Shown here: positions 1-64,000 of the stretch, piece by piece
Position numbering within the stretch: position 1 is the first letter of the stretch
How the letters are laid out: each line of letters opens with the position of its first letter
Assembly (NCBI GenBank): GCA_019311105.1
Contig: JAFDDA010000021.1
Location: 1-64,000 of the forward strand
Source: Deltaproteobacteria bacterium
GTDB lineage: Bacteria; Myxococcota_A; UBA9160; JAFDDA01
DNA length: 64,000 bases
Reading direction: 5' to 3'
Notes under the pieces: generated by a model
Told to the model about the DNA's origin: nothing
The model's database searches: none
What the model saw: only the letters and a program-made list of their open reading frames with translations
Made by a program: the position numbers and the translations under genes

Positions 1-324
1 ATGGATCGAGACGTTCTCATCTTCTTCGCTGGACTAGTCCTTGGATTCGGGCTCGCTCGTTGGCGCGCGCTCGGAGACGGACTGGGGCGTGGCGTCCTGC
101 CGGTGTTAGCGGTCGTATCGCTGACCGCAGGCGGCTTCGGAATCGTGCGTGGGGTCACTCTGCTGCTGAGTGGAGAATGGATCGGAGGGATGTGGACACT
201 CGCCCTTTGCGCGCTGTGGTTCTGGGCGGTCGCGAGGATCAGTTGGGAAGCCTTTGTTGACGGGCTGCGAGCCGTTAGAAATCCGCGAGCGTCACGCCGA
301 AAAAGAGAAGACGACCCCGAATGA
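1..324 (+). CDS. small hypothetical membrane protein (may be truncated by window edge)
   Basis: 107-aa ORF with hydrophobic segments; its stop overlaps the next ATG (ATGA). Confidence 0.45.
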   Translation: MDRDVLIFFAGLVLGFGLARWRALGDGLGRGVLPVLAVVSLTAGGFGIVRGVTLLLSGEWIGGMWTLALCALWFWAVARISWEAFVDGLRAVRNPRASRRKREDDPE

Positions 325-386
325 GAGCAGCCATCTACGCCCGCATGTCTACCGACAAGCAGTCGGCCGACCAAGCGGCACGCTAA
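321..386 (+). pseudogene. N-terminal remnant of a serine recombinase (MRAAIYARMSTDKQSADQAAR*)
   Basis: ATG at 321 encodes the typical serine-recombinase start (MRAAIYAR.S.D.QS) and stops after 21 aa. Confidence 0.6.
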
Positions 387-785
387 GGGAGCCGACGATG
401 GCACATGAACCAGTCCACCGGTTCACACCCGCCCCACGAAACTCTGCACCGATTCGGAACCTTATTCACGATCAGGGTGCCGTGTGGGAGGGTCCACCCC
501 CTTGGGCGGAAGCGGGGGCTGGTTGGGTTGGTGCGGCGAGAGCCGGGGTGCAGTGGACCTCAGACGCGGAAGTAAGTCGAGCTGGCTACGCGCCCGCGTT
601 TCGACTGGTGCCGTTCGCCGAGGCTCGATGGCCCTGTGGCGCTTTGGCGAGCGCCGAGCCGAGCAGGTAGGCTGCAAGCCGATTTGGCGGAATGCCAGAG
701 GGAGGGATCGAGCGTGGCAGGACCCTTTCAGCGAGTCCCGGGCTCACCAGACGCCTCCAGCCGGCTGCTGGGCCGGCGAAGCTCC

Positions 786-1374
786 GTGACCCTTCAAGCG
801 ATCGAGGACCTCCTCGCTCGGGCCGACTGTGTGCGCGACGTGACGAGCGTAGTGGTCTCTGATCTATGTGCCGCGCGCAACGTCGATCTTCGACGCCGGC
901 TCAGCCGTGGCCGCCGGCAGCTCTACCACCGGTATCTCAAGCACTGCTTCGAGGACAAGGTTCTGACCCCCGGCGAAATCGACGAGCTCAGCCATTTGCG
1001 CGGGCTTCTCCATCTCGATGCGGCGGACCTCGTCGAGGTGCATGACGCCGTTGCGGTCGAGGTCTATGGCGAAGCGGTCGAGGAGGTTCTGGCGGACTTC
1101 CGCCTCGACGATGACGAAGCCGCCTTCCTGCGCGGCCTAAGGGAATCCCTCGACCTGTCGGAGGATGCACCGAGCCGCGGCGGGTGCGTTCACAGGGCGT
1201 TCCAGCTCATCGCTAGAGGATGCCATCGACGACGCACTCACCAAGGCATCGATCGCGATTCGGGAGCTGCACTGGTTCGAGGTCACCCACATCGCGGGTT
1301 ACGTCGAGGATGGCCGGACCGGCGGATGGCACGTCACCCTGTCGGCGGGGCTTCGCGGCACGCCAAGAAGTTGA
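786..1374 (+). pseudogene. TerB/Tic110-like helical domain followed, after a frameshift, by a dodecin-like domain
   Basis: Frame of ORF 636..1451 gives FEDKVLTPGEIDELSHLRGLLHLDAADLVEVHDAV; frame of ORF 1165..1374 gives SSLEDAIDDALTKASIAIRELHWFEVTHIAGYVEDGRTGGWHVTLSAG (dodecin-like). Confidence 0.5.
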
Positions 1375-1464
1375 GGGCGCGCAGATCAGCGTGTGGGACA
1401 AGCGCGGGACAAGTGTTTAGGACTCGGAATCGTTCTTTTTCGGTCGGTTAGACGGTTCCAACAC

Positions 1465-1498
1465 GGGTTCGAACCCCGTTGGGGACGCCACCCACCGC
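1465..1498 (+). other. tRNA 3'-end-like fragment (T-arm plus acceptor strand), possible att remnant
   Basis: ACGGG-TTCGAAC-CCCGT T-arm followed by TGGGGACGCCA; no matching 5' acceptor/D-arm seen upstream. Confidence 0.4.
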
Positions 1499-1604
1499 GT
1501 AAGTCCGCGTCCTGGCAACAATCCCGGGGGACTTTTCAGCGCCAGGCGCCTCACTGCTCCACAGGAGGGCAGCATGGCTGCGATCCGCAGAAGCGTGATG
1601 CCCG

Positions 1605-2408
1605 CTAAGGATGTCGCTTATGCACTGTCAGAAAAAGTGCAGACCATCCCAGCAACAGGGCGCAGATCGACGGCTCGGGAACGAAACTGAGTTTCCCCCA
1701 GGTCGCCGTCACGTTCTCATCGGACCCGGCCGTGAAGACCTGGAGATATCCGCCGACTCGCGCGTCGTTGAGTATTCCCCAAAGGCCATGCGGGGGGTCC
1801 TCCGCGAGAATGCCTTGGCTGAACGCGAGCGGGCCGCTCGTGTAATCCGTGCCGCCCAACGTCAGCATGTACTCGATCGTTGCAGGATCGGTCAGAGTGA
1901 GCGAATTGGCCTGATAGGCTACGCCGACGTGGACGGTATCGCCCTTTGTGTAGCTGAGGCCGTGCGAGCCCGTGAAGCTGTAGAAAGGCAGACGACCCCC
2001 AAAGACGGCAATCTCACCATCCGTCGTTCTGAGGTTGAATCGGCCATCGACGTCTTGCGACCACCACGGAGCGACCTGCAAGCCCGCCTCGCCGTCGCCG
2101 GCTCCGCTGATCCTCAAGTCGGCCGAAAACTGAAAGCTGTCGCCGTTGTTGAAGACCGCCTCGGAGCCACCACTGGCAAGGTGAAAGTTGTGCAGGTTGG
2201 CGAAGCCAGGGGTGGCGGTCGGTGTGTCGGATATCTCGACGATTGCCGGGTAACTGTTGATGGTGCTGAGCGTCGACCCCGGATCGGCATTGAAGACACG
2301 TAGGTTGAGGATCGCGCCGTCGATCGCTGGCGTTGCAGCCGCCTGGGGCGCGAGAACGCCAAAGCACACGACGCTCAAGAAGAGGTTTCTCACCAGGGTC
2401 AGGTTCAT
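1605..2408 (-). CDS. PEP-CTERM sorting-domain secreted protein
   Basis: N-terminal signal peptide; C-terminal VPEPSICALLLGWSALFLTVHKRHP (PEP motif, TM, basic tail). Confidence 0.8.
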   Translation of the reverse strand: MNLTLVRNLFLSVVCFGVLAPQAAATPAIDGAILNLRVFNADPGSTLSTINSYPAIVEISDTPTATPGFANLHNFHLASGGSEAVFNNGDSFQFSADLRISGAGDGEAGLQVAPWWSQDVDGRFNLRTTDGEIAVFGGRLPFYSFTGSHGLSYTKGDTVHVGVAYQANSLTLTDPATIEYMLTLGGTDYTSGPLAFSQGILAEDPPHGLWGILNDARVGGYLQVFTAGSDENVTATWGKLSFVPEPSICALLLGWSALFLTVHKRHP

Positions 2409-2773
2409 TGGTCATCCCTCCGAATCGAGAACAAGACCCACCTGGCAGACCCAACTGGGAAGTGCAACTGGGAGGTGTTCCCATCCCTACGTTCATCTAG
2501 ATGCCCGTAGGTGAGTGGTACTGGGCGAGGCTATGTTGCAATAATTGTGGGATCGGGGCGGCTACGGGGAGTCGATGCGAGATCGGATTATGTCGTGTGT
2601 CAACACACCACAGTGACACCATGACACACCGAGAAGACACCGAGCGCCTTGTTCGAAGCCCCTCGATGGGACAAGCAACGTCATCTCTGTGGAACGCAAA
2701 GAGAATAACCGTCCGGATCGCAAGGCTAACGGTATTCGCCGAGAGCCCGGAACGGCCGGTGTAGTCTTCGCTC

Positions 2774-4669
2774 ATGGCTGAACAGCGCGCCCAGCGCAGG
2801 CTCAGCGCCATTCTCTCCGCCGACGCGGTCGGCTACAGCCGGCTCATGGCCGCCGACGAGATCGACACCGTGCACCTGATCGCGGAGGCGCGGCAGGTCA
2901 TGAGCGACAAGGTCGGCCAGTACGGCGGGCGCGTCGTGGACGCCACAGGCGACAACGTCCTCGCCGAGTTCCCGAGCGTGGTGGACGCCGTGCAGTGCGC
3001 CGTGGAGATCCAAGACGAACTCGAGCGAAGCACTGCGGAGCGCCCCGAAGAGCGGCGGATGCGGTTCCGCATCGGCGTGAACCTGGGCGACGTGGTGGTC
3101 GAAGACGAGCGGATCTATGGCGACGGCGTGAACGTGGCGGCGCGACTGGAGGCCCTCGCGGAGCCAGGCGGGGTCTGCATCTCCGGCACGGCCTACGACC
3201 AGGTCGAGGGGAAGCTCGCGCTCGGCTTCGAGGATGCCGGCGAGCAGACGGTGAAGAACATCCCGAAGCCGGTTCGGGTCTACCGCGTTCGGTCAGGGCG
3301 CGGAGTAGCGAACGTCGCCCACACCCGATCGCGGCGGCGTACGCCACGACGCCGTCTCCACGTCGTGCTGGCTACCACCGTGGCTATCCTGCTGCTCCTC
3401 GGTGTGGGTCTCTGGGCGAGCTGGCCCCGCCCCCTGGGCCTGCTCATCGACATCGTCGGCGTGAGCGGCCCTCCGGTCAATCCACCGCTGCCCGACAAGC
3501 CCTCCATCGTGGTGCTGCCCTTCGTGAACATCAGTGGCGATCCGGAGCAGGAGTACTTCAGTGACGGGATCACCGAGGAGATCATCACCGATCTCGCCGG
3601 CGTTCCGGAGCTGTTCGTCATTTCTCGCAACTCGGCCTTCACGTACAAGGGAAGACCTGTGAAAGTGCGAGACGTGGGGCGCGACCTCGGGGTGCGATAC
3701 GTCCTCGAAGGGACCGTCCGCAAGGCGGAGGGGCGCGTACGGATCACGGCGCAGCTCATCGATGCGACCAGCGACTTTCACCTCTGGAGCGAGCGCTACG
3801 ACCGAGAGCTTTCCGACATCTTCGCTCTCCAGTCCGATATCTCGCAGCAGATCCTGGTCGCCTTGAAGGTGGAGCTTCGGGACGCAGCGCTCGAACGGAT
3901 CGTGCGCGAATCGACCCGCAACCTCGAGGCCCAGGACACCCTGTGGAGAGGATGGGCTCACGCCCAGCGTTTCACCTGGGAGGACACTCTGGAGGCGCGG
4001 TACCTGTACGAGCGCGCCATCGAGCAAGATCCGGACTCTGCGGTGGCCTACGCGTTGGCCGGGTCTACCTACGGGATCGAATACCTCATGGGATGGAACG
4101 TCGATCCGACGTTGCTCGACCGCGCCGAAGAGCTGGAGCAGCGAGCGCTCACCTTGGACCCATCCATTCCCACGACCCATATAGTGATGGCCCTGATCCA
4201 CCTCAGACGAGGTCAGCTGGAGGAGGCGGTCGCTGCTGCGGAGAGGGCGGTGGAACTCGGCCCCAACTTCGAATTTCCGCATTTGATACTGGGGGTTGCC
4301 CTGGCTCGCCGGGGGCGGATCGTGGCTGCCATGCAATCGCTCGATCGGGCGTTGCGCCTAAATCCCAAGGCGCCCTCGGCCACTTGGGGTGCGGTGGCCT
4401 ACATCAATTTCGCCGCGGGTCGCACCGAACAGGCCGTGGAGCTGTGGGAGCAGGTCCGGGCAGCCAACACCGACGGGATCCTCCCGCGCATATCTCTCGC
4501 GGTCCTCTACGAGTCCGAGGGGCGCCACGAAGAAGCCCGTGTGCTGGCGCAGGAGATCCTGCGCGTGAACCCGGATCTCACGGCGGAGTCAGCGACTGAG
4601 CTGATCCCCGGGCTGGGATTGGACGCGGACCAGGCCATCGACCACCTGCGCAGGGCCGGCCTCCCGTGA
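2774..4669 (+). CDS. class III adenylate/guanylate cyclase with TolB-like and TPR regions
   Basis: RRLSAILSADAVGYSRLM, RIGVNLGDVVVEDERIYGDGVNVAARLE; KPSIVVLPFVNISGDPEQEYFSDGITEEI; TPR-like C-terminus. Confidence 0.88.
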   Translation: MAEQRAQRRLSAILSADAVGYSRLMAADEIDTVHLIAEARQVMSDKVGQYGGRVVDATGDNVLAEFPSVVDAVQCAVEIQDELERSTAERPEERRMRFRIGVNLGDVVVEDERIYGDGVNVAARLEALAEPGGVCISGTAYDQVEGKLALGFEDAGEQTVKNIPKPVRVYRVRSGRGVANVAHTRSRRRTPRRRLHVVLATTVAILLLLGVGLWASWPRPLGLLIDIVGVSGPPVNPPLPDKPSIVVLPFVNISGDPEQEYFSDGITEEIITDLAGVPELFVISRNSAFTYKGRPVKVRDVGRDLGVRYVLEGTVRKAEGRVRITAQLIDATSDFHLWSERYDRELSDIFALQSDISQQILVALKVELRDAALERIVRESTRNLEAQDTLWRGWAHAQRFTWEDTLEARYLYERAIEQDPDSAVAYALAGSTYGIEYLMGWNVDPTLLDRAEELEQRALTLDPSIPTTHIVMALIHLRRGQLEEAVAAAERAVELGPNFEFPHLILGVALARRGRIVAAMQSLDRALRLNPKAPSATWGAVAYINFAAGRTEQAVELWEQVRAANTDGILPRISLAVLYESEGRHEEARVLAQEILRVNPDLTAESATELIPGLGLDADQAIDHLRRAGLP

Positions 4670-5141
4670 CGGGCTCGTATCTTCGTACCCGGACGGAGGG
4701 GAGCGCTGGTTCGGAGCTATGCCGATCGCATTCGTGCCACGCGACCCTGGGGAGAATCTCCTCGAGTCCGGTGATGACCCTCAGTGGCCCTCGATGACCG
4801 TCACAGCCGTGAGGTCGGGTCGGCGCTCGTGCTACACGCGAGAGCCGCGAGTTGCTACACACGGCCGGAGGAGGGCCTCGAAGGGGCCTGCTAAGTGCTT
4901 GAATTCACGAGACCCGGCCGGCGCCTGGGTTCCCTACGTCTCCTCCTGCCTGGGTCACCATGGGGCCGCCATAGGCGGAATCAGATTTGGCCTGACCATC
5001 CAAAACTCAGAGGGCTCGGCAGCATTGCGGCAGAGGAACCGGTCGCCGTTCCAGAGCGTCGCAACATTCGACGCCGCCTGCGCGAAGGTCCCGCGTCCGG
5101 TCGGCCGATGGTAGGATGCAACGGTTCGGGAGGATTCGTTC

Positions 5142-5381
5142 ATGGGGAAGCGAGTGCGCAAGGCGATGGGCCTGGTGATCGCCACCGTCCTGTTCGCAGG
5201 CGCGTCGCCGGCCGCCCAGGCCGACGAATACGAATCCGATCGCGCCGGCCACCCGGTTCGCATCGTCGCCTACCTGGTTCACCCGATCGGCGTGGTCCTC
5301 GACTACCTGCTCCTTCGGCCCGTGCACTGGCTTGGCCACCAGGAGCCGTTCAAGACCCTCTTCGGGCACGAGGACGAGTAG
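5142..5381 (+). CDS. small secreted hypothetical protein
   Basis: 79 aa with clear signal peptide. Confidence 0.6.
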   Translation: MGKRVRKAMGLVIATVLFAGASPAAQADEYESDRAGHPVRIVAYLVHPIGVVLDYLLLRPVHWLGHQEPFKTLFGHEDE

Positions 5382-5444
5382 GCTTCTCACCCGCGAGCGG
5401 TCTTCTGTCTTGTTGCTGAGTCTTGGCACTGGTATGTTTATTGC

Positions 5445-6920
5445 ATGTGGTCCCCCCTCGTGCGGCTTGGCGCACTCCGTGCTCTCGCGCTCATCTGTCT
5501 GATCGCTCCGGCTCCGGCTTCCGCCGTCGACCTCGTGCTTTCGGAGATGACCTACGTGGGGAGCGAAGCCGGCCAGCCGGGGATGGTGCTGGTGGCCGAG
5601 CGGGCCCGCATCGAACACGGCGGCAACCTCGCACACCTCGAAGTCGTCCGGCTCGACGCGGCCGGCGACGACGGCGCTTCCAGCGTCCAGCTCACCTGCG
5701 ACCGGGCGGTGCTGGACCTCGAGACCAGCGACTTCACCGCCAAGGGGAACGTTCGCGGCAACACCGCCGACGGCCACCACTTCAAGACCGAGGAAGCCGA
5801 GTTCAGCCACCGCGCGCGTACGATCGAGAGCGGCGTCGCGGTGGACATCGTCGACCCCCTAGGCACGCGCCTCGAAGGCTCGGGCTTCCACTACGACGTC
5901 GGCCGGGCAATCATGAAGATGCGAAACGCCACCGTGAGCGAATCCACGATGATGGGCATGAGGATTCGAGCCACTGCAGGGGCTTTCTTGATCACGCTGT
6001 GCGCGCTCGCCGTGGGTTTCGCCGGCTCGGCTCGGGCCGCCAGCTCGGTCGGCGTTGCACCCTTCGAGAAGAGCGGTTCCGGCGAGCCGCCCGACATCGC
6101 GACCCGCCTGGCCGACCGGCTGACGACGGCCGGGGTCGCCTGCACGGGCCCCGATCAGATCGGCATCCCGGCCGTGGCCGAGCCGGCGCCGGCCCAGGTG
6201 AAGACCTGGTCCGAGGGGGCGGGCGTCGATGGCATCGTCTTCGGTCGCGTCACAGGGATCGGCAGCCGCTTCAGCGTCGACGTCCAACTCCGCTCCACCG
6301 AGACGGGCGAGGTCGTGAGCGTTCACGTGGTCGAGATCGACTCCTTGGCGGCGGTGGACGGCGCCGTCGCCGAGCTGGCGAGGAAGGTGCTGGAGGGGCT
6401 GACCGTGCTCGAAACGGGGGTGCCCTTGGCGCGAGCCTCGATCGCAGGCGCTGCGAAGGCGTCGCCGGCCGTTGCCGCTCGGCCGCCGGCCAAGAAGGCC
6501 AAGAAGGACGACGGATTCTTCGGTGGCGACGGCTCGCCGCTGCGGATCAAGTCGGACGACCTGGAGGCCCGCGCGGTAGATGGCGCGCGACACATGATCT
6601 TCACGAAGAACGTGAGGGCCACGCGCGGCGACATGGTGCTGACGTCCAACCGCCTCGACGCCTTCTACCCGAAGGGTTCGAGCCGGCCGGACAAGATCGT
6701 CGCCACGGGCAACGTCAAGATGGACCGCGACGCGGGCCAGGCTCGCTGCCAGAAGATGACCTACCTGCAGGCCGACGGGCGGATCCACTGCGAAGGCAAT
6801 GCCGAACTCGTGCGCGAGGGCGACCGCGCCAAGGGCGACAAGATCGAGTGGGATCTCGAGACCGACACGATCTTCATCAAGGGCAATGCCGACGTGTTGC
6901 TCATCGACGAGGAGGAGTAG
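5445..6920 (+). CDS. LptC-like + TolB/FlgO-like + LptA/OstA-like continuous ORF
   Basis: LptC-like N-terminus, internal signal-peptide-like segment MMGMRIRATAGAFLITLCALAVGFAGSARA, then OstA repeats (LRIKSDDLEARAVDGARHMIFTKNVRATRGDMVLTSNRLDAFYPKG); directly upstream of lptB. Confidence 0.75.
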   Translation: MWSPLVRLGALRALALICLIAPAPASAVDLVLSEMTYVGSEAGQPGMVLVAERARIEHGGNLAHLEVVRLDAAGDDGASSVQLTCDRAVLDLETSDFTAKGNVRGNTADGHHFKTEEAEFSHRARTIESGVAVDIVDPLGTRLEGSGFHYDVGRAIMKMRNATVSESTMMGMRIRATAGAFLITLCALAVGFAGSARAASSVGVAPFEKSGSGEPPDIATRLADRLTTAGVACTGPDQIGIPAVAEPAPAQVKTWSEGAGVDGIVFGRVTGIGSRFSVDVQLRSTETGEVVSVHVVEIDSLAAVDGAVAELARKVLEGLTVLETGVPLARASIAGAAKASPAVAARPPAKKAKKDDGFFGGDGSPLRIKSDDLEARAVDGARHMIFTKNVRATRGDMVLTSNRLDAFYPKGSSRPDKIVATGNVKMDRDAGQARCQKMTYLQADGRIHCEGNAELVREGDRAKGDKIEWDLETDTIFIKGNADVLLIDEEE

Positions 6921-6928
6921 CCCGCGCC

Positions 6929-7657
6929 ATGGCTGCCACACTCGGTGCCACAGGGTTGCGCATGCGCTACGGCGACAAGGAGGCGGTCCGCGGGGTCGAC
7001 CTCGAGGTGAACTCCGGCGAGGTCGTGGGCCTGCTGGGGCCGAACGGCGCAGGGAAAACCACGACTTTCAATCTCGTCGTCGGGGCATTGCGCCCCACGG
7101 CGGGCCGGGTCTACCTCGACGACCTCGACATCACGGCCCTGCCGATGTACCGCCGGGCCCGCCTGGGGATCACCTACCTGCCTCAAGAGCCCTCGATCTT
7201 CCGCCGCTTGACCGTCTCCCAGAACGTCGAAGCCATCCTGGAGCTGGTCGAGCCGAACAAGGCCCGTCGCAAGGAGCGTCTGCGAGAACTCCTGGAAGAG
7301 CTGGGTCTTGCCGATAAGGCGAAGACGAGGGGCGATGTGCTCTCGGGCGGGGAGCGGCGCCGGGTGGAGATCACCCGAGCGCTGGTCCTGGAGCCGAAAT
7401 TCATGCTTCTGGACGAGCCGTTCTCGGGGATCGACCCGATCGCGGTGATCGACATCCAGAAGATCGTCGAGCAGCTGAAGCTGCGGGGGATCGGTGTGAT
7501 CGTGACGGATCACAATGTGCGCGAGACGCTCCAGATCTGCGATCGCGCCTACATCATCAAGGACGGGCAGATCGTCCGGCACGGCTCGCCCGCCGAGATC
7601 GCCGGCGATGCCACCGTCCGCGAGATCTACCTCGGGGAGAACTTCCAGCTCGCCTAG
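6929..7657 (+). CDS. lptB: LPS export ABC transporter ATP-binding protein LptB
   Basis: GPNGAGKTTTF Walker A, LSGGERRRVEI signature, MLLDEPFSGIDP; between lptA-like gene and rpoN. Confidence 0.93.
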   Translation: MAATLGATGLRMRYGDKEAVRGVDLEVNSGEVVGLLGPNGAGKTTTFNLVVGALRPTAGRVYLDDLDITALPMYRRARLGITYLPQEPSIFRRLTVSQNVEAILELVEPNKARRKERLRELLEELGLADKAKTRGDVLSGGERRRVEITRALVLEPKFMLLDEPFSGIDPIAVIDIQKIVEQLKLRGIGVIVTDHNVRETLQICDRAYIIKDGQIVRHGSPAEIAGDATVREIYLGENFQLA

Positions 7658-7675
7658 GGCGGCTGACCACGCGCA

Positions 7676-9157
7676 ATGGCACTCGAGATCAAGCAGGAGC
7701 TCCGCCTCAGTCAGCAGCTGGTGATGACGCCGCAGCTGCAGCAGGCCATCAAGCTCCTGCAGCTGTCGCGGCTGGAGCTGGCCGGGGTCGTGGAGCAGGA
7801 GCTCCAGGAAAACCCGGTCCTCGAAGAAACCATGGACGTCGAGGAGGAGCGCGACTCGGCCCAGGCCGCCGAGGCCCACCTCACCCAGCCCGAGCCCGAG
7901 ACGGCGGAGACCGCCGCCGCCGATCAGTCCGGCGACGCCACCGTCACCGACCGCGAACCCACCGACGCCGAGAAGATCGCCGACGTCGACTGGCAGAACT
8001 ACATGGACGCCTATCCCCAGACCGGGATGGCGCCCATCCGCGAAGATGACGAGCGGCCCTCCATCGAGAACACCCTCAGTCGCAGCGAGACCCTGGCCGA
8101 GCACCTCGAGTGGCAGCTCCAGCTGGCGAGCTTCAAGTCCGAGGAAGTGGAGGCGGCGCACTGGATCATCGGCAACATCGACGATGACGGCTATCTCCAG
8201 TCGACGATCGAGGAGATCTGCGGGCAGTCCGGCATCGACACGGAGACGGTCGAGGCGGCCCTGGTGCAGGTTCAGAGCTTCGACCCGACGGGCGTGGGCG
8301 CGCGCGACCTGCGCGAGTGTCTGCTGATCCAATGCCGGGTGATCGGGCTGAAGAATCCGCTGGCGATCCGCATCATCGACGAGCACGTCGATGCGCTCAC
8401 GCGCCGCGACTTCCGCGGGCTCGCCCGCGCCCTCGGCATCCCGATCGAGGAAGTCTCCGCTGCGGCCGACGTGATCGGCCAGCTCGAACCGAAGCCCGGC
8501 CGCCCCTTCGGCGGCGACGACCCCGTCTACATCATCCCGGACATCTACGTCTACAAGCTGGGCGACGACTTCCACGTCCAGCTGAACGAAGACGGCCTGC
8601 CGAAGTTGCGGATCAGCAATCTCTATCGAGAGGTGCTCTCCAAGGAGGCCGGCGCCCCGAAGGAGACGCGCGAATACGTCCAGGAGAAAGTCCGGTCGGC
8701 CTTGTGGCTGATCAAGTCGATCCATCAGCGGCAGCGCACGATCTACAAGGTGATGCAGAGCATCATCCGGCATCAGCGGGAGTTCTTCGACAAGGGCATC
8801 GCCTACCTGAAGCCCTTGAACCTGCGCGACGTGGCCGAGGACATCGAGATGCACGAGTCCACGGTGAGCCGCGTCACCACCAATAAATACGCGCACACCA
8901 GCCAGGGCATCTTCGAACTCAAATACTTCTTCAATTCGAGCATCAACCGGACCGACGGCGAGGCCATCGCGAGCGCGAGTGTCAAGGAGAAGATCCGCAA
9001 GATCATCGCCGCCGAGGACCCGCGGCGACCGCTCTCGGACCAGCGGATCGCCGAAATGCTCAAGGCCGGCCAGATCGACATCGCCCGCCGGACCGTCACG
9101 AAATATCGTGAGGCCATGAACGTGCTCTCGTCGACGAAGCGCCGACAGGTGGGTTAG
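7676..9157 (+). CDS. rpoN: RNA polymerase sigma-54 factor
   Basis: N-terminal Q-rich LRLSQQLVMTPQLQQAIKLLQL; RpoN box region ARRTVTKYREAMNV. Confidence 0.95.
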   Translation: MALEIKQELRLSQQLVMTPQLQQAIKLLQLSRLELAGVVEQELQENPVLEETMDVEEERDSAQAAEAHLTQPEPETAETAAADQSGDATVTDREPTDAEKIADVDWQNYMDAYPQTGMAPIREDDERPSIENTLSRSETLAEHLEWQLQLASFKSEEVEAAHWIIGNIDDDGYLQSTIEEICGQSGIDTETVEAALVQVQSFDPTGVGARDLRECLLIQCRVIGLKNPLAIRIIDEHVDALTRRDFRGLARALGIPIEEVSAAADVIGQLEPKPGRPFGGDDPVYIIPDIYVYKLGDDFHVQLNEDGLPKLRISNLYREVLSKEAGAPKETREYVQEKVRSALWLIKSIHQRQRTIYKVMQSIIRHQREFFDKGIAYLKPLNLRDVAEDIEMHESTVSRVTTNKYAHTSQGIFELKYFFNSSINRTDGEAIASASVKEKIRKIIAAEDPRRPLSDQRIAEMLKAGQIDIARRTVTKYREAMNVLSSTKRRQVG

Positions 9158-9186
9158 CCTCCCGCCGTGCCCGGACACCCGGGCCT

Positions 9187-9669
9187 GTGCGCCCCGGGGG
9201 TCGCCCCTTGAAGATCATGGACATCGTCGTGCAGGACGCCGTCGTGCTGGAGCTCGAACCCGGGCCCAAACGCGACGTGCTCGCCCAGATGGCCGGAGCC
9301 CTTGCGGACGCCGTGCCCGATCTCGAAGGCGACCGCCTCCTCCAGGTCTTGATGGACCGCGAGGGGCTCCAGAGCACGGGAATCGGGGAAGGCGTGGCCA
9401 TCCCCCACGGAAAGTTCCCGGGCCTCGACCGGCTGCTCGCCGCGTTCGCCCGCAGCACCCCGGGTATCGACTTCGAAGCGGTGGACGGGCAGCCGACCCA
9501 CCTGTTCTTCCTGCTGGTGGTGCCGGAGAACTCCGGTGGCCAGCATCTGAAGGCCCTCGCACGCATCTCGCGCTTCTTCCGGGACGCGAGCTTTCGCAAG
9601 CAGCTGATGGAGGCATCCTCCGTCGAGGAGGTCTTCAGCGCGATCAGCGAGGAAGACGCCAAGTTCTGA
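9187..9669 (+). CDS. ptsN: PTS EIIA-Ntr (PtsN)
   Basis: GIGEGVAIPHGKFPGLDRL active-site His motif; follows rpoN. Confidence 0.9.
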   Translation: MRPGGRPLKIMDIVVQDAVVLELEPGPKRDVLAQMAGALADAVPDLEGDRLLQVLMDREGLQSTGIGEGVAIPHGKFPGLDRLLAAFARSTPGIDFEAVDGQPTHLFFLLVVPENSGGQHLKALARISRFFRDASFRKQLMEASSVEEVFSAISEEDAKF

Positions 9670-9701
9670 ACGCCCGATCCGCTGGCGAGGGAGGGCCCGC
9701 T

Positions 9702-10268
9702 GTGGCGACCGACCAGCACCCGAGTGCAGGTGCATCCGCCGAAGGCACCGTCCAGGTCCACGGCGCTCTCGTGGAGGTGCGCGGCACGGGCGTGCTGATC
9801 CTCGGCCCCAGCGGTGCGGGGAAGAGCGAGACCGCCCTCGAACTCATCACGCGCGGCCACCGACTCGTCGCCGACGACGTGGTGCGGCTCGAAGAGCGCG
9901 ATGGCCGGCTCGAAGGGCAGGCCCCCGAACTCATCCGCCATCACCTCGAAGTTCGCGGCATCGGGATCGTCGACCTGCGACGTCTCTATGGCGAAGTGGC
10001 GGTGGCGATGCGAGCGACGGTCGACCTGGTGTGCCGGATCGTGCCCTGGAAGGAAGGCCTGGTGGTCGAACGCGTCGGGCTCGAGCGGCCCGTGGAATCG
10101 GTCGCAGGGCATTCGATCCCGGTCGTCGTGCTTCCGGCGCGTCCTTCGGGCAACCTGGCCACCCTGGTCGATCTGGCGGTCCGAGACCACCGGGACCGGG
10201 CCGGTGGCGAGTCCGCCGCCCACCGGCTCGACGAGCGGGTGAAGCGGGCCGCTTTGGGGAAGTCGTGA
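9702..10268 (+). CDS. hprK: HPr kinase/phosphorylase, short (C-terminal domain only) form
   Basis: P-loop GPSGAGKSETALEL; HprK signature LEVRGIGIVDLRRLYG; GTG start. Confidence 0.88.
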   Translation: MATDQHPSAGASAEGTVQVHGALVEVRGTGVLILGPSGAGKSETALELITRGHRLVADDVVRLEERDGRLEGQAPELIRHHLEVRGIGIVDLRRLYGEVAVAMRATVDLVCRIVPWKEGLVVERVGLERPVESVAGHSIPVVVLPARPSGNLATLVDLAVRDHRDRAGGESAAHRLDERVKRAALGKS

Positions 10269-10290
10269 ACTCGGTTTTCTTGGGGATGAA

Positions 10291-11190
10291 GTGAGCCCCG
10301 TGAACTCTGTCGTTTCGGGGGATGAAGTGAGCGAATCTCGCATCGTGTTCGTCGCCGGGCTCTCGGGCAGCGGCAAGACCACGGCCATGGCGGCCTTGGA
10401 GGATCTCGGGTTCTACTGCGTCGACAATCTGCCGCCCATGCTGATCAAGCAGTTCCTGGAGCTCTGCGCGCAGTCGACGCCTCCCGTCGAGCGCGTGGCC
10501 CTCGCCATCGACACTCGCGAGCCCACCTTCCTGGAGGGCGTCCCCAACGTGATCCGCGAGCTGCGGGCCGACGGGACGAGCCCGGAGCTGGTCTTTCTCG
10601 ATTGCGACAACGAGACCCTGGTGAACCGCTACCGCGAGACGCGCCGCGTCCACCCGCTCTCGCCCGGCGGGAACGTCCAGGACGGGATCGAGCGCGAACG
10701 CGAGCTGCTGGTCGATCTCGCCCGCCTGGCGGACATCGTGGTGGATACGTCGCGCCTCAACGTGCATCAGTTGCGCGAGACCGTGGTGCGTCACGTGGTC
10801 GGGGCCACCCGTTCCACGGTCGTGAACGTCGTATCGTTCGGCTACCGCTTTGGGACGCCAAGCTCGGCGGAGCTGATGTTCGACGTGCGTTTCCTGCCCA
10901 ACCCGCACTTCGAGCCCGAGCTGCGCCCTTTGACCGGAGCGGACGCCGGTGTGGCCGAGTACGTGTTGAAGAGCGAGCGCACCGGGGCTCTGCTCGAGCG
11001 GCTGCGCGACCTGCTCGGTTTCCTCTTGCCCCTGTACGACGAAGAGGGGAAGGCCTATCTCACCGTCGGGGTCGGGTGCACGGGCGGCCGCCATCGCTCG
11101 GTGGCGATCGCGAACCAGCTCGCGCAAGATCTGCGATCCTTGGGGCGCGAAGTAAACGTGACCCACCGTGATTCGGCAAAGCCCACATGA
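10291..11190 (+). CDS. rapZ: RNase adapter protein RapZ
   Basis: GLSGSGKTTAMAALEDLGFYCVDNLPP; VGCTGGRHRSVAIANQLA. Confidence 0.93.
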   Translation: MSPVNSVVSGDEVSESRIVFVAGLSGSGKTTAMAALEDLGFYCVDNLPPMLIKQFLELCAQSTPPVERVALAIDTREPTFLEGVPNVIRELRADGTSPELVFLDCDNETLVNRYRETRRVHPLSPGGNVQDGIERERELLVDLARLADIVVDTSRLNVHQLRETVVRHVVGATRSTVVNVVSFGYRFGTPSSAELMFDVRFLPNPHFEPELRPLTGADAGVAEYVLKSERTGALLERLRDLLGFLLPLYDEEGKAYLTVGVGCTGGRHRSVAIANQLAQDLRSLGREVNVTHRDSAKPT

Positions 11191-11212
11191 TCGGGCGCTC
11201 GGAGAAAGCCTC

Positions 11213-11623
11213 GTGAAGATCGGCGTCGTCCTCGTCACGCACTATCGCCTGGGTGAAGAACTCCTCCATGCGCTGCGGCTGATCGTCCCCGACGCGCCGG
11301 ACTTCCAGGCCGTCTCGATCGAGCCGGCTCAGGGCGTGGAGCAGATGCGCAGCGGCATCCAGGCAGCCCTCGAGAAGACCGATCAAGGCGAGGGCGTGCT
11401 GATCCTCACCGACATGTTCGGGGGCACGCCGTCCAACATCAGCCTGTCGTTCCAGAAGGATCACGCGGTCGAGGTCGTGACCGGCGTGAACCTGCCCATG
11501 CTGATCAAGCTCGCCAGCGGCGTCGACCCGCAGCCGCTCGAAGACCTCGCGACCTTCATCAAGGAGTACGGCCGCCGGAACATCTCCGTTGCGAGCGAGA
11601 TCCTGCCCGGCGGCGGCTCGTGA
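11213..11623 (+). CDS. PTS mannose-family EIIA component
   Basis: [17 protein letters not shown] ... [17 protein letters not shown] start chosen. Confidence 0.88.
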
Positions 11624-11916
11624 CCGCAGCGGAGGATTCGGGCGACGCGGTCGAGGCCACCTTCATCGTGAAGAGCGAGCTGGGGTTGCACGCGCGGCCG
11701 GCCGGACGCTTCGTCTCCGTGGCGGGCGGCTTCGAGGCGGAAGTCCAGGTGGCGCGGGGCGACGAGTGGGTGAGCGGCAAGAGCGTCCTCTCGCTGCTGT
11801 CGCTGGCCGCCAGCCCGGGAACCGAGCTGCGGATTCGTGCGGTCGGGCCCGACGCCCGAGCCGCCGTCGAGGCCCTCGGAAGCGTCCTGGAGGAGCCCGA
11901 GAGCGCCGGCGCCTAG
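11620..11916 (+). CDS. ptsH: phosphocarrier protein HPr
   Basis: [10 protein letters not shown] (His15) and [19 protein letters not shown] (Ser46 region). Confidence 0.9.
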
Positions 11917-12095
11917 CCGAGGCTTGGGCTCCCGCCCCGGCCTCGAGCCGGTGCTCCGGCCGAGCCGCCGCCACGTCGGCTGCCGCCTGCCTGCCGGTGG
12001 GTTCCGGGGTGGGTTCCGGGTTTGATCCGAGGCGGCTCATCCCGTATAAACTCCCGTTCTCGCTGCCTGTTCCCTTGCCTCAAGGAGTGCCTTGG

Positions 12096-13262
<1,167 letters not shown>

Positions 13263-13288
13263 CGCGCTAGGAAAGGTCCGACCCCTTC

Positions 13289-13624
13289 ATGAACGCGCTT
13301 CCCCTCGCGGTCTGGCTCCAAACCGAGCCGAGCCTGTTCAACAGTTTTCTCATTCCGATGGTGATGGTGTTCGGCATCTTCTACCTGCTCCTCATCCGGC
13401 CGCAGAACAAGCAGCGCAAGGAGCACGACAAGATGCTCGAGAGCGTCGCCAAAGGGGATGAGGTCGTGACCACCGGGGGGATGCACGGCAGCGTCGTGGG
13501 TGCCACGGACGAAGTCCTGACGATCGAGATCGCCAACGTGAAGGGCGAGCGCGTCCGCGTGAAGGTGGACCGCAAGAGCGTCGAACGTCGGACGGCTCGT
13601 GCGGACGGGAAAGAAAGCTCGTGA
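13289..13624 (+). CDS. yajC: preprotein translocase subunit YajC
   Basis: FGIFYLLLIRPQNKQRKEHDKML; upstream of secD. Confidence 0.92.
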   Translation: MNALPLAVWLQTEPSLFNSFLIPMVMVFGIFYLLLIRPQNKQRKEHDKMLESVAKGDEVVTTGGMHGSVVGATDEVLTIEIANVKGERVRVKVDRKSVERRTARADGKESS

Positions 13625-15201
13625 GCCTTCGATGGCGAGCGATCCTGGTGGCGTCGACGGTCGTGTGGCTCGGCTTCTTCGCCCTGTCGAACGCGGCGGA
13701 GGACGAGACGCGCGCCGGGGCGTGGTGGCTGCCCGATACCACGATGCGGCTCGGGCTCGACCTGCGGGGCGGCATTCATTGGGTCCTGGGGGTGAAGCTC
13801 GAGACGGCCATCGAGCATGAACTCGACGTCCTGGCGAGTCAGATCCAGGAGGATCTCGACGATCGGAACGTCACGGTCCGGTCCATCGCGCGGGAGGGTG
13901 CGACCCTGGTGGTCGATGCCGGCAGCACGGCCCAAGCCGACGTGCGAAAGGCCTTGGGCGAATGGCAGCGGCTCGAAACGGCGGGCGGGGAGGGCGACGG
14001 CCTCCGCTACGTCCTGACGGACGCTGCCGAGCGCGACGTTCGCGAGACCGGGATGCTGCAGGTGCTCGAGGTCATGCGCCGTCGCATCGAGGACCCCCAG
14101 ACGGGCATCCCGGAGTCGGTCGTCACCCGCCAGGGCAGCGACCGTGTGCTGGTCCAGATCCCCGGTGGCGAGCTCGAGCGGGCCCAGGCGCGGACGTTGC
14201 TCGACCAGACGGGCTTCCTCGAGTTCAAGATCGTGCTCGACCAGGATCGCAGCGAAGACTTGCTGCGTGCCCGGCTGCCCGACGGCCTGCCCCCCGAAAC
14301 GAAGATCGCCTTCCAGCGGGATCGCCTCACGAACCGCGTGCAGTTCGCCTTCCTCGTACCCGAGAAGCCCGACATCACGGGCGAGAAGCTGAAGCACGCG
14401 GCGGTGGGCTTCGACCAGCGCGGTCGCCCGATCGTGAACTTCACATGGAAGCCCGACGGCGCCGAGACCTTTGCGAAGCTCACCGAGGAGAGCATCGGCA
14501 AGCAGCTCGCCATCATCGTCGATGACGACGTGTACAGCGCGCCGTCGATCCGCAGCCGGATCTCGACCCGCGGCCAGATCGAGGGCCAGTTCACCTCGGA
14601 CGAGGCCGGCGAGCTGGCCGTGATCCTGCGCGCGGGTGCCTTGTCGGTGCCGGTGGTGATCGAGGAGGAGCGCACCGTGGGCCCGGCCCTCGGCGCGGAC
14701 TCGATCCGCCGTGGCCTGAACGCTTCGATCGTCGGCCTGTTGGCCGTGGTGGCCTTCGCAGGCGTCTACTACCGACTGTCGGGCGGCTATGCGGCCATCG
14801 CCCTGTTGGTGAACCTCGTCATGATCGTCGGCTTGATGTCGATGTTCGGCGCGACGCTCACCTTGCCCGGCATCGCCGGCCTGGTGCTCACCGTCGGTAT
14901 GGCGATCGACGCCAACGTGATCATCTTCGAGCGCATCCGCGAAGAACTAAGGGCCGGGAAGCTGCCACGCGGGGCCATCCGCACGGGCTTCGAGAAGGCG
15001 ACCTGGACCATCCTCGACGCCAACATCACGACCCTCATCACCGCCATCGTGCTCTACGAGTTCGGCACCGGCCCGATCAAGGGCTTCGCGGTGACGCTCT
15101 CCATCGGGATCCTCACCAGCGTCTTTGCGGCGCTCGTGGTGACTCGCCTTCTCTTCCAGCTCTGGCCCGGCGATCGCCCGGTCGAAGCCGTCTCCATCTA
15201 G
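13621..15201 (+). CDS. secD: protein translocase subunit SecD
   Basis: LGLDLRGGIHWVLGV; GLVLTVGMAIDANVIIFERIREEL. Confidence 0.95.
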   Translation: MSLRWRAILVASTVVWLGFFALSNAAEDETRAGAWWLPDTTMRLGLDLRGGIHWVLGVKLETAIEHELDVLASQIQEDLDDRNVTVRSIAREGATLVVDAGSTAQADVRKALGEWQRLETAGGEGDGLRYVLTDAAERDVRETGMLQVLEVMRRRIEDPQTGIPESVVTRQGSDRVLVQIPGGELERAQARTLLDQTGFLEFKIVLDQDRSEDLLRARLPDGLPPETKIAFQRDRLTNRVQFAFLVPEKPDITGEKLKHAAVGFDQRGRPIVNFTWKPDGAETFAKLTEESIGKQLAIIVDDDVYSAPSIRSRISTRGQIEGQFTSDEAGELAVILRAGALSVPVVIEEERTVGPALGADSIRRGLNASIVGLLAVVAFAGVYYRLSGGYAAIALLVNLVMIVGLMSMFGATLTLPGIAGLVLTVGMAIDANVIIFERIREELRAGKLPRGAIRTGFEKATWTILDANITTLITAIVLYEFGTGPIKGFAVTLSIGILTSVFAALVVTRLLFQLWPGDRPVEAVSI

Positions 15202-15210
15202 GGGAACATC

Positions 15211-16188
15211 GTGCCCTTCGAGATCGTCAAGCCCGGAACCCATATCGACTTCGTTCGCTACGCGAAGTCCGCCGCGATCCTGTCCGCGGTGCTGATCCTG
15301 ATCGGATTCGCCGCCATCCCGGTGCAGGGCTTCCGCCTGGGCATCGACTTCGCGGGCGGGACCGAGATCCAGGTGAACTTCACCGGCGAGGAGGCCGTCG
15401 ACGAAGCCGCCATCCGCGCCGCTGCGGGCAGCGTGGTGGAGGACGTCAGCGTCGTGCGCTTCGGCGCCGAGGATTCGCGCGAGTTCCTGATCAAGTTCAG
15501 CAAGTCGCAAGGGGAGAAGGGCGAGGTCGTCGATCACATCATGGCCGCCCTGCGCGAGCAGGTGGGCGAGGCGCGCGAAGACCGCGTCGAGTTCGTCGGG
15601 CCCAAGGTCGGGGAGGAGCTGCGAGCCGACGGCCTGCGGGCCTTGGCCGTGGCCGGCATCATGGTCCTGCTCTACATCGCCTTCCGCTTCACCACACGCT
15701 TCGCCCCCGGCGCAATCGTCGCCGCCCTCCACGACGTGCTCGTCACCGGCGGCCTCTTCGTGATCATGGGGATGGAGTTCGACCTGCGTGTCCTGGCTGC
15801 GATGCTGGCGATCGTCGGCTACAGCCTCAACGACACGATCATCATCTACGACCGCATCCGCGAGAACATGGAGATCCGCACCAAGCAGGATCTCCCCGAG
15901 GTCATCAACCACAGCATCAACCAGATGCTCGGCCGCACCATCCTGACCTCCGGCACGACGCTCCTCGCAGTCCTGGCGCTCCTCTTCCTCGGCGGCGAAG
16001 TCATCCGCCCCTTCGCCATCGCCATGAGCATCGGCATCGTCGTCGGCACCTACTCGAGCATCTACATCGCCGCCCCGACCCTGCTCCTGCTAGAAAACCG
16101 AGCTGCCGCCAGCGCCGCAAGCGGAAGCACGAAGTCCAAGGGCAAGCCCAACAAGCCCAAGGGCAAACAAAAGACCAGCCGGGCCTAA
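15211..16188 (+). CDS. secF: protein translocase subunit SecF
   Basis: LGIDFAGGTEIQV; IVGYSLNDTIIIYDRIREN. Confidence 0.95.
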   Translation: MPFEIVKPGTHIDFVRYAKSAAILSAVLILIGFAAIPVQGFRLGIDFAGGTEIQVNFTGEEAVDEAAIRAAAGSVVEDVSVVRFGAEDSREFLIKFSKSQGEKGEVVDHIMAALREQVGEAREDRVEFVGPKVGEELRADGLRALAVAGIMVLLYIAFRFTTRFAPGAIVAALHDVLVTGGLFVIMGMEFDLRVLAAMLAIVGYSLNDTIIIYDRIRENMEIRTKQDLPEVINHSINQMLGRTILTSGTTLLAVLALLFLGGEVIRPFAIAMSIGIVVGTYSSIYIAAPTLLLLENRAAASAASGSTKSKGKPNKPKGKQKTSRA

Positions 16189-16225
16189 GCCCCAAGCCAC
16201 CGAGCAGTCGCCCACTACAAGAAGA

Positions 16226-16333
16226 GCCGGGTGGGGAAGGAATTCCCTTCCGGCGCCGCCGCAGGCGGAATCGAGGCTGGCCCGACCATCCAGGCCAGCC
16301 ATTCGCAGGAAGGGAATTCCTTCCCCACCCGGC
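16226..16333. repeat. 108-nt element with 26-bp perfect terminal inverted repeats and inner hairpins
   Basis: Arms GCCGGGTGGGGAAGGAATTCCCTTCC (16226-16251) and its reverse complement (16308-16333). Confidence 0.92.
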
Positions 16334-16341
16334 GGCAGAGC

Positions 16342-16890
16342 CTAGGGAGTCGCGAACCCGCCCGAAGCCTGAGGCTTAGGAGCCGGAGGCGAAGCCTGAG
16401 GCTTCGCAGAGGCTTGCGCCCCCTCCTTCTTCGTCATCGAGATCGACCCGTTCAAGACGGCCCCTTCCTCGACGACCAGCCGCGGCGCCCGGACGTCGCC
16501 ATCTACCACGCCGCTCGCCTGGATCTCCACGCGCTCGAGCCCCGTCACGTCCCCGGCCACACGGCCCGTGACGATCACCGTCTTGGCGGTGACCGTGGCC
16601 TCGCAGATTCCATTGGCACCCACGGTGAGCTGGTGCTCGGGCAGGTCGACCTTGCCCTCGACCTTGCCCTCGACGAGGATGTCCTCGTCTCCGGAGATGT
16701 CACCCTTGAACGTGATCGACTTACCGACGTTGGCCATCTTCTCTACCTCGAGCGGGGGAGATTGAAACCGCGTCTCACGCGCGGGCTGAGTCGTTCGGGG
16801 CGGGGAGGGTGCAGCCTCGGAACGGGCGGGGCCACGGGCCGCAGTGGGCTCCGTCGTCTCGCGATCGTCCTTGCCGCCGAACAGGGCCAT
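16342..16890 (-). CDS. bactofilin (polymer-forming cytoskeletal protein)
   Basis: NVGKSITFKGDISGDEDILVEGKVEGKVDLPEHQLTVG ... VTGLERVEIQASGVVDGDVRAPRLVVEEGAVLNG. Confidence 0.9.
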   Translation of the reverse strand: MALFGGKDDRETTEPTAARGPARSEAAPSPPRTTQPARETRFQSPPLEVEKMANVGKSITFKGDISGDEDILVEGKVEGKVDLPEHQLTVGANGICEATVTAKTVIVTGRVAGDVTGLERVEIQASGVVDGDVRAPRLVVEEGAVLNGSISMTKKEGAQASAKPQASPPAPKPQASGGFATP

Positions 16891-16934
16891 GTGCCCCCCA
16901 CCTCGCAACAGCGCCCGAAAAGGGCGGAGCGAAT

Positions 16935-18665
16935 CTAACGCAGGCGCCGGGCCTCATCGACCACGATGTTGTGGCGCTCGAGGATCGTCCCCTGGGATCG
17001 TTCCAAGGCCGCCACGGCGTTGCGATAGAGCTGGAAGGCGCCGATCTTCTGGCTCTCGGCGCTGACCAGGTCGCGCTCGCGCTGCAGCACGTCGAAGGGA
17101 GTCGATTCGCCCTGCTCCAGGCGGATGCCCTCCGCGCGGAACTGCTCCTCGGCGGCGAGGCGGCGTCGCTCGGCCGCCTCGATGCCCTCTTGCGCGCTCC
17201 GGAGGTCGCGGGCCGATTTCCGGATGTTCAGGATGATGTCCTGGACGAGCCGCACGCGTTGGGTGCGGATCTTCCGCATCTCGATCTCCGCTTGACGCTT
17301 GCGCGCGCGCGGCGCGTGGTTGCCGAGCGGGATCGAGAACACGCCGCCGATGCTCCAGTTATTCGCACCGTCGTGATCGAAGAAGTCCTCGGTCGAGTGC
17401 CCGAAGTTCGAGTGGATGTCGATCGGGGGGGCGAGACTGCTACAGAACCCCAGGGGCCCGGTCGGGTCACACGGCTTGCCTGAGAGGCCCGTGTAGCCAT
17501 AGCTCGCGACGAGGTCGACCTGGGGTGCCATCTGGTTCCGGTTGAAGGTGAGCCGGATCTCCTGCTGCTCGATGGCCTGGTCGAGGGCTGCGAGCTCGGG
17601 CCGCAGCCGCATCGCTTTGCCGGCCGCCGCTTCGACGTCGACGACGTAGGCCGTGTACTCGTCGGGTCGGTCCGTCGGGTTTACGAGCGTGCGGGAGCCG
17701 GCCTCGAGGTTGACGCCGAGGATCTGGTCGATCAGGTCGTCCTGGGCCGAACGGTACGCGTTTCGCGCGCGGATCAATTCGACTTCGCGCTCCGCCACGC
17801 CGGCCTCGGCCTCGAACACCTCGACCTTGGAGACGACCCCGACTTCGTACTGCACCTCGGTCTGTTCGAGCAGCTCCTGGGATGCCTCGAGGCTCTTGAC
17901 CGCGACGCGTTCCTGCTCGTCGGTCGCGACCGCCTCCCAGTACGAATCTTCGACGCGGGTCACGATGTTCATGAGCTGGAGGCGAAACTCTTCCAGGGCC
18001 TGACCGTAGGCCTCCTTCGAAAGCTTGACCTCGGTCCACGGCTGGTTCCAGTAGAGGTTCCGAAGCAGGGGCTGGGTGAAGCTGAACGTGAGGCCGCTCG
18101 TCCATTGTTCGCGCAGGGAGGAGATCGAGCGGTTCGTCTTGGTCTTGTCTCCGCTGAAGCTGAGCTCGTACTGGGTGCTGAGGACGGGGAGGATGCCGCC
18201 GAGGCTGCCTTCGTTGTGCCAGACCTCGTCTTCGACGAGTGCGACCGGAGTGGTCCCCGCCGCGCCGGGCGTGGCTTGGAGCGCGCTAGCGAATCGGGTC
18301 TCCGTGTCGCTGCGGATGGACTCGATGGACGCGACCGGATCGTAGGCGCCCCACGCGATTCGAGTCCGCTCCCAGGCGATCAGCGGGTCATGCCGCGCCA
18401 CCTGGACGTTGAGGTTGTTCTCGATGGCGAGCGCCATGGCGTCGGCCAGGGAGAGGTCGATCATCGCGGCGTCCTCGGCGGGCGCTGCCGGGTCGGCGGG
18501 CCCCGGTGCGGGCTCGGGGCTGCCCATCGGCTCGACGGCGCCGGAGTCCGCCGCGGCCGCGTCGGGGACGAGCATCGGGGCGTCGCCGCCCAGGTCGTCG
18601 GCGCGCGCGCCGGCCGCCGTCACCCAGAGCAGGACTGCCAGGAAAATCCACTGTCTGCGTACCAT
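16935..18665 (-). CDS. TolC-family outer membrane efflux protein
   Basis: Signal peptide and OEP-type helices (IEAAERRRLAAEEQFRAEGIRLEQGESTPFDVLQRERDLVSAE). Confidence 0.85.
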   Translation of the reverse strand: MVRRQWIFLAVLLWVTAAGARADDLGGDAPMLVPDAAAADSGAVEPMGSPEPAPGPADPAAPAEDAAMIDLSLADAMALAIENNLNVQVARHDPLIAWERTRIAWGAYDPVASIESIRSDTETRFASALQATPGAAGTTPVALVEDEVWHNEGSLGGILPVLSTQYELSFSGDKTKTNRSISSLREQWTSGLTFSFTQPLLRNLYWNQPWTEVKLSKEAYGQALEEFRLQLMNIVTRVEDSYWEAVATDEQERVAVKSLEASQELLEQTEVQYEVGVVSKVEVFEAEAGVAEREVELIRARNAYRSAQDDLIDQILGVNLEAGSRTLVNPTDRPDEYTAYVVDVEAAAGKAMRLRPELAALDQAIEQQEIRLTFNRNQMAPQVDLVASYGYTGLSGKPCDPTGPLGFCSSLAPPIDIHSNFGHSTEDFFDHDGANNWSIGGVFSIPLGNHAPRARKRQAEIEMRKIRTQRVRLVQDIILNIRKSARDLRSAQEGIEAAERRRLAAEEQFRAEGIRLEQGESTPFDVLQRERDLVSAESQKIGAFQLYRNAVAALERSQGTILERHNIVVDEARRLR

Positions 18666-18724
18666 CGGTTCACCTCCGCGGCCCGACGTTAGCAACCCGG
18701 CTGCGCGTGGGGAGCGCCGGCCGA

Positions 18725-18813
18725 AACCGATGCGTACAGGTCCATCGAACCGATGCGTACGGGTCCACGGATCGACTGCGTACAGGTTCCACGGATCGAC
18801 TGCGTACAGCGAG
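18725..18813. repeat. ~4 tandem degenerate 23-24-nt repeats between divergent genes
   Basis: aaccgatgcgtacaggtccatcg / aaccgatgcgtacgggtccacgg / atcgactgcgtacaggttccacgg / atcgactgcgtacagcgag. Confidence 0.9.
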
Positions 18814-18859
18814 CGAGCGACGGAACCGAGGCCCTTGGGGATCGGCTATTCTGGCGCCC

Positions 18860-19561
18860 ATGTCGGTCGTCGCACTCGTTCTCGCCGCCGGCCGTGGCGA
18901 ACGCTTCGGCGGGGACGTCCCGAAGGGCTTCACCCCGCTGGCGGGCCGCTCGCTGCTGGCCCACTCGGTCCTGGCACTCGCGGCCTCGCCGGAAGTGCAG
19001 CACATCCTTCCCGTCGTCCCGGCAGAAGGGGATGCTCGAGCGGCTGCCTGCCTTGCGGAACTCGAGGGGGTCGAGAAGCTCCTGCCCCCGGTCGGAGGCG
19101 GAGCCGAGCGCCAGGATTCCATGCGGGCGGGGCTCGCCGCCGTCCCGGACGGCACGACTCTGGTGGCGGTGCACGACGCAGCGAGGCCCTTGGTGCGGCC
19201 GAGCCTGGTCTCCGACGTGGTGCGGGCGGCTCGGGAGCACGGCGCTGCGCTGCTGGCCGTGCCGGTCCCCGACACCTTGAAGCGCGCCCAAGGCGGCGTG
19301 GTGATCGAGACCCCGGATCGCAGCGAGTACTTTCGAGCCCAGACGCCCCAGGTCTTCCGCATTGATCTGCTGCGCGAGGCGCTCGCCAAGGCCGAGACCT
19401 CCGGTGCGGTCGTGACCGACGACGCGAGCCTGATCGAGGCCCTCGGAGCGCCAGTGCACCTCGTCCCGGGCGACCCCGAGAACCTGAAGATCACCGTGGC
19501 CTCGGACCTCGTCGCCGCCGAGGCGCTCCTCGCTCGGCGCCGCCCCGAGTGGGAGGCTTGA
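18860..19561 (+). CDS. ispD: 2-C-methyl-D-erythritol 4-phosphate cytidylyltransferase
   Basis: ALVLAAGRGERFGGDVPKGFTPLAGRSLL; VAVHDAARPLV; followed by ispF. Confidence 0.93.
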   Translation: MSVVALVLAAGRGERFGGDVPKGFTPLAGRSLLAHSVLALAASPEVQHILPVVPAEGDARAAACLAELEGVEKLLPPVGGGAERQDSMRAGLAAVPDGTTLVAVHDAARPLVRPSLVSDVVRAAREHGAALLAVPVPDTLKRAQGGVVIETPDRSEYFRAQTPQVFRIDLLREALAKAETSGAVVTDDASLIEALGAPVHLVPGDPENLKITVASDLVAAEALLARRRPEWEA

Positions 19562-20058
19562 TGTACGCGCCGCGGATGCGCGTGGGTCAGGGAATCGACG
19601 CGCATCGACTCGAGGCGGGCCGGCCGCTCGTCCTCGGGGGTGTCCCGATCGAACACGACCGCGGGCTCGAAGGCCACTCCGACGGCGACGTGCTGCTGCA
19701 CGCCATTACAAACGCGTTGCTCGGCGCTGTGGGCCGCGGTGACCTCGGCCGGCACTTCCCGTCTTCGAACCACGAGATCGAGGGCATCTCGAGCCGGGTG
19801 ATCCTCGAGCAGGTCATGGGCTGGGTGCGCGACGACGGCTACCGACTCGCCAACGTGGATGCCACGATCGTCGCGCAAGAGCCGCGCCTCGGGCCCCACA
19901 CGGCGAAGATCGAGGCCATGGTCGCCGCGACCCTCGACGTCCATCAGGCCCAGGTGAACGTGAAGGTCACCAGCACCGACGGGCTGGGTGCGATTGGGCG
20001 CGCCGAAGGCATCTCCGCCATCGCAGTGGCGTTGATCGAGCGGAGAGAACGCTCGTGA
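19561..20058 (+). CDS. ispF: 2-C-methyl-D-erythritol 2,4-cyclodiphosphate synthase
   Basis: RVGQGIDAHRLEAGRPLVLGGVPIEHDRGLEGHSDGDVLLHAITNALLGA. Confidence 0.95.
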   Translation: MYAPRMRVGQGIDAHRLEAGRPLVLGGVPIEHDRGLEGHSDGDVLLHAITNALLGAVGRGDLGRHFPSSNHEIEGISSRVILEQVMGWVRDDGYRLANVDATIVAQEPRLGPHTAKIEAMVAATLDVHQAQVNVKVTSTDGLGAIGRAEGISAIAVALIERRERS

Positions 20059-21461
20059 GCCTCGTCCTCTACGACACGCGGATGCGCAGCAAGGTGCCCT
20101 TCGCGCCGATCGAACCGGGCCACGCTCGCGTCTACACGTGCGGGCCGACGGTCTATGCCCCCCAGCACATCGGCAACATGCGTTCGCAGCTCTTCGCCGA
20201 CACGTTGAAACGCGCGTTGTTGGCTGATGGCCTTCGCGTGACTCACGTCATCAACATCACCGACGTGGGCCACTTGACTCACGACGACGTCGACCAGGGT
20301 GAGGACAAGATGGAGGCCGCTGCCGAGAAGAGCGGGCGCACGGCCGCCGAGGTGGCTGCGGAATACACGGAGCAGTGGCGCGTCGACCGCGAGCGGCTCG
20401 GCTGCCTCCCACCCGAGGTGCTCTGCAAGGCGACCGATCACATCGCGGAACAGCTCGTGTTGATCGGGGAACTCGAGGAGCGCGGTTACACCTACCGGAT
20501 CGAGGACGGGGTCTACTTCGACACGGCGAAGTTCGATCGCTACGCCGAGTTCGCGGGGCTCGACCTCGCGGCCGAGGCGGAGGGGGCGCGCATCGCCGCC
20601 GTCGAGGGCAAACGCAACCCGAGCGACTTTGCCCTGTGGAAGTTCGCCGAAGCGAGCGTGGTGCGACAGCAGGAGTGGGATTCTCCCTGGGGCCGTGGGT
20701 TCCCGGGCTGGCACGTCGAGTGCTCGGCCATGAGCCGGCGCTACCTCGGTGAGCACTTCGACATCCACACCGGGGGCGTCGATCACATCAAGGTCCACCA
20801 CACCAACGAGGTCGCCCAGAGCGAGTGCGCCTTCGCCGAGACGCCGTGGGTGAACGTCTGGATGCACAACGAGTTCTTGACGTTCGGTGAGGAAAAGATC
20901 TCGAAGTCCAAAGGGCATGTGCTCGCGGTGGCGGATCTGATCGAACAGGGGATCGAGCCCTTGGCGTTCCGCTACTTCATCCTCCAGGCCCACTATCGGC
21001 AGCAGCAAGCGTTCACGGTCGAGGCGGCCCAGGCGGCGGCCACGGGCTATCGGCGGTTGCTGGCCCAGGCGGCCGAGCTGCGCGGTGCGACCGGTGCAGC
21101 CGACCCCGCCCGCTGCGAACCCTTCGAGTCGCGCTTCCGCGCCGCGATGGCCGACGATCTCAACACGCCTCGCGCCCTGGCCGTGGTCTTCGACGTGCTG
21201 AAGAGTGACGCTCTCGAGCCGGCGGACCGTCGGGATCTGCTGACAGAGTTCGACGCCTCGCTCGGCCTCGGCCTGGCAGACGCCGAAGTCGCGGACCTGG
21301 CCCAGGAGTCCGACCCGCGTATCGACGCGCTGCTCGAGGAGCGCCAGGCTGCCCGCAAGAACCGCGACTTCGCAACCGCCGACCGCATCCGTGATGAACT
21401 GGCGGCCGAGGGCGTGGAGATCATCGACACGCCCGAGGGTCCCCGATGGCAGCGGAAGTAG
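20055..21461 (+). CDS. cysS: cysteinyl-tRNA synthetase
   Basis: [47 protein letters not shown]. Confidence 0.96.
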
Positions 21462-23455
21462 AAGAACGCTTCCGGATCGTCTCGGACTTCGAGCCCCAGG
21501 GCGACCAGCCGGCGGCCATCGACGCCCTCGCCGAAGGGCTCGACCGCGGCGACCCGCATCAGACCCTGCTCGGTGTCACGGGAAGCGGCAAGACCTTCAC
21601 CATGGCGTGTGTCGTCGAGCGGCTGAACCGGCCCGCCATCGTGATGTCGCCGAACAAGACGCTCGCGGCCCAGCTCTACGGCGAGTTCAAGCAGCTCTTC
21701 CCGGACAACGCGGTCGAGTACTTCGTCTCGTACTACGACTACTACCAGCCCGAGGCCTACATCGCGGCCTCGGACACCTACATCGAGAAGGATTCGTCGA
21801 TCAACGACGAGATCGACAAGCTGCGGCACTCGGCCACGCATTCGCTCCTGACCCGGAAGGACGTCCTGGTCGTGGCGAGCGTTTCGTCCATCTACGGGCT
21901 GGGCGCGCCCGAGACCTACGGTCAGATGCACGCCTACGTCGAGACGGGCATGACCCTCGATCGCGACAAGCTGCTGCGACGGCTCGTCGACATGCTCTAC
22001 ACGCGCAACGATCTCGACTTTCATCGCGGGACGTTCCGGGTCCGGGGTGACGTGGTCGAGATCTTCCCGCAGTACGAGGCTGAGCAGGCCGTGCGGGTGG
22101 AGTTCTTCGGCGACGAGGTCGAGGCCATCTCCGAGATCGACCCGTTGCGCGGGAAGGTCCTGCGGCGCGCGAAGCGGGCGATGATCTACCCGGCCAGCCA
22201 CTACGTGGCGACCCAGGCGATTCTGGACCGAGCGGTGGAGGGCATCCGCGGCGAACTCGACGAGCGGATCGCCTACTTCAAGGAGAACGACAAACTGCTC
22301 GAGGCCCAGCGGCTCGAACAGCGCACGATGTTCGACGTCGAGATGTTGCGTGAGATGGGCTTCTGTCACGGGGTCGAGAACTACTCGCGCTGGCTCGACG
22401 GCCGCGAGGCGGGTCAGAAGCCGTACACGTTGTACGACTACCTGCCCGACGACGTCATCGTGTGCCTCGACGAGAGCCACATCACCGTCCCCCAGATCGG
22501 CGGTATGTATCGCGGCGACCGGGCGCGCAAGGAGACGCTCGTCGATTTCGGGTTCCGGCTCCCGTCGGCCCTCGACAATCGGCCGCTGCGCTTCGACGAG
22601 TGGGAGTCGATCCCGAAGCAGTGCGTCCACATCTCCGCCACGCCGTCGGACTACGAGTTCGAACGTTCGAAGGGCGTGGTCGTGGAGCAGATCATCCGCC
22701 CCACGGGCCTGATGGACCCGGAGATCGACATCCGGCCGGCGACAGGGCAGGTGGACGATCTGCTCGGCGAGATTCGGACCATCGTCGAGCAGGGCGGGCG
22801 CGTGCTCGTCACGACCCTGACCAAGCGGATGTCCGAGGAGCTGACCGACTACTACGCCGACCTCGGCGTACGCGTGCGCTACCTGCACAGCGAGATCAAG
22901 ACGATCGAACGCACGGAGATCATCCGAGAGCTGCGCGAGGGCACCTTCGACGTGCTGGTCGGGATCAACCTGCTGCGTGAGGGGCTCGACATCCCCGAGG
23001 TGGCGTTGGTCGCGATCCTCGACGCCGACAAGGAAGGCTTCCTTCGCTCCACGCGTTCCCTCATCCAGACCATCGGCCGTGCGGCCCGCAACGTGGACGG
23101 CCGGGTGATCCTTTACGCCGACAAAGAGACCAACTCGATCCGCGAGACCCTCGCCGAGACCGGCCGTCGCCGGGAGGTCCAGCGGGCCTATAACGTCGAG
23201 CACGACATCACGCCCACCTCCATCGTCAAGCGGATCGTGAGCCTGCGCGACTCCATCTGGGAGCACGACTACGTGACCGTGCCGCGCAGCGAAGAGCGGG
23301 CGGAGCCGGAGATTCCGCCCCACGAGCTGCCGGGTGTGCTGGAGGCGTTGCGCAACGAGATGCGTGCAGCCGCCAAGGACCTCGACTTCGAGCGCGCCGC
23401 CGAGCTGCGGGACCGCATCCAGGCGCTCGAGTCGGAGCGGCTGCGGGTCGGCTAG
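21446..23455 (+). CDS. uvrB: excinuclease ABC subunit B
   Basis: [60 protein letters not shown]. Confidence 0.97.
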
Positions 23456-25419
23456 TGGAACCCACGCCCCCTCGGGTTGCGCAGGCGCTCGCCGAACGGG
23501 TTGCGAGCCTTCCCGCCAGCCCGGGCGTCTACCTGTTCAAGAACGCCCGCGGGCGGGTGCTCTATGTCGGGAAGGCCCAGAGCCTGCGTCAGCGCGTTCG
23601 TTCCTACCTCAAGCCCGGTGCGGACGGCCGGCTGCAGCTGCCGAAGCTGATGGAGCGCGCCGTCACGGTCGACGTCGTCGTGACCGACGGAGTCAAGGAC
23701 GCGCTGCTGCTCGAAAACGAGCTGATCAAGCAACACAAGCCCGCCTTCAACGTCCGACTTCGTGACGACAAGCAATATCTGGCCCTGCGGCTCGACCCCA
23801 ACGAGGAGTGGCCGCGCCTCACCCAGGTCCGGAAGTTCGCCCGCGATGGTGCGTGGTACTTCGGGCCCTACACGTCGAGCAGTTCCCTGCGCGAGGTGGT
23901 CTCGAATCTGAGGCGCATCTTTCCCCTGCGCTCCTGCAGCAACGCCGTCTTCCGCGACTACGCCCGGCGCGGCCGCCCCTGCATCGAGTTCGAGATGAAC
24001 CGCTGCCTCGGGCCTTGTTGCGACCGCGTGGACGGGCCGGCCTACACCGAGCTGGTGGAGGGCACCGCCCTGTTCCTGCGCGGACGCTCGGACCAGCTGC
24101 GCGCGGACCTCGAGGCGCGCATGCAGGCGGCGGCAGCGGAAGAGCGCTTCGAGGAGGCCGGTCGCCTGCGCGACCGCCTCGGCGCGGTGGAACGCACGGT
24201 GGAGCGGCAACGCATCGTGGCCGAGGCACCCATCGACCGCGACGTCTTCGGCCTCGCGCGCGACGGGGGCGAAGTCGAGATCCAGGCGCTGTTCGTGCGG
24301 GACGGCCGCGTGGTGGGCAACGCGGACTATGGCTTCTCGCAGGTCGCTCTCGACGATGGGAGCGTGCTCGAATCCTTCCTCAGTCAGTTCTACGGCAGCG
24401 GCGATCGCCACCCCGTGCCCGATGAGGTGCTGACCTCCGCAGAGGTGGGCGGCGAGGAGGGGCTCGCGGCGCTGTTGTCCGAGCGCGCGACCAAGCGCGT
24501 CCCACTGCGGGCCCCGCAGCGCGGAGATTCGCGCCGGCTCGTCGAGATGGCGAGCCACAACGCCGAGCTCGGCCTCGCGCGACGCTTGGCCGCCCGCGAG
24601 AGCCTCGATGTGGCCCTGGAGGAGCTGCGCGAGCGGCTTGGGCTCACCGTGCCACCCAAGCGCGTCGAGTGCTACGACGTCTCGACCTTGCACGGAACCT
24701 TCTCGGTGGCGAGCCGCGTCACCTTCGAGGACGGGCAGCCGGTGAAGGCGGACTACCGCCGCTACCGCATCCACGATGCCAAAGGCGGCGACGACTACGG
24801 TTGCCTGCGTGAGGTCGTGAGCCGTCGCCTCGCGCGCGTCGAGGCCGAGCCGCTGCCCGACCTGCTGATGGTCGACGGAGGCAAGGGCCAGCTTGGCGTC
24901 GTGCTGGCCTGCCTGGCAGATGCCGGGCTCGAGGTCGAGACCGTGGGGATCGCCAAGGAGCGGGACGCCGACAGCCCGAGTGTGCGCGTCCGAAGGGGAG
25001 GCGGGCTGAAGAGCGAACGCCTCTTCCGGCCGAACCGAAAGGACGCGATCCTGCTGGCGCCGTCGTCGCGGGGGCTGCTGTTTCTCCAGCGCGTGCGCGA
25101 CGAATCGCACCGCTTCGCCATCGACTACCAGCGCTCCTTGCGGCGTCGGATCGGGATGACGTCGATCCTCGAAGCGCTCCCCGGGATCGGCCCGGCGAAG
25201 CGGCGGGCGCTGCTCCGGACGCTCGGCAGCCTCGCGGCGGTGCGGCGGGCCGGGGAGGCCGAGCTGCAGGCGGTCCCCGGGGTCTCTGCGCGCGATGCGG
25301 CGACGCTCCACAGCTTCTTCGGAGAGGCCGCTGAGGGCCCTCCCGCGGTCGAGGAGCCTCTCAGCGAGCCCCTTTCGCCGGCAGGGGACGCGCAGACGGA
25401 CGGCAAACCGACGGCCTGA
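23455..25419 (+). CDS. uvrC: excinuclease ABC subunit C
   Basis: GIY-YIG start PGVYLFKNARGRVLYVGKA; CYDVSTLHGTFSVAS; DGGKGQLGV; HhH C-terminus. Confidence 0.96.
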   Translation: MEPTPPRVAQALAERVASLPASPGVYLFKNARGRVLYVGKAQSLRQRVRSYLKPGADGRLQLPKLMERAVTVDVVVTDGVKDALLLENELIKQHKPAFNVRLRDDKQYLALRLDPNEEWPRLTQVRKFARDGAWYFGPYTSSSSLREVVSNLRRIFPLRSCSNAVFRDYARRGRPCIEFEMNRCLGPCCDRVDGPAYTELVEGTALFLRGRSDQLRADLEARMQAAAAEERFEEAGRLRDRLGAVERTVERQRIVAEAPIDRDVFGLARDGGEVEIQALFVRDGRVVGNADYGFSQVALDDGSVLESFLSQFYGSGDRHPVPDEVLTSAEVGGEEGLAALLSERATKRVPLRAPQRGDSRRLVEMASHNAELGLARRLAARESLDVALEELRERLGLTVPPKRVECYDVSTLHGTFSVASRVTFEDGQPVKADYRRYRIHDAKGGDDYGCLREVVSRRLARVEAEPLPDLLMVDGGKGQLGVVLACLADAGLEVETVGIAKERDADSPSVRVRRGGGLKSERLFRPNRKDAILLAPSSRGLLFLQRVRDESHRFAIDYQRSLRRRIGMTSILEALPGIGPAKRRALLRTLGSLAAVRRAGEAELQAVPGVSARDAATLHSFFGEAAEGPPAVEEPLSEPLSPAGDAQTDGKPTA

Positions 25420-25458
25420 TCGTCAAGAATCGCCCCCAATCGTCCGATCCAGGGAGGT

Positions 25459-26340
25459 GTGGAGGCGCGTTTGTCCCGCCGGATCGGAATCGTTTGCATC
25501 GTCCTGTCCCTGTGGGTCGCCGCGCCGTCCGTGGCCGAGATCTACAAGTGGGTCGATGCGAGTGGCCGGATGCACTTCACCACCGACCTGACCCAGGTCC
25601 CCGCCGGCCAACGCCGCGAGAGTGAACGCGGGGCCGAGGTCCGGTCGGAATCCGACAGTGTTCAGTTCCACTCGAACACGGGCCAACCGCCCGCCCGCCG
25701 GGGCGCACCCTCCATCCAGCGTGGCCGCCGCAAGACCTACACCGTCCAGGTCCCGCCTGGCGCGACCAGCATGCACGTCATGGTGGAGCTCAACGATCGC
25801 GTGACGGCCCCGTTCATCATCGACACGGGCGCTTCGGACGTGGTGCTCCCCAAGGCCGTCGCCGACGAACTCGGGATCGAAACGGACGCCGACACCCTGA
25901 CGCTTCAATACAGGACGGCGAACGGCTTGATCGAGTCGCCCGTCGTGACGCTCGACTCGGTCAACCTCGGCGGTGCACGTGTCGAAGGCGTCCTGGCGAG
26001 CATCAGCAGCTCACTCCAGGTCGGGCTGTTGGGGCTCAGCTACTTCAATCACTTCCAGTACGAGATCGATGCCGCCCGTGGGCTCGTGCACCTGACACCC
26101 AACGGTGTGGCAGAGAGCGGCGCCGTGCGCGGGGGGCGCAGCGAGGCCCAATGGCGATCGACGTTCCGAAGCATGCGCCAACGTCTCGAACGTCTTCAGG
26201 AAGAGATCGAGCGCACACCGTCGAGCCGTTCGCGCAAGAAGGACGGGTTGGAGGAGCAGCGCGGTCGTATGCTCGGCCAGCTTGGGCGCCTCGAGGCCGA
26301 GGCCGACCACGCCAAGGTCCCGTACGGATGGCGCGACTAG
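25459..26340 (+). CDS. DUF4124-like plus retropepsin-like aspartic protease
   Basis: AEIYKWVDASGRMHFTTD (DUF4124); PFIIDTGASDVVLPKAVADELGI (DTGAS). Confidence 0.82.
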   Translation: MEARLSRRIGIVCIVLSLWVAAPSVAEIYKWVDASGRMHFTTDLTQVPAGQRRESERGAEVRSESDSVQFHSNTGQPPARRGAPSIQRGRRKTYTVQVPPGATSMHVMVELNDRVTAPFIIDTGASDVVLPKAVADELGIETDADTLTLQYRTANGLIESPVVTLDSVNLGGARVEGVLASISSSLQVGLLGLSYFNHFQYEIDAARGLVHLTPNGVAESGAVRGGRSEAQWRSTFRSMRQRLERLQEEIERTPSSRSRKKDGLEEQRGRMLGQLGRLEAEADHAKVPYGWRD

Positions 26341-26413
26341 CCGGCGCAGGCCGTTCTTCGATCTTCGATCCCGTGTGAGCTAGCTTCGTCCGCCCCGGTC
26401 CCTGGGAGCCCGC

Positions 26414-26509
26414 GTGCAACTCTCGTTGCCGGCAAGGGTGCAGTTCTCGTTGCCCGCATGGGGCCGACTCTCGTTGCCCGCCTGGGTGCGACTCTCGTTG
26501 CCCGGACTT
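26414..26509 (+). repeat. four 24-nt in-frame repeats at the 5' end of comEC
   Basis: GTGCAACTCTCGTTGCCGGCAAGG / GTGCAGTTCTCGTTGCCCGCATGG / GGCCGACTCTCGTTGCCCGCCTGG / GTGCGACTCTCGTTGCCCGGACTT. Confidence 0.95.
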
Positions 26510-28918
26510 GCTGCAGCCCAAGTCGTCGGGATCCTTCTCGCCGATCGCTTCGAGCCCGACTCTGGGGTCGTCTGGTGCCTTGCGGGGGTTCTCGTCGTGG
26601 TGGCACCCCTCGCTCGATGGCCGGAAGGTCGGGCGGGGCTCCTCTTTGCGGCGGCCACGGCCGTTGGCGCAGCATCCTTGGCGGGCCCGCTCCAGGCCGG
26701 CCGGACCGGCCCGGCCGTATTCGGCTCGGTGATCTTCGAGGCGACCGTTGCATCCGTCGCGTGGCACGGCGAACGGGTTAGTGTCGACTGGAACGACGTC
26801 CGGGGCGTCGGCCCGACGCCGCTCCCGGCGCGGCTTCGAACCCACGATCGCTTCGATCCCGACATCGCCGCCGAACTCCAGGCGCCCAACCCGGGTGAGC
26901 GTTGGCGTGTGCGTGCGCGCCTGCGGCGACCCGAGGGAGTGAGAAACCCGGGCGCCTTCGACCGGACGCGCGGGCTCGCCCGGCGTGGCATCGCCGGCGA
27001 AGGGTCGCGCTCCCACGCGGGCCTCGCCGTGCGGGTGGGAGGGGAGGGGCACGGCGCGTCGCGGTGGCTTCGAACCTGGCGCGATGCTCGCGCGGCGCGC
27101 TTGGCATCGCTCGGACCGGGCGGGCCTCTGCTCGCGGCACTCGGGCTCGGTGAGCGTCGCGCCCTGTCTGCCGACCTCCGCGAAGCGTTCGCGCGCCTGG
27201 GCCTCGCGCATCTCTTGGCGGTGTCGGGGCTTCACCTGGCTCTGGTGGCGGGCGGGAGCTTTGCCGTCGCGCGCTGGTTGCTGACCCGGGCCGCTGGCTT
27301 CGCCGCTCGTCGAGATGCCCGTCGCGTGGCGATGGCCCTGGCGATCCCGGCGGCTGCGGCATACGCGGGCCTTTCGGGCTGGGCGATCCCGGTGCAGCGG
27401 GCGGCGGTGCTGCTCGCGGCGGCGACGCTGGCCCTGGCCCTGCGTCGGCCGCGCCAGCCGGCGACCGCCTTGGCCCTCGCGGCCTTCGTCCTCCTCGCCC
27501 GCGCTCCGCACGTGCTGTTCGAAGCCGGGTTCCAGTTGTCCTTCGTTGCGACCGCGGGCTTGCTCTACTCCAAGCCGGGTGCCGAGCGGGGCGCTGCGGG
27601 TGGGCTGGCGCGGCGGCTCCAGGCCGCCGAGGGCTTGTTGCGCGCCTCCGCGTCGGCCCTGCTCGCGACGGGCCCCGTCGTTGCGGCTCACTTCGGAGCC
27701 GGGCCGCCGGTGGGCCTTCTGGCGAACGCGGTGGCGATCCCGGCGACGGCTGTGGGGTTGCTCCCGGCTGCGGGCGTGGCGGTTGCCGCAGCAGGCTTCG
27801 ACGCGGTGCCGGCGCGAGCCGCAGCGTGGCTCGCTGAACGCATCGCCGCGGGGGCTCTGGCGGCGGTCTCCGCAGCGGCCGAGTCGCTGCCCTTCGATCC
27901 AGGCACGGGTGCGCGGGTTGCGTCGCCGAGTGTGCTCGCTGTGGCGTTCGGCGTCGCGATCTTCGGAGTCCGTCGATTCGGAACGGGTGCGCGCGTGGCG
28001 GCCCTCGTCGTCCAGGCGGCGTGGCTAGTCGGTGCGCCCGTGCCCTCGATTTCGCCCCACCCGCCGCGCCTCGTCGTTGCGGACGTCGGACAAGGAGACG
28101 CATTGCTCGTTCAAGGCCGTTCGGGCGTCCTTGCGATCGACGCCGGGCGCCGCCTGGGGCCGAGCTATGACCAGGGCGTGCGGGTCGTCGCCCCGGCTTG
28201 GGCGGCCCTCGGTGTCACGCGGATCGATCGGCTCGCGGTCAGCCACGCAGACCTCGACCATCGCGGCGGTGCCCCGGCGTTGCTCGAGCGCTTCGAAGTC
28301 GGCGCCGTCTGGCTTCCGGCCGGCGCCGCCGACGACCCCGCCTTTGCCTCCCTGCATCGCACCGCGGTTCGACGGGGTGTGCCGGTTCTGGAGCGAGGGC
28401 AGGGCGATGCGGCGGAGTGGCTCGGAGATCTTCGGGTCGAGTTCCTGTGGCCGCCGCGCGGCCTGGCACCGGCGCGTCGCAACGACGGCTCGCTCGTCCT
28501 GCGGGTCACGCCGGCGGGCGGCGCCCGGGCCCTGCTCGCCGGCGACATCGGGGGCGAGGCGGAACGCGGCCTGCTCTCGACGCCTGGCGCGCTCGCCACG
28601 GACGTGCTGCTACTCCCGCACCACGGCAGTGCCAGCTCCGGCAGCGCGGCGTTCCTCGCGGCGACGCGACCGGTGCTTGCGTTGGTGTCGGCACCGTGCC
28701 GCGGCCGCTTCCCGCTCCCCCACGCCGACGTGCGGGCGCGGGTGCGCGATCGCGGCATCCCGCTGGCTTGGACCGGGAGGGATGGTGCCCTGATCGTAGG
28801 TCTTGCCCCCCGAATGAGGCTTCGAACCTGGGGGGATGCCCGTTCGGGCTGCAGGGGAACGACCCAAGTGGGGCAGGGCCTGCCGAGTTTCGCCGTGTTC
28901 CCCGGGGAAAGTCGTTAG
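26414..28918 (+). CDS. comEC: ComEC/Rec2-family DNA uptake protein
   Basis: LAHLLAVSGLHLALVAG; metallo-beta-lactamase-like C-terminus LVVADVGQGDALLVQG, VSHADLDHRGG, LLLPHHGSASS. Confidence 0.92.
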   Translation: MQLSLPARVQFSLPAWGRLSLPAWVRLSLPGLAAAQVVGILLADRFEPDSGVVWCLAGVLVVVAPLARWPEGRAGLLFAAATAVGAASLAGPLQAGRTGPAVFGSVIFEATVASVAWHGERVSVDWNDVRGVGPTPLPARLRTHDRFDPDIAAELQAPNPGERWRVRARLRRPEGVRNPGAFDRTRGLARRGIAGEGSRSHAGLAVRVGGEGHGASRWLRTWRDARAARLASLGPGGPLLAALGLGERRALSADLREAFARLGLAHLLAVSGLHLALVAGGSFAVARWLLTRAAGFAARRDARRVAMALAIPAAAAYAGLSGWAIPVQRAAVLLAAATLALALRRPRQPATALALAAFVLLARAPHVLFEAGFQLSFVATAGLLYSKPGAERGAAGGLARRLQAAEGLLRASASALLATGPVVAAHFGAGPPVGLLANAVAIPATAVGLLPAAGVAVAAAGFDAVPARAAAWLAERIAAGALAAVSAAAESLPFDPGTGARVASPSVLAVAFGVAIFGVRRFGTGARVAALVVQAAWLVGAPVPSISPHPPRLVVADVGQGDALLVQGRSGVLAIDAGRRLGPSYDQGVRVVAPAWAALGVTRIDRLAVSHADLDHRGGAPALLERFEVGAVWLPAGAADDPAFASLHRTAVRRGVPVLERGQGDAAEWLGDLRVEFLWPPRGLAPARRNDGSLVLRVTPAGGARALLAGDIGGEAERGLLSTPGALATDVLLLPHHGSASSGSAAFLAATRPVLALVSAPCRGRFPLPHADVRARVRDRGIPLAWTGRDGALIVGLAPRMRLRTWGDARSGCRGTTQVGQGLPSFAVFPGESR

Positions 28919-28970
28919 TTCTTCCTCCGGTCGTCGGCCTTTGCCGGACTGGCCGATTGGGTGTAATCGA

Positions 28971-29299
28971 ATGAGTGGATCGAAGTTTGTCTCCGCCTTG
29001 GCCGTAGTGGCTCTGGCTGGGGCGATGATGGTTCCGGCGACAGCGGAAGCGCAGTCGGCGGGGGATAAGTTCACCCGAGGTTTCTCGAACCTGGCCTTGG
29101 GCTTCATCGAGATTCCGGGTCGATCAAGGAAGAGGCAGCTGCCTCGAACCCGGTGCAGGGGATGGTCGTCGGGCTGGTCAAGGGCTCGTTCCGCTTCTTG
29201 CGGCGCGAGGTCGTGGGCGCCTACGAGATCATCACGTTCCCGGCAGCGGTTCCCGCGGGCTACGAGAAGATCGTGGATCCCGAGTTTTCCTGGCAGTAA
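28971..29299 (+). pseudogene. exosortase-system-associated TIGR04073-family-like protein, frameshifted
   Basis: MSGSKFVSALAVVALAGAMMVPATAEAQSAGDKFTRGFSNLALGFIEIPG, then in another frame SIKEEAASNPVQGMVVGLVKGSFRFLRREVVGAYEIITFPAAVPAGYEKIVDPEFSWQ*. Confidence 0.7.
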
Positions 29300-29384
29300 T
29301 TCGAGTAAGCCAGTCGGCAGTCTCCGGGTCCATGGGGGCCCGGAGGCGCCCGACTCGCCGGGCCGCGGCCCGATCGCGCCGGGC

Positions 29385-29645
29385 CTAGATCCCGAGGTCC
29401 GCTAGCGCGTCTACCACGCGCTGCACCGTCGCGGACAGCGTCGGGTGCTCCTCTTCGAAACGAGCCACGGCTTCACGCAATCGATCACGCAGGCCGCCCT
29501 CCGGCTCCTGGGCGCGGTCGAGCCACGCATCGAGTTCGTCCGCTGCAGCCTGCACGCGGCTGCGAGTGGCCGGATCGCCCGCGTCGCTCCCGGCCAGCTC
29601 AGCCCGCAATTCGTTCAGGGTTTCACGCAAATGCTCGGAATTCAC
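29385..29645 (-). CDS. DUF4404-family small protein
   Basis: LRETLNELRAEL... EEHPTLSATVQRVVDALADLGI. Confidence 0.7.
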   Translation of the reverse strand: MNSEHLRETLNELRAELAGSDAGDPATRSRVQAAADELDAWLDRAQEPEGGLRDRLREAVARFEEEHPTLSATVQRVVDALADLGI

Positions 29646-29661
29646 CAGTTCTCCTTGTTCA

Positions 29662-30705
29662 CTACTGCTCGGTGGCCGGTCGGGCCGGCTCCAGGGATTC
29701 GAACTCGGTCAGGACGGCTTCGGCGACCTCGGGGTCCGGGTGCTCGCGGATGTAGTCGCGCAGGCCCGTATGCGCCTGGGCGCGCGACTCGCGCGGCAGT
29801 TCCTGCCCGTGCCAATGGACCAGCTCCTCCCAGATCGGGTCGAGGATCTCGTGGCCGGGGATCGGCGCGCCCTCGCCGTTCTGGAACGTTAGGCTACGAA
29901 GCTCCGACAGCACGAGGCGCAGGTAGGCCACGTGGATCTCCTCGTCCGCGCGGATGCGGCTCACCAAGGCGAGGGCGCGGTCCACCTTCTCGCGGCGATC
30001 GGCGAAGACTTCCGGGTCGCGCAGCAGGCGCTCGGTGAAGTCGAACAGCTTCTCCGCCCGAACCTCGACCATCAGCACATTCATGAGCAAGAGGAGGAAG
30101 CCTTCATGGGCCTCGCTCAAGCAAGGAGCCATGCGGGCGCCTTCGGGCCGACCGATTCGGGGCGGGGTGTCGGGGATCGGGTAGGCGCCGGCGCCGAAGA
30201 GGAGGTCTCGGGCGGCGAACCACATCGAGTCGTGGCCCCCGATGCCCGTCGCGGGGTCGCCGCCCTCGTCGAGGCCATGGGCGCGCAACAGGCCGCGGCT
30301 CAGATGGCCCACGCCCATCTCCGAGACGTCCTCGAGCACGATGTCGCCGAACTCCGGCGGCACGAAGTCGATGAGGAAGCGGCCACGGCCCTCGACCTCG
30401 CCCGTGATGGTGAGGCTGTTCCACAGGGATCGGCAGAGGCCGTTGGCGAGCAGCAGCTTGGTCTGCTCGTAGGTCGGGTAGCTGCCCTCGAGGAGAAGGG
30501 AGCGGTCGGCGGTGAGGATCTCGACACCGCGCGTCTCGAGGGCGGCGGTCCAGGTGCGCACGGCGTCCCCGCGCACGGCGGTGCGAGGCGAAACGTAGTC
30601 GCCCTGGGCATCGAAGCCGCCATGGAGCGGTTGGCCCGCCTCTTCGTGGGGTCTTGCGTAGGGGTGTTCGCGGAGGAGTTCCGCTTCGCTGTAGGCGAGC
30701 TGCAT
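29662..30705 (-). CDS. conserved hypothetical protein, possibly ferritin-like
   Basis: Long ORF; helical Glu/His-rich region (RIRADEEIHVAYLRLVLSELR). Confidence 0.55.
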   Translation of the reverse strand: MQLAYSEAELLREHPYARPHEEAGQPLHGGFDAQGDYVSPRTAVRGDAVRTWTAALETRGVEILTADRSLLLEGSYPTYEQTKLLLANGLCRSLWNSLTITGEVEGRGRFLIDFVPPEFGDIVLEDVSEMGVGHLSRGLLRAHGLDEGGDPATGIGGHDSMWFAARDLLFGAGAYPIPDTPPRIGRPEGARMAPCLSEAHEGFLLLLMNVLMVEVRAEKLFDFTERLLRDPEVFADRREKVDRALALVSRIRADEEIHVAYLRLVLSELRSLTFQNGEGAPIPGHEILDPIWEELVHWHGQELPRESRAQAHTGLRDYIREHPDPEVAEAVLTEFESLEPARPATEQ

Positions 30706-30736
30706 GGCGTTAGTGTACCGCGCCCGCATCGCTAGA

Positions 30737-32725
30737 ATGGCAGACGTGTCCGACTCGCTCCCCCGACCCTGTGGATCCTGGCCCTCGCCCCTCGGCGCGA
30801 CCGAGGTTGCGGGCGGGAGTCTGCGCCTGTCCCAGGTGCGTCTTCAGGGGGGTCGCTTGTACTGGCTCGAAGGACGGCCCGACGAGGCGGGCCGCGGCGT
30901 CGTGTGCGTGGCAGGCCCGGGCGAGGTGCCCCGTGACGTCACGCCCGCAGACCAGAACGTGCGTTCCCGCGTCCACGAGTATGGGGGCGGGGACTACGCG
31001 GCCAGCGAGCATGGGCTCTTCTTCGTGGCCGAAGCGGGCGGCGTCCACCGCCAGCGTGCGGAAGGCGAGGGGGCCGTGCCGGTGCCCGGGCTCGCGCGCG
31101 ACGCGCGGCACGCGGACTTCGCGGTCTCGCCGGACGGGCGCTGGCTCGTCGCGGTGGAGGAGCGCGCGCAGGCCGGTGCCGAGCCCACCAACCGCTTGAT
31201 TGCCGTCCCGCTCGAGGGGGACGCGCCGCCCGTGGTCTTCGCATCGAGCCACGATTTCGTGAGCTCGCCGTGCTTCTCGCCCGACGGGGAGCGGTTGGCC
31301 TACCTGGCTTGGAGTCATCCCCACATGCCGTGGGATGCGGCCGAGCTGCGCGAGCTCCGCTTTGGTCCCGCAGGGCCGGCCGGGCCATCGCGCCACGTTG
31401 CGGGGGGCGACGGCGAGTCGGTGTTCCAACCCGGCTACTCACCCGAGGGTCGACTCACTTTCGTGTTGGATCGCAGTGGCTGGTGGAACCTCCATCAGGA
31501 GCGCGAGGGGAGCGTCGTGTGTCTTCACGCACGAGAGGCCGAGTTCGGAACACCGCAATGGGTCTTCGGCATGACGACCTGGGCGTTCGTCGATGAGAAC
31601 ACCGTGGTCGCCATCCTGCGCGAACGCGGGCACGACCGGATCGTCCGCCTGAACCTCGAGAGCGGGGCATGCGTCGCTCTCGAACTCCCCGGCGTCGCCG
31701 TGTCGAGCCTGGCTGCAGACTCCCGCGAGGTTGCCTTCATCTCCGCCACGGCGGAGGTGGGCGCCAGCCTGAAGCGGATGACCTGGGCGGAGGGGCGTGT
31801 CGAGACCGTCCGTGCATCCGCCGACCTCGAGTTCGATGCGCGTTCGATCTCGGCGGCGGAGCCGGTGACGTTTCCGACCGGCGAAGGAGAGGAAGCCTAC
31901 GCCTTCCACTATGCGCCGCGCAGCGCGGGCTTCGAAATCCCCAAGGGCGAGCGCCCACCCTTGTTGGTGAAGATCCATGGCGGCCCGACCGCCGCCGCTT
32001 CGCCTGGCCTCGATCTCGGTGTGCAGTTCTGGACCCAGCGGGGCTTCGCGGTGCTCGACGTCGACCATCGCGGCAGTACCGGATACGGCAGGGCCTTCCG
32101 CGAACGGCTCTACGGCCTGTGGGGTGTCGTCGATGTCGAGGATTGTGTCGCGGGTGCCGACTACGCCGTCGGCGCCGGGCTCGCCGACCCGCGACGCCTC
32201 GCCATCCGGGGCGGCAGCGCGGGCGGGTTCACCACCCTGGCCGCCCTTTGCTTCCACGATCGCTTCGCCGCGGGTTGTAGCCGTTACGGCATCGGTGACC
32301 TCGCGGCCCTGGCCGCCGACACCCACAAGTTCGAGTCGCGCTACACCGACCGGCTGGTCGCGCCCTGGCCCGAGGGTCGCGATGTCTATCGCGAACGCTC
32401 GCCGCTGCACCACGTCGAGGGGTTCGATCGGCCGGTGTTGTTCTTCCAGGGCCTCGACGACCGGGTGGTGCCGCCGAACCAGACCGAGACCCTGGTGGCG
32501 GCGCTGGCGCGGCGCGGCGTGCCGCACGCTTACGTCGCGTTCGCCGGCGAAGGCCACGGTTTCCGACGTGCCGAGACCCTCATCGAGTGTCTCGACGCGG
32601 AGCTGCACTTCTACGGGCGGGTCTTTGGCTTCGACGGCGGGCCCGTACCGGCGGGGTTCGAACTGCAGCACGCGGAGGCGTTGCCTGCGTCGGCCGAGGG
32701 CACAAGGCACGCCGAAGGGCTGTGA
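30737..32725 (+). CDS. S9-family prolyl oligopeptidase-like serine peptidase
   Basis: GGPTAAASPGLDLGVQFWTQRGFAVLDVDHRGSTGYGRAFRERL; IRGGSAGGFTTLAAL; EGHGFRRAET. Confidence 0.92.
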   Translation: MADVSDSLPRPCGSWPSPLGATEVAGGSLRLSQVRLQGGRLYWLEGRPDEAGRGVVCVAGPGEVPRDVTPADQNVRSRVHEYGGGDYAASEHGLFFVAEAGGVHRQRAEGEGAVPVPGLARDARHADFAVSPDGRWLVAVEERAQAGAEPTNRLIAVPLEGDAPPVVFASSHDFVSSPCFSPDGERLAYLAWSHPHMPWDAAELRELRFGPAGPAGPSRHVAGGDGESVFQPGYSPEGRLTFVLDRSGWWNLHQEREGSVVCLHAREAEFGTPQWVFGMTTWAFVDENTVVAILRERGHDRIVRLNLESGACVALELPGVAVSSLAADSREVAFISATAEVGASLKRMTWAEGRVETVRASADLEFDARSISAAEPVTFPTGEGEEAYAFHYAPRSAGFEIPKGERPPLLVKIHGGPTAAASPGLDLGVQFWTQRGFAVLDVDHRGSTGYGRAFRERLYGLWGVVDVEDCVAGADYAVGAGLADPRRLAIRGGSAGGFTTLAALCFHDRFAAGCSRYGIGDLAALAADTHKFESRYTDRLVAPWPEGRDVYRERSPLHHVEGFDRPVLFFQGLDDRVVPPNQTETLVAALARRGVPHAYVAFAGEGHGFRRAETLIECLDAELHFYGRVFGFDGGPVPAGFELQHAEALPASAEGTRHAEGL

Positions 32726-32740
32726 TAGGATCGGCGGCCC

Positions 32741-33811
32741 ATGGCCGAACAGCCCGCACCCGAGACCATCGACGTACGGAAGGACGAGCGTTTCGACGAG
32801 GCGCGCGTCGCGGACTATCTGCGCGACGAGCTTCCCGGCGGCGACCAGCCCCTGAGCGTGCGCCAGTTCGGCGGCGGCCACGCGAACCTCACCTACCTGC
32901 TTCAGTTCGGAGAAGGGGACGCCGCCACTGAATACGTGTTGCGTCGGCCGCCCCTCGGCCCCGTGGCGCCGGGTTCGCACGACATGACGCGGGAGTACCG
33001 GGCCCTGTCGAAGCTCTGGCAGGGCTTCGCCAAGGCGCCCAGGGCGTTCGTCCTGTGCGAGGACGAGTCGCTGATCGGGGCTCCGTTCTTCGTGATGGAG
33101 CGCCGCCACGGCGTCGTCGTCCGTGGCGTCATCCCAGCGAGCTTCGGCGGCGGCGAGGATGCGGATTCGAACCGCGCCCTTTCGCGGGTGGTGGTGGACG
33201 TCCTGGCGGAGTTCCACGGCGTCGACCCCGAGCCCATCGGCCTGGGTGGGATCGGCAAGCCCGAGGGCTTCCTCCAGCGTCAGGTGAACGGCTGGGCCGG
33301 CCGTTACGAGCGCGCCCGCACCGAAGACATCCCGATCGCCGAGGAAGTCCGCACCTGGTTGATCGACAACCTTCCGAAATCGCCTCCGGCGACGCTGCTC
33401 CACAACGACTGGCGGCTCGACAACATGGCCGTGGCGGTCGACGACCCCGGCGACTGCGTGGCGGTCTATGACTGGGACATGTGCACGCTCGGCGACCCGC
33501 TCTGCGACCTCGGGACGGTGCTCGGCGTCTGGAACGACCCGGAAGACCGCGCCCAAGGTGCGACGGCCATGCCGACCCATGCGCCGGGCTTCATGAACCG
33601 GACCGAAGCCGCCGCGCGTTACGGGGAGGTCAGTGGTCGCGACCTCTCGACGCTCGACTACTACATCGTCTTCGGGACGTTCAAGATGGCCGTCGTCCTC
33701 CAGCAGATCTATTTTCGCTTTGCGGAAGGGCAGACTCAGGACGAGCGCTTCGCCGGCATGGCGGGGGGCGCCAAGCGGCTCTTCGAACTCGCCGCCGAAC
33801 GCCGGCCCTAG
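32741..33811 (+). CDS. phosphotransferase family protein (APH/ACAD10-like kinase domain)
   Basis: LRQFGGGHANLTYLLQFG; LLHNDWRLDNMAV; VYDWDMCTLGDPLCDLG. Confidence 0.88.
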   Translation: MAEQPAPETIDVRKDERFDEARVADYLRDELPGGDQPLSVRQFGGGHANLTYLLQFGEGDAATEYVLRRPPLGPVAPGSHDMTREYRALSKLWQGFAKAPRAFVLCEDESLIGAPFFVMERRHGVVVRGVIPASFGGGEDADSNRALSRVVVDVLAEFHGVDPEPIGLGGIGKPEGFLQRQVNGWAGRYERARTEDIPIAEEVRTWLIDNLPKSPPATLLHNDWRLDNMAVAVDDPGDCVAVYDWDMCTLGDPLCDLGTVLGVWNDPEDRAQGATAMPTHAPGFMNRTEAAARYGEVSGRDLSTLDYYIVFGTFKMAVVLQQIYFRFAEGQTQDERFAGMAGGAKRLFELAAERRP

Positions 33812-33820
33812 GCCGCGCCC

Positions 33821-34978
33821 GTGGATCGGCCGCCGCTGTTCACGCGGGTGCTCGCCCTCGCGTTCGTGGCGAATTTCCTTCAAGGCACCGCCTTCAACCT
33901 GTTCCTGAACCTGCCCGGCTATCTCACCGGCCTCGGCGCGACCAAGACCCAGATCGGCCTCATCTGGGGGATCACCGCCGCCTCGGCGATCCTGTCGCGC
34001 CCGACGGTCGGGCGCATGATGGATCAACGCGGCCGGCGCGTGGTCTTCCTCGTCGGGGGCGTACTGAACGTCGCGGTCTGCGGTCTCTACCTGACGGTGA
34101 CCGAGATCGGCCCGTGGATCGCGCTGATCCGCATCATCCATGGGATCTCGGAAGCGATGCTCTTCTCGAGCCTCTTCACCTACGCCGCCGATCGGATCCC
34201 CGTGTCGCGCCGGACCGAGGGGATCGCGCTCTTCGGGATCTCCGGCCTGTTGTCGATCTCGGTCGGGGCGGCCCTGGGCGAAGCGACGGAGATCCGCTTC
34301 GGCTACGACGGGCTCTTCCTCGCGGCGGTGGCCCTGGCCGCCGGGTCGCTGCTGCTCACGCTGCCCCTGCGCGACCTCGGTCCGGAAGACGGAGAAGACG
34401 AGCTGCCCCACGGTTTTCTCGCGGCCCTCGGTCAGCGCGATCTCTTGCCGCTGTGGATGGCGACCGCCGTGTTCGCCACGGCGTTGGCGGCGCCCTTCAC
34501 GTTCATGAAGTCGTTCGTCGCCGAGGCGGGGTTCGGGTCGATGGCCACGTTCTTCAACGCCTACTCGATCTCGGGGGTGCTGCTGCGTCTGCTGTTTGCA
34601 GGGCTCCCGGACCGCATCGGGCCCAAGCGCGCGCTCTTCCCGGCTATGGGGACGCTCGGGGTCGGCTTCGTACTGCTCACCCTTGCGACGAGCGGCAACC
34701 ACGTCCTGGCGGCGGGGGTGTTCTGCGGGCTCGGCCACGGCCTCACGTTCCCGATCCTGATGGGCCTCGTGGTCTCGCGCGCGCGGGATGCCGACCGCGG
34801 TGCGGCGATGGCCATCTTCACGGCACTCTTCGATCTCGGCATGCTCCTCGGCGGGCCGCTCTTCGGCGTCCTGATCGACGCTCGAGGGTTCTCGCCGGCG
34901 TTTGGCGTGGGCTTCTTGCTGTTGGCGATCGGAGGGGCCGCGTTTGCACTCTGGGATCGTGGGAATGCGACTTCCTAG
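33821..34978 (+). CDS. MFS transporter
   Basis: Multi-TM protein; GRMMDQRGRRVVFLVGG, ISEAMLFSSLFTYAAD. Confidence 0.88.
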   Translation: MDRPPLFTRVLALAFVANFLQGTAFNLFLNLPGYLTGLGATKTQIGLIWGITAASAILSRPTVGRMMDQRGRRVVFLVGGVLNVAVCGLYLTVTEIGPWIALIRIIHGISEAMLFSSLFTYAADRIPVSRRTEGIALFGISGLLSISVGAALGEATEIRFGYDGLFLAAVALAAGSLLLTLPLRDLGPEDGEDELPHGFLAALGQRDLLPLWMATAVFATALAAPFTFMKSFVAEAGFGSMATFFNAYSISGVLLRLLFAGLPDRIGPKRALFPAMGTLGVGFVLLTLATSGNHVLAAGVFCGLGHGLTFPILMGLVVSRARDADRGAAMAIFTALFDLGMLLGGPLFGVLIDARGFSPAFGVGFLLLAIGGAAFALWDRGNATS

Positions 34979-35894
34979 GGCCGGTCTCTACGCGGCGGTT
35001 GCGGCCGCCATGCTGGCGGCCTGCGCCACACCCTGGGACCCGCCGGGCCTGCGCCCGCATCGTGCCGAGCTGCAACGTCACCCCGGCCAACGCCTGTTCG
35101 ATGCGACGCCCTATCTGCTGCCGGTGCGGGGCGAGTTGATCGAGTTCTTCTGTCGCTGGCCGACGGATCGGCCGCTTCGAATTCACCTGCCGCAGAGCGC
35201 TAACCGCCACGAGCGGCGGGCCCTCGATGCCGCGGTCGTAGCCTGGGAGTCCGCGGGCCTCGGCCTCCGCTTCGAACGCGTGCCGCGCCCGCAGGCGGAG
35301 ATCGACGTGGCCTTCCTCGAGGCCGACCAGACTCTTCGTGCCGAAGGCACCGGCTTTACGCTCGCCGACTGCCGTCTCGCCGATGCGGGCCCCGCGGCGA
35401 TCGCCGGCCCGCGCCTGCCGGCCCAGCTCGATCGCGCGCGCATCCGCATCGTGCGCCGCGAACAGGACGAGTGGAGCGAGGAAGACCATGCCTACTTCGC
35501 GGGCGAGCTGACGGGGGTGATGCTCCACGAACTGGCCCATGCGCTGGGTTTCCAGGGCCACACACAGTTCGTCGACGGGATCCTGGCGCGCGATACGAAG
35601 CGCAGCACCCGGGTCGGGCGGCGCATCCTCGCAGGCGAGGTATTCCGTGAGCCGACGCTGGCGGCGCTTTACGGCTTGCCGTCGGGTGTCGTGTTGTCGC
35701 GTCGCGGTGTGTCGATCGCTCGGACCGAGGTCTTGGACCGTCTTCTGCCCGGGCGTCCGGGCCCGTGGGTCCGTGTCGGCGACCGCAGCGGCAGGGTCTT
35801 CTGGCGGGCCCCGAAAGGCGAATGGGGAGTGACCCTCGTTTCGGTCACGACGGCTCGCCGACAGCCCGAGCGGCTCGTGTTGCTCCCCGACTAG
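34965..35894 (+). CDS. lipoprotein, matrixin-like zinc metalloprotease
   Basis: Lipobox MLAAC; LHELAHALGFQGHT (HExxHxxGxxGH). Confidence 0.82.
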   Translation: MRLPRAGLYAAVAAAMLAACATPWDPPGLRPHRAELQRHPGQRLFDATPYLLPVRGELIEFFCRWPTDRPLRIHLPQSANRHERRALDAAVVAWESAGLGLRFERVPRPQAEIDVAFLEADQTLRAEGTGFTLADCRLADAGPAAIAGPRLPAQLDRARIRIVRREQDEWSEEDHAYFAGELTGVMLHELAHALGFQGHTQFVDGILARDTKRSTRVGRRILAGEVFREPTLAALYGLPSGVVLSRRGVSIARTEVLDRLLPGRPGPWVRVGDRSGRVFWRAPKGEWGVTLVSVTTARRQPERLVLLPD

Positions 35895-35904
35895 GCGAAG
35901 GGGA

Positions 35905-37401
35905 CTAGGCCTTGGCTTCTCGCTCGAGCGACTTCGATCGGTCGAGGTAGATCTGGCCCGCTTCGGTTTCGCCGAGCTTGCGCAGCACCATGCCGAGGCG
36001 GAAGAGGATCAGCGGGTCGTCCCCGCGCAGGCTGTCGGCCTTCTCGAGGTGCTCGCGTGCGGCTTCGGGGTCGGAGGGCTTGGTCTTGTAGAGCGCCCAT
36101 CCGAGCAGCGCCTGGTAGTCCGGCTCCTCGGGCCAGAGCTCGACGCTCGGCCGCAGGAAGTCGAGGGCGCCCGAGAAGTTCCCGACCTTCACCAGCACCT
36201 CGCCCTTGCGGAAGAGGGTCTCGGCCTGGGCGACCCGGTTCGCGTCGGTCGCGGGTGTGCCGCCTTCTTGATCCCGGCGGTCGTAGGCCTGGCGCCGGTT
36301 CGGGTTCGAGAGGGTCTGGTAGCCCTGGGCGATGCGTGCGAAGAGCTCGTTGGCCTCGCGATGGATCACGGACAGCCCCATTCGCGCCACGGCATCGGGG
36401 TGGAAGCGTCGGGCGCAGGCGAAGTAGGCCTTCTTCACCTCCGGGTCCGGTGCGTCGCGTTCGATGCCCAACACTTCGTAGTGGTCGAGTTCGTCGAGGC
36501 GCTCGTGGAGGGCGAGGATCTCCTTGCGCAGGGCCTCTGCCTCGGCGGACGGGAGTTTCAAGGAGCCCGTTGCAGATTCCGTGCGGGCAGCATCCTTCGT
36601 CTCGGACGCGTCTCGAACGACGATCTCGATGTTGAGCTGGGTGCTGGCGCTGGCGGCCTCGTCGTCGGCTCCGGGAGGGCCGTCGGAGAAGTCGAGGGCA
36701 CCGGTCTCGGCCAGGACCCACGCCGCCGCCAGGCGGGCGGGTTCAAGGAAGGCGCCGACGCACTCGCCAAACGAGTGTTGCGGGTCGATGGCCTCGGCGA
36801 CGACGTCGGCATCCGGGCCAGACCGGAGCCGCGCGAGCAGTGCGTCGAAGCGTTCGCTCGGGGTGGCGTGGAGTTCGAGGTGCGAAGCGAGCGCGCCGAG
36901 GATGCGGTCGGCCCGCCAGAATGCGGCGAGTCCGTCGTGAAGGATCTCGAGCGGGTCGACCCGGAACGCGTCCGCCTCTTCGCCGGGGGCGTCCGTTTCG
37001 AGGGCGAAGCTTCCGTGGGGCCATCCGAAGACGTCCACGATCCGGCGCGAGATCTGCCCACGCATCGCGTGCACCAGATCCTTCGGCTCGATCAGCTTCA
37101 GGGCGAGCAGCGCAGCGCCCTCCGCAAGGCCATGTCGCTCGCGGTGGGCGGCGAGTCGCTCGAGCTGGGGCTGTGTGATCTGTCCGGCGGAAAGGAGCTG
37201 GCGCGCGAGGTCGTCGTTGTTCCGGCTGGATTCGCAGCCAACCGGTGCACCTTGGCGCCAGGTGACCTTCTTCTCGACGGCGCCATGGGTCAGCCGCAGG
37301 GTCCCCGTGTAGGCGCGCCGCCAGAGTTCGACGATCACGCTTGGCAGGGCGTAGTCGGCGAGGTTGCCGCTCTTCGGCAGGGACATTCGTGCGGCGGGCA
37401 T
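35905..37401 (-). CDS. DUF4388 + DnaJ J-domain + TPR-like protein
   Basis: GNLADYALPSVIVELWRRAYTGTLRLTHGAVEKKVTW; HYEVLGIERDAPDPEVKKAYFACARRFHPD. Confidence 0.85.
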   Translation of the reverse strand: MPAARMSLPKSGNLADYALPSVIVELWRRAYTGTLRLTHGAVEKKVTWRQGAPVGCESSRNNDDLARQLLSAGQITQPQLERLAAHRERHGLAEGAALLALKLIEPKDLVHAMRGQISRRIVDVFGWPHGSFALETDAPGEEADAFRVDPLEILHDGLAAFWRADRILGALASHLELHATPSERFDALLARLRSGPDADVVAEAIDPQHSFGECVGAFLEPARLAAAWVLAETGALDFSDGPPGADDEAASASTQLNIEIVVRDASETKDAARTESATGSLKLPSAEAEALRKEILALHERLDELDHYEVLGIERDAPDPEVKKAYFACARRFHPDAVARMGLSVIHREANELFARIAQGYQTLSNPNRRQAYDRRDQEGGTPATDANRVAQAETLFRKGEVLVKVGNFSGALDFLRPSVELWPEEPDYQALLGWALYKTKPSDPEAAREHLEKADSLRGDDPLILFRLGMVLRKLGETEAGQIYLDRSKSLEREAKA

Positions 37402-37494
37402 TCCAAGCGCTCCCGGCTCCGGCGCACGCGCGCCGGCCCTCCCGACGGATCGGCGCCTCCAGCGTGGCCCTAGAGGAGAATCCGTCGAACCGCG

Positions 37495-38520
37495 CTAGAG
37501 CGGGTTCTGCTGCGCCTGGGCGATCTGGAAGGCGGTCGACACGGCCTCGGGGAGGCCCTTGCTGACGATCACGTGCTCGCGCTCCATGCCGGCCACGACG
37601 GCCTCGGAGAGCGGTGCGACGTCGGCGAGGATCGGCTCTGCGCCCCAGCCCTCGATGGCGTCGAGCGTCCGTTCGAGCGCCACGGCTCCGAAGGCCTCGT
37701 CGAGCAGCACGCCGCCGAGGTCGAGGATCACGACGCTCACCTGCTGGGCTTCCGGGTCGCTCCCGATCAAGTCCACGGCCCGCAGCGAATCGTCCGCGCC
37801 CGAGAAGGGCAGGATCATCACCGGGCCCCAGACGTGGATCGCGGGGGAGTCGCCACCGACTTCGCCTCGCTCGAGTGCGCCCTCTGTGGCTTCGACCTCG
37901 ATCTCGCGGTCGACGACCTCGCGCAGATCGTCGAAGGGCAGGAAGCGCAGGGCTTCGCGTGCGCGCGGGTCGCCGGAAAGACGCCACGCCTCGGGCGAGC
38001 GCGCGATGAAGCGGCAGTGCTCCCCACCGGCGGCAGAGCATTGCGTCTCGAGTGCGACGAGATCCTGGTCGTGCAGGCCCGTGAGCCAGCCCGACGTGTA
38101 GCCCGCGCTGGCCCAGCAGCCGGGGGTCGGCGCCGGGCCGAGGGTCGAGAGCCGAGCCTCGGCTTCGGGGTGATCGGGCCAATAGCCTTCGAGGGCAGAG
38201 CCACCCCTTTCGGAACTCGAGAGTTGCAGGGCCAGCAGCGGCGCCACGGGCAGGGTCGATCGCCCGGCGCCGCGCAGGCCGAACTGGACCAGGGTTCGCG
38301 CGTCGCGAAGGCCACGCAGGAAGCCCAGCTGCATGAGGTTGCACGCCGCCTGGTCCGTGCCGAGCTTCTGGGCCAGCTCGAAGTGGAGTACGCCCAGGAA
38401 GCGGGGGTCCACCAGGAGTCGCGGCTCGCGCGCGAGGGCGGGGTCGGCGTCGAGGGCCAGAGCCGAGAGCGGCGGGGCTTCCGCGGCCGCGCAGGCGTCG
38501 AATTCGGACTTCACGGTCAT
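37495..38520 (-). CDS. V4R (4-vinyl reductase-like) sensor domain + STAS domain protein
   Basis: ETQCSAAGGEHCRFIARSP (V4R signature); VVILDLGGVLLDEAFGAVALERTLDAIEGWGAEPIL (STAS). Confidence 0.72.
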   Translation of the reverse strand: MTVKSEFDACAAAEAPPLSALALDADPALAREPRLLVDPRFLGVLHFELAQKLGTDQAACNLMQLGFLRGLRDARTLVQFGLRGAGRSTLPVAPLLALQLSSSERGGSALEGYWPDHPEAEARLSTLGPAPTPGCWASAGYTSGWLTGLHDQDLVALETQCSAAGGEHCRFIARSPEAWRLSGDPRAREALRFLPFDDLREVVDREIEVEATEGALERGEVGGDSPAIHVWGPVMILPFSGADDSLRAVDLIGSDPEAQQVSVVILDLGGVLLDEAFGAVALERTLDAIEGWGAEPILADVAPLSEAVVAGMEREHVIVSKGLPEAVSTAFQIAQAQQNPL

Positions 38521-38522
38521 TC

Positions 38523-39662
38523 TCAGCCCTCGATGAACTCGTAGATGTCGAACTTCTGGTCGCGCTTGATGAAGGCGTCGCCCTCGCGGTCGAGCAGCCG
38601 CAGCATGCCGTCGGCGCACTTCGGATCGAACTGGCTGCCCGAATACTTCGAGAGTTCCGAGAGCACCGCCTCCATGGGAAGACCCTTGCGATAGGGCCGA
38701 TCGCTGCTCATGGCCTCGACGGTGTCCGAGACCAGGATCACACGCGAGGGCAGCGGGATCCGGTCGCCCCTGAGCCCCTCCGGGTAGCCCATCTCCGAAC
38801 CGTCGTACCACTCGTGGTGGTGGCGCACGCAGGGCACGATGTCGCGCAGGAAGTCGACGGGTTCGAGGATCCGCGCGCCGATCTCCGGGTGAAGCTTGAT
38901 CTCCTCGTACTCCTCGTCGTTCAACCGCGCGGGCTTGGTGATGACGGCGTCGCGTACGCCGATCTTGCCCACGTCGTGGAGCAGCCCGGCGATGTAGACG
39001 CGCTCGATCACCTCCTTGGGCAGCGAGAGCTCGCGGGCGAGCTTGGAGGCATAGACGCCCACGCGTTCGGAGTGGCCTCGCGTGTACGTGTCCTTCGCGT
39101 CGACCGCTTCCGCAAGGGCCGCGATCGTCTGGACATACGCGCGACGCAGCTCCTGGTGCTTCAGGTCGAGCTGCTTCGTGCGCTCGCGAACCTTCCCCTC
39201 CAGGTTCCGGTTCATGTCCTGGAGCTTGAAGTTCTGCTCGCGCGTGACCTGGTTGAGGCGCTTGATCTCGCACTTCAGGTCGTAGTGATCGAAGGCCTGG
39301 CGCAGCGTGGCGCGCAGCTCCTCGTCGTTCCACGGCTTGGTGATCAGCCGGTAGATCTCACCCCGGTTGATGGCTTCGACGGCGACGTTCATCTCCGTGT
39401 AGCCGGTCAGCATCATGCGGACCATGTCGGGGTGCTTGGCCCGGATCGCCGAGAGCAGATCGACGCCGCTCATCTCAGGCATGCGTTGGTCCGTGACGAC
39501 GACCTGGGCGGGCTGGCGATCGAGTTGCTCGAGGGCCTCCGACGCGCGGCCGGCGGTCACGACGTTCCAACCGTCGTGGCGGAGCAGGCGCTGCAGGGAT
39601 TTCAGGATGTTCACTTCGTCATCGACGAACAAGACGGTGTGTTGGCTCACCAGGGGTCCCAT
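38523..39662 (-). CDS. response regulator with HD-GYP output domain
   Basis: VLFVDDEVNILKSLQRLL (REC); GHSERVGVYASKLAREL, AGLLHDVGKIGV, HHHEWYDGSEMGYPEGL (HD-GYP). Confidence 0.93.
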   Translation of the reverse strand: MGPLVSQHTVLFVDDEVNILKSLQRLLRHDGWNVVTAGRASEALEQLDRQPAQVVVTDQRMPEMSGVDLLSAIRAKHPDMVRMMLTGYTEMNVAVEAINRGEIYRLITKPWNDEELRATLRQAFDHYDLKCEIKRLNQVTREQNFKLQDMNRNLEGKVRERTKQLDLKHQELRRAYVQTIAALAEAVDAKDTYTRGHSERVGVYASKLARELSLPKEVIERVYIAGLLHDVGKIGVRDAVITKPARLNDEEYEEIKLHPEIGARILEPVDFLRDIVPCVRHHHEWYDGSEMGYPEGLRGDRIPLPSRVILVSDTVEAMSSDRPYRKGLPMEAVLSELSKYSGSQFDPKCADGMLRLLDREGDAFIKRDQKFDIYEFIEG

Positions 39663-40049
39663 CTGTGTTTTCGACCCGCGCTCGCACGGGTTCGGCCTTC
39701 TCCCTTTCAACCCCCGTGCCAGGGCCCGGCGAGATCCCGGTTTCCACTTCGAGGGCGGCGCGAACGAGTGCCGGCTGCCGGTGCGAGAGGGGGTGCGGCC
39801 CGTCCCGGATCTGGGACGAATTTGGGAAGGGGACCGGAAGTCACTGCGTTAATTGCCCGAGGGCTGCCCCCCACGTTCACCCCCGCGGGGTGGAAGGCGG
39901 GCTGGGAGATAGCTGGAAAACCTCAGGAAATCAGTCCCTTGGCCGATGAAGGGCCTGTCCACGGTGACGAAATGCGGCGGGGGGGTCCCGATTTTCGGAC
40001 GATTCCGCGCCACATCTTCGTCAGGAAGGCCGCTCAACCTGTGACGGGT

Positions 40050-40196
40050 ATGACGATCTGTGCATGGTGCCAGGGGATGATCGAGAAGGCCGCCGCCGCC
40101 CGGCAGCCGGCTCCGACCAGCCACGGCATTTGCAAGAGCTGCCTCGACCGGCAACTCGAGCAGGTCCAGGCCACGCCGCGCGCCCGCGCCGCCTAG
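40050..40196 (+). CDS. 48-aa small zinc-ribbon-like protein
   Basis: CAWCQGMIE...GICKSCLDR (two CxxC). Confidence 0.55.
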   Translation: MTICAWCQGMIEKAAAARQPAPTSHGICKSCLDRQLEQVQATPRARAA

Positions 40197-40227
40197 CCAG
40201 CCCTCACACCCGCCTCACCCCTGACCT

Positions 40228-41310
40228 CTATTTTTCGAGTCCGAGCCTCGAGCGATCGTAGGTGTCCGTCTGGACGCTGCGGCACCAGGCGCGGTTGGCG
40301 AGGTACCAGCGGACCGTCTGGCTCATGGCCTCGTCGAAGCGGTGCTTCGGGCTCCAGCCGAGCTCTTCGCGGATGCGCGTGGGGTCGATGGCGTAGCGCC
40401 GGTCGTGGCCGGGCCGGTCCTGCACGAAGGTCTTGAGGTCGAGGTAGCTCTCGAGGCCGCGGCTGCGGAGGGCTTCGTTCCCGGAGGCGGGGAGGGCCTC
40501 TTCTAGGCTGGCGAGCAGGGCATCCACGAGCTCGAGGTTCGTCTTCTCGCAGTTGCCGCCGATGTTGTAGTTGCGGCCGGGCAGGCCGCGCTCGAAGACC
40601 GCCCAGATCCCGTCGCAGTGGTCCTCGACGTAGAGCCAGTCGCGCACGTTCCCGCCGTCGCCGTAGATCGGGATGTCCTTGCCCTCGGCGGCGTTCAGGA
40701 GCACGAGCGGGATCAGCTTCTCCGGGAACTGGTACGGCCCGTAGTTGTTCGAGCAGTTCGTGACGAGCGCCGGCAGGCCGTAGGTCTCGTGGTAGGCGCG
40801 TACGAGGTGGTCGGCCCCGGCCTTGCTGGCGGAGTAGGGCGAGTTCGGCGCGTAGGGCGTGGCCTCGGAGAAGGCGCCTTCGTCGCCGAGGGAGCCATAG
40901 ACCTCGTCGGTCGAGACGTGCACGAAGCGGAAGGCAGCCTGGTCTTCCGTGGACAGCGAGGGGAAGAGCCGCCGAGCCGCCTCCAGCAGAGAGAACGTCC
41001 CCACGACGTTCGTCCGGACGAAGGCCGAAGGCCCGTCGATGGAGCGGTCGACGTGGGTCTCGGCGGCGAAGTTGAACACGCCCGTGGGCGAGACCTCGGC
41101 GAACAGCCGCTCCATGGCGTCGGGTTCGGCGATGTCGCTCACCACGAGCTCGACCCGCGTGTCGTCGAGGACATCTTCGAGGCTCTGGCGGTGGCCGGCG
41201 TAGGTGAGTTTGTCCACCACGACGATTCGCTCGGCGCCGCGCTCGAGGGCCAGCCGTACGAAGTTCGAGCCGATGAATCCGGCACCGCCGGTGACGATCA
41301 GGGATTGCAT
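40228..41310 (-). CDS. rfbB: dTDP-glucose 4,6-dehydratase
   Basis: VTGGAGFIGSNFVRLAL; NFAAETHVDRSIDGP; SPYSASKAGADHLVRAYHETYGLP. Confidence 0.92.
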   Translation of the reverse strand: MQSLIVTGGAGFIGSNFVRLALERGAERIVVVDKLTYAGHRQSLEDVLDDTRVELVVSDIAEPDAMERLFAEVSPTGVFNFAAETHVDRSIDGPSAFVRTNVVGTFSLLEAARRLFPSLSTEDQAAFRFVHVSTDEVYGSLGDEGAFSEATPYAPNSPYSASKAGADHLVRAYHETYGLPALVTNCSNNYGPYQFPEKLIPLVLLNAAEGKDIPIYGDGGNVRDWLYVEDHCDGIWAVFERGLPGRNYNIGGNCEKTNLELVDALLASLEEALPASGNEALRSRGLESYLDLKTFVQDRPGHDRRYAIDPTRIREELGWSPKHRFDEAMSQTVRWYLANRAWCRSVQTDTYDRSRLGLEK

Positions 41311-41417
41311 CTGGGGGAGTCTCCGTCCGGTAGCGAAGGGTCGGGCGATCCGCGCCCGGTGCCGGCCCCGAGTATTCCGCAGTTGTGGCGGGTCGGCCGG
41401 GGGCGTTCTCCGGAGTC

Positions 41418-41443
41418 CCGGCTCGGGGGAACCCCCGAGTCGG
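41418..41443. promoter_or_regulatory. GC-rich inverted repeat upstream of divergent rfbB and the signalling hub gene
   Basis: CCCGGCTCGGGGGAACCCCCGAGTCGGG-type stem (one G/T position) between divergent starts. Confidence 0.5.
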
Positions 41444-41548
41444 GCGAATCCCTGAGTTGAATTCGCATCGTTCCTCTCGGGTTCCCCCTTCCGATGGCCG
41501 ATGTTCCCCAGGTGTCCAGCCCGAATGGGCTGGCAAGGAGCTTGGACC

Positions 41549-42949
41549 GTGACGCCCCCCCCTAGAGAACCCGCATCCGAGCGGTCGCGCATCCTCCTCG
41601 TCGAGGCCGACGCCGGCGACGCCGAGCTGGTCCAGCTCTGGCTGCGCAGCGCGCGCGAGACCCGCTACGACATCTGGCACGTCGAGACGCTCGGCGATGC
41701 CGAGGGCTGCCTCGCGAAGGAGGAATTCGAACTCGCCCTGGTGGACCTCGCCCTACCCGACGCGCCGGGCCCGTGGGCCGTCGAGTCGCTGCTCGAACGT
41801 CACCCCGAGCTTCCGGTGATCGTCTTCAGCAGCTTCAGCGAGTCCGAGGTCGGTGCGCGCCTGCTCTCCCAGGGCGCGCGAGACCACCTGATCAAAGGTC
41901 AGATGAGCGGCGACACCTTGATCCGCGCGATGCGACACGGCGTCGAGTACGGCCGCCTCGCGCGAGAGTTGAGCGCGGCACGCGGCCGCGTCGCCGATTC
42001 TTCGAGCGACCGCTCGGAGCTGGTGGCAGAGCTGGCCCAGGAACTCCGGACACCGATCCACACCGTGCTCGGGATGGCCGACCTGTTGCTCGAGACCGAA
42101 TTGACGAAGGAGCAGGAAGGCTATGTGCGCTCCTTCCTTCGGGCCAGCGAGAGCCTGCTCGGTCGCGTCGACGGGCTCCTCGGCCGCGACGCGTCGGGCG
42201 GCGAACTCGCTGGCGAGCGAACCCTCCCGCCCGGGGGCGTCTTGCCCGCCGCAGGCCCGGAGATGGGCGGGGACGGCAGCCTCCGGATCCTGGTCGTGGA
42301 CGACTCGGCGGAGCCCCGAGAGGCGACAGCTGAGGTGCTGCGAGGTGCCGGCTACCTCGTCGAGACGGCTGCCGACGGCTGCGCGGCCGAAGCGATGTTC
42401 CGCGACGGCGACTTCGAAGTCGTGCTGATGGACATCCAGATGCCCGAGCGCAACGGTCTCAAAGCCACGCGTGTGATTCGATACTTCGAAGCCGAGGCGG
42501 GCCGTCCGCCGGTCCCGATCCTGGCGTTGACGGGCTCGGAGAGCCCGGAAGACATCCGCGCATGTCTCGATGCGGGCTGCGACGACCACTTGGTGAAGCC
42601 GGTCCGTCCGGAAGCTCTGCTGGCTGCGGTCTCACGCCACGCGCCAAAACATCGCGGGCGACTTCTGAGAGTCGACGGCGCGAGCTTGGAGGAGATCGAG
42701 CTCTACCTCCACGAGCGTCACAACGACCTCGCCGGCCTCCGCTTCGCACTCGAGGCCGGGGATCTCGATTCCGTTCGAACCGTGGCGCACGCGCTCGAGA
42801 TCTCGGGCCTCTCACAGGGCTTCGCCGAGTTGGCCGAGCTCGGCCGCACGCTTCAGGCGGCAGCAAACGACGACGACCTCCCGGGTCTCGGACGCGGCGT
42901 TTCCGATCTCGCTGACTTCTTGCGAGAGGTCAAGATCGTCGTCGGCTGA
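41549..42949 (+). CDS. REC - HisKA-like (no phosphoacceptor His) - REC - HPt protein
   Basis: ILLVEADAGDAELVQLWL; AELAQELRTPIHTVLGMADLLLETELTKEQ; ILVVDDSAEPREATAEVL...VVLMDIQMPERNG; SVRTVAHALEISGLSQGF; no HATPase_c. Confidence 0.85.
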   Translation: MTPPPREPASERSRILLVEADAGDAELVQLWLRSARETRYDIWHVETLGDAEGCLAKEEFELALVDLALPDAPGPWAVESLLERHPELPVIVFSSFSESEVGARLLSQGARDHLIKGQMSGDTLIRAMRHGVEYGRLARELSAARGRVADSSSDRSELVAELAQELRTPIHTVLGMADLLLETELTKEQEGYVRSFLRASESLLGRVDGLLGRDASGGELAGERTLPPGGVLPAAGPEMGGDGSLRILVVDDSAEPREATAEVLRGAGYLVETAADGCAAEAMFRDGDFEVVLMDIQMPERNGLKATRVIRYFEAEAGRPPVPILALTGSESPEDIRACLDAGCDDHLVKPVRPEALLAAVSRHAPKHRGRLLRVDGASLEEIELYLHERHNDLAGLRFALEAGDLDSVRTVAHALEISGLSQGFAELAELGRTLQAAANDDDLPGLGRGVSDLADFLREVKIVVG

Positions 42950-43012
42950 ATGGGCCCGTCGATGTGCGATGATCGGCCTTCGGTTCACTTCGAACTTGCG
43001 GGTGAGAGAAGC

Positions 43013-44455
43013 ATGCGTCGGCGCAAGTCGTGGCGGATCTCGACGGTGGCCCTTGCGGTCGTCTTCGGGCTCGGCTGCTCGGGTGGCGGCTCCGAGGACA
43101 GCCGCACGGGCGGCGCGTCGGACGAGAGTCGCACGAACCTGCTGCTGGTCTCGCTGGACACGGTCCGCGCCGACCACACCTCGCTCCTCGGCTATCCCGG
43201 CCCGACCACACCGCGGCTCGAGGCCCTGGCCAGCGAGGGCGTGTTCCGCCGGGCCTATGCGATGACGAGCACCACGGGGCCGAGCCATGCCACGCTCTTC
43301 ACCGGGCGCTACGCGCCGGCCCACGGTGTGGCCCGCAATGGCTTCCCCCTTGTGGAGGACGCGACGACCCTGGCCGAACACCTGGAGCGTCGTGGCTATC
43401 GCACGGCGGGATTCCTCGGCTCCTTTGTCCTGGCCCGCCGTTTCGGCTTCGCCCAGGGCTTCACGGATTGGGACGAGGACTTCCGGCGCGAGACGTCCTC
43501 GCTCCCCATGGAGGCGTGGCAGGGCCACCCGGTGCCCGAGGGCGGCTTCGACCGCTCCGGCCGTGAAACCACGCGGCTGACCCTGGAGTGGTTGGGCGAG
43601 CACGGCGGCCGTGCCCCGTTCTTCGTCTTCGTCCACTACTTCGATGCGCACAAGCCCTACGACCCGGCGCCCGAGGATCTTCGCCGGATCGAATCGGCGG
43701 CGCAGGGGGCGCCTATGACGCCCGTGTCGAGGGGCGGCCCGGTCGTGCCGGGTGCATCCGCAGAGGACATCACCCGCTACGACGCCGAGATCGCCGGCGT
43801 GGATCGCGAACTCGGCGCGTTGCTCGATGGCCTCGCCGGCCTCGGTCTGGCCGAGCGTACGCTCGTGGTGGTGACGTCCGACCATGGGCAGGGGCTCGCC
43901 GACCACGATGACGCGGAGCACAGCGTGAACCTCTACGAGGAGTCCGTGCGCAGCGTCCTCGTCTTCCGCGGGCCCGGCATTGCGTCGGGCCGGGTGAGCG
44001 ATGCCGCCGTGGAAGCGGTGGACGTCTTCCCGACGATCCTCGACTGGATCGACCCGGGCGGCGAACGAACCGGAGCCCCCCCTGGGCGCAGCCTGGCCCC
44101 GTTCTTGGCCGGGCAGGGGATACTGGAACCCGATCGGCCCGTGTTCCTCTACCGGCAGCACTATCCGGGCCGGCGCCGGGTGCGGCGCGCCATGGTGGAT
44201 GGTTCGCAGCTCGGCGTGCGCGTCGGGCCGTGGAAGTACATCGAGGGCAATCGCGACGGCCGCCGCGAGCTCTATCACCTCGAACGCGACCCCGCCGAGC
44301 GCGAGAACCTCGCCGCGCGAGAGCCGGAACGGTTGGCCAACCTCCAGGCTCGGCTGCGCGCCTTCCGGGCTGCAAACCCTCGACCGGGCGGCGTGGCGCC
44401 AGAACTGTCCGAAGACGATCGCGCGCGCCTCCGTGCCCTCGGCTACGTCGACTGA
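43013..44455 (+). CDS. sulfatase-superfamily lipoprotein with T-x-P-S-H-type active site
   Basis: Lipobox GLGCSGG; NLLLVSLDTVRADHTSLLGY; TSTTGPSHATLFTGRYAPAHGV. Confidence 0.88.
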   Translation: MRRRKSWRISTVALAVVFGLGCSGGGSEDSRTGGASDESRTNLLLVSLDTVRADHTSLLGYPGPTTPRLEALASEGVFRRAYAMTSTTGPSHATLFTGRYAPAHGVARNGFPLVEDATTLAEHLERRGYRTAGFLGSFVLARRFGFAQGFTDWDEDFRRETSSLPMEAWQGHPVPEGGFDRSGRETTRLTLEWLGEHGGRAPFFVFVHYFDAHKPYDPAPEDLRRIESAAQGAPMTPVSRGGPVVPGASAEDITRYDAEIAGVDRELGALLDGLAGLGLAERTLVVVTSDHGQGLADHDDAEHSVNLYEESVRSVLVFRGPGIASGRVSDAAVEAVDVFPTILDWIDPGGERTGAPPGRSLAPFLAGQGILEPDRPVFLYRQHYPGRRRVRRAMVDGSQLGVRVGPWKYIEGNRDGRRELYHLERDPAERENLAAREPERLANLQARLRAFRAANPRPGGVAPELSEDDRARLRALGYVD

Positions 44456-44462
44456 ACGCTCG

Positions 44463-45743
44463 CTAGCGCCAGGAGACTTCGGTCACACGAGGTTCGATTC
44501 GGTCGGCTTCCACGCCTTGGCGGGTGCAACGGACCGTGCGCGTGCTGCGCGGCGCGATCAAAACCTCCGCGTGGCAGTCCTCGAGGTAGACGAGGGCGCC
44601 GCGGCTCCAATACCCGAGCGACATCGACAGCCCGTCGACCACGCGATCGGCGCCGTTCCAGACATCGAGAACCAGCCCGGGGCCTCCGTCGGGGCCCGAG
44701 CCGTCCCAGGTGCCGATGACGCGGACCTGAGCCTGGGCGCTGGCGGCAGCGCGTCGCGCGTCGCGGGAGCGCGAGGCGCGCTGATGGAGTCGGAAGCTGT
44801 CGATCATCGCCGTCGCCGCCCGCGCCACGCCGTCGCCCGGCCGGTAGGCCGCCTCCGGAGCGCGCGGGTAGAGGACGTTGTCGGCCAGGATCGCGCGGGC
44901 GTTTGGGTTGCGGCCGCGCTTGCGGTAGGGCGCGACCTTTCGGGCGGCCTCGCGCGTGATCCAGACGCGCTCGGCATTCACCGGGTGATCGTGGAGGTAG
45001 CCCGCCCGGCCGGGCGACTCCTCGAAACGTTCTGCCACCCGGCTCCAGAGGCGGGCTGCCGAGAGCGGGTCGATGCCCGCGAGCGCGAGGTAGAGGACGC
45101 TGAGGCGGTCGGCCTCGGCCTCCTGCTCCAGGGTGTAGGCCGCACGGTAGTAGGGATCCTTCGCCCCCGGAGACACGACACCGCCGACACCGAGCCACGT
45201 CACCCGGGTCGGCGGGTGGAGCAGGGCGACGTGCGCCACTTCATGGGCCAGCACGGCGGCCAGGCTCTCTGGGTCGTCGTCCTCGACCATGCCGGAGTCG
45301 AACAGGCCCGAGAGCACCACCACCAGCCCGCCGCCGGCCGTGAAGGCGTTGGGGGCAGCGTCCTCCACGAGGTGGGCCTCCCACGGAAGCTGCGGCCGGT
45401 GGGCAACGGCGGTGAGTTCCGTGAAGAGCGAGCGGATGCGTGAGAGGCGCGGGCCGCGCGGGTCGACGGCGGCGCCGCGTTCGCGGGCTTCCTTCTCGTA
45501 TTGAGCCCAGAAGTCGCGGGCGAGGCGGATCTCGAGGCCTTCGGGCACGACGTTGAAGACGGGGCGACCCGTCACGGGGTGTCGCGGTGCCACGGCGCCG
45601 CTCGCCTCGTAGAGGCCGCGGTCGAGGCTCTCCAGGTCGGGGGCTGTCGGGCCCGATGCAGAGGCCGGGAGGGAAGGCAGGCAGGCCAAGGGCGCGGCAA
45701 GGCTCAGGGCCGCGAGAGCGCTCCAGGCCATGCGTTGCAACAT
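44463..45743 (-). CDS. M48-family metallopeptidase
   Basis: AAVLAHEVAHVALLH (HExxH); NAFTAGGGLVVVLSGLFD. Confidence 0.85.
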   Translation of the reverse strand: MLQRMAWSALAALSLAAPLACLPSLPASASGPTAPDLESLDRGLYEASGAVAPRHPVTGRPVFNVVPEGLEIRLARDFWAQYEKEARERGAAVDPRGPRLSRIRSLFTELTAVAHRPQLPWEAHLVEDAAPNAFTAGGGLVVVLSGLFDSGMVEDDDPESLAAVLAHEVAHVALLHPPTRVTWLGVGGVVSPGAKDPYYRAAYTLEQEAEADRLSVLYLALAGIDPLSAARLWSRVAERFEESPGRAGYLHDHPVNAERVWITREAARKVAPYRKRGRNPNARAILADNVLYPRAPEAAYRPGDGVARAATAMIDSFRLHQRASRSRDARRAAASAQAQVRVIGTWDGSGPDGGPGLVLDVWNGADRVVDGLSMSLGYWSRGALVYLEDCHAEVLIAPRSTRTVRCTRQGVEADRIEPRVTEVSWR

Positions 45744-45779
45744 CGTGCCCCCCCCGGTCTGGAGCGTGCCCTCGGCCGC

Positions 45780-46619
45780 TCAGTTCCCCTGGCCGAGGCT
45801 GCTCTGGGTGAACATCCTGCGATGGATCTTGGCATTCACCTGGATCGAGTCGACGTTGAACTCCGTCGACGAGCCCTTCAGCAGGTCCTTCATCACCATG
45901 CGATGCGGGATCCACTGCTTGCCGACCTGGCTGATGCCGGAGGGGTCGGATTCGAGCACCTTGCGCAGGCTGCGCCCGTTCTCGAAGAACTCGGTCTTCA
46001 GCGGCACGCAGCGCTTCTGATCGATGTAGCTCAACACGTAGTCGAACTCGGGGTCGTCCGCGGGCTCGTGGGCCAGGACGTAGACGGGCGTCCCGTCCAC
46101 CTCGGCGTCCGGCATTCGCGAGACGGAGACGTCCCGGGCGATGCCCTGGAGCCGTTCGAACTGCGAATAGGTGAAGTCCGAGCCGAACATCCCACCCGAC
46201 AGGCTCGGGCCGGTGACCCGGCGCGTGCGCTTCAGCTCCGGCAGATACATGAACATGTCGTTGCGCCCGGGCTTCTCGATCAGCAACAAGGCCGAGCCGC
46301 GCATGTCGAGGGGCTGCTCGAAGCGCAGCACCACCTTCGAGAGTTGGTCGTCCCCCATCTGCCAGTGGATCTTGAGCTTGGAGTCGCTGGTCATCCCGCC
46401 CTTGCCGATCACCCGGAAGCTGATCTCCTGGATGCTCGACTTCGACGGCAGGTTGGCCCGCACGCAGGCTTCGATCTCGTCGGCGCTCGGCCCGCTGGAG
46501 GGGAGGGCGTCTTCCTGGGCCCGGACCGGGGCGGCCGCAGCCAGGGCGACCGCCAGGGCCGTCAGCCAGAACGCTCGTGCCGTCGTCCGCTTCGTCGTCT
46601 GCTGCTGTCGCTGCTGCAA
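45780..46619 (-). CDS. outer-membrane lipoprotein-sorting (LolA-like) protein
   Basis: Signal peptide; DMFMYLPELKRTRRVTGPSLSGGMFGSDFTYSQFERL. Confidence 0.82.
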   Translation of the reverse strand: MQQRQQQTTKRTTARAFWLTALAVALAAAAPVRAQEDALPSSGPSADEIEACVRANLPSKSSIQEISFRVIGKGGMTSDSKLKIHWQMGDDQLSKVVLRFEQPLDMRGSALLLIEKPGRNDMFMYLPELKRTRRVTGPSLSGGMFGSDFTYSQFERLQGIARDVSVSRMPDAEVDGTPVYVLAHEPADDPEFDYVLSYIDQKRCVPLKTEFFENGRSLRKVLESDPSGISQVGKQWIPHRMVMKDLLKGSSTEFNVDSIQVNAKIHRRMFTQSSLGQGN

Positions 46620-46760
46620 TGCCTCGGCCTCCTCTCGGGGTACCGAGGGAAGACGCTTCCCCAGGGCCCCGAATTCACAGGGAGAATGGCAGAGGCATCG
46701 ATGGGAGGAAACCGGCGGGTGGGACTCCGGGTCCCACCCGCCGGGCTCGTCTGCGCCGGT

Positions 46761-46816
46761 CTCGCTAGGGCCATCTCGCTAGGGCCATCTCGCTAGGGCC
46801 ACCTCGCTGGGGCCAG
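46761..46816. repeat. four 14-nt tandem repeats CTCGCTAGGGCCAT
   Basis: ctcgctagggccat / ctcgctagggccat / ctcgctagggccac / ctcgctggggccag. Confidence 0.95.
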
Positions 46817-46850
46817 GCGGGCCGCGGGAGTGACGCGCGGCCTGGCGGGC

Positions 46851-47384
46851 CTAGCGCTGGGCCACGGCGGCGGCCGGGTTCCCGGCCGGCCCGGCTTCGA
46901 GCACCACGATCTCGCCCCGCAGGCGGGTCGAGAGCTGTCGCCCCCCGGCCGTCGGGTAGTGCTCGGGCCCCGTCCGCTCCACGCGGTAGCGGTAGGTCCC
47001 CGGCGACAGGCGGCAGAAGCTCGACGTGTCCCCCGTGTGGATCTCGGCCGAGCGCAGGGTGCCGCCGTCGAGTTCGAAGTTCACCAGCGAGTGGCAGACC
47101 ATCGAGCGGGCGACGTCGCGGTCGAAGACGATCTGCGAACCCTGGCGAGCCATGCTGCGCCAGCGGACGGTCTCGCCGGAGCGAACCACCACGCGGCGCG
47201 GGCTCAGGCGATCATCCGTGAGCAGCACCGGAACGGTCGCTTCCAGCTGCCAGTCCTTGCTCAGGAGCGGCACGTTGCCGGGCACTTCGTAACGGATGGC
47301 CTCGGTTCGCGGCTCTTCCGCGCGAGCTGGGCTCGTCATCACGAGCGGCAGGGCCACCAGAAGCGCGAGCATTCGAAGGAACAT
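46851..47384 (-). CDS. secreted cupredoxin-like hypothetical protein
   Basis: Signal peptide MFLRMLALLVALPLVMTSPARAEE; beta-rich C-terminus with FCRLSPGTYRYRVE. Confidence 0.6.
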   Translation of the reverse strand: MFLRMLALLVALPLVMTSPARAEEPRTEAIRYEVPGNVPLLSKDWQLEATVPVLLTDDRLSPRRVVVRSGETVRWRSMARQGSQIVFDRDVARSMVCHSLVNFELDGGTLRSAEIHTGDTSSFCRLSPGTYRYRVERTGPEHYPTAGGRQLSTRLRGEIVVLEAGPAGNPAAAVAQR

Positions 47385-47666
47385 GGAAACCTCCCTGTTG
47401 TCGGGCGCATCAGGTCGAGGGGTGCCCTTGCTTTGTGCAAAGAGCGCGCCAACACGGGATGGGCGGAGAGCGCTCAGGACGCTGCCCTGGCGCCGTTTCG
47501 CCAGTCCACCGCCAACGCGGGCTGCAGGTGCAGCGCGACGATGACGCCCGTTCACTGCATCCACGAGAAGCCGAGGCCACTCGCGAGCCCGCGGGCCGCC
47601 GCCCGGACGGGGTGGTATCGTCGGCGGGCGCAAGCGGTCAGCTTGCGCCGAGGGACTGAGGACTGG

Positions 47667-49100
47667 ATGCGTCAGCCGCGCGGAACCGTTGCCCCGCCCC
47701 CCTCCGCCGAAGACGAGCGGGCTCAGCCCTCCTGCGCGGTCATCCTCGCGGCCGGCGAGCGTGCCGCCGAAGACCGCTGGCTCTCGGCGGGCCAGGAGGG
47801 CCGGCCGTGGCCCCTGCATCGTGTCCTCGGCCTCTCCCTCGCCGAACGCACCGTGGCCACGGGGCAGACGGCCGGCATCGATCGCTTCGTCGTCGTGCTC
47901 GGGCCCGGGCCGGCTGAAGTCCGCGCCCTCTACGAGCGGATCGCGATCCGCCGAGGCTGCCGTATCGAGTTCGTCGAAGCCCCGGACTGGCGGCTCGGCA
48001 GCGGCGCCATGCTGGCGCGTGCGCGCACACGCGTCCCGGTGAGCCCTTTCCTGCTCCTGCGCGGCGACCACCTGATCACGCCGGGCTTGCTGGATCGATT
48101 GCTCGCCGACCCCCTGGGCCCCGGTGAGTTGCGGATGGCCGTCGATCGCGACCGGGCCGCGTTGCCCGACCCCGAGCGCGCTCGCCGCGTCGGCCTGGCC
48201 GGCGAAGAGGTGACGCGCGTGGGCCCCGAGCTGCGCTGGTGGACGGCGGCCGAGGCCGGCGCGTTGCTCTGCCCGCGGGATCTGTTCGACGCGGTCGATG
48301 CCGAAGCCCAGGGCGGGCGACACTCCCTGGTGGACGGGCTGCGCCGCCTGGTCGGACGCGGCCAGGTCCGAGCCGCTGCCGTCACGGGCGAACCCTGGGC
48401 CGACGTGGCGACGCCCGGGGGCCTGCGCCTCGCACGGCGGCGGTTGCTCGGCTCGTTGGCTCGCGGCCGGTCCGATGGCTTCGTGACGGCCCACGTCACG
48501 CGTCCGCTCTCGATCGGTCTGACCTCGCGGCTTGCCGACCGCGACGTGAGCCCGAGCCACGTCACGGTGGCAAGCTTCTTCGCCGCGCTCATCGGCGCCG
48601 GTTTCCTCGCGGCGGGGGAGTACGCCCTGAGCTTCATCGGTGCGATCTTGGTGTTGGCGGCGGCCGTGGCCGATGGCTGCGACCATGCCCTCGCGCGCCT
48701 CACCCATCAGGTGACGGCCCGCGGCGATTGGCTCGACACCGTGCTCGATCGCTACGCCGACATGGCGGTCGTGCTGGCGGTGACGGTGGCCGAGGCGTCG
48801 ATGTTCCCCGGCGCGGGCCTGCGGATCTGGCTCGGCGGCTCGCTCGCCATGACGGGCTTCCTGTTCGCCAGCTACGTGACCAAGGAGTACGCCCTCCGAC
48901 ACGGGCGCGAGTATCCCAACGATGTCCTCAACCGCCTGCGTCGCCGCGATCTCCGGCTGTTCGGGATCGGCTGCGGCGCGCTGTTGGGCGTGGCCTTCGA
49001 AGCGATGGTGCTGCTCGGTCTGCTGTCGCACCTGTGCGCGGCCGGGATGCTCGTGCGAGCCTGGCGCCGGCAAGGGCCCTTCGGTTACCGCGCCGTCTAG
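47667..49100 (+). CDS. nucleotidyltransferase-like + CDP-alcohol phosphatidyltransferase fusion (IPCT/DIPPS-like)
   Basis: CAVILAAGER...FLLLRGDHLITPGLL...WADVATPGGLRLARRRLLGSL + RPLSIGLTSRLADRDVSPSHVTV...VADGCDHALARLTHQVTARGDWLDTVLDRYADM. Confidence 0.82.
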   Translation: MRQPRGTVAPPPSAEDERAQPSCAVILAAGERAAEDRWLSAGQEGRPWPLHRVLGLSLAERTVATGQTAGIDRFVVVLGPGPAEVRALYERIAIRRGCRIEFVEAPDWRLGSGAMLARARTRVPVSPFLLLRGDHLITPGLLDRLLADPLGPGELRMAVDRDRAALPDPERARRVGLAGEEVTRVGPELRWWTAAEAGALLCPRDLFDAVDAEAQGGRHSLVDGLRRLVGRGQVRAAAVTGEPWADVATPGGLRLARRRLLGSLARGRSDGFVTAHVTRPLSIGLTSRLADRDVSPSHVTVASFFAALIGAGFLAAGEYALSFIGAILVLAAAVADGCDHALARLTHQVTARGDWLDTVLDRYADMAVVLAVTVAEASMFPGAGLRIWLGGSLAMTGFLFASYVTKEYALRHGREYPNDVLNRLRRRDLRLFGIGCGALLGVAFEAMVLLGLLSHLCAAGMLVRAWRRQGPFGYRAV

Positions 49101-49238
49101 CGCTCATCCGCTGCGGCGCCGCCCGAGGCGGCTCGGGGTTTCCCCCGACGCTTCATTCCTGCGCAAGACCGACCGCCGAACGACCGATGAAAAGTTGGGC
49201 CGTTCCCTCCGGGGTTCGGCCGTCCGTTCGGAGGTCCA

Positions 49239-50366
49239 GTGATGAATGCCCCGGTCGAGGTGCTCCTGCTCCACGACGGTGAGCTGTCCGACGTGGCCGC
49301 CCTGTTGGGCGAGTTCGAAGTGGAGTGGCTCGAGGTGCTGGCGAGGGGCTCGCAGCCCGCCGCTGCGCCTCTTCTGATCGGAACGCCCGCGCGGCTGTTG
49401 CGCTTCGAACTTCCCGGCGGGCCGGACTCGGTGGCGCGGATCGCGATCTGCGACGGCGCCGGCGCCGGCAAGACCCTGCGTCGCAAGCTCGAAGCCCACG
49501 GCGTCGATTTCGTGCTGCGGCGCCCGGTGCATCCCGCGGCGCTTCGGCTCCTCGTGCTCCACATGATCTACCGCGGCCCCGAGCGCCGACGCCTGCGCCG
49601 GGTGAACGCGACGATTCCGGTCCGCTACCGCGTGGGCTGGAAGGCGCGCCAGGCACTCCTGCTCGAGTTCTCGGTGGGCGGTTGCAGCCTGCTGATGGAC
49701 CGCGTTCTCACGGGCGGGAAGCGGATCAAGGTCTTCCTACCCGAAGAACTCGGCCTCGGCCGGAAGCTCGGTCTGAAGGGCCACGTCGTGCGGAGCGAAG
49801 CGGCCGCGTCGGGCCAGCCCGGAGAGCAGGCCGTGGCCATCGACTTCGGGGAGCTCCCGCCCGATGCCCACCAACGGCTGGCGGCAGGTGTCGTCTCGCG
49901 CGCGCGCAAGACGGCAGCGCCCATCGACGTGCCGAAGCGGGGGGGGCCGGAGCCGATCGAGGCGCCCGATGAAGCCTCGGACGGCGGCGAGCGGCGCCGA
50001 CTGCCGCGGGGCATCTATACGAAGGCCGTCCACGGGCGCGTCGACGGCGCGCAGCTCGTCCTGATGGGCACGAACCTCTCGCCCAAGGGCATGCAGGTCG
50101 ACCCGGAGCCGCGCGTCGAACTCGGCGCGTCGTTGAAGCTCGACCTCTACGGCCACGGCGACATCCCGCCGCTGCGGCTCGAGGCGCGCGTCGCCCGGGA
50201 CGACGGCGAGCGCGGCCTCTATCTCGAGTTCGTCCGGCTCTGGCCGGGCGCACCGGCGGTGATCGAGCGGCTCATCAAGACGCTGCCCCTCGTCGCGCCC
50301 GGTGAGGGGCGGATGGTGATTTCCGAGGTGGTCGAGAGCGACCCGCTCGGACGTCCTCGGTCGTAG
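49239..50366 (+). CDS. tandem PilZ-domain protein
   Basis: RRRLRRVNATIPVRYRV...FSVGGCSLL and ERRRLPRGIYTKAVHG...TNLSPKGMQV. Confidence 0.78.
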   Translation: MMNAPVEVLLLHDGELSDVAALLGEFEVEWLEVLARGSQPAAAPLLIGTPARLLRFELPGGPDSVARIAICDGAGAGKTLRRKLEAHGVDFVLRRPVHPAALRLLVLHMIYRGPERRRLRRVNATIPVRYRVGWKARQALLLEFSVGGCSLLMDRVLTGGKRIKVFLPEELGLGRKLGLKGHVVRSEAAASGQPGEQAVAIDFGELPPDAHQRLAAGVVSRARKTAAPIDVPKRGGPEPIEAPDEASDGGERRRLPRGIYTKAVHGRVDGAQLVLMGTNLSPKGMQVDPEPRVELGASLKLDLYGHGDIPPLRLEARVARDDGERGLYLEFVRLWPGAPAVIERLIKTLPLVAPGEGRMVISEVVESDPLGRPRS

Positions 50367-50393
50367 GCTCGCCCCCCCCCGAGGCGAGCGGGC

Positions 50394-52385
50394 TCAGCGC
50401 TGGCGCCGGGCCCAGACCTCGAACCCGGGGGTCTGCTCCACGCGATCGAACGAGGCCTGCTCGAGGGCGACCCGGATGTCCCGTCCGTCTGCCGCCTGTT
50501 CGGTCAGGCACACCGCTTGAAGGTCGAAGCTCTGGATTCCCGCGAGCAGGGTCGAAGCGATCAGATCGCCTCGACCCGAGGCGAGGGCGGCCAGCTCGAG
50601 GCGCTGATGCAGCACGGCGTCGTCGACCGTGCCGCGGAGAAGCGCGAGGTAGCCGGGCCGAACTACGAGTGGAGCGGGGTGGCCGTGCAGCGTGGGGATC
50701 CACGGGCCGACCGTCAGCGGGGCCAGGACCGCACTGCCCGCGGGTGCGTGCGCGGCGAGGAGGCGCGCGGCCCGCATCTCGGCCTCCGGCACCTTCCAGC
50801 CGGGCAGGGCGACGCGGGCCCAGTTCTGCGCGGACCAGGTCGGGTGGGACGGCGCCCAGACGCCGACGCCGAGGAGGAGTGCAACGGTCACTGCGGACGC
50901 GGCGAGAGACGGCCGGATCGCTTCGAGCGGCCAGGTGAGGGTCGCCGCCATCAGCGCGGGGAGCGGGAGCAGCCAGAAGACCCGCCAGTACGTCGGGTAG
51001 CCGACGAGCTGGGCTGCCACGAACTCGGCCGTGAACGGGTTCCAGACGAGCAACAGGAAGCCCAACGTGTAGGGCGAGGTGAGCGCACGGTGTGAGGGCG
51101 ATCGCGCGACGGCCCAGCCGCCCACGAGGACGGCGAGCCAGAGCGGGGCGACCCACCCGGCCCCGAGCACGATCGAGAGCGCCAGGCCCGCGTCCGCGAG
51201 CTGCGTGGCCTCGTCGCCGAGGGATTCGATCCGCGCCTGGGTCGAGCTGCGGATGGCCAATGCGCACGCCACGACGTAGACGGAGCTCACGACGCCGAGC
51301 GCCACGGTGCGAAGGCCGCGGACGGTTGGGCGACTCGCGCTCGCAACCGCCAGTGCGACGGCAGCGGGGGCCAGCCAGAGCGCGGTCGAAGAGAGGCCCA
51401 TCGCAGCCGTCTGAGCACCGAATAGCCGTGCCCATCGTCGCCACGTCGGCCGAGCTGCGAACTCGAGACCGAACGCGACCAGCAGCGGGACCCACGCTGC
51501 CAGCAGGATGCCCTTTCCCTGATGGAGCCGGACGAACGAGAAGCTCCCATAACTCTGGTGCGTCTCGCCCAGAAAGAGCAGCAACACGATCACCGTCGCC
51601 GTCGCCTGCCACCAGCGGCCCGGTACGAGGAGTCGGAGCAACCGAGCGTGGGCCAGGACGACCAGCGCACCGCCGGCCGCGGGGAGCAGGACGTGGGCCA
51701 CGTCGAGTGCTCGCAAGGGAGAAAGCCGCGCGAAGGCCGCGACCAGGAGCTCGATCGAGTGGAGCTTGTAGAAGGAGGGTACGAACGGGGCGCCCGGGAT
51801 CCCGTGCAGCGGGTCCGATGCGAGCAGCGCTGCGCCCGGATGATCGGCGGCCGCGACGGCGACACCCAGGTAGAACGCATCGTCGAGGTCGGGGCGATGG
51901 AGAAAGAGAGGGATGGCTGCGCCCGCCACAGCCAGTGCCCAGAGGCGTGCCGAGTCACCCGCGCTCGCTGGGCTCGGGGCGCCCATCGGCGGCGTGCCCC
52001 CCTCGCGAGTCCACTGCCACACCGCGGTGGCGGCCACGGTGGCGACGGCGCCCAGCCAGATGGGTGGGAGGTCGCGCGTCACGGCGAACGCCGCCGCCAG
52101 ACCGCCCGCAGAGGCTGCGACGGCGAGTCGCAGCCAACGCGGTGCGTCGCTCTCCGCCGCGATGGCCGGCTCGGGGAATTCTGCGGTCGACGCCTCGCGG
52201 GAGCGTAGGTGGCGCGCGAACCCGATCCCCGCGATCAGCGCGATCGCGGCCATCGTCAGCAGCGCGTCGAGTGAGCCGCCGAAGAAGACCGTCCCGTTTG
52301 CGAGGAGCGTCCAGCCCGCGAGGCCGGCGACGACGGCGTGCAACAGCCGGTCGGACGGCATGTTGCCACGCGGTCGGGGAGCCAT
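50394..52385 (-). CDS. polytopic membrane protein, possibly glycosyltransferase-like
   Basis: Multiple TM segments; no specific motif recognised. Confidence 0.65.
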   Translation of the reverse strand: MAPRPRGNMPSDRLLHAVVAGLAGWTLLANGTVFFGGSLDALLTMAAIALIAGIGFARHLRSREASTAEFPEPAIAAESDAPRWLRLAVAASAGGLAAAFAVTRDLPPIWLGAVATVAATAVWQWTREGGTPPMGAPSPASAGDSARLWALAVAGAAIPLFLHRPDLDDAFYLGVAVAAADHPGAALLASDPLHGIPGAPFVPSFYKLHSIELLVAAFARLSPLRALDVAHVLLPAAGGALVVLAHARLLRLLVPGRWWQATATVIVLLLFLGETHQSYGSFSFVRLHQGKGILLAAWVPLLVAFGLEFAARPTWRRWARLFGAQTAAMGLSSTALWLAPAAVALAVASASRPTVRGLRTVALGVVSSVYVVACALAIRSSTQARIESLGDEATQLADAGLALSIVLGAGWVAPLWLAVLVGGWAVARSPSHRALTSPYTLGFLLLVWNPFTAEFVAAQLVGYPTYWRVFWLLPLPALMAATLTWPLEAIRPSLAASAVTVALLLGVGVWAPSHPTWSAQNWARVALPGWKVPEAEMRAARLLAAHAPAGSAVLAPLTVGPWIPTLHGHPAPLVVRPGYLALLRGTVDDAVLHQRLELAALASGRGDLIASTLLAGIQSFDLQAVCLTEQAADGRDIRVALEQASFDRVEQTPGFEVWARRQR

Positions 52386-52478
52386 CGGTCGAGGGTACCG
52401 GCCAGCTCCGATCCGTGCGAGGAGCGTGCGGCGTTCGTTGCGTGGGTGAACCTTCTCTGGCACGGTCCTCGTACGCCC

Positions 52479-53849
52479 ATGGTCGCGCCGCCCCTCTCGC
52501 GTCGGGAGTTCGTTCGCAGGTCCGCTCTTGCCGCGGCGGCCAGTGCCGTCCCGTTCGGCTGTGGGCGCGCTCCGGAACACAAACCGAACCTCCTCGTCCT
52601 GTGTTCCGACCAACAGCACTGGCAGGCGATGGGCTTCGTGGACGAGTTCTTCGATACGCCGAACGCAGACGCGCTCGCCCTCGAGTCGACGGTCTTCGAG
52701 CGGGCGTTCTGCGCTTCGCCGCAGTGCTCACCCAGCCGGTCCGCCATGTTGACCGGCTTCTATCCACACCACACGCGGGTGATGAACAACGAGGGCGCCG
52801 TCGGGGGCCCCGCTCTGGCGATGGAGACGATCGGCCCGGCGCTACAGCGAGGCGGCTATCACACGGGCTACTTCGGGAAGTGGCACCTCGGCAACGAGCC
52901 GCTCGGGAACTCTGGCTGGGATGAACGCAACACCGCGGGCGTCGACCCGGCCACCACGGGCCGGGCGCTCGACTTCCTTCATCGCCATGCGCAGAGCGAG
53001 AAGCCCTTCGCCCTGTTCCTGATGTACGTGGATCCGCACGATGTCTACGCCTTCTCGCCGGACGTCCCACCGGGGGCGACCGCCACCGGGGCGCCCCTCG
53101 GCGAGTCGTGGCGTCGCGAGCGCTTCGAGGGCAAGCCGGCCCCGCAGGAGCAATTCATGACCGGTGACCAGGGCCGGGTGATCTGGGGGCGAGCTCAGCC
53201 TGTCTGGGAGGCGTATCGCGAGTTCTATCGGGGCAAGGTCGAGCTCTACGACCGCCACCTGGGTTCGGTCGTCCGGATCTTGAAGGCGCTGGGTCTCTGG
53301 GAGAGCACCGTCGTCCTCAACACCTCCGACCACGGGGAGATGGACACCCAGCACAAGCTCGTCTTCAAGGGGCCGTTCATGTACGAGCATGTGGTCCGAA
53401 TCCCCATGACCGTCCGCGTGCCCGAGGCGTTCGCGGGCGTCGGGCCCCAGCGTGTCGCCGACTACGATTGGGTCAACGTCGATACGGTCCCGACCCTGCT
53501 CGACCTCGCGGGGCTCGACCCCCCCGAGTGTCATGGACGATCCGCGCGCGCGATCCTGACCGGGCAGGGTGCCCGGCCGAGCCGCGACTATGTGGTCGGC
53601 CAGTACTTCGGCAAGCAGGGGTGGCTGAACCCGATCCGGATGATCCGTACGCCGGACTGGAAGCTCAACGTCTACATCGGCCACGGCGAAGAACTCTACG
53701 ACCTCCGCAACGACCCCCACGAACTCGTGAACCTCGCGGCGGACGCCGGACGCGCCGGACGGATGCGCGAACTCCGGGCGGAACTCGATGCATGGATCCG
53801 CGACCACGCGGACCCCTTCGACCGGCTCGAGGCGACGCCGCTGGGATGA
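52479..53849 (+). CDS. Tat-exported sulfatase (formylglycine type)
   Basis: Tat-like SRREFVRRSALAAAASAVPFGCG; CASPQCSPSRSAMLTG (CxPSR). Confidence 0.92.
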   Translation: MVAPPLSRREFVRRSALAAAASAVPFGCGRAPEHKPNLLVLCSDQQHWQAMGFVDEFFDTPNADALALESTVFERAFCASPQCSPSRSAMLTGFYPHHTRVMNNEGAVGGPALAMETIGPALQRGGYHTGYFGKWHLGNEPLGNSGWDERNTAGVDPATTGRALDFLHRHAQSEKPFALFLMYVDPHDVYAFSPDVPPGATATGAPLGESWRRERFEGKPAPQEQFMTGDQGRVIWGRAQPVWEAYREFYRGKVELYDRHLGSVVRILKALGLWESTVVLNTSDHGEMDTQHKLVFKGPFMYEHVVRIPMTVRVPEAFAGVGPQRVADYDWVNVDTVPTLLDLAGLDPPECHGRSARAILTGQGARPSRDYVVGQYFGKQGWLNPIRMIRTPDWKLNVYIGHGEELYDLRNDPHELVNLAADAGRAGRMRELRAELDAWIRDHADPFDRLEATPLG

Positions 53850-53886
53850 GCCTCCTGGGAGGCCACGCGCCGCCGGGCTGAGCCCC

Positions 53887-54491
53887 TTAGAACGTCACGT
53901 TCAGGGCGGCGCCACCGAGCGTCGGCGTGATGTTCCAGTCGAAGCGCTTTCCGGTCTTCATGCCGAAGTGGGTCTGGTACTCGTCGAGGTCGGCAATGCC
54001 GCGCTTCGGGGCGCTCAGGATGTGAGCCGTCCCGACCGCGACGCCGACGCCAAAGGATTCTGCGGCGTCCGCTCCGTGGCCGAGGCCCAGGATGAAGCCC
54101 ATGCCCACGAGGTTCAGGCCGACGTTGCCCGCAGGCTCGCGTCCAGCTCGTCGGCGCCGTTGCGACCCGGGTGGGGGCGCAACAGCAGGCGCGTCGTGCC
54201 GATCGTGGCCTTCACGGCGGTGGTGATGTAGTTGGCGCGGTTCTTCCCGCTGTCGGTGAGCGAAGCCTGCAGGGTTCCGATCACCATGCCCGCGCCGTAC
54301 ACGCCGGTCCATCCATGCTGCCAGTACTTGGCGTGCTTCTCGCCGCCGTTGAGGCGGTCCTCGATGAAGGCGATGCGCGAGTCCAGCTCGGCATCGGAGA
54401 GGCCCGAGAGGTTCCGGGTGAGGCCATCGGCACTGGCAACGCCGGGGGCCAAGAGGGTCAGGGAAAGCAGAAGGGTGGCGAAGGTTCGCAC
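53887..54491 (-). pseudogene. secreted hypothetical protein split by a frameshift
   Basis: N-terminus VRTFATLLLSLTLLAPGVASADG...LDAS in the frame of ORF 54114..54680; C-terminus NVGLNLVGMGFILGLGHGADAAESFG...LNVTF in the frame of ORF 53887..54525. Confidence 0.6.
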
Positions 54492-54588
54492 GCGGTTCTC
54501 CTCGAAAGATTGGGATGGCAGGCAATACGCAGTAGGCGGCAAGGGATACCGCAGACCCGCTCCCCCCGCCGCGTGCTCGGCTGAAAAA

Positions 54589-54622
54589 CGAAGGGCCGCG
54601 CGGCGATGCCGGCGGCCCTTCG
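54589..54622 (-). terminator. rho-independent terminator-like hairpin, minus strand
   Basis: CGAAGGGCCGC...GCGGCCCTTCG followed on the minus strand by TTTTT. Confidence 0.7.
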
Positions 54623-54631
54623 AAGAGTGGA

Positions 54632-54710
54632 TGGTGGAGCTGAGCGGGATGGAACTCTGACGCTCAGGCGGCGAGAGCACCCGCGAAGAAGCGAAATCAA
54701 TGACTTAGGG
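54632..54710 (-). repeat. att-like repeat copy A (degenerate tRNA 3' end plus conserved tail)
   Basis: tggtggagctgagcgggatggaac...aagaagcgaaatcaatgacttaggg; ~80-nt match to 56051-56130. Confidence 0.75.
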
Positions 54711-54747
54711 CGGGGTCGGCCGGTGAGACACCTGATAGGCTCGCTGC

Positions 54748-55947
54748 GTGCGTGCGATCGACGTCGTCGAGCAATCGATCGGAGATGGCCAGCGTGAGAT
54801 CGCCGGCGCGGCGGCCTTCGCGGACGGGGGCCGCGTCCCCGTCTACCTGCAGTTCCCCGATGCCGGGCCCCACCCTGCTCCGGGCGACGTCTTCCTCCCG
54901 ATGCTGCTCGTGCCGGCGATGGCTCTCCACGAGGATCTCCACATCGATGCCCCGGTCTCGCGCTCGCTGCTCGACGCCGCGAACGAGAGCGTCGGTCCGG
55001 TGCTCGCCGCGTTCCACCCGCGCCTCGAGCGCGTCGAGATCCGAGCCGCCGAGGTGGCCGACGACGCTGACGCTGTGGCGCCGCCGACGATCGGGTCGTT
55101 CTTCTCCCACGGCCTCGACAGCCGCTGGACGCTCATGCGGCGTCAGACCGAGCTCACCCACCTCGTCTACATCCACGGTTTCGACCTCAACCTGGATGCA
55201 TCCGGCGTCCTGGCCGAGCTGGCGAGCCGCGCCCGGGCCGTCGCCGACGCCGCGGGCCTCGAGTTGGTGGAGCTGCGTGGCAACGGGCGTCGCCAGCTCA
55301 ACCGCGCGGCCCAGCAGCGCTTCGACGCCCGCGGACCGCGCCAGCACTTCTCCGAGACGTTCCAGCTCGGCAGCCTGCTCACGAGCTTCGGACAGGGGCT
55401 GGCCGGCCAGGTGGGCAAGATGGTGATCGCGTCGAGCTGGCGGCTCGAGGACGGCGGGGCGCACGGCTCCCACCCGTGGATCGAGGGCAACTGGTCGACG
55501 CCGAGGATCCGCTTCGAGCTCGACGGCAGCCACGCCAGCCGGATCGAGCGGGCGCGCGAGCTGGCAGAGAAGCGGCCGGACCTGCTGCGCGGCGTGCGCG
55601 TCTGCTGGCGGCGGCCCCACCGGGTCGAGAACTGCGGCCAGTGCGGGAAGTGCCTGCGCCTGCGGATGGAGCTGGAGCTGGCCGACGTCGCTCCGGGCGA
55701 AGGCCCCTTCGACGACGCCCTCGACCACCGGGCCCTGCGCCGCGCGCGGATCGTGGTCTCGTCGAGCTTCTGGGGAGCAATCCTCGAGGAGGCTCGCCGG
55801 CGCGGCGACCGCGAGGCCCAGCGGACCGCCGAGATCCTGCTCGGCCTTCGCCGCCATCCGGGCCGCGAGCTCATGCGCGCCCGGCGCGAGTTGAGACGGG
55901 TGCGCCGCCGCGTGCGCACGCGCTTCGCGAGACGAACCCCCCGCTAG
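54748..55947 (+). CDS. PP-loop ATPase-like protein (QueC/ExsB-like) with zinc-binding Cys cluster
   Basis: IGSFFSHGLDSRWTLMRR (PP-loop-like SxGxDS); ENCGQCGKCLRLRMEL; GTG start. Confidence 0.72.
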   Translation: MRAIDVVEQSIGDGQREIAGAAAFADGGRVPVYLQFPDAGPHPAPGDVFLPMLLVPAMALHEDLHIDAPVSRSLLDAANESVGPVLAAFHPRLERVEIRAAEVADDADAVAPPTIGSFFSHGLDSRWTLMRRQTELTHLVYIHGFDLNLDASGVLAELASRARAVADAAGLELVELRGNGRRQLNRAAQQRFDARGPRQHFSETFQLGSLLTSFGQGLAGQVGKMVIASSWRLEDGGAHGSHPWIEGNWSTPRIRFELDGSHASRIERARELAEKRPDLLRGVRVCWRRPHRVENCGQCGKCLRLRMELELADVAPGEGPFDDALDHRALRRARIVVSSSFWGAILEEARRRGDREAQRTAEILLGLRRHPGRELMRARRELRRVRRRVRTRFARRTPR

Positions 55948-56011
55948 CCCTCGCTCCCCGGCATCGGCGTATCGGACGGCGCGAACCGGCTCTATCCGGC
56001 TCCGAACGAAA

Positions 56012-56042
56012 ACGGGGTTGGCGATGATCTCGCCAACCCCGT
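56012..56042 (-). terminator. rho-independent terminator-like hairpin, minus strand
   Basis: ACGGGGTTGGCGA-tgatc-TCGCCAACCCCGT (13-bp perfect stem) followed on the minus strand by TTTTCGTT. Confidence 0.78.
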
Positions 56043-56050
56043 GAAAAGAA

Positions 56051-56130
56051 TGGTGGAGCTGAGGGGGATCGAACCCCTGACCCTCAGACTGCCAGAGCAT
56101 CCGCCAAGAAGCGAAATCAATGACTTAGGG
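56051..56130 (-). repeat. att-like repeat copy B (tRNA 3' end plus conserved tail)
   Basis: Minus strand: CTAAGTCATTGATTTCGCTTCTTGGCGG...GTCAGGGGTTCGATCCCCCTCAGCTCCACCA. Confidence 0.8.
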
Positions 56131-56246
56131 AACTTGCAAGCCGCGGATACCCGCCGATAGGCCTCTTTGCGATCCCGATTGGCCACAGTTTTGACCACAC
56201 GCGAGGATACGAGCAGGGTCTCTCGTCCCGGCTCACACCACGTTTG

Positions 56247-56285
56247 CGAGACGCGTCTTGAACCGGCGACCCTCAGCTTGGGAAG
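56247..56285 (-). other. tRNA-Gly(CCC)-like fragment
   Basis: Minus strand CTTCCCAAGCTGAGGGTCGCCGGTTCAAGACGCG: anticodon arm to T-arm only. Confidence 0.5.
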
Positions 56286-56615
56286 AGAATCCGAAACAGA
56301 GGAAGATCAGTCATCTACGACTGAGTGACCGGCGAGCAGCGGCGTAGAGCGGCATACGATGAACGATTAAGTCGGGCGCGACAACGAGTCCCGCGGAGCG
56401 GCGCAACGCCTCTAGCTGCGAGTGCGGTCGACGAAACGCTAGTCGCGAGACCAGAGCGACCACTCACTATGCGAGTCGAACTGCGTCCTTCTCACGCACG
56501 GCGAAGCCGTAGCGGCGGACACGATGTGCCGCAGGATCCGCGAAACGCTCGGCTTCACGGCGGGTGGCCCCGAATACAACGAGACGGTCGATCTCACCAG
56601 GAACTCCCGTCGGTC

Positions 56616-57326
56616 TCAGCTGAATAGCTGTAGGAAATCGCTCGCCGCGATGATTCCGACCAGCTCATCGGAGTCAACCACAGGGAGGCACCCGATCTGT
56701 TCCCGGCTCATCCGCCGCGCAGCCTCCTCCAACGGCGCCGAGGAGTCGATCGACACGACGTCCGCTTTCATCGTTTCTTTGACGGTGAAGTGATCCAACG
56801 CTTGCTCGTGTGCGTGCTCCGACTGACCGAGCGACCACGACAACGCGTTGAACGCCAGGTCGCGGTCGCTGAGCACACCGGCGACGTTTCCATCCTCGTC
56901 GAGAACGACGAGGTGGCGGAGCTCACCGCTTCGCATCTGCTCGCTCGCCTTGGCCAGGCGATCGTTGCGCCCGACCGTTCGAACGTCACGTGTCATCACG
57001 TCGCCGACCGTCAGATCGAGCTGGATGTGACTCGGCTTGTGTTCTTCTGCGGCGGAGCGCGCAGCGGATGGCGTCTGCTCGCGGGCTGACGGCGCGTCTG
57101 CGCCAAACACCTCCGCTGCGCGACCGAGCGCAGCATCGAGTTCGGCATGAAGTCGAGCGACCTCGCGCTCAAGCGCTCCCATCACTCGACAGGAGGCGGT
57201 AATCGTGTCCGCGCTGCCATCCCTTGTGCACCCGTGTACACGGACCACGGCGATGCGAGCGCTAGGCCCCTCCTCCCCGTCCTGTCCTGTTTCGATCTCA
57301 AGGTCCAGGCTTCGCTCTACAGTCAC
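56616..57326 (-). CDS. tandem CBS-domain protein
   Basis: VGDVMTRDVRTVGRNDRLAKASEQMRSGELRHLVVLDEDGNVAGVLSDRDL ... VKETMKADVVSIDSSAPLEEAARRMSREQIGCLPVVDSDELVGIIAASDFL. Confidence 0.88.
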   Translation of the reverse strand: MTVERSLDLEIETGQDGEEGPSARIAVVRVHGCTRDGSADTITASCRVMGALEREVARLHAELDAALGRAAEVFGADAPSAREQTPSAARSAAEEHKPSHIQLDLTVGDVMTRDVRTVGRNDRLAKASEQMRSGELRHLVVLDEDGNVAGVLSDRDLAFNALSWSLGQSEHAHEQALDHFTVKETMKADVVSIDSSAPLEEAARRMSREQIGCLPVVDSDELVGIIAASDFLQLFS

Positions 57327-57515
57327 GCTCTCCTACCTCCCTGAACTTCCTGAGCTGCATCTCCCGTGCCACGCTGACTCGCGGTCTCTCCGAGCACGCA
57401 AGGCGTGGAGAGCTGCGGGGGTGAGACCAAAGGCCTCGCCCGGTGGCGATACGCCACAGCGCGAGGGGCCAGAACTTCCTGCAGTCGGCCGGGAGTTCCG
57501 AGACTTCGCGAACGC

Positions 57516-58049
57516 CTAGCGAACGTAGTCCGGGTAGCGACGCCGCTCGTACTTCGAATGTAGGTACGCGGTGAGATCGATCAGCTGCGCGACGGTCATG
57601 GTGTCGTTCGCGTCGTGCATGCGAGATCCGTCTCCCTCTTCCGTGTGCTCTCGCGGGAAGCGCCTCGAGATGTCGTGGGACGGATTGATGATCGAGGTCA
57701 AGAGCTGCCCGTAGGTCTCGATGCGCGACACTTCGCCGCCAAGCACGAGAGGCGGATGCGTGCGCAGTCCCTGTGGACCACTCGGCCCGCCGACAACGCC
57801 GTGACAGTTTGTACAGCTGAGTTCGACGAAGGCGGATAGGGCATTCAAGCTGCGTTCTTGCACCCGGGCCGAGTGGGGGCGTTGTGACAAACCCCTGCGG
57901 GGGCCACAACGGGGGTTCTTCCTCCACCTCTCCGCTGAACACTTCAACATCGCGAAGCCCGGCCTCGGTTTCATGGAGTACTTCGACCGGATCGAGAATT
58001 CTCTAGGCGCGGTCCTAGCAAACCGGTCCGCCATGCAGCGGCTCAACAA
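57516..58049 (-). CDS. c-type cytochrome-like protein, probably truncated at its N-terminus
   Basis: VELSCTNCHGVVGGP (CxxCH); no recognisable signal peptide. Confidence 0.6.
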   Translation of the reverse strand: MLSRCMADRFARTAPREFSIRSKYSMKPRPGFAMLKCSAERWRKNPRCGPRRGLSQRPHSARVQERSLNALSAFVELSCTNCHGVVGGPSGPQGLRTHPPLVLGGEVSRIETYGQLLTSIINPSHDISRRFPREHTEEGDGSRMHDANDTMTVAQLIDLTAYLHSKYERRRYPDYVR

Positions 58050-58209
58050 GGCACGCGTTGCGCTGAAGCACCACGGTGTTCTAGGTGCGCCTACGCCGAC
58101 GCAGACTAGGGCGCGGGTGTCACGAACTTCACCGAAAAGGCGGCCTGTGGAAGACCCGACGAGACCTGGCGAAGCGCTTCGGGTCCGATCTCGAGGCTTG
58201 AAAGGCGGA

Positions 58210-60150
<1,941 letters not shown>

Positions 60151-60180
60151 CGCGGGGACAGAATAGCCTGAAGTTGCGTC

Positions 60181-60570
60181 CCCACCCTGCCCGAGGCCTT
60201 CGAGCCCGGCCCGGAGGTGTTGGTCCTCGGCGAGCTCGATGCCTCAAACTTCCGCGCACGCGAGTGGCGACGAATCGCCAAGCGGGCAGGGGTCGGCCTC
60301 CGTCGCCCGAAGGATCTGCGCGACACGTTCGCGAGCCAGCTCCTGACCCTCGGCGTGCCGCTGACCTACATCAGCCGCCAGCTCGGCCACCGCCAGGTGG
60401 CAACCACTGAGAAGCACTACGCCCGCTACCAGGGAGATGAGTACGTCGATCCGCTTCGCCGCGAGCCGTGGGAAGTGCCTGCGGACTTCCTGGCTCGTAC
60501 GTTCGCGGAACAAAGTGGCCACGAATTTGACCACAGTGGCGTCTTGGGGAATCGGGGAGACGCGCAACCC
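60181..60570 (+). pseudogene. C-terminal fragment of a tyrosine recombinase/phage integrase
   Basis: RPKDLRDTFASQLLTLGVPLTYISRQLGHRQVATTEKHYARY; N-terminal half absent. Confidence 0.85.
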
Positions 60571-60581
60571 CGCGAAAGGAA

Positions 60582-60635
60582 TGGTGGAGCTGAGGGGGAT
60601 CGAACCCCTGCCCCTCAGACTGCCAGAAGTCGGGA
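60582..60635 (-). repeat. att-like repeat copy C (tRNA 3' end)
   Basis: tggtggagctgagggggatcgaacccctgcccctcagactgccaga, near-identical to copy B; adjacent to the integrase fragment. Confidence 0.8.
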
Positions 60636-60939
60636 AGCCCAAGAAATAACGGGAGCTTACGCTCAGTGGCCGGCGAGCAGCGGCGAGGGGCGGCACATGG
60701 CGGCACCGATCGCGGCTCCCGGCTCTATCCGGCTCTGGCTAATGGGCGCACCCCACCCCCCTGGGCGAGTTGTGACTCCTCCGCCCGACAGGCCGCAAGA
60801 AGCAAATGAACCCGGGCGCGGTCCCGCGGCATAGCACCCCTACCCCAAGGGGCCCCCGCCCCCTTCGAGGTCAGCGACTGTGCCGCACGCACAACGCGCC
60901 GAGAGAAAAAGGCGGATGGGCGCACCCCCGCGGATAGGG

Positions 60940-61030
60940 CAGGCAGGCGCCTCCCGCGCTCGGCCTCATCAGCGGCTTTGCGCACCAGAGGCTGTAGTTC
61001 ACGAGCAACGGTGACGGGATCCGTCGTCAT
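60940..61030 (-). pseudogene. possible N-terminal remnant of an acyl-CoA dehydrogenase
   Basis: MTTDPVTVARELQPLVRKAADEAERGRRLPA resembles acyl-CoA dehydrogenase N-termini; no continuation. Confidence 0.35.
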
Positions 61031-61193
61031 CGGGGCCTCCTTGTGGGCGACACGGCGATGGTAGGCGGGCGCTCAGAACACGGCGAATCGTCTCGGCGGC
61101 GAGGCGAATTGCAATCTGAGAGGGTTGTGTGAAAGAATACCAGCCGTTGAGTCGGACCGAGTCTCGTCGAGACGAACGTGGTGTGGGAGCACT

Positions 61194-63956
61194 ATGAGTT
61201 GCACCGATCTTGGCCGGAAGCCCCAAGCAGTCCTCGAGGCGAGAACCATCGCCCGGAGCGCTGCCCTCCTGCTCTGCTTGCTCGGCACCCTCGGCCTCGG
61301 GCCGGCGTCGTGTGAACGCGACGTCTGCCGCGAGCTGTCTCGGGCGCAAGCTCGGGTCAAGCAGCTCGAAGCTCGCAACGAGCGGCTCGCCGGGAAGCTC
61401 CACAAGAAGGTTCACGCCTTTCAAGGTGTGGGTCGCGGGCATCGACTCCATGGCGAACTGGAACCCGGGAGCGAGGACCTGGCACGACGGACCGAGGTCC
61501 ACGCCCGGCAGCTGGAGTTGGCTCGCCAACGCGTCTTCGAGATCTCTGCCGGACTGGGCCCTGAACAAGGTTGCTCCGGTCCGAGCCTCTTCTTCGTCGC
61601 TCCCGACGAGACGGCACCTTTGCTCGAGCAGCTACCGCCGACCTTCGATGCGATGCCCCGACCGCTCGCCAGCGCGAGGGATCATCGAGGACACGAGGGC
61701 GATTTCGTGGCAGACGAAATCGTCGTCCCGACGAGTGTCGCCGCCGCGGTCGCCGCACGCTGGAATGGCGTCGTGCTCGAGGAGTTCGCAGTGGCCGCAC
61801 CGGGTGCGACCGCCTTCTCACTGATTCGTGTGGACACCTCCGTCGTCGAGACGTCTGAGCTGGCCTCACAGGTCGATGCACTCTCCGCCGCGGAGAGCTC
61901 CGCCGTGCAGGTTTCGAGCGAAGCCGGCCTGCGGCTGCTCGCCCTCGTGGCGAGCGAAGCGACCGCAGGCAACGAGATCGCGATCAACTGGGTCGGGCGC
62001 GGAGCGGACTTCGACGACGGCCTCCTGGCCGAGAGCTTCGTCGGCCCGATCTCTGGGATCGACTGGAGCACTGGGCCGACGATCTGGAGTCGGAATCCCT
62101 ACGATTGGGTGCACTTCTCCGAGGCTGCGACCCAGGGTATGGGTGTGACCGAAGCTTGGACCGCGATGGATGCTGCCGGCGCCCTCCGCGAGCGGGTGGG
62201 GCTTGCCATCCTGGACATGGGCTTCCGGCCCGATGTGAACGGCGACTTTCCCGACGGCTTCCGTGCCTTCAGCATCGTGGCGGACAGCGACCCGCTGCTG
62301 AGCGAGAACCGATATGGCTGTGGTGGCGGGAATCCCTGCCGCTGGCACGGAACGGGCGTTCTCAACGCAGCCGCCGGCGCGGTCGACAACGAGATCGCCG
62401 CCGCCGGGACGGGCGGCCCGGTGGCCGACGCGATTGCGGTCTATCTGCTCTACGACCTGTTCTCGACGGTGATCGCTCTCGATCAGGCGCGCATCGCCGG
62501 CGCCCGCGTGGCGAACATGTCCTTCGGCGGCTGGGTTCCGGCCGGTCTCGAGTGGAGCATGCTGCCCTTCGATCCGATCTTTCGAACCCTCCACGCGGAG
62601 GGAATGGTGCTCGTAGCGGCGGCAGGAAACGACTCGGGCAACGTCGATGCGGCGGCCTGCATCTTCGACCTCTGTTGGGAGGAGGGCTTCAACTATCCGT
62701 GCGAGATGGGAGAAGTCCTGTGCATCGGAGCTCTCGCGCACGACTCCCTGGGCCGCGCCGATTACTCGAACTTCGGCTCCCCCGATCGCGGCTTCGACAA
62801 CGGCACCGTGGACCTGTTCGCGCCCGGGCTGATCCCAACTGGACCGGACCCCGACGCTCCCGGTTCGTCCGTCCAGGAGAAGCGCGGCACGAGCCTTGCC
62901 AGCCCGTATGCAGCAGGCGTGGCCGCGCTGCTCTTCGCGAGCGATCCTTCGATTTCGGCCGGCGATGTAGCGAGCATCCTCGTGGATACCGGTCGTCGCA
63001 ATCCGGACGACGACACCGTGAATCGGGTGATCTCACCTCGCGTGGGCGTGCAAGAGACGCTCAGCCGGGTGTGCCCCTGCGCTTCGATCGCATCGCCCGG
63101 CCGCGCCGAGATCCTGCCTGAAGGACTCTTCGTCTTCGAAGGCCGCAGCTACGCCCCGGCAACCACGGTAGCTTCTGCCGACTGGACGATCCGCGAGGGC
63201 GACCCGTCGGGACCGATCGTTTCCATGGCATCCGGCCTGATCGCACCGATCCTGGTCCGGGGTGACGGTTTCTACTTCGCCGATCTGACGGTGGCCTACG
63301 GCAACGGAAGCGTTGCCTCCGATACCGTCCCGTTTCGGATCGAGAATGGTCTGCCGACGGCGAACATCACCTCGCCACCCCAGGGGTCAACCTTCACGCG
63401 GACCGAGCAGGTCGTGCTGCGTGTCGACGCCTCCGATCCCGGCTACCCCGAGGGGGTTCCGAACTCCAACATCGATTGGTTCGTGGACGGCGTGCCCTTC
63501 GAGAGTGGCGACGACCGACTCGTCGACTTCTCGGGCGTGCCGCTCGGGTTGACGAACCTCGAAGTAGTCGTCGACGACGGATTTGCGATGGCGAGCGATT
63601 CGGTCGTAATCAACCTGATCGAAGGTGGTCCGAACGGACCGCCGAGCGCCCGAATCGTCGAGCCGGGCGACGGCGAACGCTTCGACGCCATGCCGGTGAG
63701 CGGAGGCTTTGCCCACTTCGTGCGCTTCCGGGTCTCGGCCAACGATCCCGAGGGCGACCCGCTTACCATCATCTGGGAGGCCTCACAGGGAGGCGGGCCC
63801 TTCGTGGAGATCGGCCGGGGCCACGAGATCATCGAGCGCTTCGTAGTTCCGTGCTTCGGCGACAACTTCACCATCCGCGTTCGCGTCTCGGACGGGATCA
63901 ACGCCCCGCGCCAGGACGCGATCCAGATCTTCACCAACTCTCAGCCTCTATGCTGA
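61194..63956 (+). CDS. secreted S8-family (subtilisin-like) serine peptidase
   Basis: GLAILDMGF (Asp), CRWHGTGVLNAAAG (His), VLVAAAGND (Asn), GTSLASPYAAGVAAL (Ser); Ig-like C-terminal repeats. Confidence 0.9.
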   Translation: MSCTDLGRKPQAVLEARTIARSAALLLCLLGTLGLGPASCERDVCRELSRAQARVKQLEARNERLAGKLHKKVHAFQGVGRGHRLHGELEPGSEDLARRTEVHARQLELARQRVFEISAGLGPEQGCSGPSLFFVAPDETAPLLEQLPPTFDAMPRPLASARDHRGHEGDFVADEIVVPTSVAAAVAARWNGVVLEEFAVAAPGATAFSLIRVDTSVVETSELASQVDALSAAESSAVQVSSEAGLRLLALVASEATAGNEIAINWVGRGADFDDGLLAESFVGPISGIDWSTGPTIWSRNPYDWVHFSEAATQGMGVTEAWTAMDAAGALRERVGLAILDMGFRPDVNGDFPDGFRAFSIVADSDPLLSENRYGCGGGNPCRWHGTGVLNAAAGAVDNEIAAAGTGGPVADAIAVYLLYDLFSTVIALDQARIAGARVANMSFGGWVPAGLEWSMLPFDPIFRTLHAEGMVLVAAAGNDSGNVDAAACIFDLCWEEGFNYPCEMGEVLCIGALAHDSLGRADYSNFGSPDRGFDNGTVDLFAPGLIPTGPDPDAPGSSVQEKRGTSLASPYAAGVAALLFASDPSISAGDVASILVDTGRRNPDDDTVNRVISPRVGVQETLSRVCPCASIASPGRAEILPEGLFVFEGRSYAPATTVASADWTIREGDPSGPIVSMASGLIAPILVRGDGFYFADLTVAYGNGSVASDTVPFRIENGLPTANITSPPQGSTFTRTEQVVLRVDASDPGYPEGVPNSNIDWFVDGVPFESGDDRLVDFSGVPLGLTNLEVVVDDGFAMASDSVVINLIEGGPNGPPSARIVEPGDGERFDAMPVSGGFAHFVRFRVSANDPEGDPLTIIWEASQGGGPFVEIGRGHEIIERFVVPCFGDNFTIRVRVSDGINAPRQDAIQIFTNSQPLC

Positions 63957-64000
63957 TCTCACGGAGTGCGAGCCGGCGTCCGGTTGGCCCGACCGAGGCC

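Follow-up and report, generated by a model that had tools for sequence, protein, structure and literature searches.

The 64,000-nt stretch of DNA analysed here (the window) belongs to contig C142 of a 4.76-Mb genome (G000) assembled in 258 contigs. Two direct repeats, A (54631–54710) and B (56050–56130), align with 88% identity and one gap and enclose a single good gene, hereafter the cargo gene, which encodes a PP-loop-type protein (Table 1). Both repeats contain an identical 25-mer, AAGAAGCGAAATCAATGACTTAGGG (54686–54710 in A and 56106–56130 in B), and beyond the CCA end of each follows a minus-strand, terminator-like hairpin with a T-run. In shuffled sequence, no match of the A/B kind is expected. 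A first-pass annotation had described these ~80-nt repeats, the shared 25-mer, the two hairpins and the lone PP-loop gene, all of which were found again as described, and had read the layout as a ~1.4-kb single-gene cassette left between two att sites derived from a tRNA 3′ end. It had missed a third copy of the repeat, termed C, and a tRNA-Gly fragment, both of which are included in the table.

Table 1 Features at repeats A, B and C and in the intervals between them.
Feature	Position	Strand	Basis
Terminator-like hairpin with T-run on the CCA side of copy A	54589–54622	−	sequence, alignment
Copy A core, decayed tRNA-Ala 3′ half (nt 32–76, 82%)	54632–54675	−	
Copy A arm, ending AAATCAATGACTTAGGG; 2 differences in 35 nt from the B arm	54676–54710	none	
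Cargo gene; PP-loop-type protein of 399 aa, motifs SHGLDS and C-x9-C-x2-C-x2-C	54748–55947	+	
Sequence beyond the B terminator, within the 131-nt stretch resembling C52; possible second arm	55973–56011	none	
tRNA-Ala(GGC) terminator carried by copy B	56012–56042	−	
Copy B core, tRNA-Ala(GGC) nt 32–76, 45/45	56051–56095	−	
Copy B arm, ending AAATCAATGACTTAGGG	56096–56130	none	
tRNA-Gly 3′-half fragment (nt 36–69), further att remnant	56248–56281	−	BLAST
Tyrosine integrase C-terminal remnant running into copy C	60172–60580	+	
Copy C core, tRNA-Ala(GGC) nt 32–76, 98%	60582–60626	−	
Copy C arm, second type, GCGGCAC-like repeats	60627–60735	none	

The tRNA origin of the repeats could be sharpened by BLAST: copy B is identical to nt 32–76 of the intact tRNA-Ala(GGC) gene, while copy A matches the same part at 82%, in agreement with the earlier view of A as the decayed copy. 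The breakpoint at nt 32 is the first base of the anticodon loop. A genome-wide search for the intact donor tRNA, as suggested in the first-pass annotation, yielded one copy of tRNA-Ala(GGC) on another contig (G000:C149:8223–8298); a join of C142 and C149 by contig-end overlap was not found, other contig pairs of the assembly overlapping by 114 nt. The hairpin at B is the terminator of tRNA-Ala(GGC) itself (95% over 83 nt), whereas the one at A differs from it. Copy B further resembles a copy on contig C52 over 131 nt at 94% (55973–56103 versus C52:2093–2223), and this copy, like B, also bears the terminator of tRNA-Ala(GGC). The presumed overlap is unlike between A and B (CTGGCAG in B), so that, to judge by the changed overlap of A, the two sites probably cannot recombine with each other at present. 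A mosaic structure of A, with an arm younger than its core, was considered and rejected, as the divergences of 8/45 and 2/35 do not differ significantly (p = 0.17).

Next to the tRNA-derived part, an arm of 35 nt is common to A and B, and its motif occurs nowhere else in this genome. Outside of it, the pattern TCGAACC-N25..55-AAATCAATGACTTA was found in 62 genome contigs, mostly proteobacterial, and in 55 viral contigs; as control patterns in the viral contigs, the reversed motif gave 1 match and its reverse complement 5. True tRNA 3′ halves, with CCA and a paired T-stem and from many tRNA species, make up 84 of the 117 matches, and at 44 of these 84 a tyrosine integrase, detected with an HMM built from the integrases of this genome, lies at a distance of up to 1.5 kb, often 69–150 nt. 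A one-mismatch version of the arm motif flanks a tRNA-Arg(TCG)-like stretch in the relative G034. Since the motif adjoins tRNA 3′ halves and integrases elsewhere, we read the 25-mer as the element-side arm of an attachment site. The concern that the repeat might be a dispersed high-copy sequence unrelated to integration was checked and proved unfounded. No paper on the 13-mer AATCAATGACTTA turned up in the literature, which proves nothing. The AAATCAATGACTTA arm beside a tRNA 3′ half offers a practical marker for such sites in raw sequence.

Further tRNA fragments came to light when 44 predicted tRNA genes were compared by BLAST with 422 kb of the contigs of this genome. Copy C lies 4.5 kb past B, directly behind a remnant that covers the C-terminus of a tyrosine integrase (PF00589, 3.6e-8, profile positions 112–167 of 172), and its arm type is common to the tRNA-Lys fragment as well as to att fragments of the relatives G005, G010, G017 and G043. 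Altogether, no fewer than six att remnants made of tRNA fragments lie in the last 11.4 kb of the contig (A, B, Gly 56248, C, Lys 64024, Gly 64248). A short piece of tRNA-Asp follows at 64548; this piece, Gly 64248 and the Lys fragment are located just beyond the window. Fragments of Lys, Thr and Gly tRNAs start near nt 32–36 and those of Asp and Glu at nt 46–52. Crossovers in the anticodon loop and in the T-arm are known as classes of tRNA-targeting integrases (PMC4383910), and the match of the fragment starts to these two classes argues for an origin as integrase att sites.

Several observations were made in passing. At the other end of the window, a tRNA-Glu(TTC) 3′ fragment (nt 46–76, 31/31, at 1460–1490) represents another att-type remnant. 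Between B and C, the stretch 56616–60150 carries one CBS-domain, one cytochrome c-like and one full ftsH-like gene, all on the minus strand and with a G+C content below that of the left flank; it may be another accreted unit, which ends on the right in the integrase remnant. A subtilase gene (61125–63956, plus strand) alone fills the interval from copy C to the tRNA-Lys fragment (C142:64024–64068) and is again a single gene directed toward a tRNA 3′ end. Contig C140 carries, within 1.4 kb (L053:703–2072), a 3′ fragment of tRNA-SeC alongside two full-length tRNA-SeC-like genes, and a further tRNA-SeC fragment lies on C52; tRNA-SeC thus seems to be an integration target in this genome as well. 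Finally, a dispersed repeat of 70–90 nt at 57828–57920 (GCGGATAGGGCATTCAAGCTGCGTT...GGGCGTTATG...) has about 30 copies in the genome, of which seven share one orientation on contig C254. Some of the copies are directly adjacent to degraded integrase C-termini or sit ~200 nt from tRNA fragments. As an attC site this 72-nt repeat was rejected, because three of four copies fold no better than shuffled sequences.

The relatives available for searching all come from other families of the order or class, and none belongs to the same genus. The pair of tRNA-Ala(GGC) and tRNA-Leu(CAA) is conserved among them, while the genes left of A showed no synteny with the tRNA-Ala flanks in relatives beyond weak sulfatase matches. 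Displaced 3′ fragments of tRNA-Ala(GGC) occur singly in G017, G043, G001 and G014, as two on separate contigs in G003, and as two together with the intact tRNA in one orientation in G005. Two fragments in G010 enclose a small element with a CHRD-domain gene, an HTH_17 protein and a full integrase. In G029, four fragments and the intact tRNA-Ala(GGC) gene lie within 7.7 kb (L292:5902–13589, contig C47). Each of the three intervals nearest to the tRNA spans 0.8–1.1 kb and contains exactly one gene, directed toward the tRNA, and no integrase was detected in the stretch of the array. The layout of A–B is therefore repeated three times over in G029. Two of the three genes in these intervals look like paralogues.

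The gene family represented by the cargo gene is sporadic: relatives were found in 10 of 91 genomes of the class and, at a stricter limit, in 10 of 379 genomes of the phylum, so that gene and repeats are not syntenic in all relatives. One genome, G079, accounts for eight matches, and on one of its contigs (C493; L076:76–3622) three diverged members of the PP-loop family follow one another in tandem. No close PP-loop relatives were detected in a wider collection of genome contigs and none in phage records; plasmids gave one partial match at 27%. The protein itself matched no Pfam, NCBIfam or PADLOC model. In an alignment of 18 members, the GxD core is invariant and the C-x9-C-x2-C-x2-C cluster conserved, C286, C296, C299 and C302 being kept in at least 90% of the family. 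Only the window copy, with SHG, departs from the motif [ST]GG found in all other members; SGGLDS is retained by two paralogues that this genome encodes. Against both paralogues, third codon positions of the cargo gene differ more than first or second positions, which points to some protein-level constraint on the family.

An AlphaFold2 model of the protein (pLDDT 91, pTM 0.89) was used for the structural search that the first-pass annotation had suggested. Foldseek matches were weak (best E 0.01); those of high probability include MnmA, TrmU and GMP synthetase, and matches of the asparagine-synthetase type are also present. A profile search gave a weak match to QatC (E 0.012). Two distant relatives of the gene adjoin polysaccharide-type genes, their neighbours encoding an asparagine synthase-like enzyme and a glycosyltransferase, and a Wzx-like flippase. 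The SHGLDS and NCGQCGKC motifs were recognised correctly in the first-pass annotation, and its label ‘QueC/ExsB-like’ holds only at the level of the superfamily. The PP-loop-type motif and the four-cysteine zinc cluster near the C-terminus are common to the cargo protein and to PP-loop proteins of the QueC/QatC type. Membership in QueC/ExsB was rejected, as no family model matches and the motif reads SHGLDS and not SGGxDS; an identity as the defence protein QatC was likewise discarded, since PADLOC gave nothing and the match to QatC structures is just a weak profile match. Unlike these proteins, the cargo protein belongs to a family of its own, with an extra N-terminal region and, in the window copy, the first glycine of the PP-motif changed to histidine. 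The family motif [ST]GGxD supports assignment to the PP-loop superfamily. The cargo protein probably represents a family of ATP-pyrophosphatase-type enzymes not described so far, and the change from SGG to SHG may have altered catalysis in the window copy. This family, which lacks a Pfam entry, may carry out activation or amidation reactions that are new to the literature.

How did a single gene come to lie between two copies of the same tRNA 3′ half? We consider it likely that A–B is an att-bounded, CIME-like unit without integrase, reduced to one cargo gene, within an array formed by tandem accretion at tRNA-Ala(GGC). That A and B behave as integrase attachment sites is supported by the breakpoint in the anticodon loop, the donor tRNA, the shared arm, the integrase remnant at C and the tandem fragments in relatives. 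A, B and C each extend from a fixed internal point to the tRNA 3′ end, and an adjoining integrase is provided by the remnant at copy C and by the 44 of 84 arm-motif sites elsewhere; within A–B no integrase was found, the PP-loop gene standing there alone. The att sites of the first-pass reading are thereby supported, whereas the arrival of A–B as one cassette and the order of events are what we infer. According to this model, an element targeting tRNA-Ala(GGC) would carry an attP with a copy of tRNA nt 32–76 and the terminator. Its integration would restore an intact tRNA at one end and displace the 3′ half of the host gene to the other, and repeated integration at the restored tRNA would push older units outward. 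The result would be a row of 3′ halves in the same orientation, each adjoined by the arm of the element that came after it. A would be the oldest, decayed displaced end and B a later, intact one, and the 1.4-kb stretch between them would stem from an element that lost, or never had, an integrase and kept one gene. The 3′ end of this gene points at the tRNA terminator, the place taken by the integrase in G010 and at copy C.

Alternatively, the PP-loop gene could be a resident of the chromosome that was caught between two unrelated att scars by deletions or rearrangements, in which case an A–B cassette never existed. With a G+C content of 73%, the gene equals the left chromosomal flank, so composition gives no sign of foreignness. 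Neither of the two paralogues in this genome has adjoining tRNA fragments, and an exact empty site was not seen among the genomes from other families of the order and class. Nevertheless, we regard this scenario as unlikely: A and B share the core and the same arm, which is unique to them in this genome, the gene fills the interval tightly (starting 37 nt after the arm of A and ending 65 nt before the terminator of B), its family is sporadic and the same one-gene layout recurs three times in G029.

A bolder idea builds on the G029 array, in which single genes of one direction occupy the intervals, no integrase came to light and the layout is matched by A–B. Together with the same arm at successive sites, this would fit an integron-like process, in which single-gene cassettes with a tRNA 3′ half as recombination site were moved in trans, by an integrase supplied from another locus, and stacked at tRNA-Ala(GGC). 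Taken as a general statement, tRNA-Ala(GGC) would serve in this order as an integron-like platform, where single-gene cassettes with a shared arm at the start and with a terminator and tRNA 3′ half at the end are inserted one by one by a trans-acting integrase, the gene always pointing toward the tRNA. We hold this general statement to be quite unlikely and such an origin of the window locus to be very unlikely, as examples are few, this target is occupied in G010 by an ordinary element that encodes an integrase itself, the loss of integrases from ordinary elements gives the same picture, and no cassette was seen in common between genomes. Plain segmental duplication of A or B, with a tRNA likeness unrelated to integration here, would explain why A and B are alike over the whole 80 nt, arm included, but is almost certainly wrong, since the homology breaks off precisely at the CCA end of the tRNA and, on the other side, immediately behind the arm motif, the CCA-side terminators differ, and fragments of this type, with their fixed breakpoints, are seen for several tRNAs.

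Scars of mobile DNA in tRNA genes are a known way in which genomes collect genes, and the locus is a small, tidy example of this known kind of accretion at a tRNA site. As an att-bounded unit, A–B is unusually small: on the accretion reading, it shows a tRNA-integrating element pared down to one gene and 1.4 kb that can still be read from its scars. The fragments in relatives mark tRNA-Ala(GGC) as a site of repeated insertion throughout an order that has been little studied.

Among known systems, CIMEs and the tandem accretion of ICE- and IME-related elements (reviewed in PMC5704250) come closest, with which A–B has in common the att sites on both sides, the loss of integration genes and the tandem arrangement at one tRNA. 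Repeats A and B provide the two flanking att sites, and between them lie one gene and no integration or transfer genes. Unlike CIMEs, A–B measures 1.4 kb, contains one gene and bears no relic of conjugation functions or a relaxase; as the definition of a CIME asks for functional att sites and a known parent ICE or IME, and A has a decayed core and a presumed overlap unlike that of B, A–B is likened to CIMEs by layout only. The tRNA-targeted islands described with Islander (PMC4383910) share the tyrosine-integrase target in the anticodon loop, the displaced 3′ fragment as end marker and the tandem arrays, but in the present genome A–B and the intact tRNA lie on different contigs, the unit has no integrase and its size is below the 2-kb limit of Islander. 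Integron cassette arrays and CALINs are somewhat alike in having single genes of the same orientation between repeated recombination sites. In A–B, however, these sites are tRNA 3′ halves and not attC, no integron integrase was found with them, and the integrase remnant at copy C scored 18.7 bits against an integron-integrase cut-off of 265. Additive flexible islands also have small gene cassettes that end in direct repeats of partial tRNAs (PMC10872708, PMC7771536). Those of Methylophilaceae range from 330 bp to 42 kb with 1 to 63 CDS (PMC10872708), and ‘Ca. Actinomarinales’ harbour tRNA-targeted gene cassettes with tell-tale tRNA direct repeats (PMC7771536). Compared to these islands, which belong to other lineages and other tRNAs, the fragment in A–B adds the terminator and a defined arm motif.
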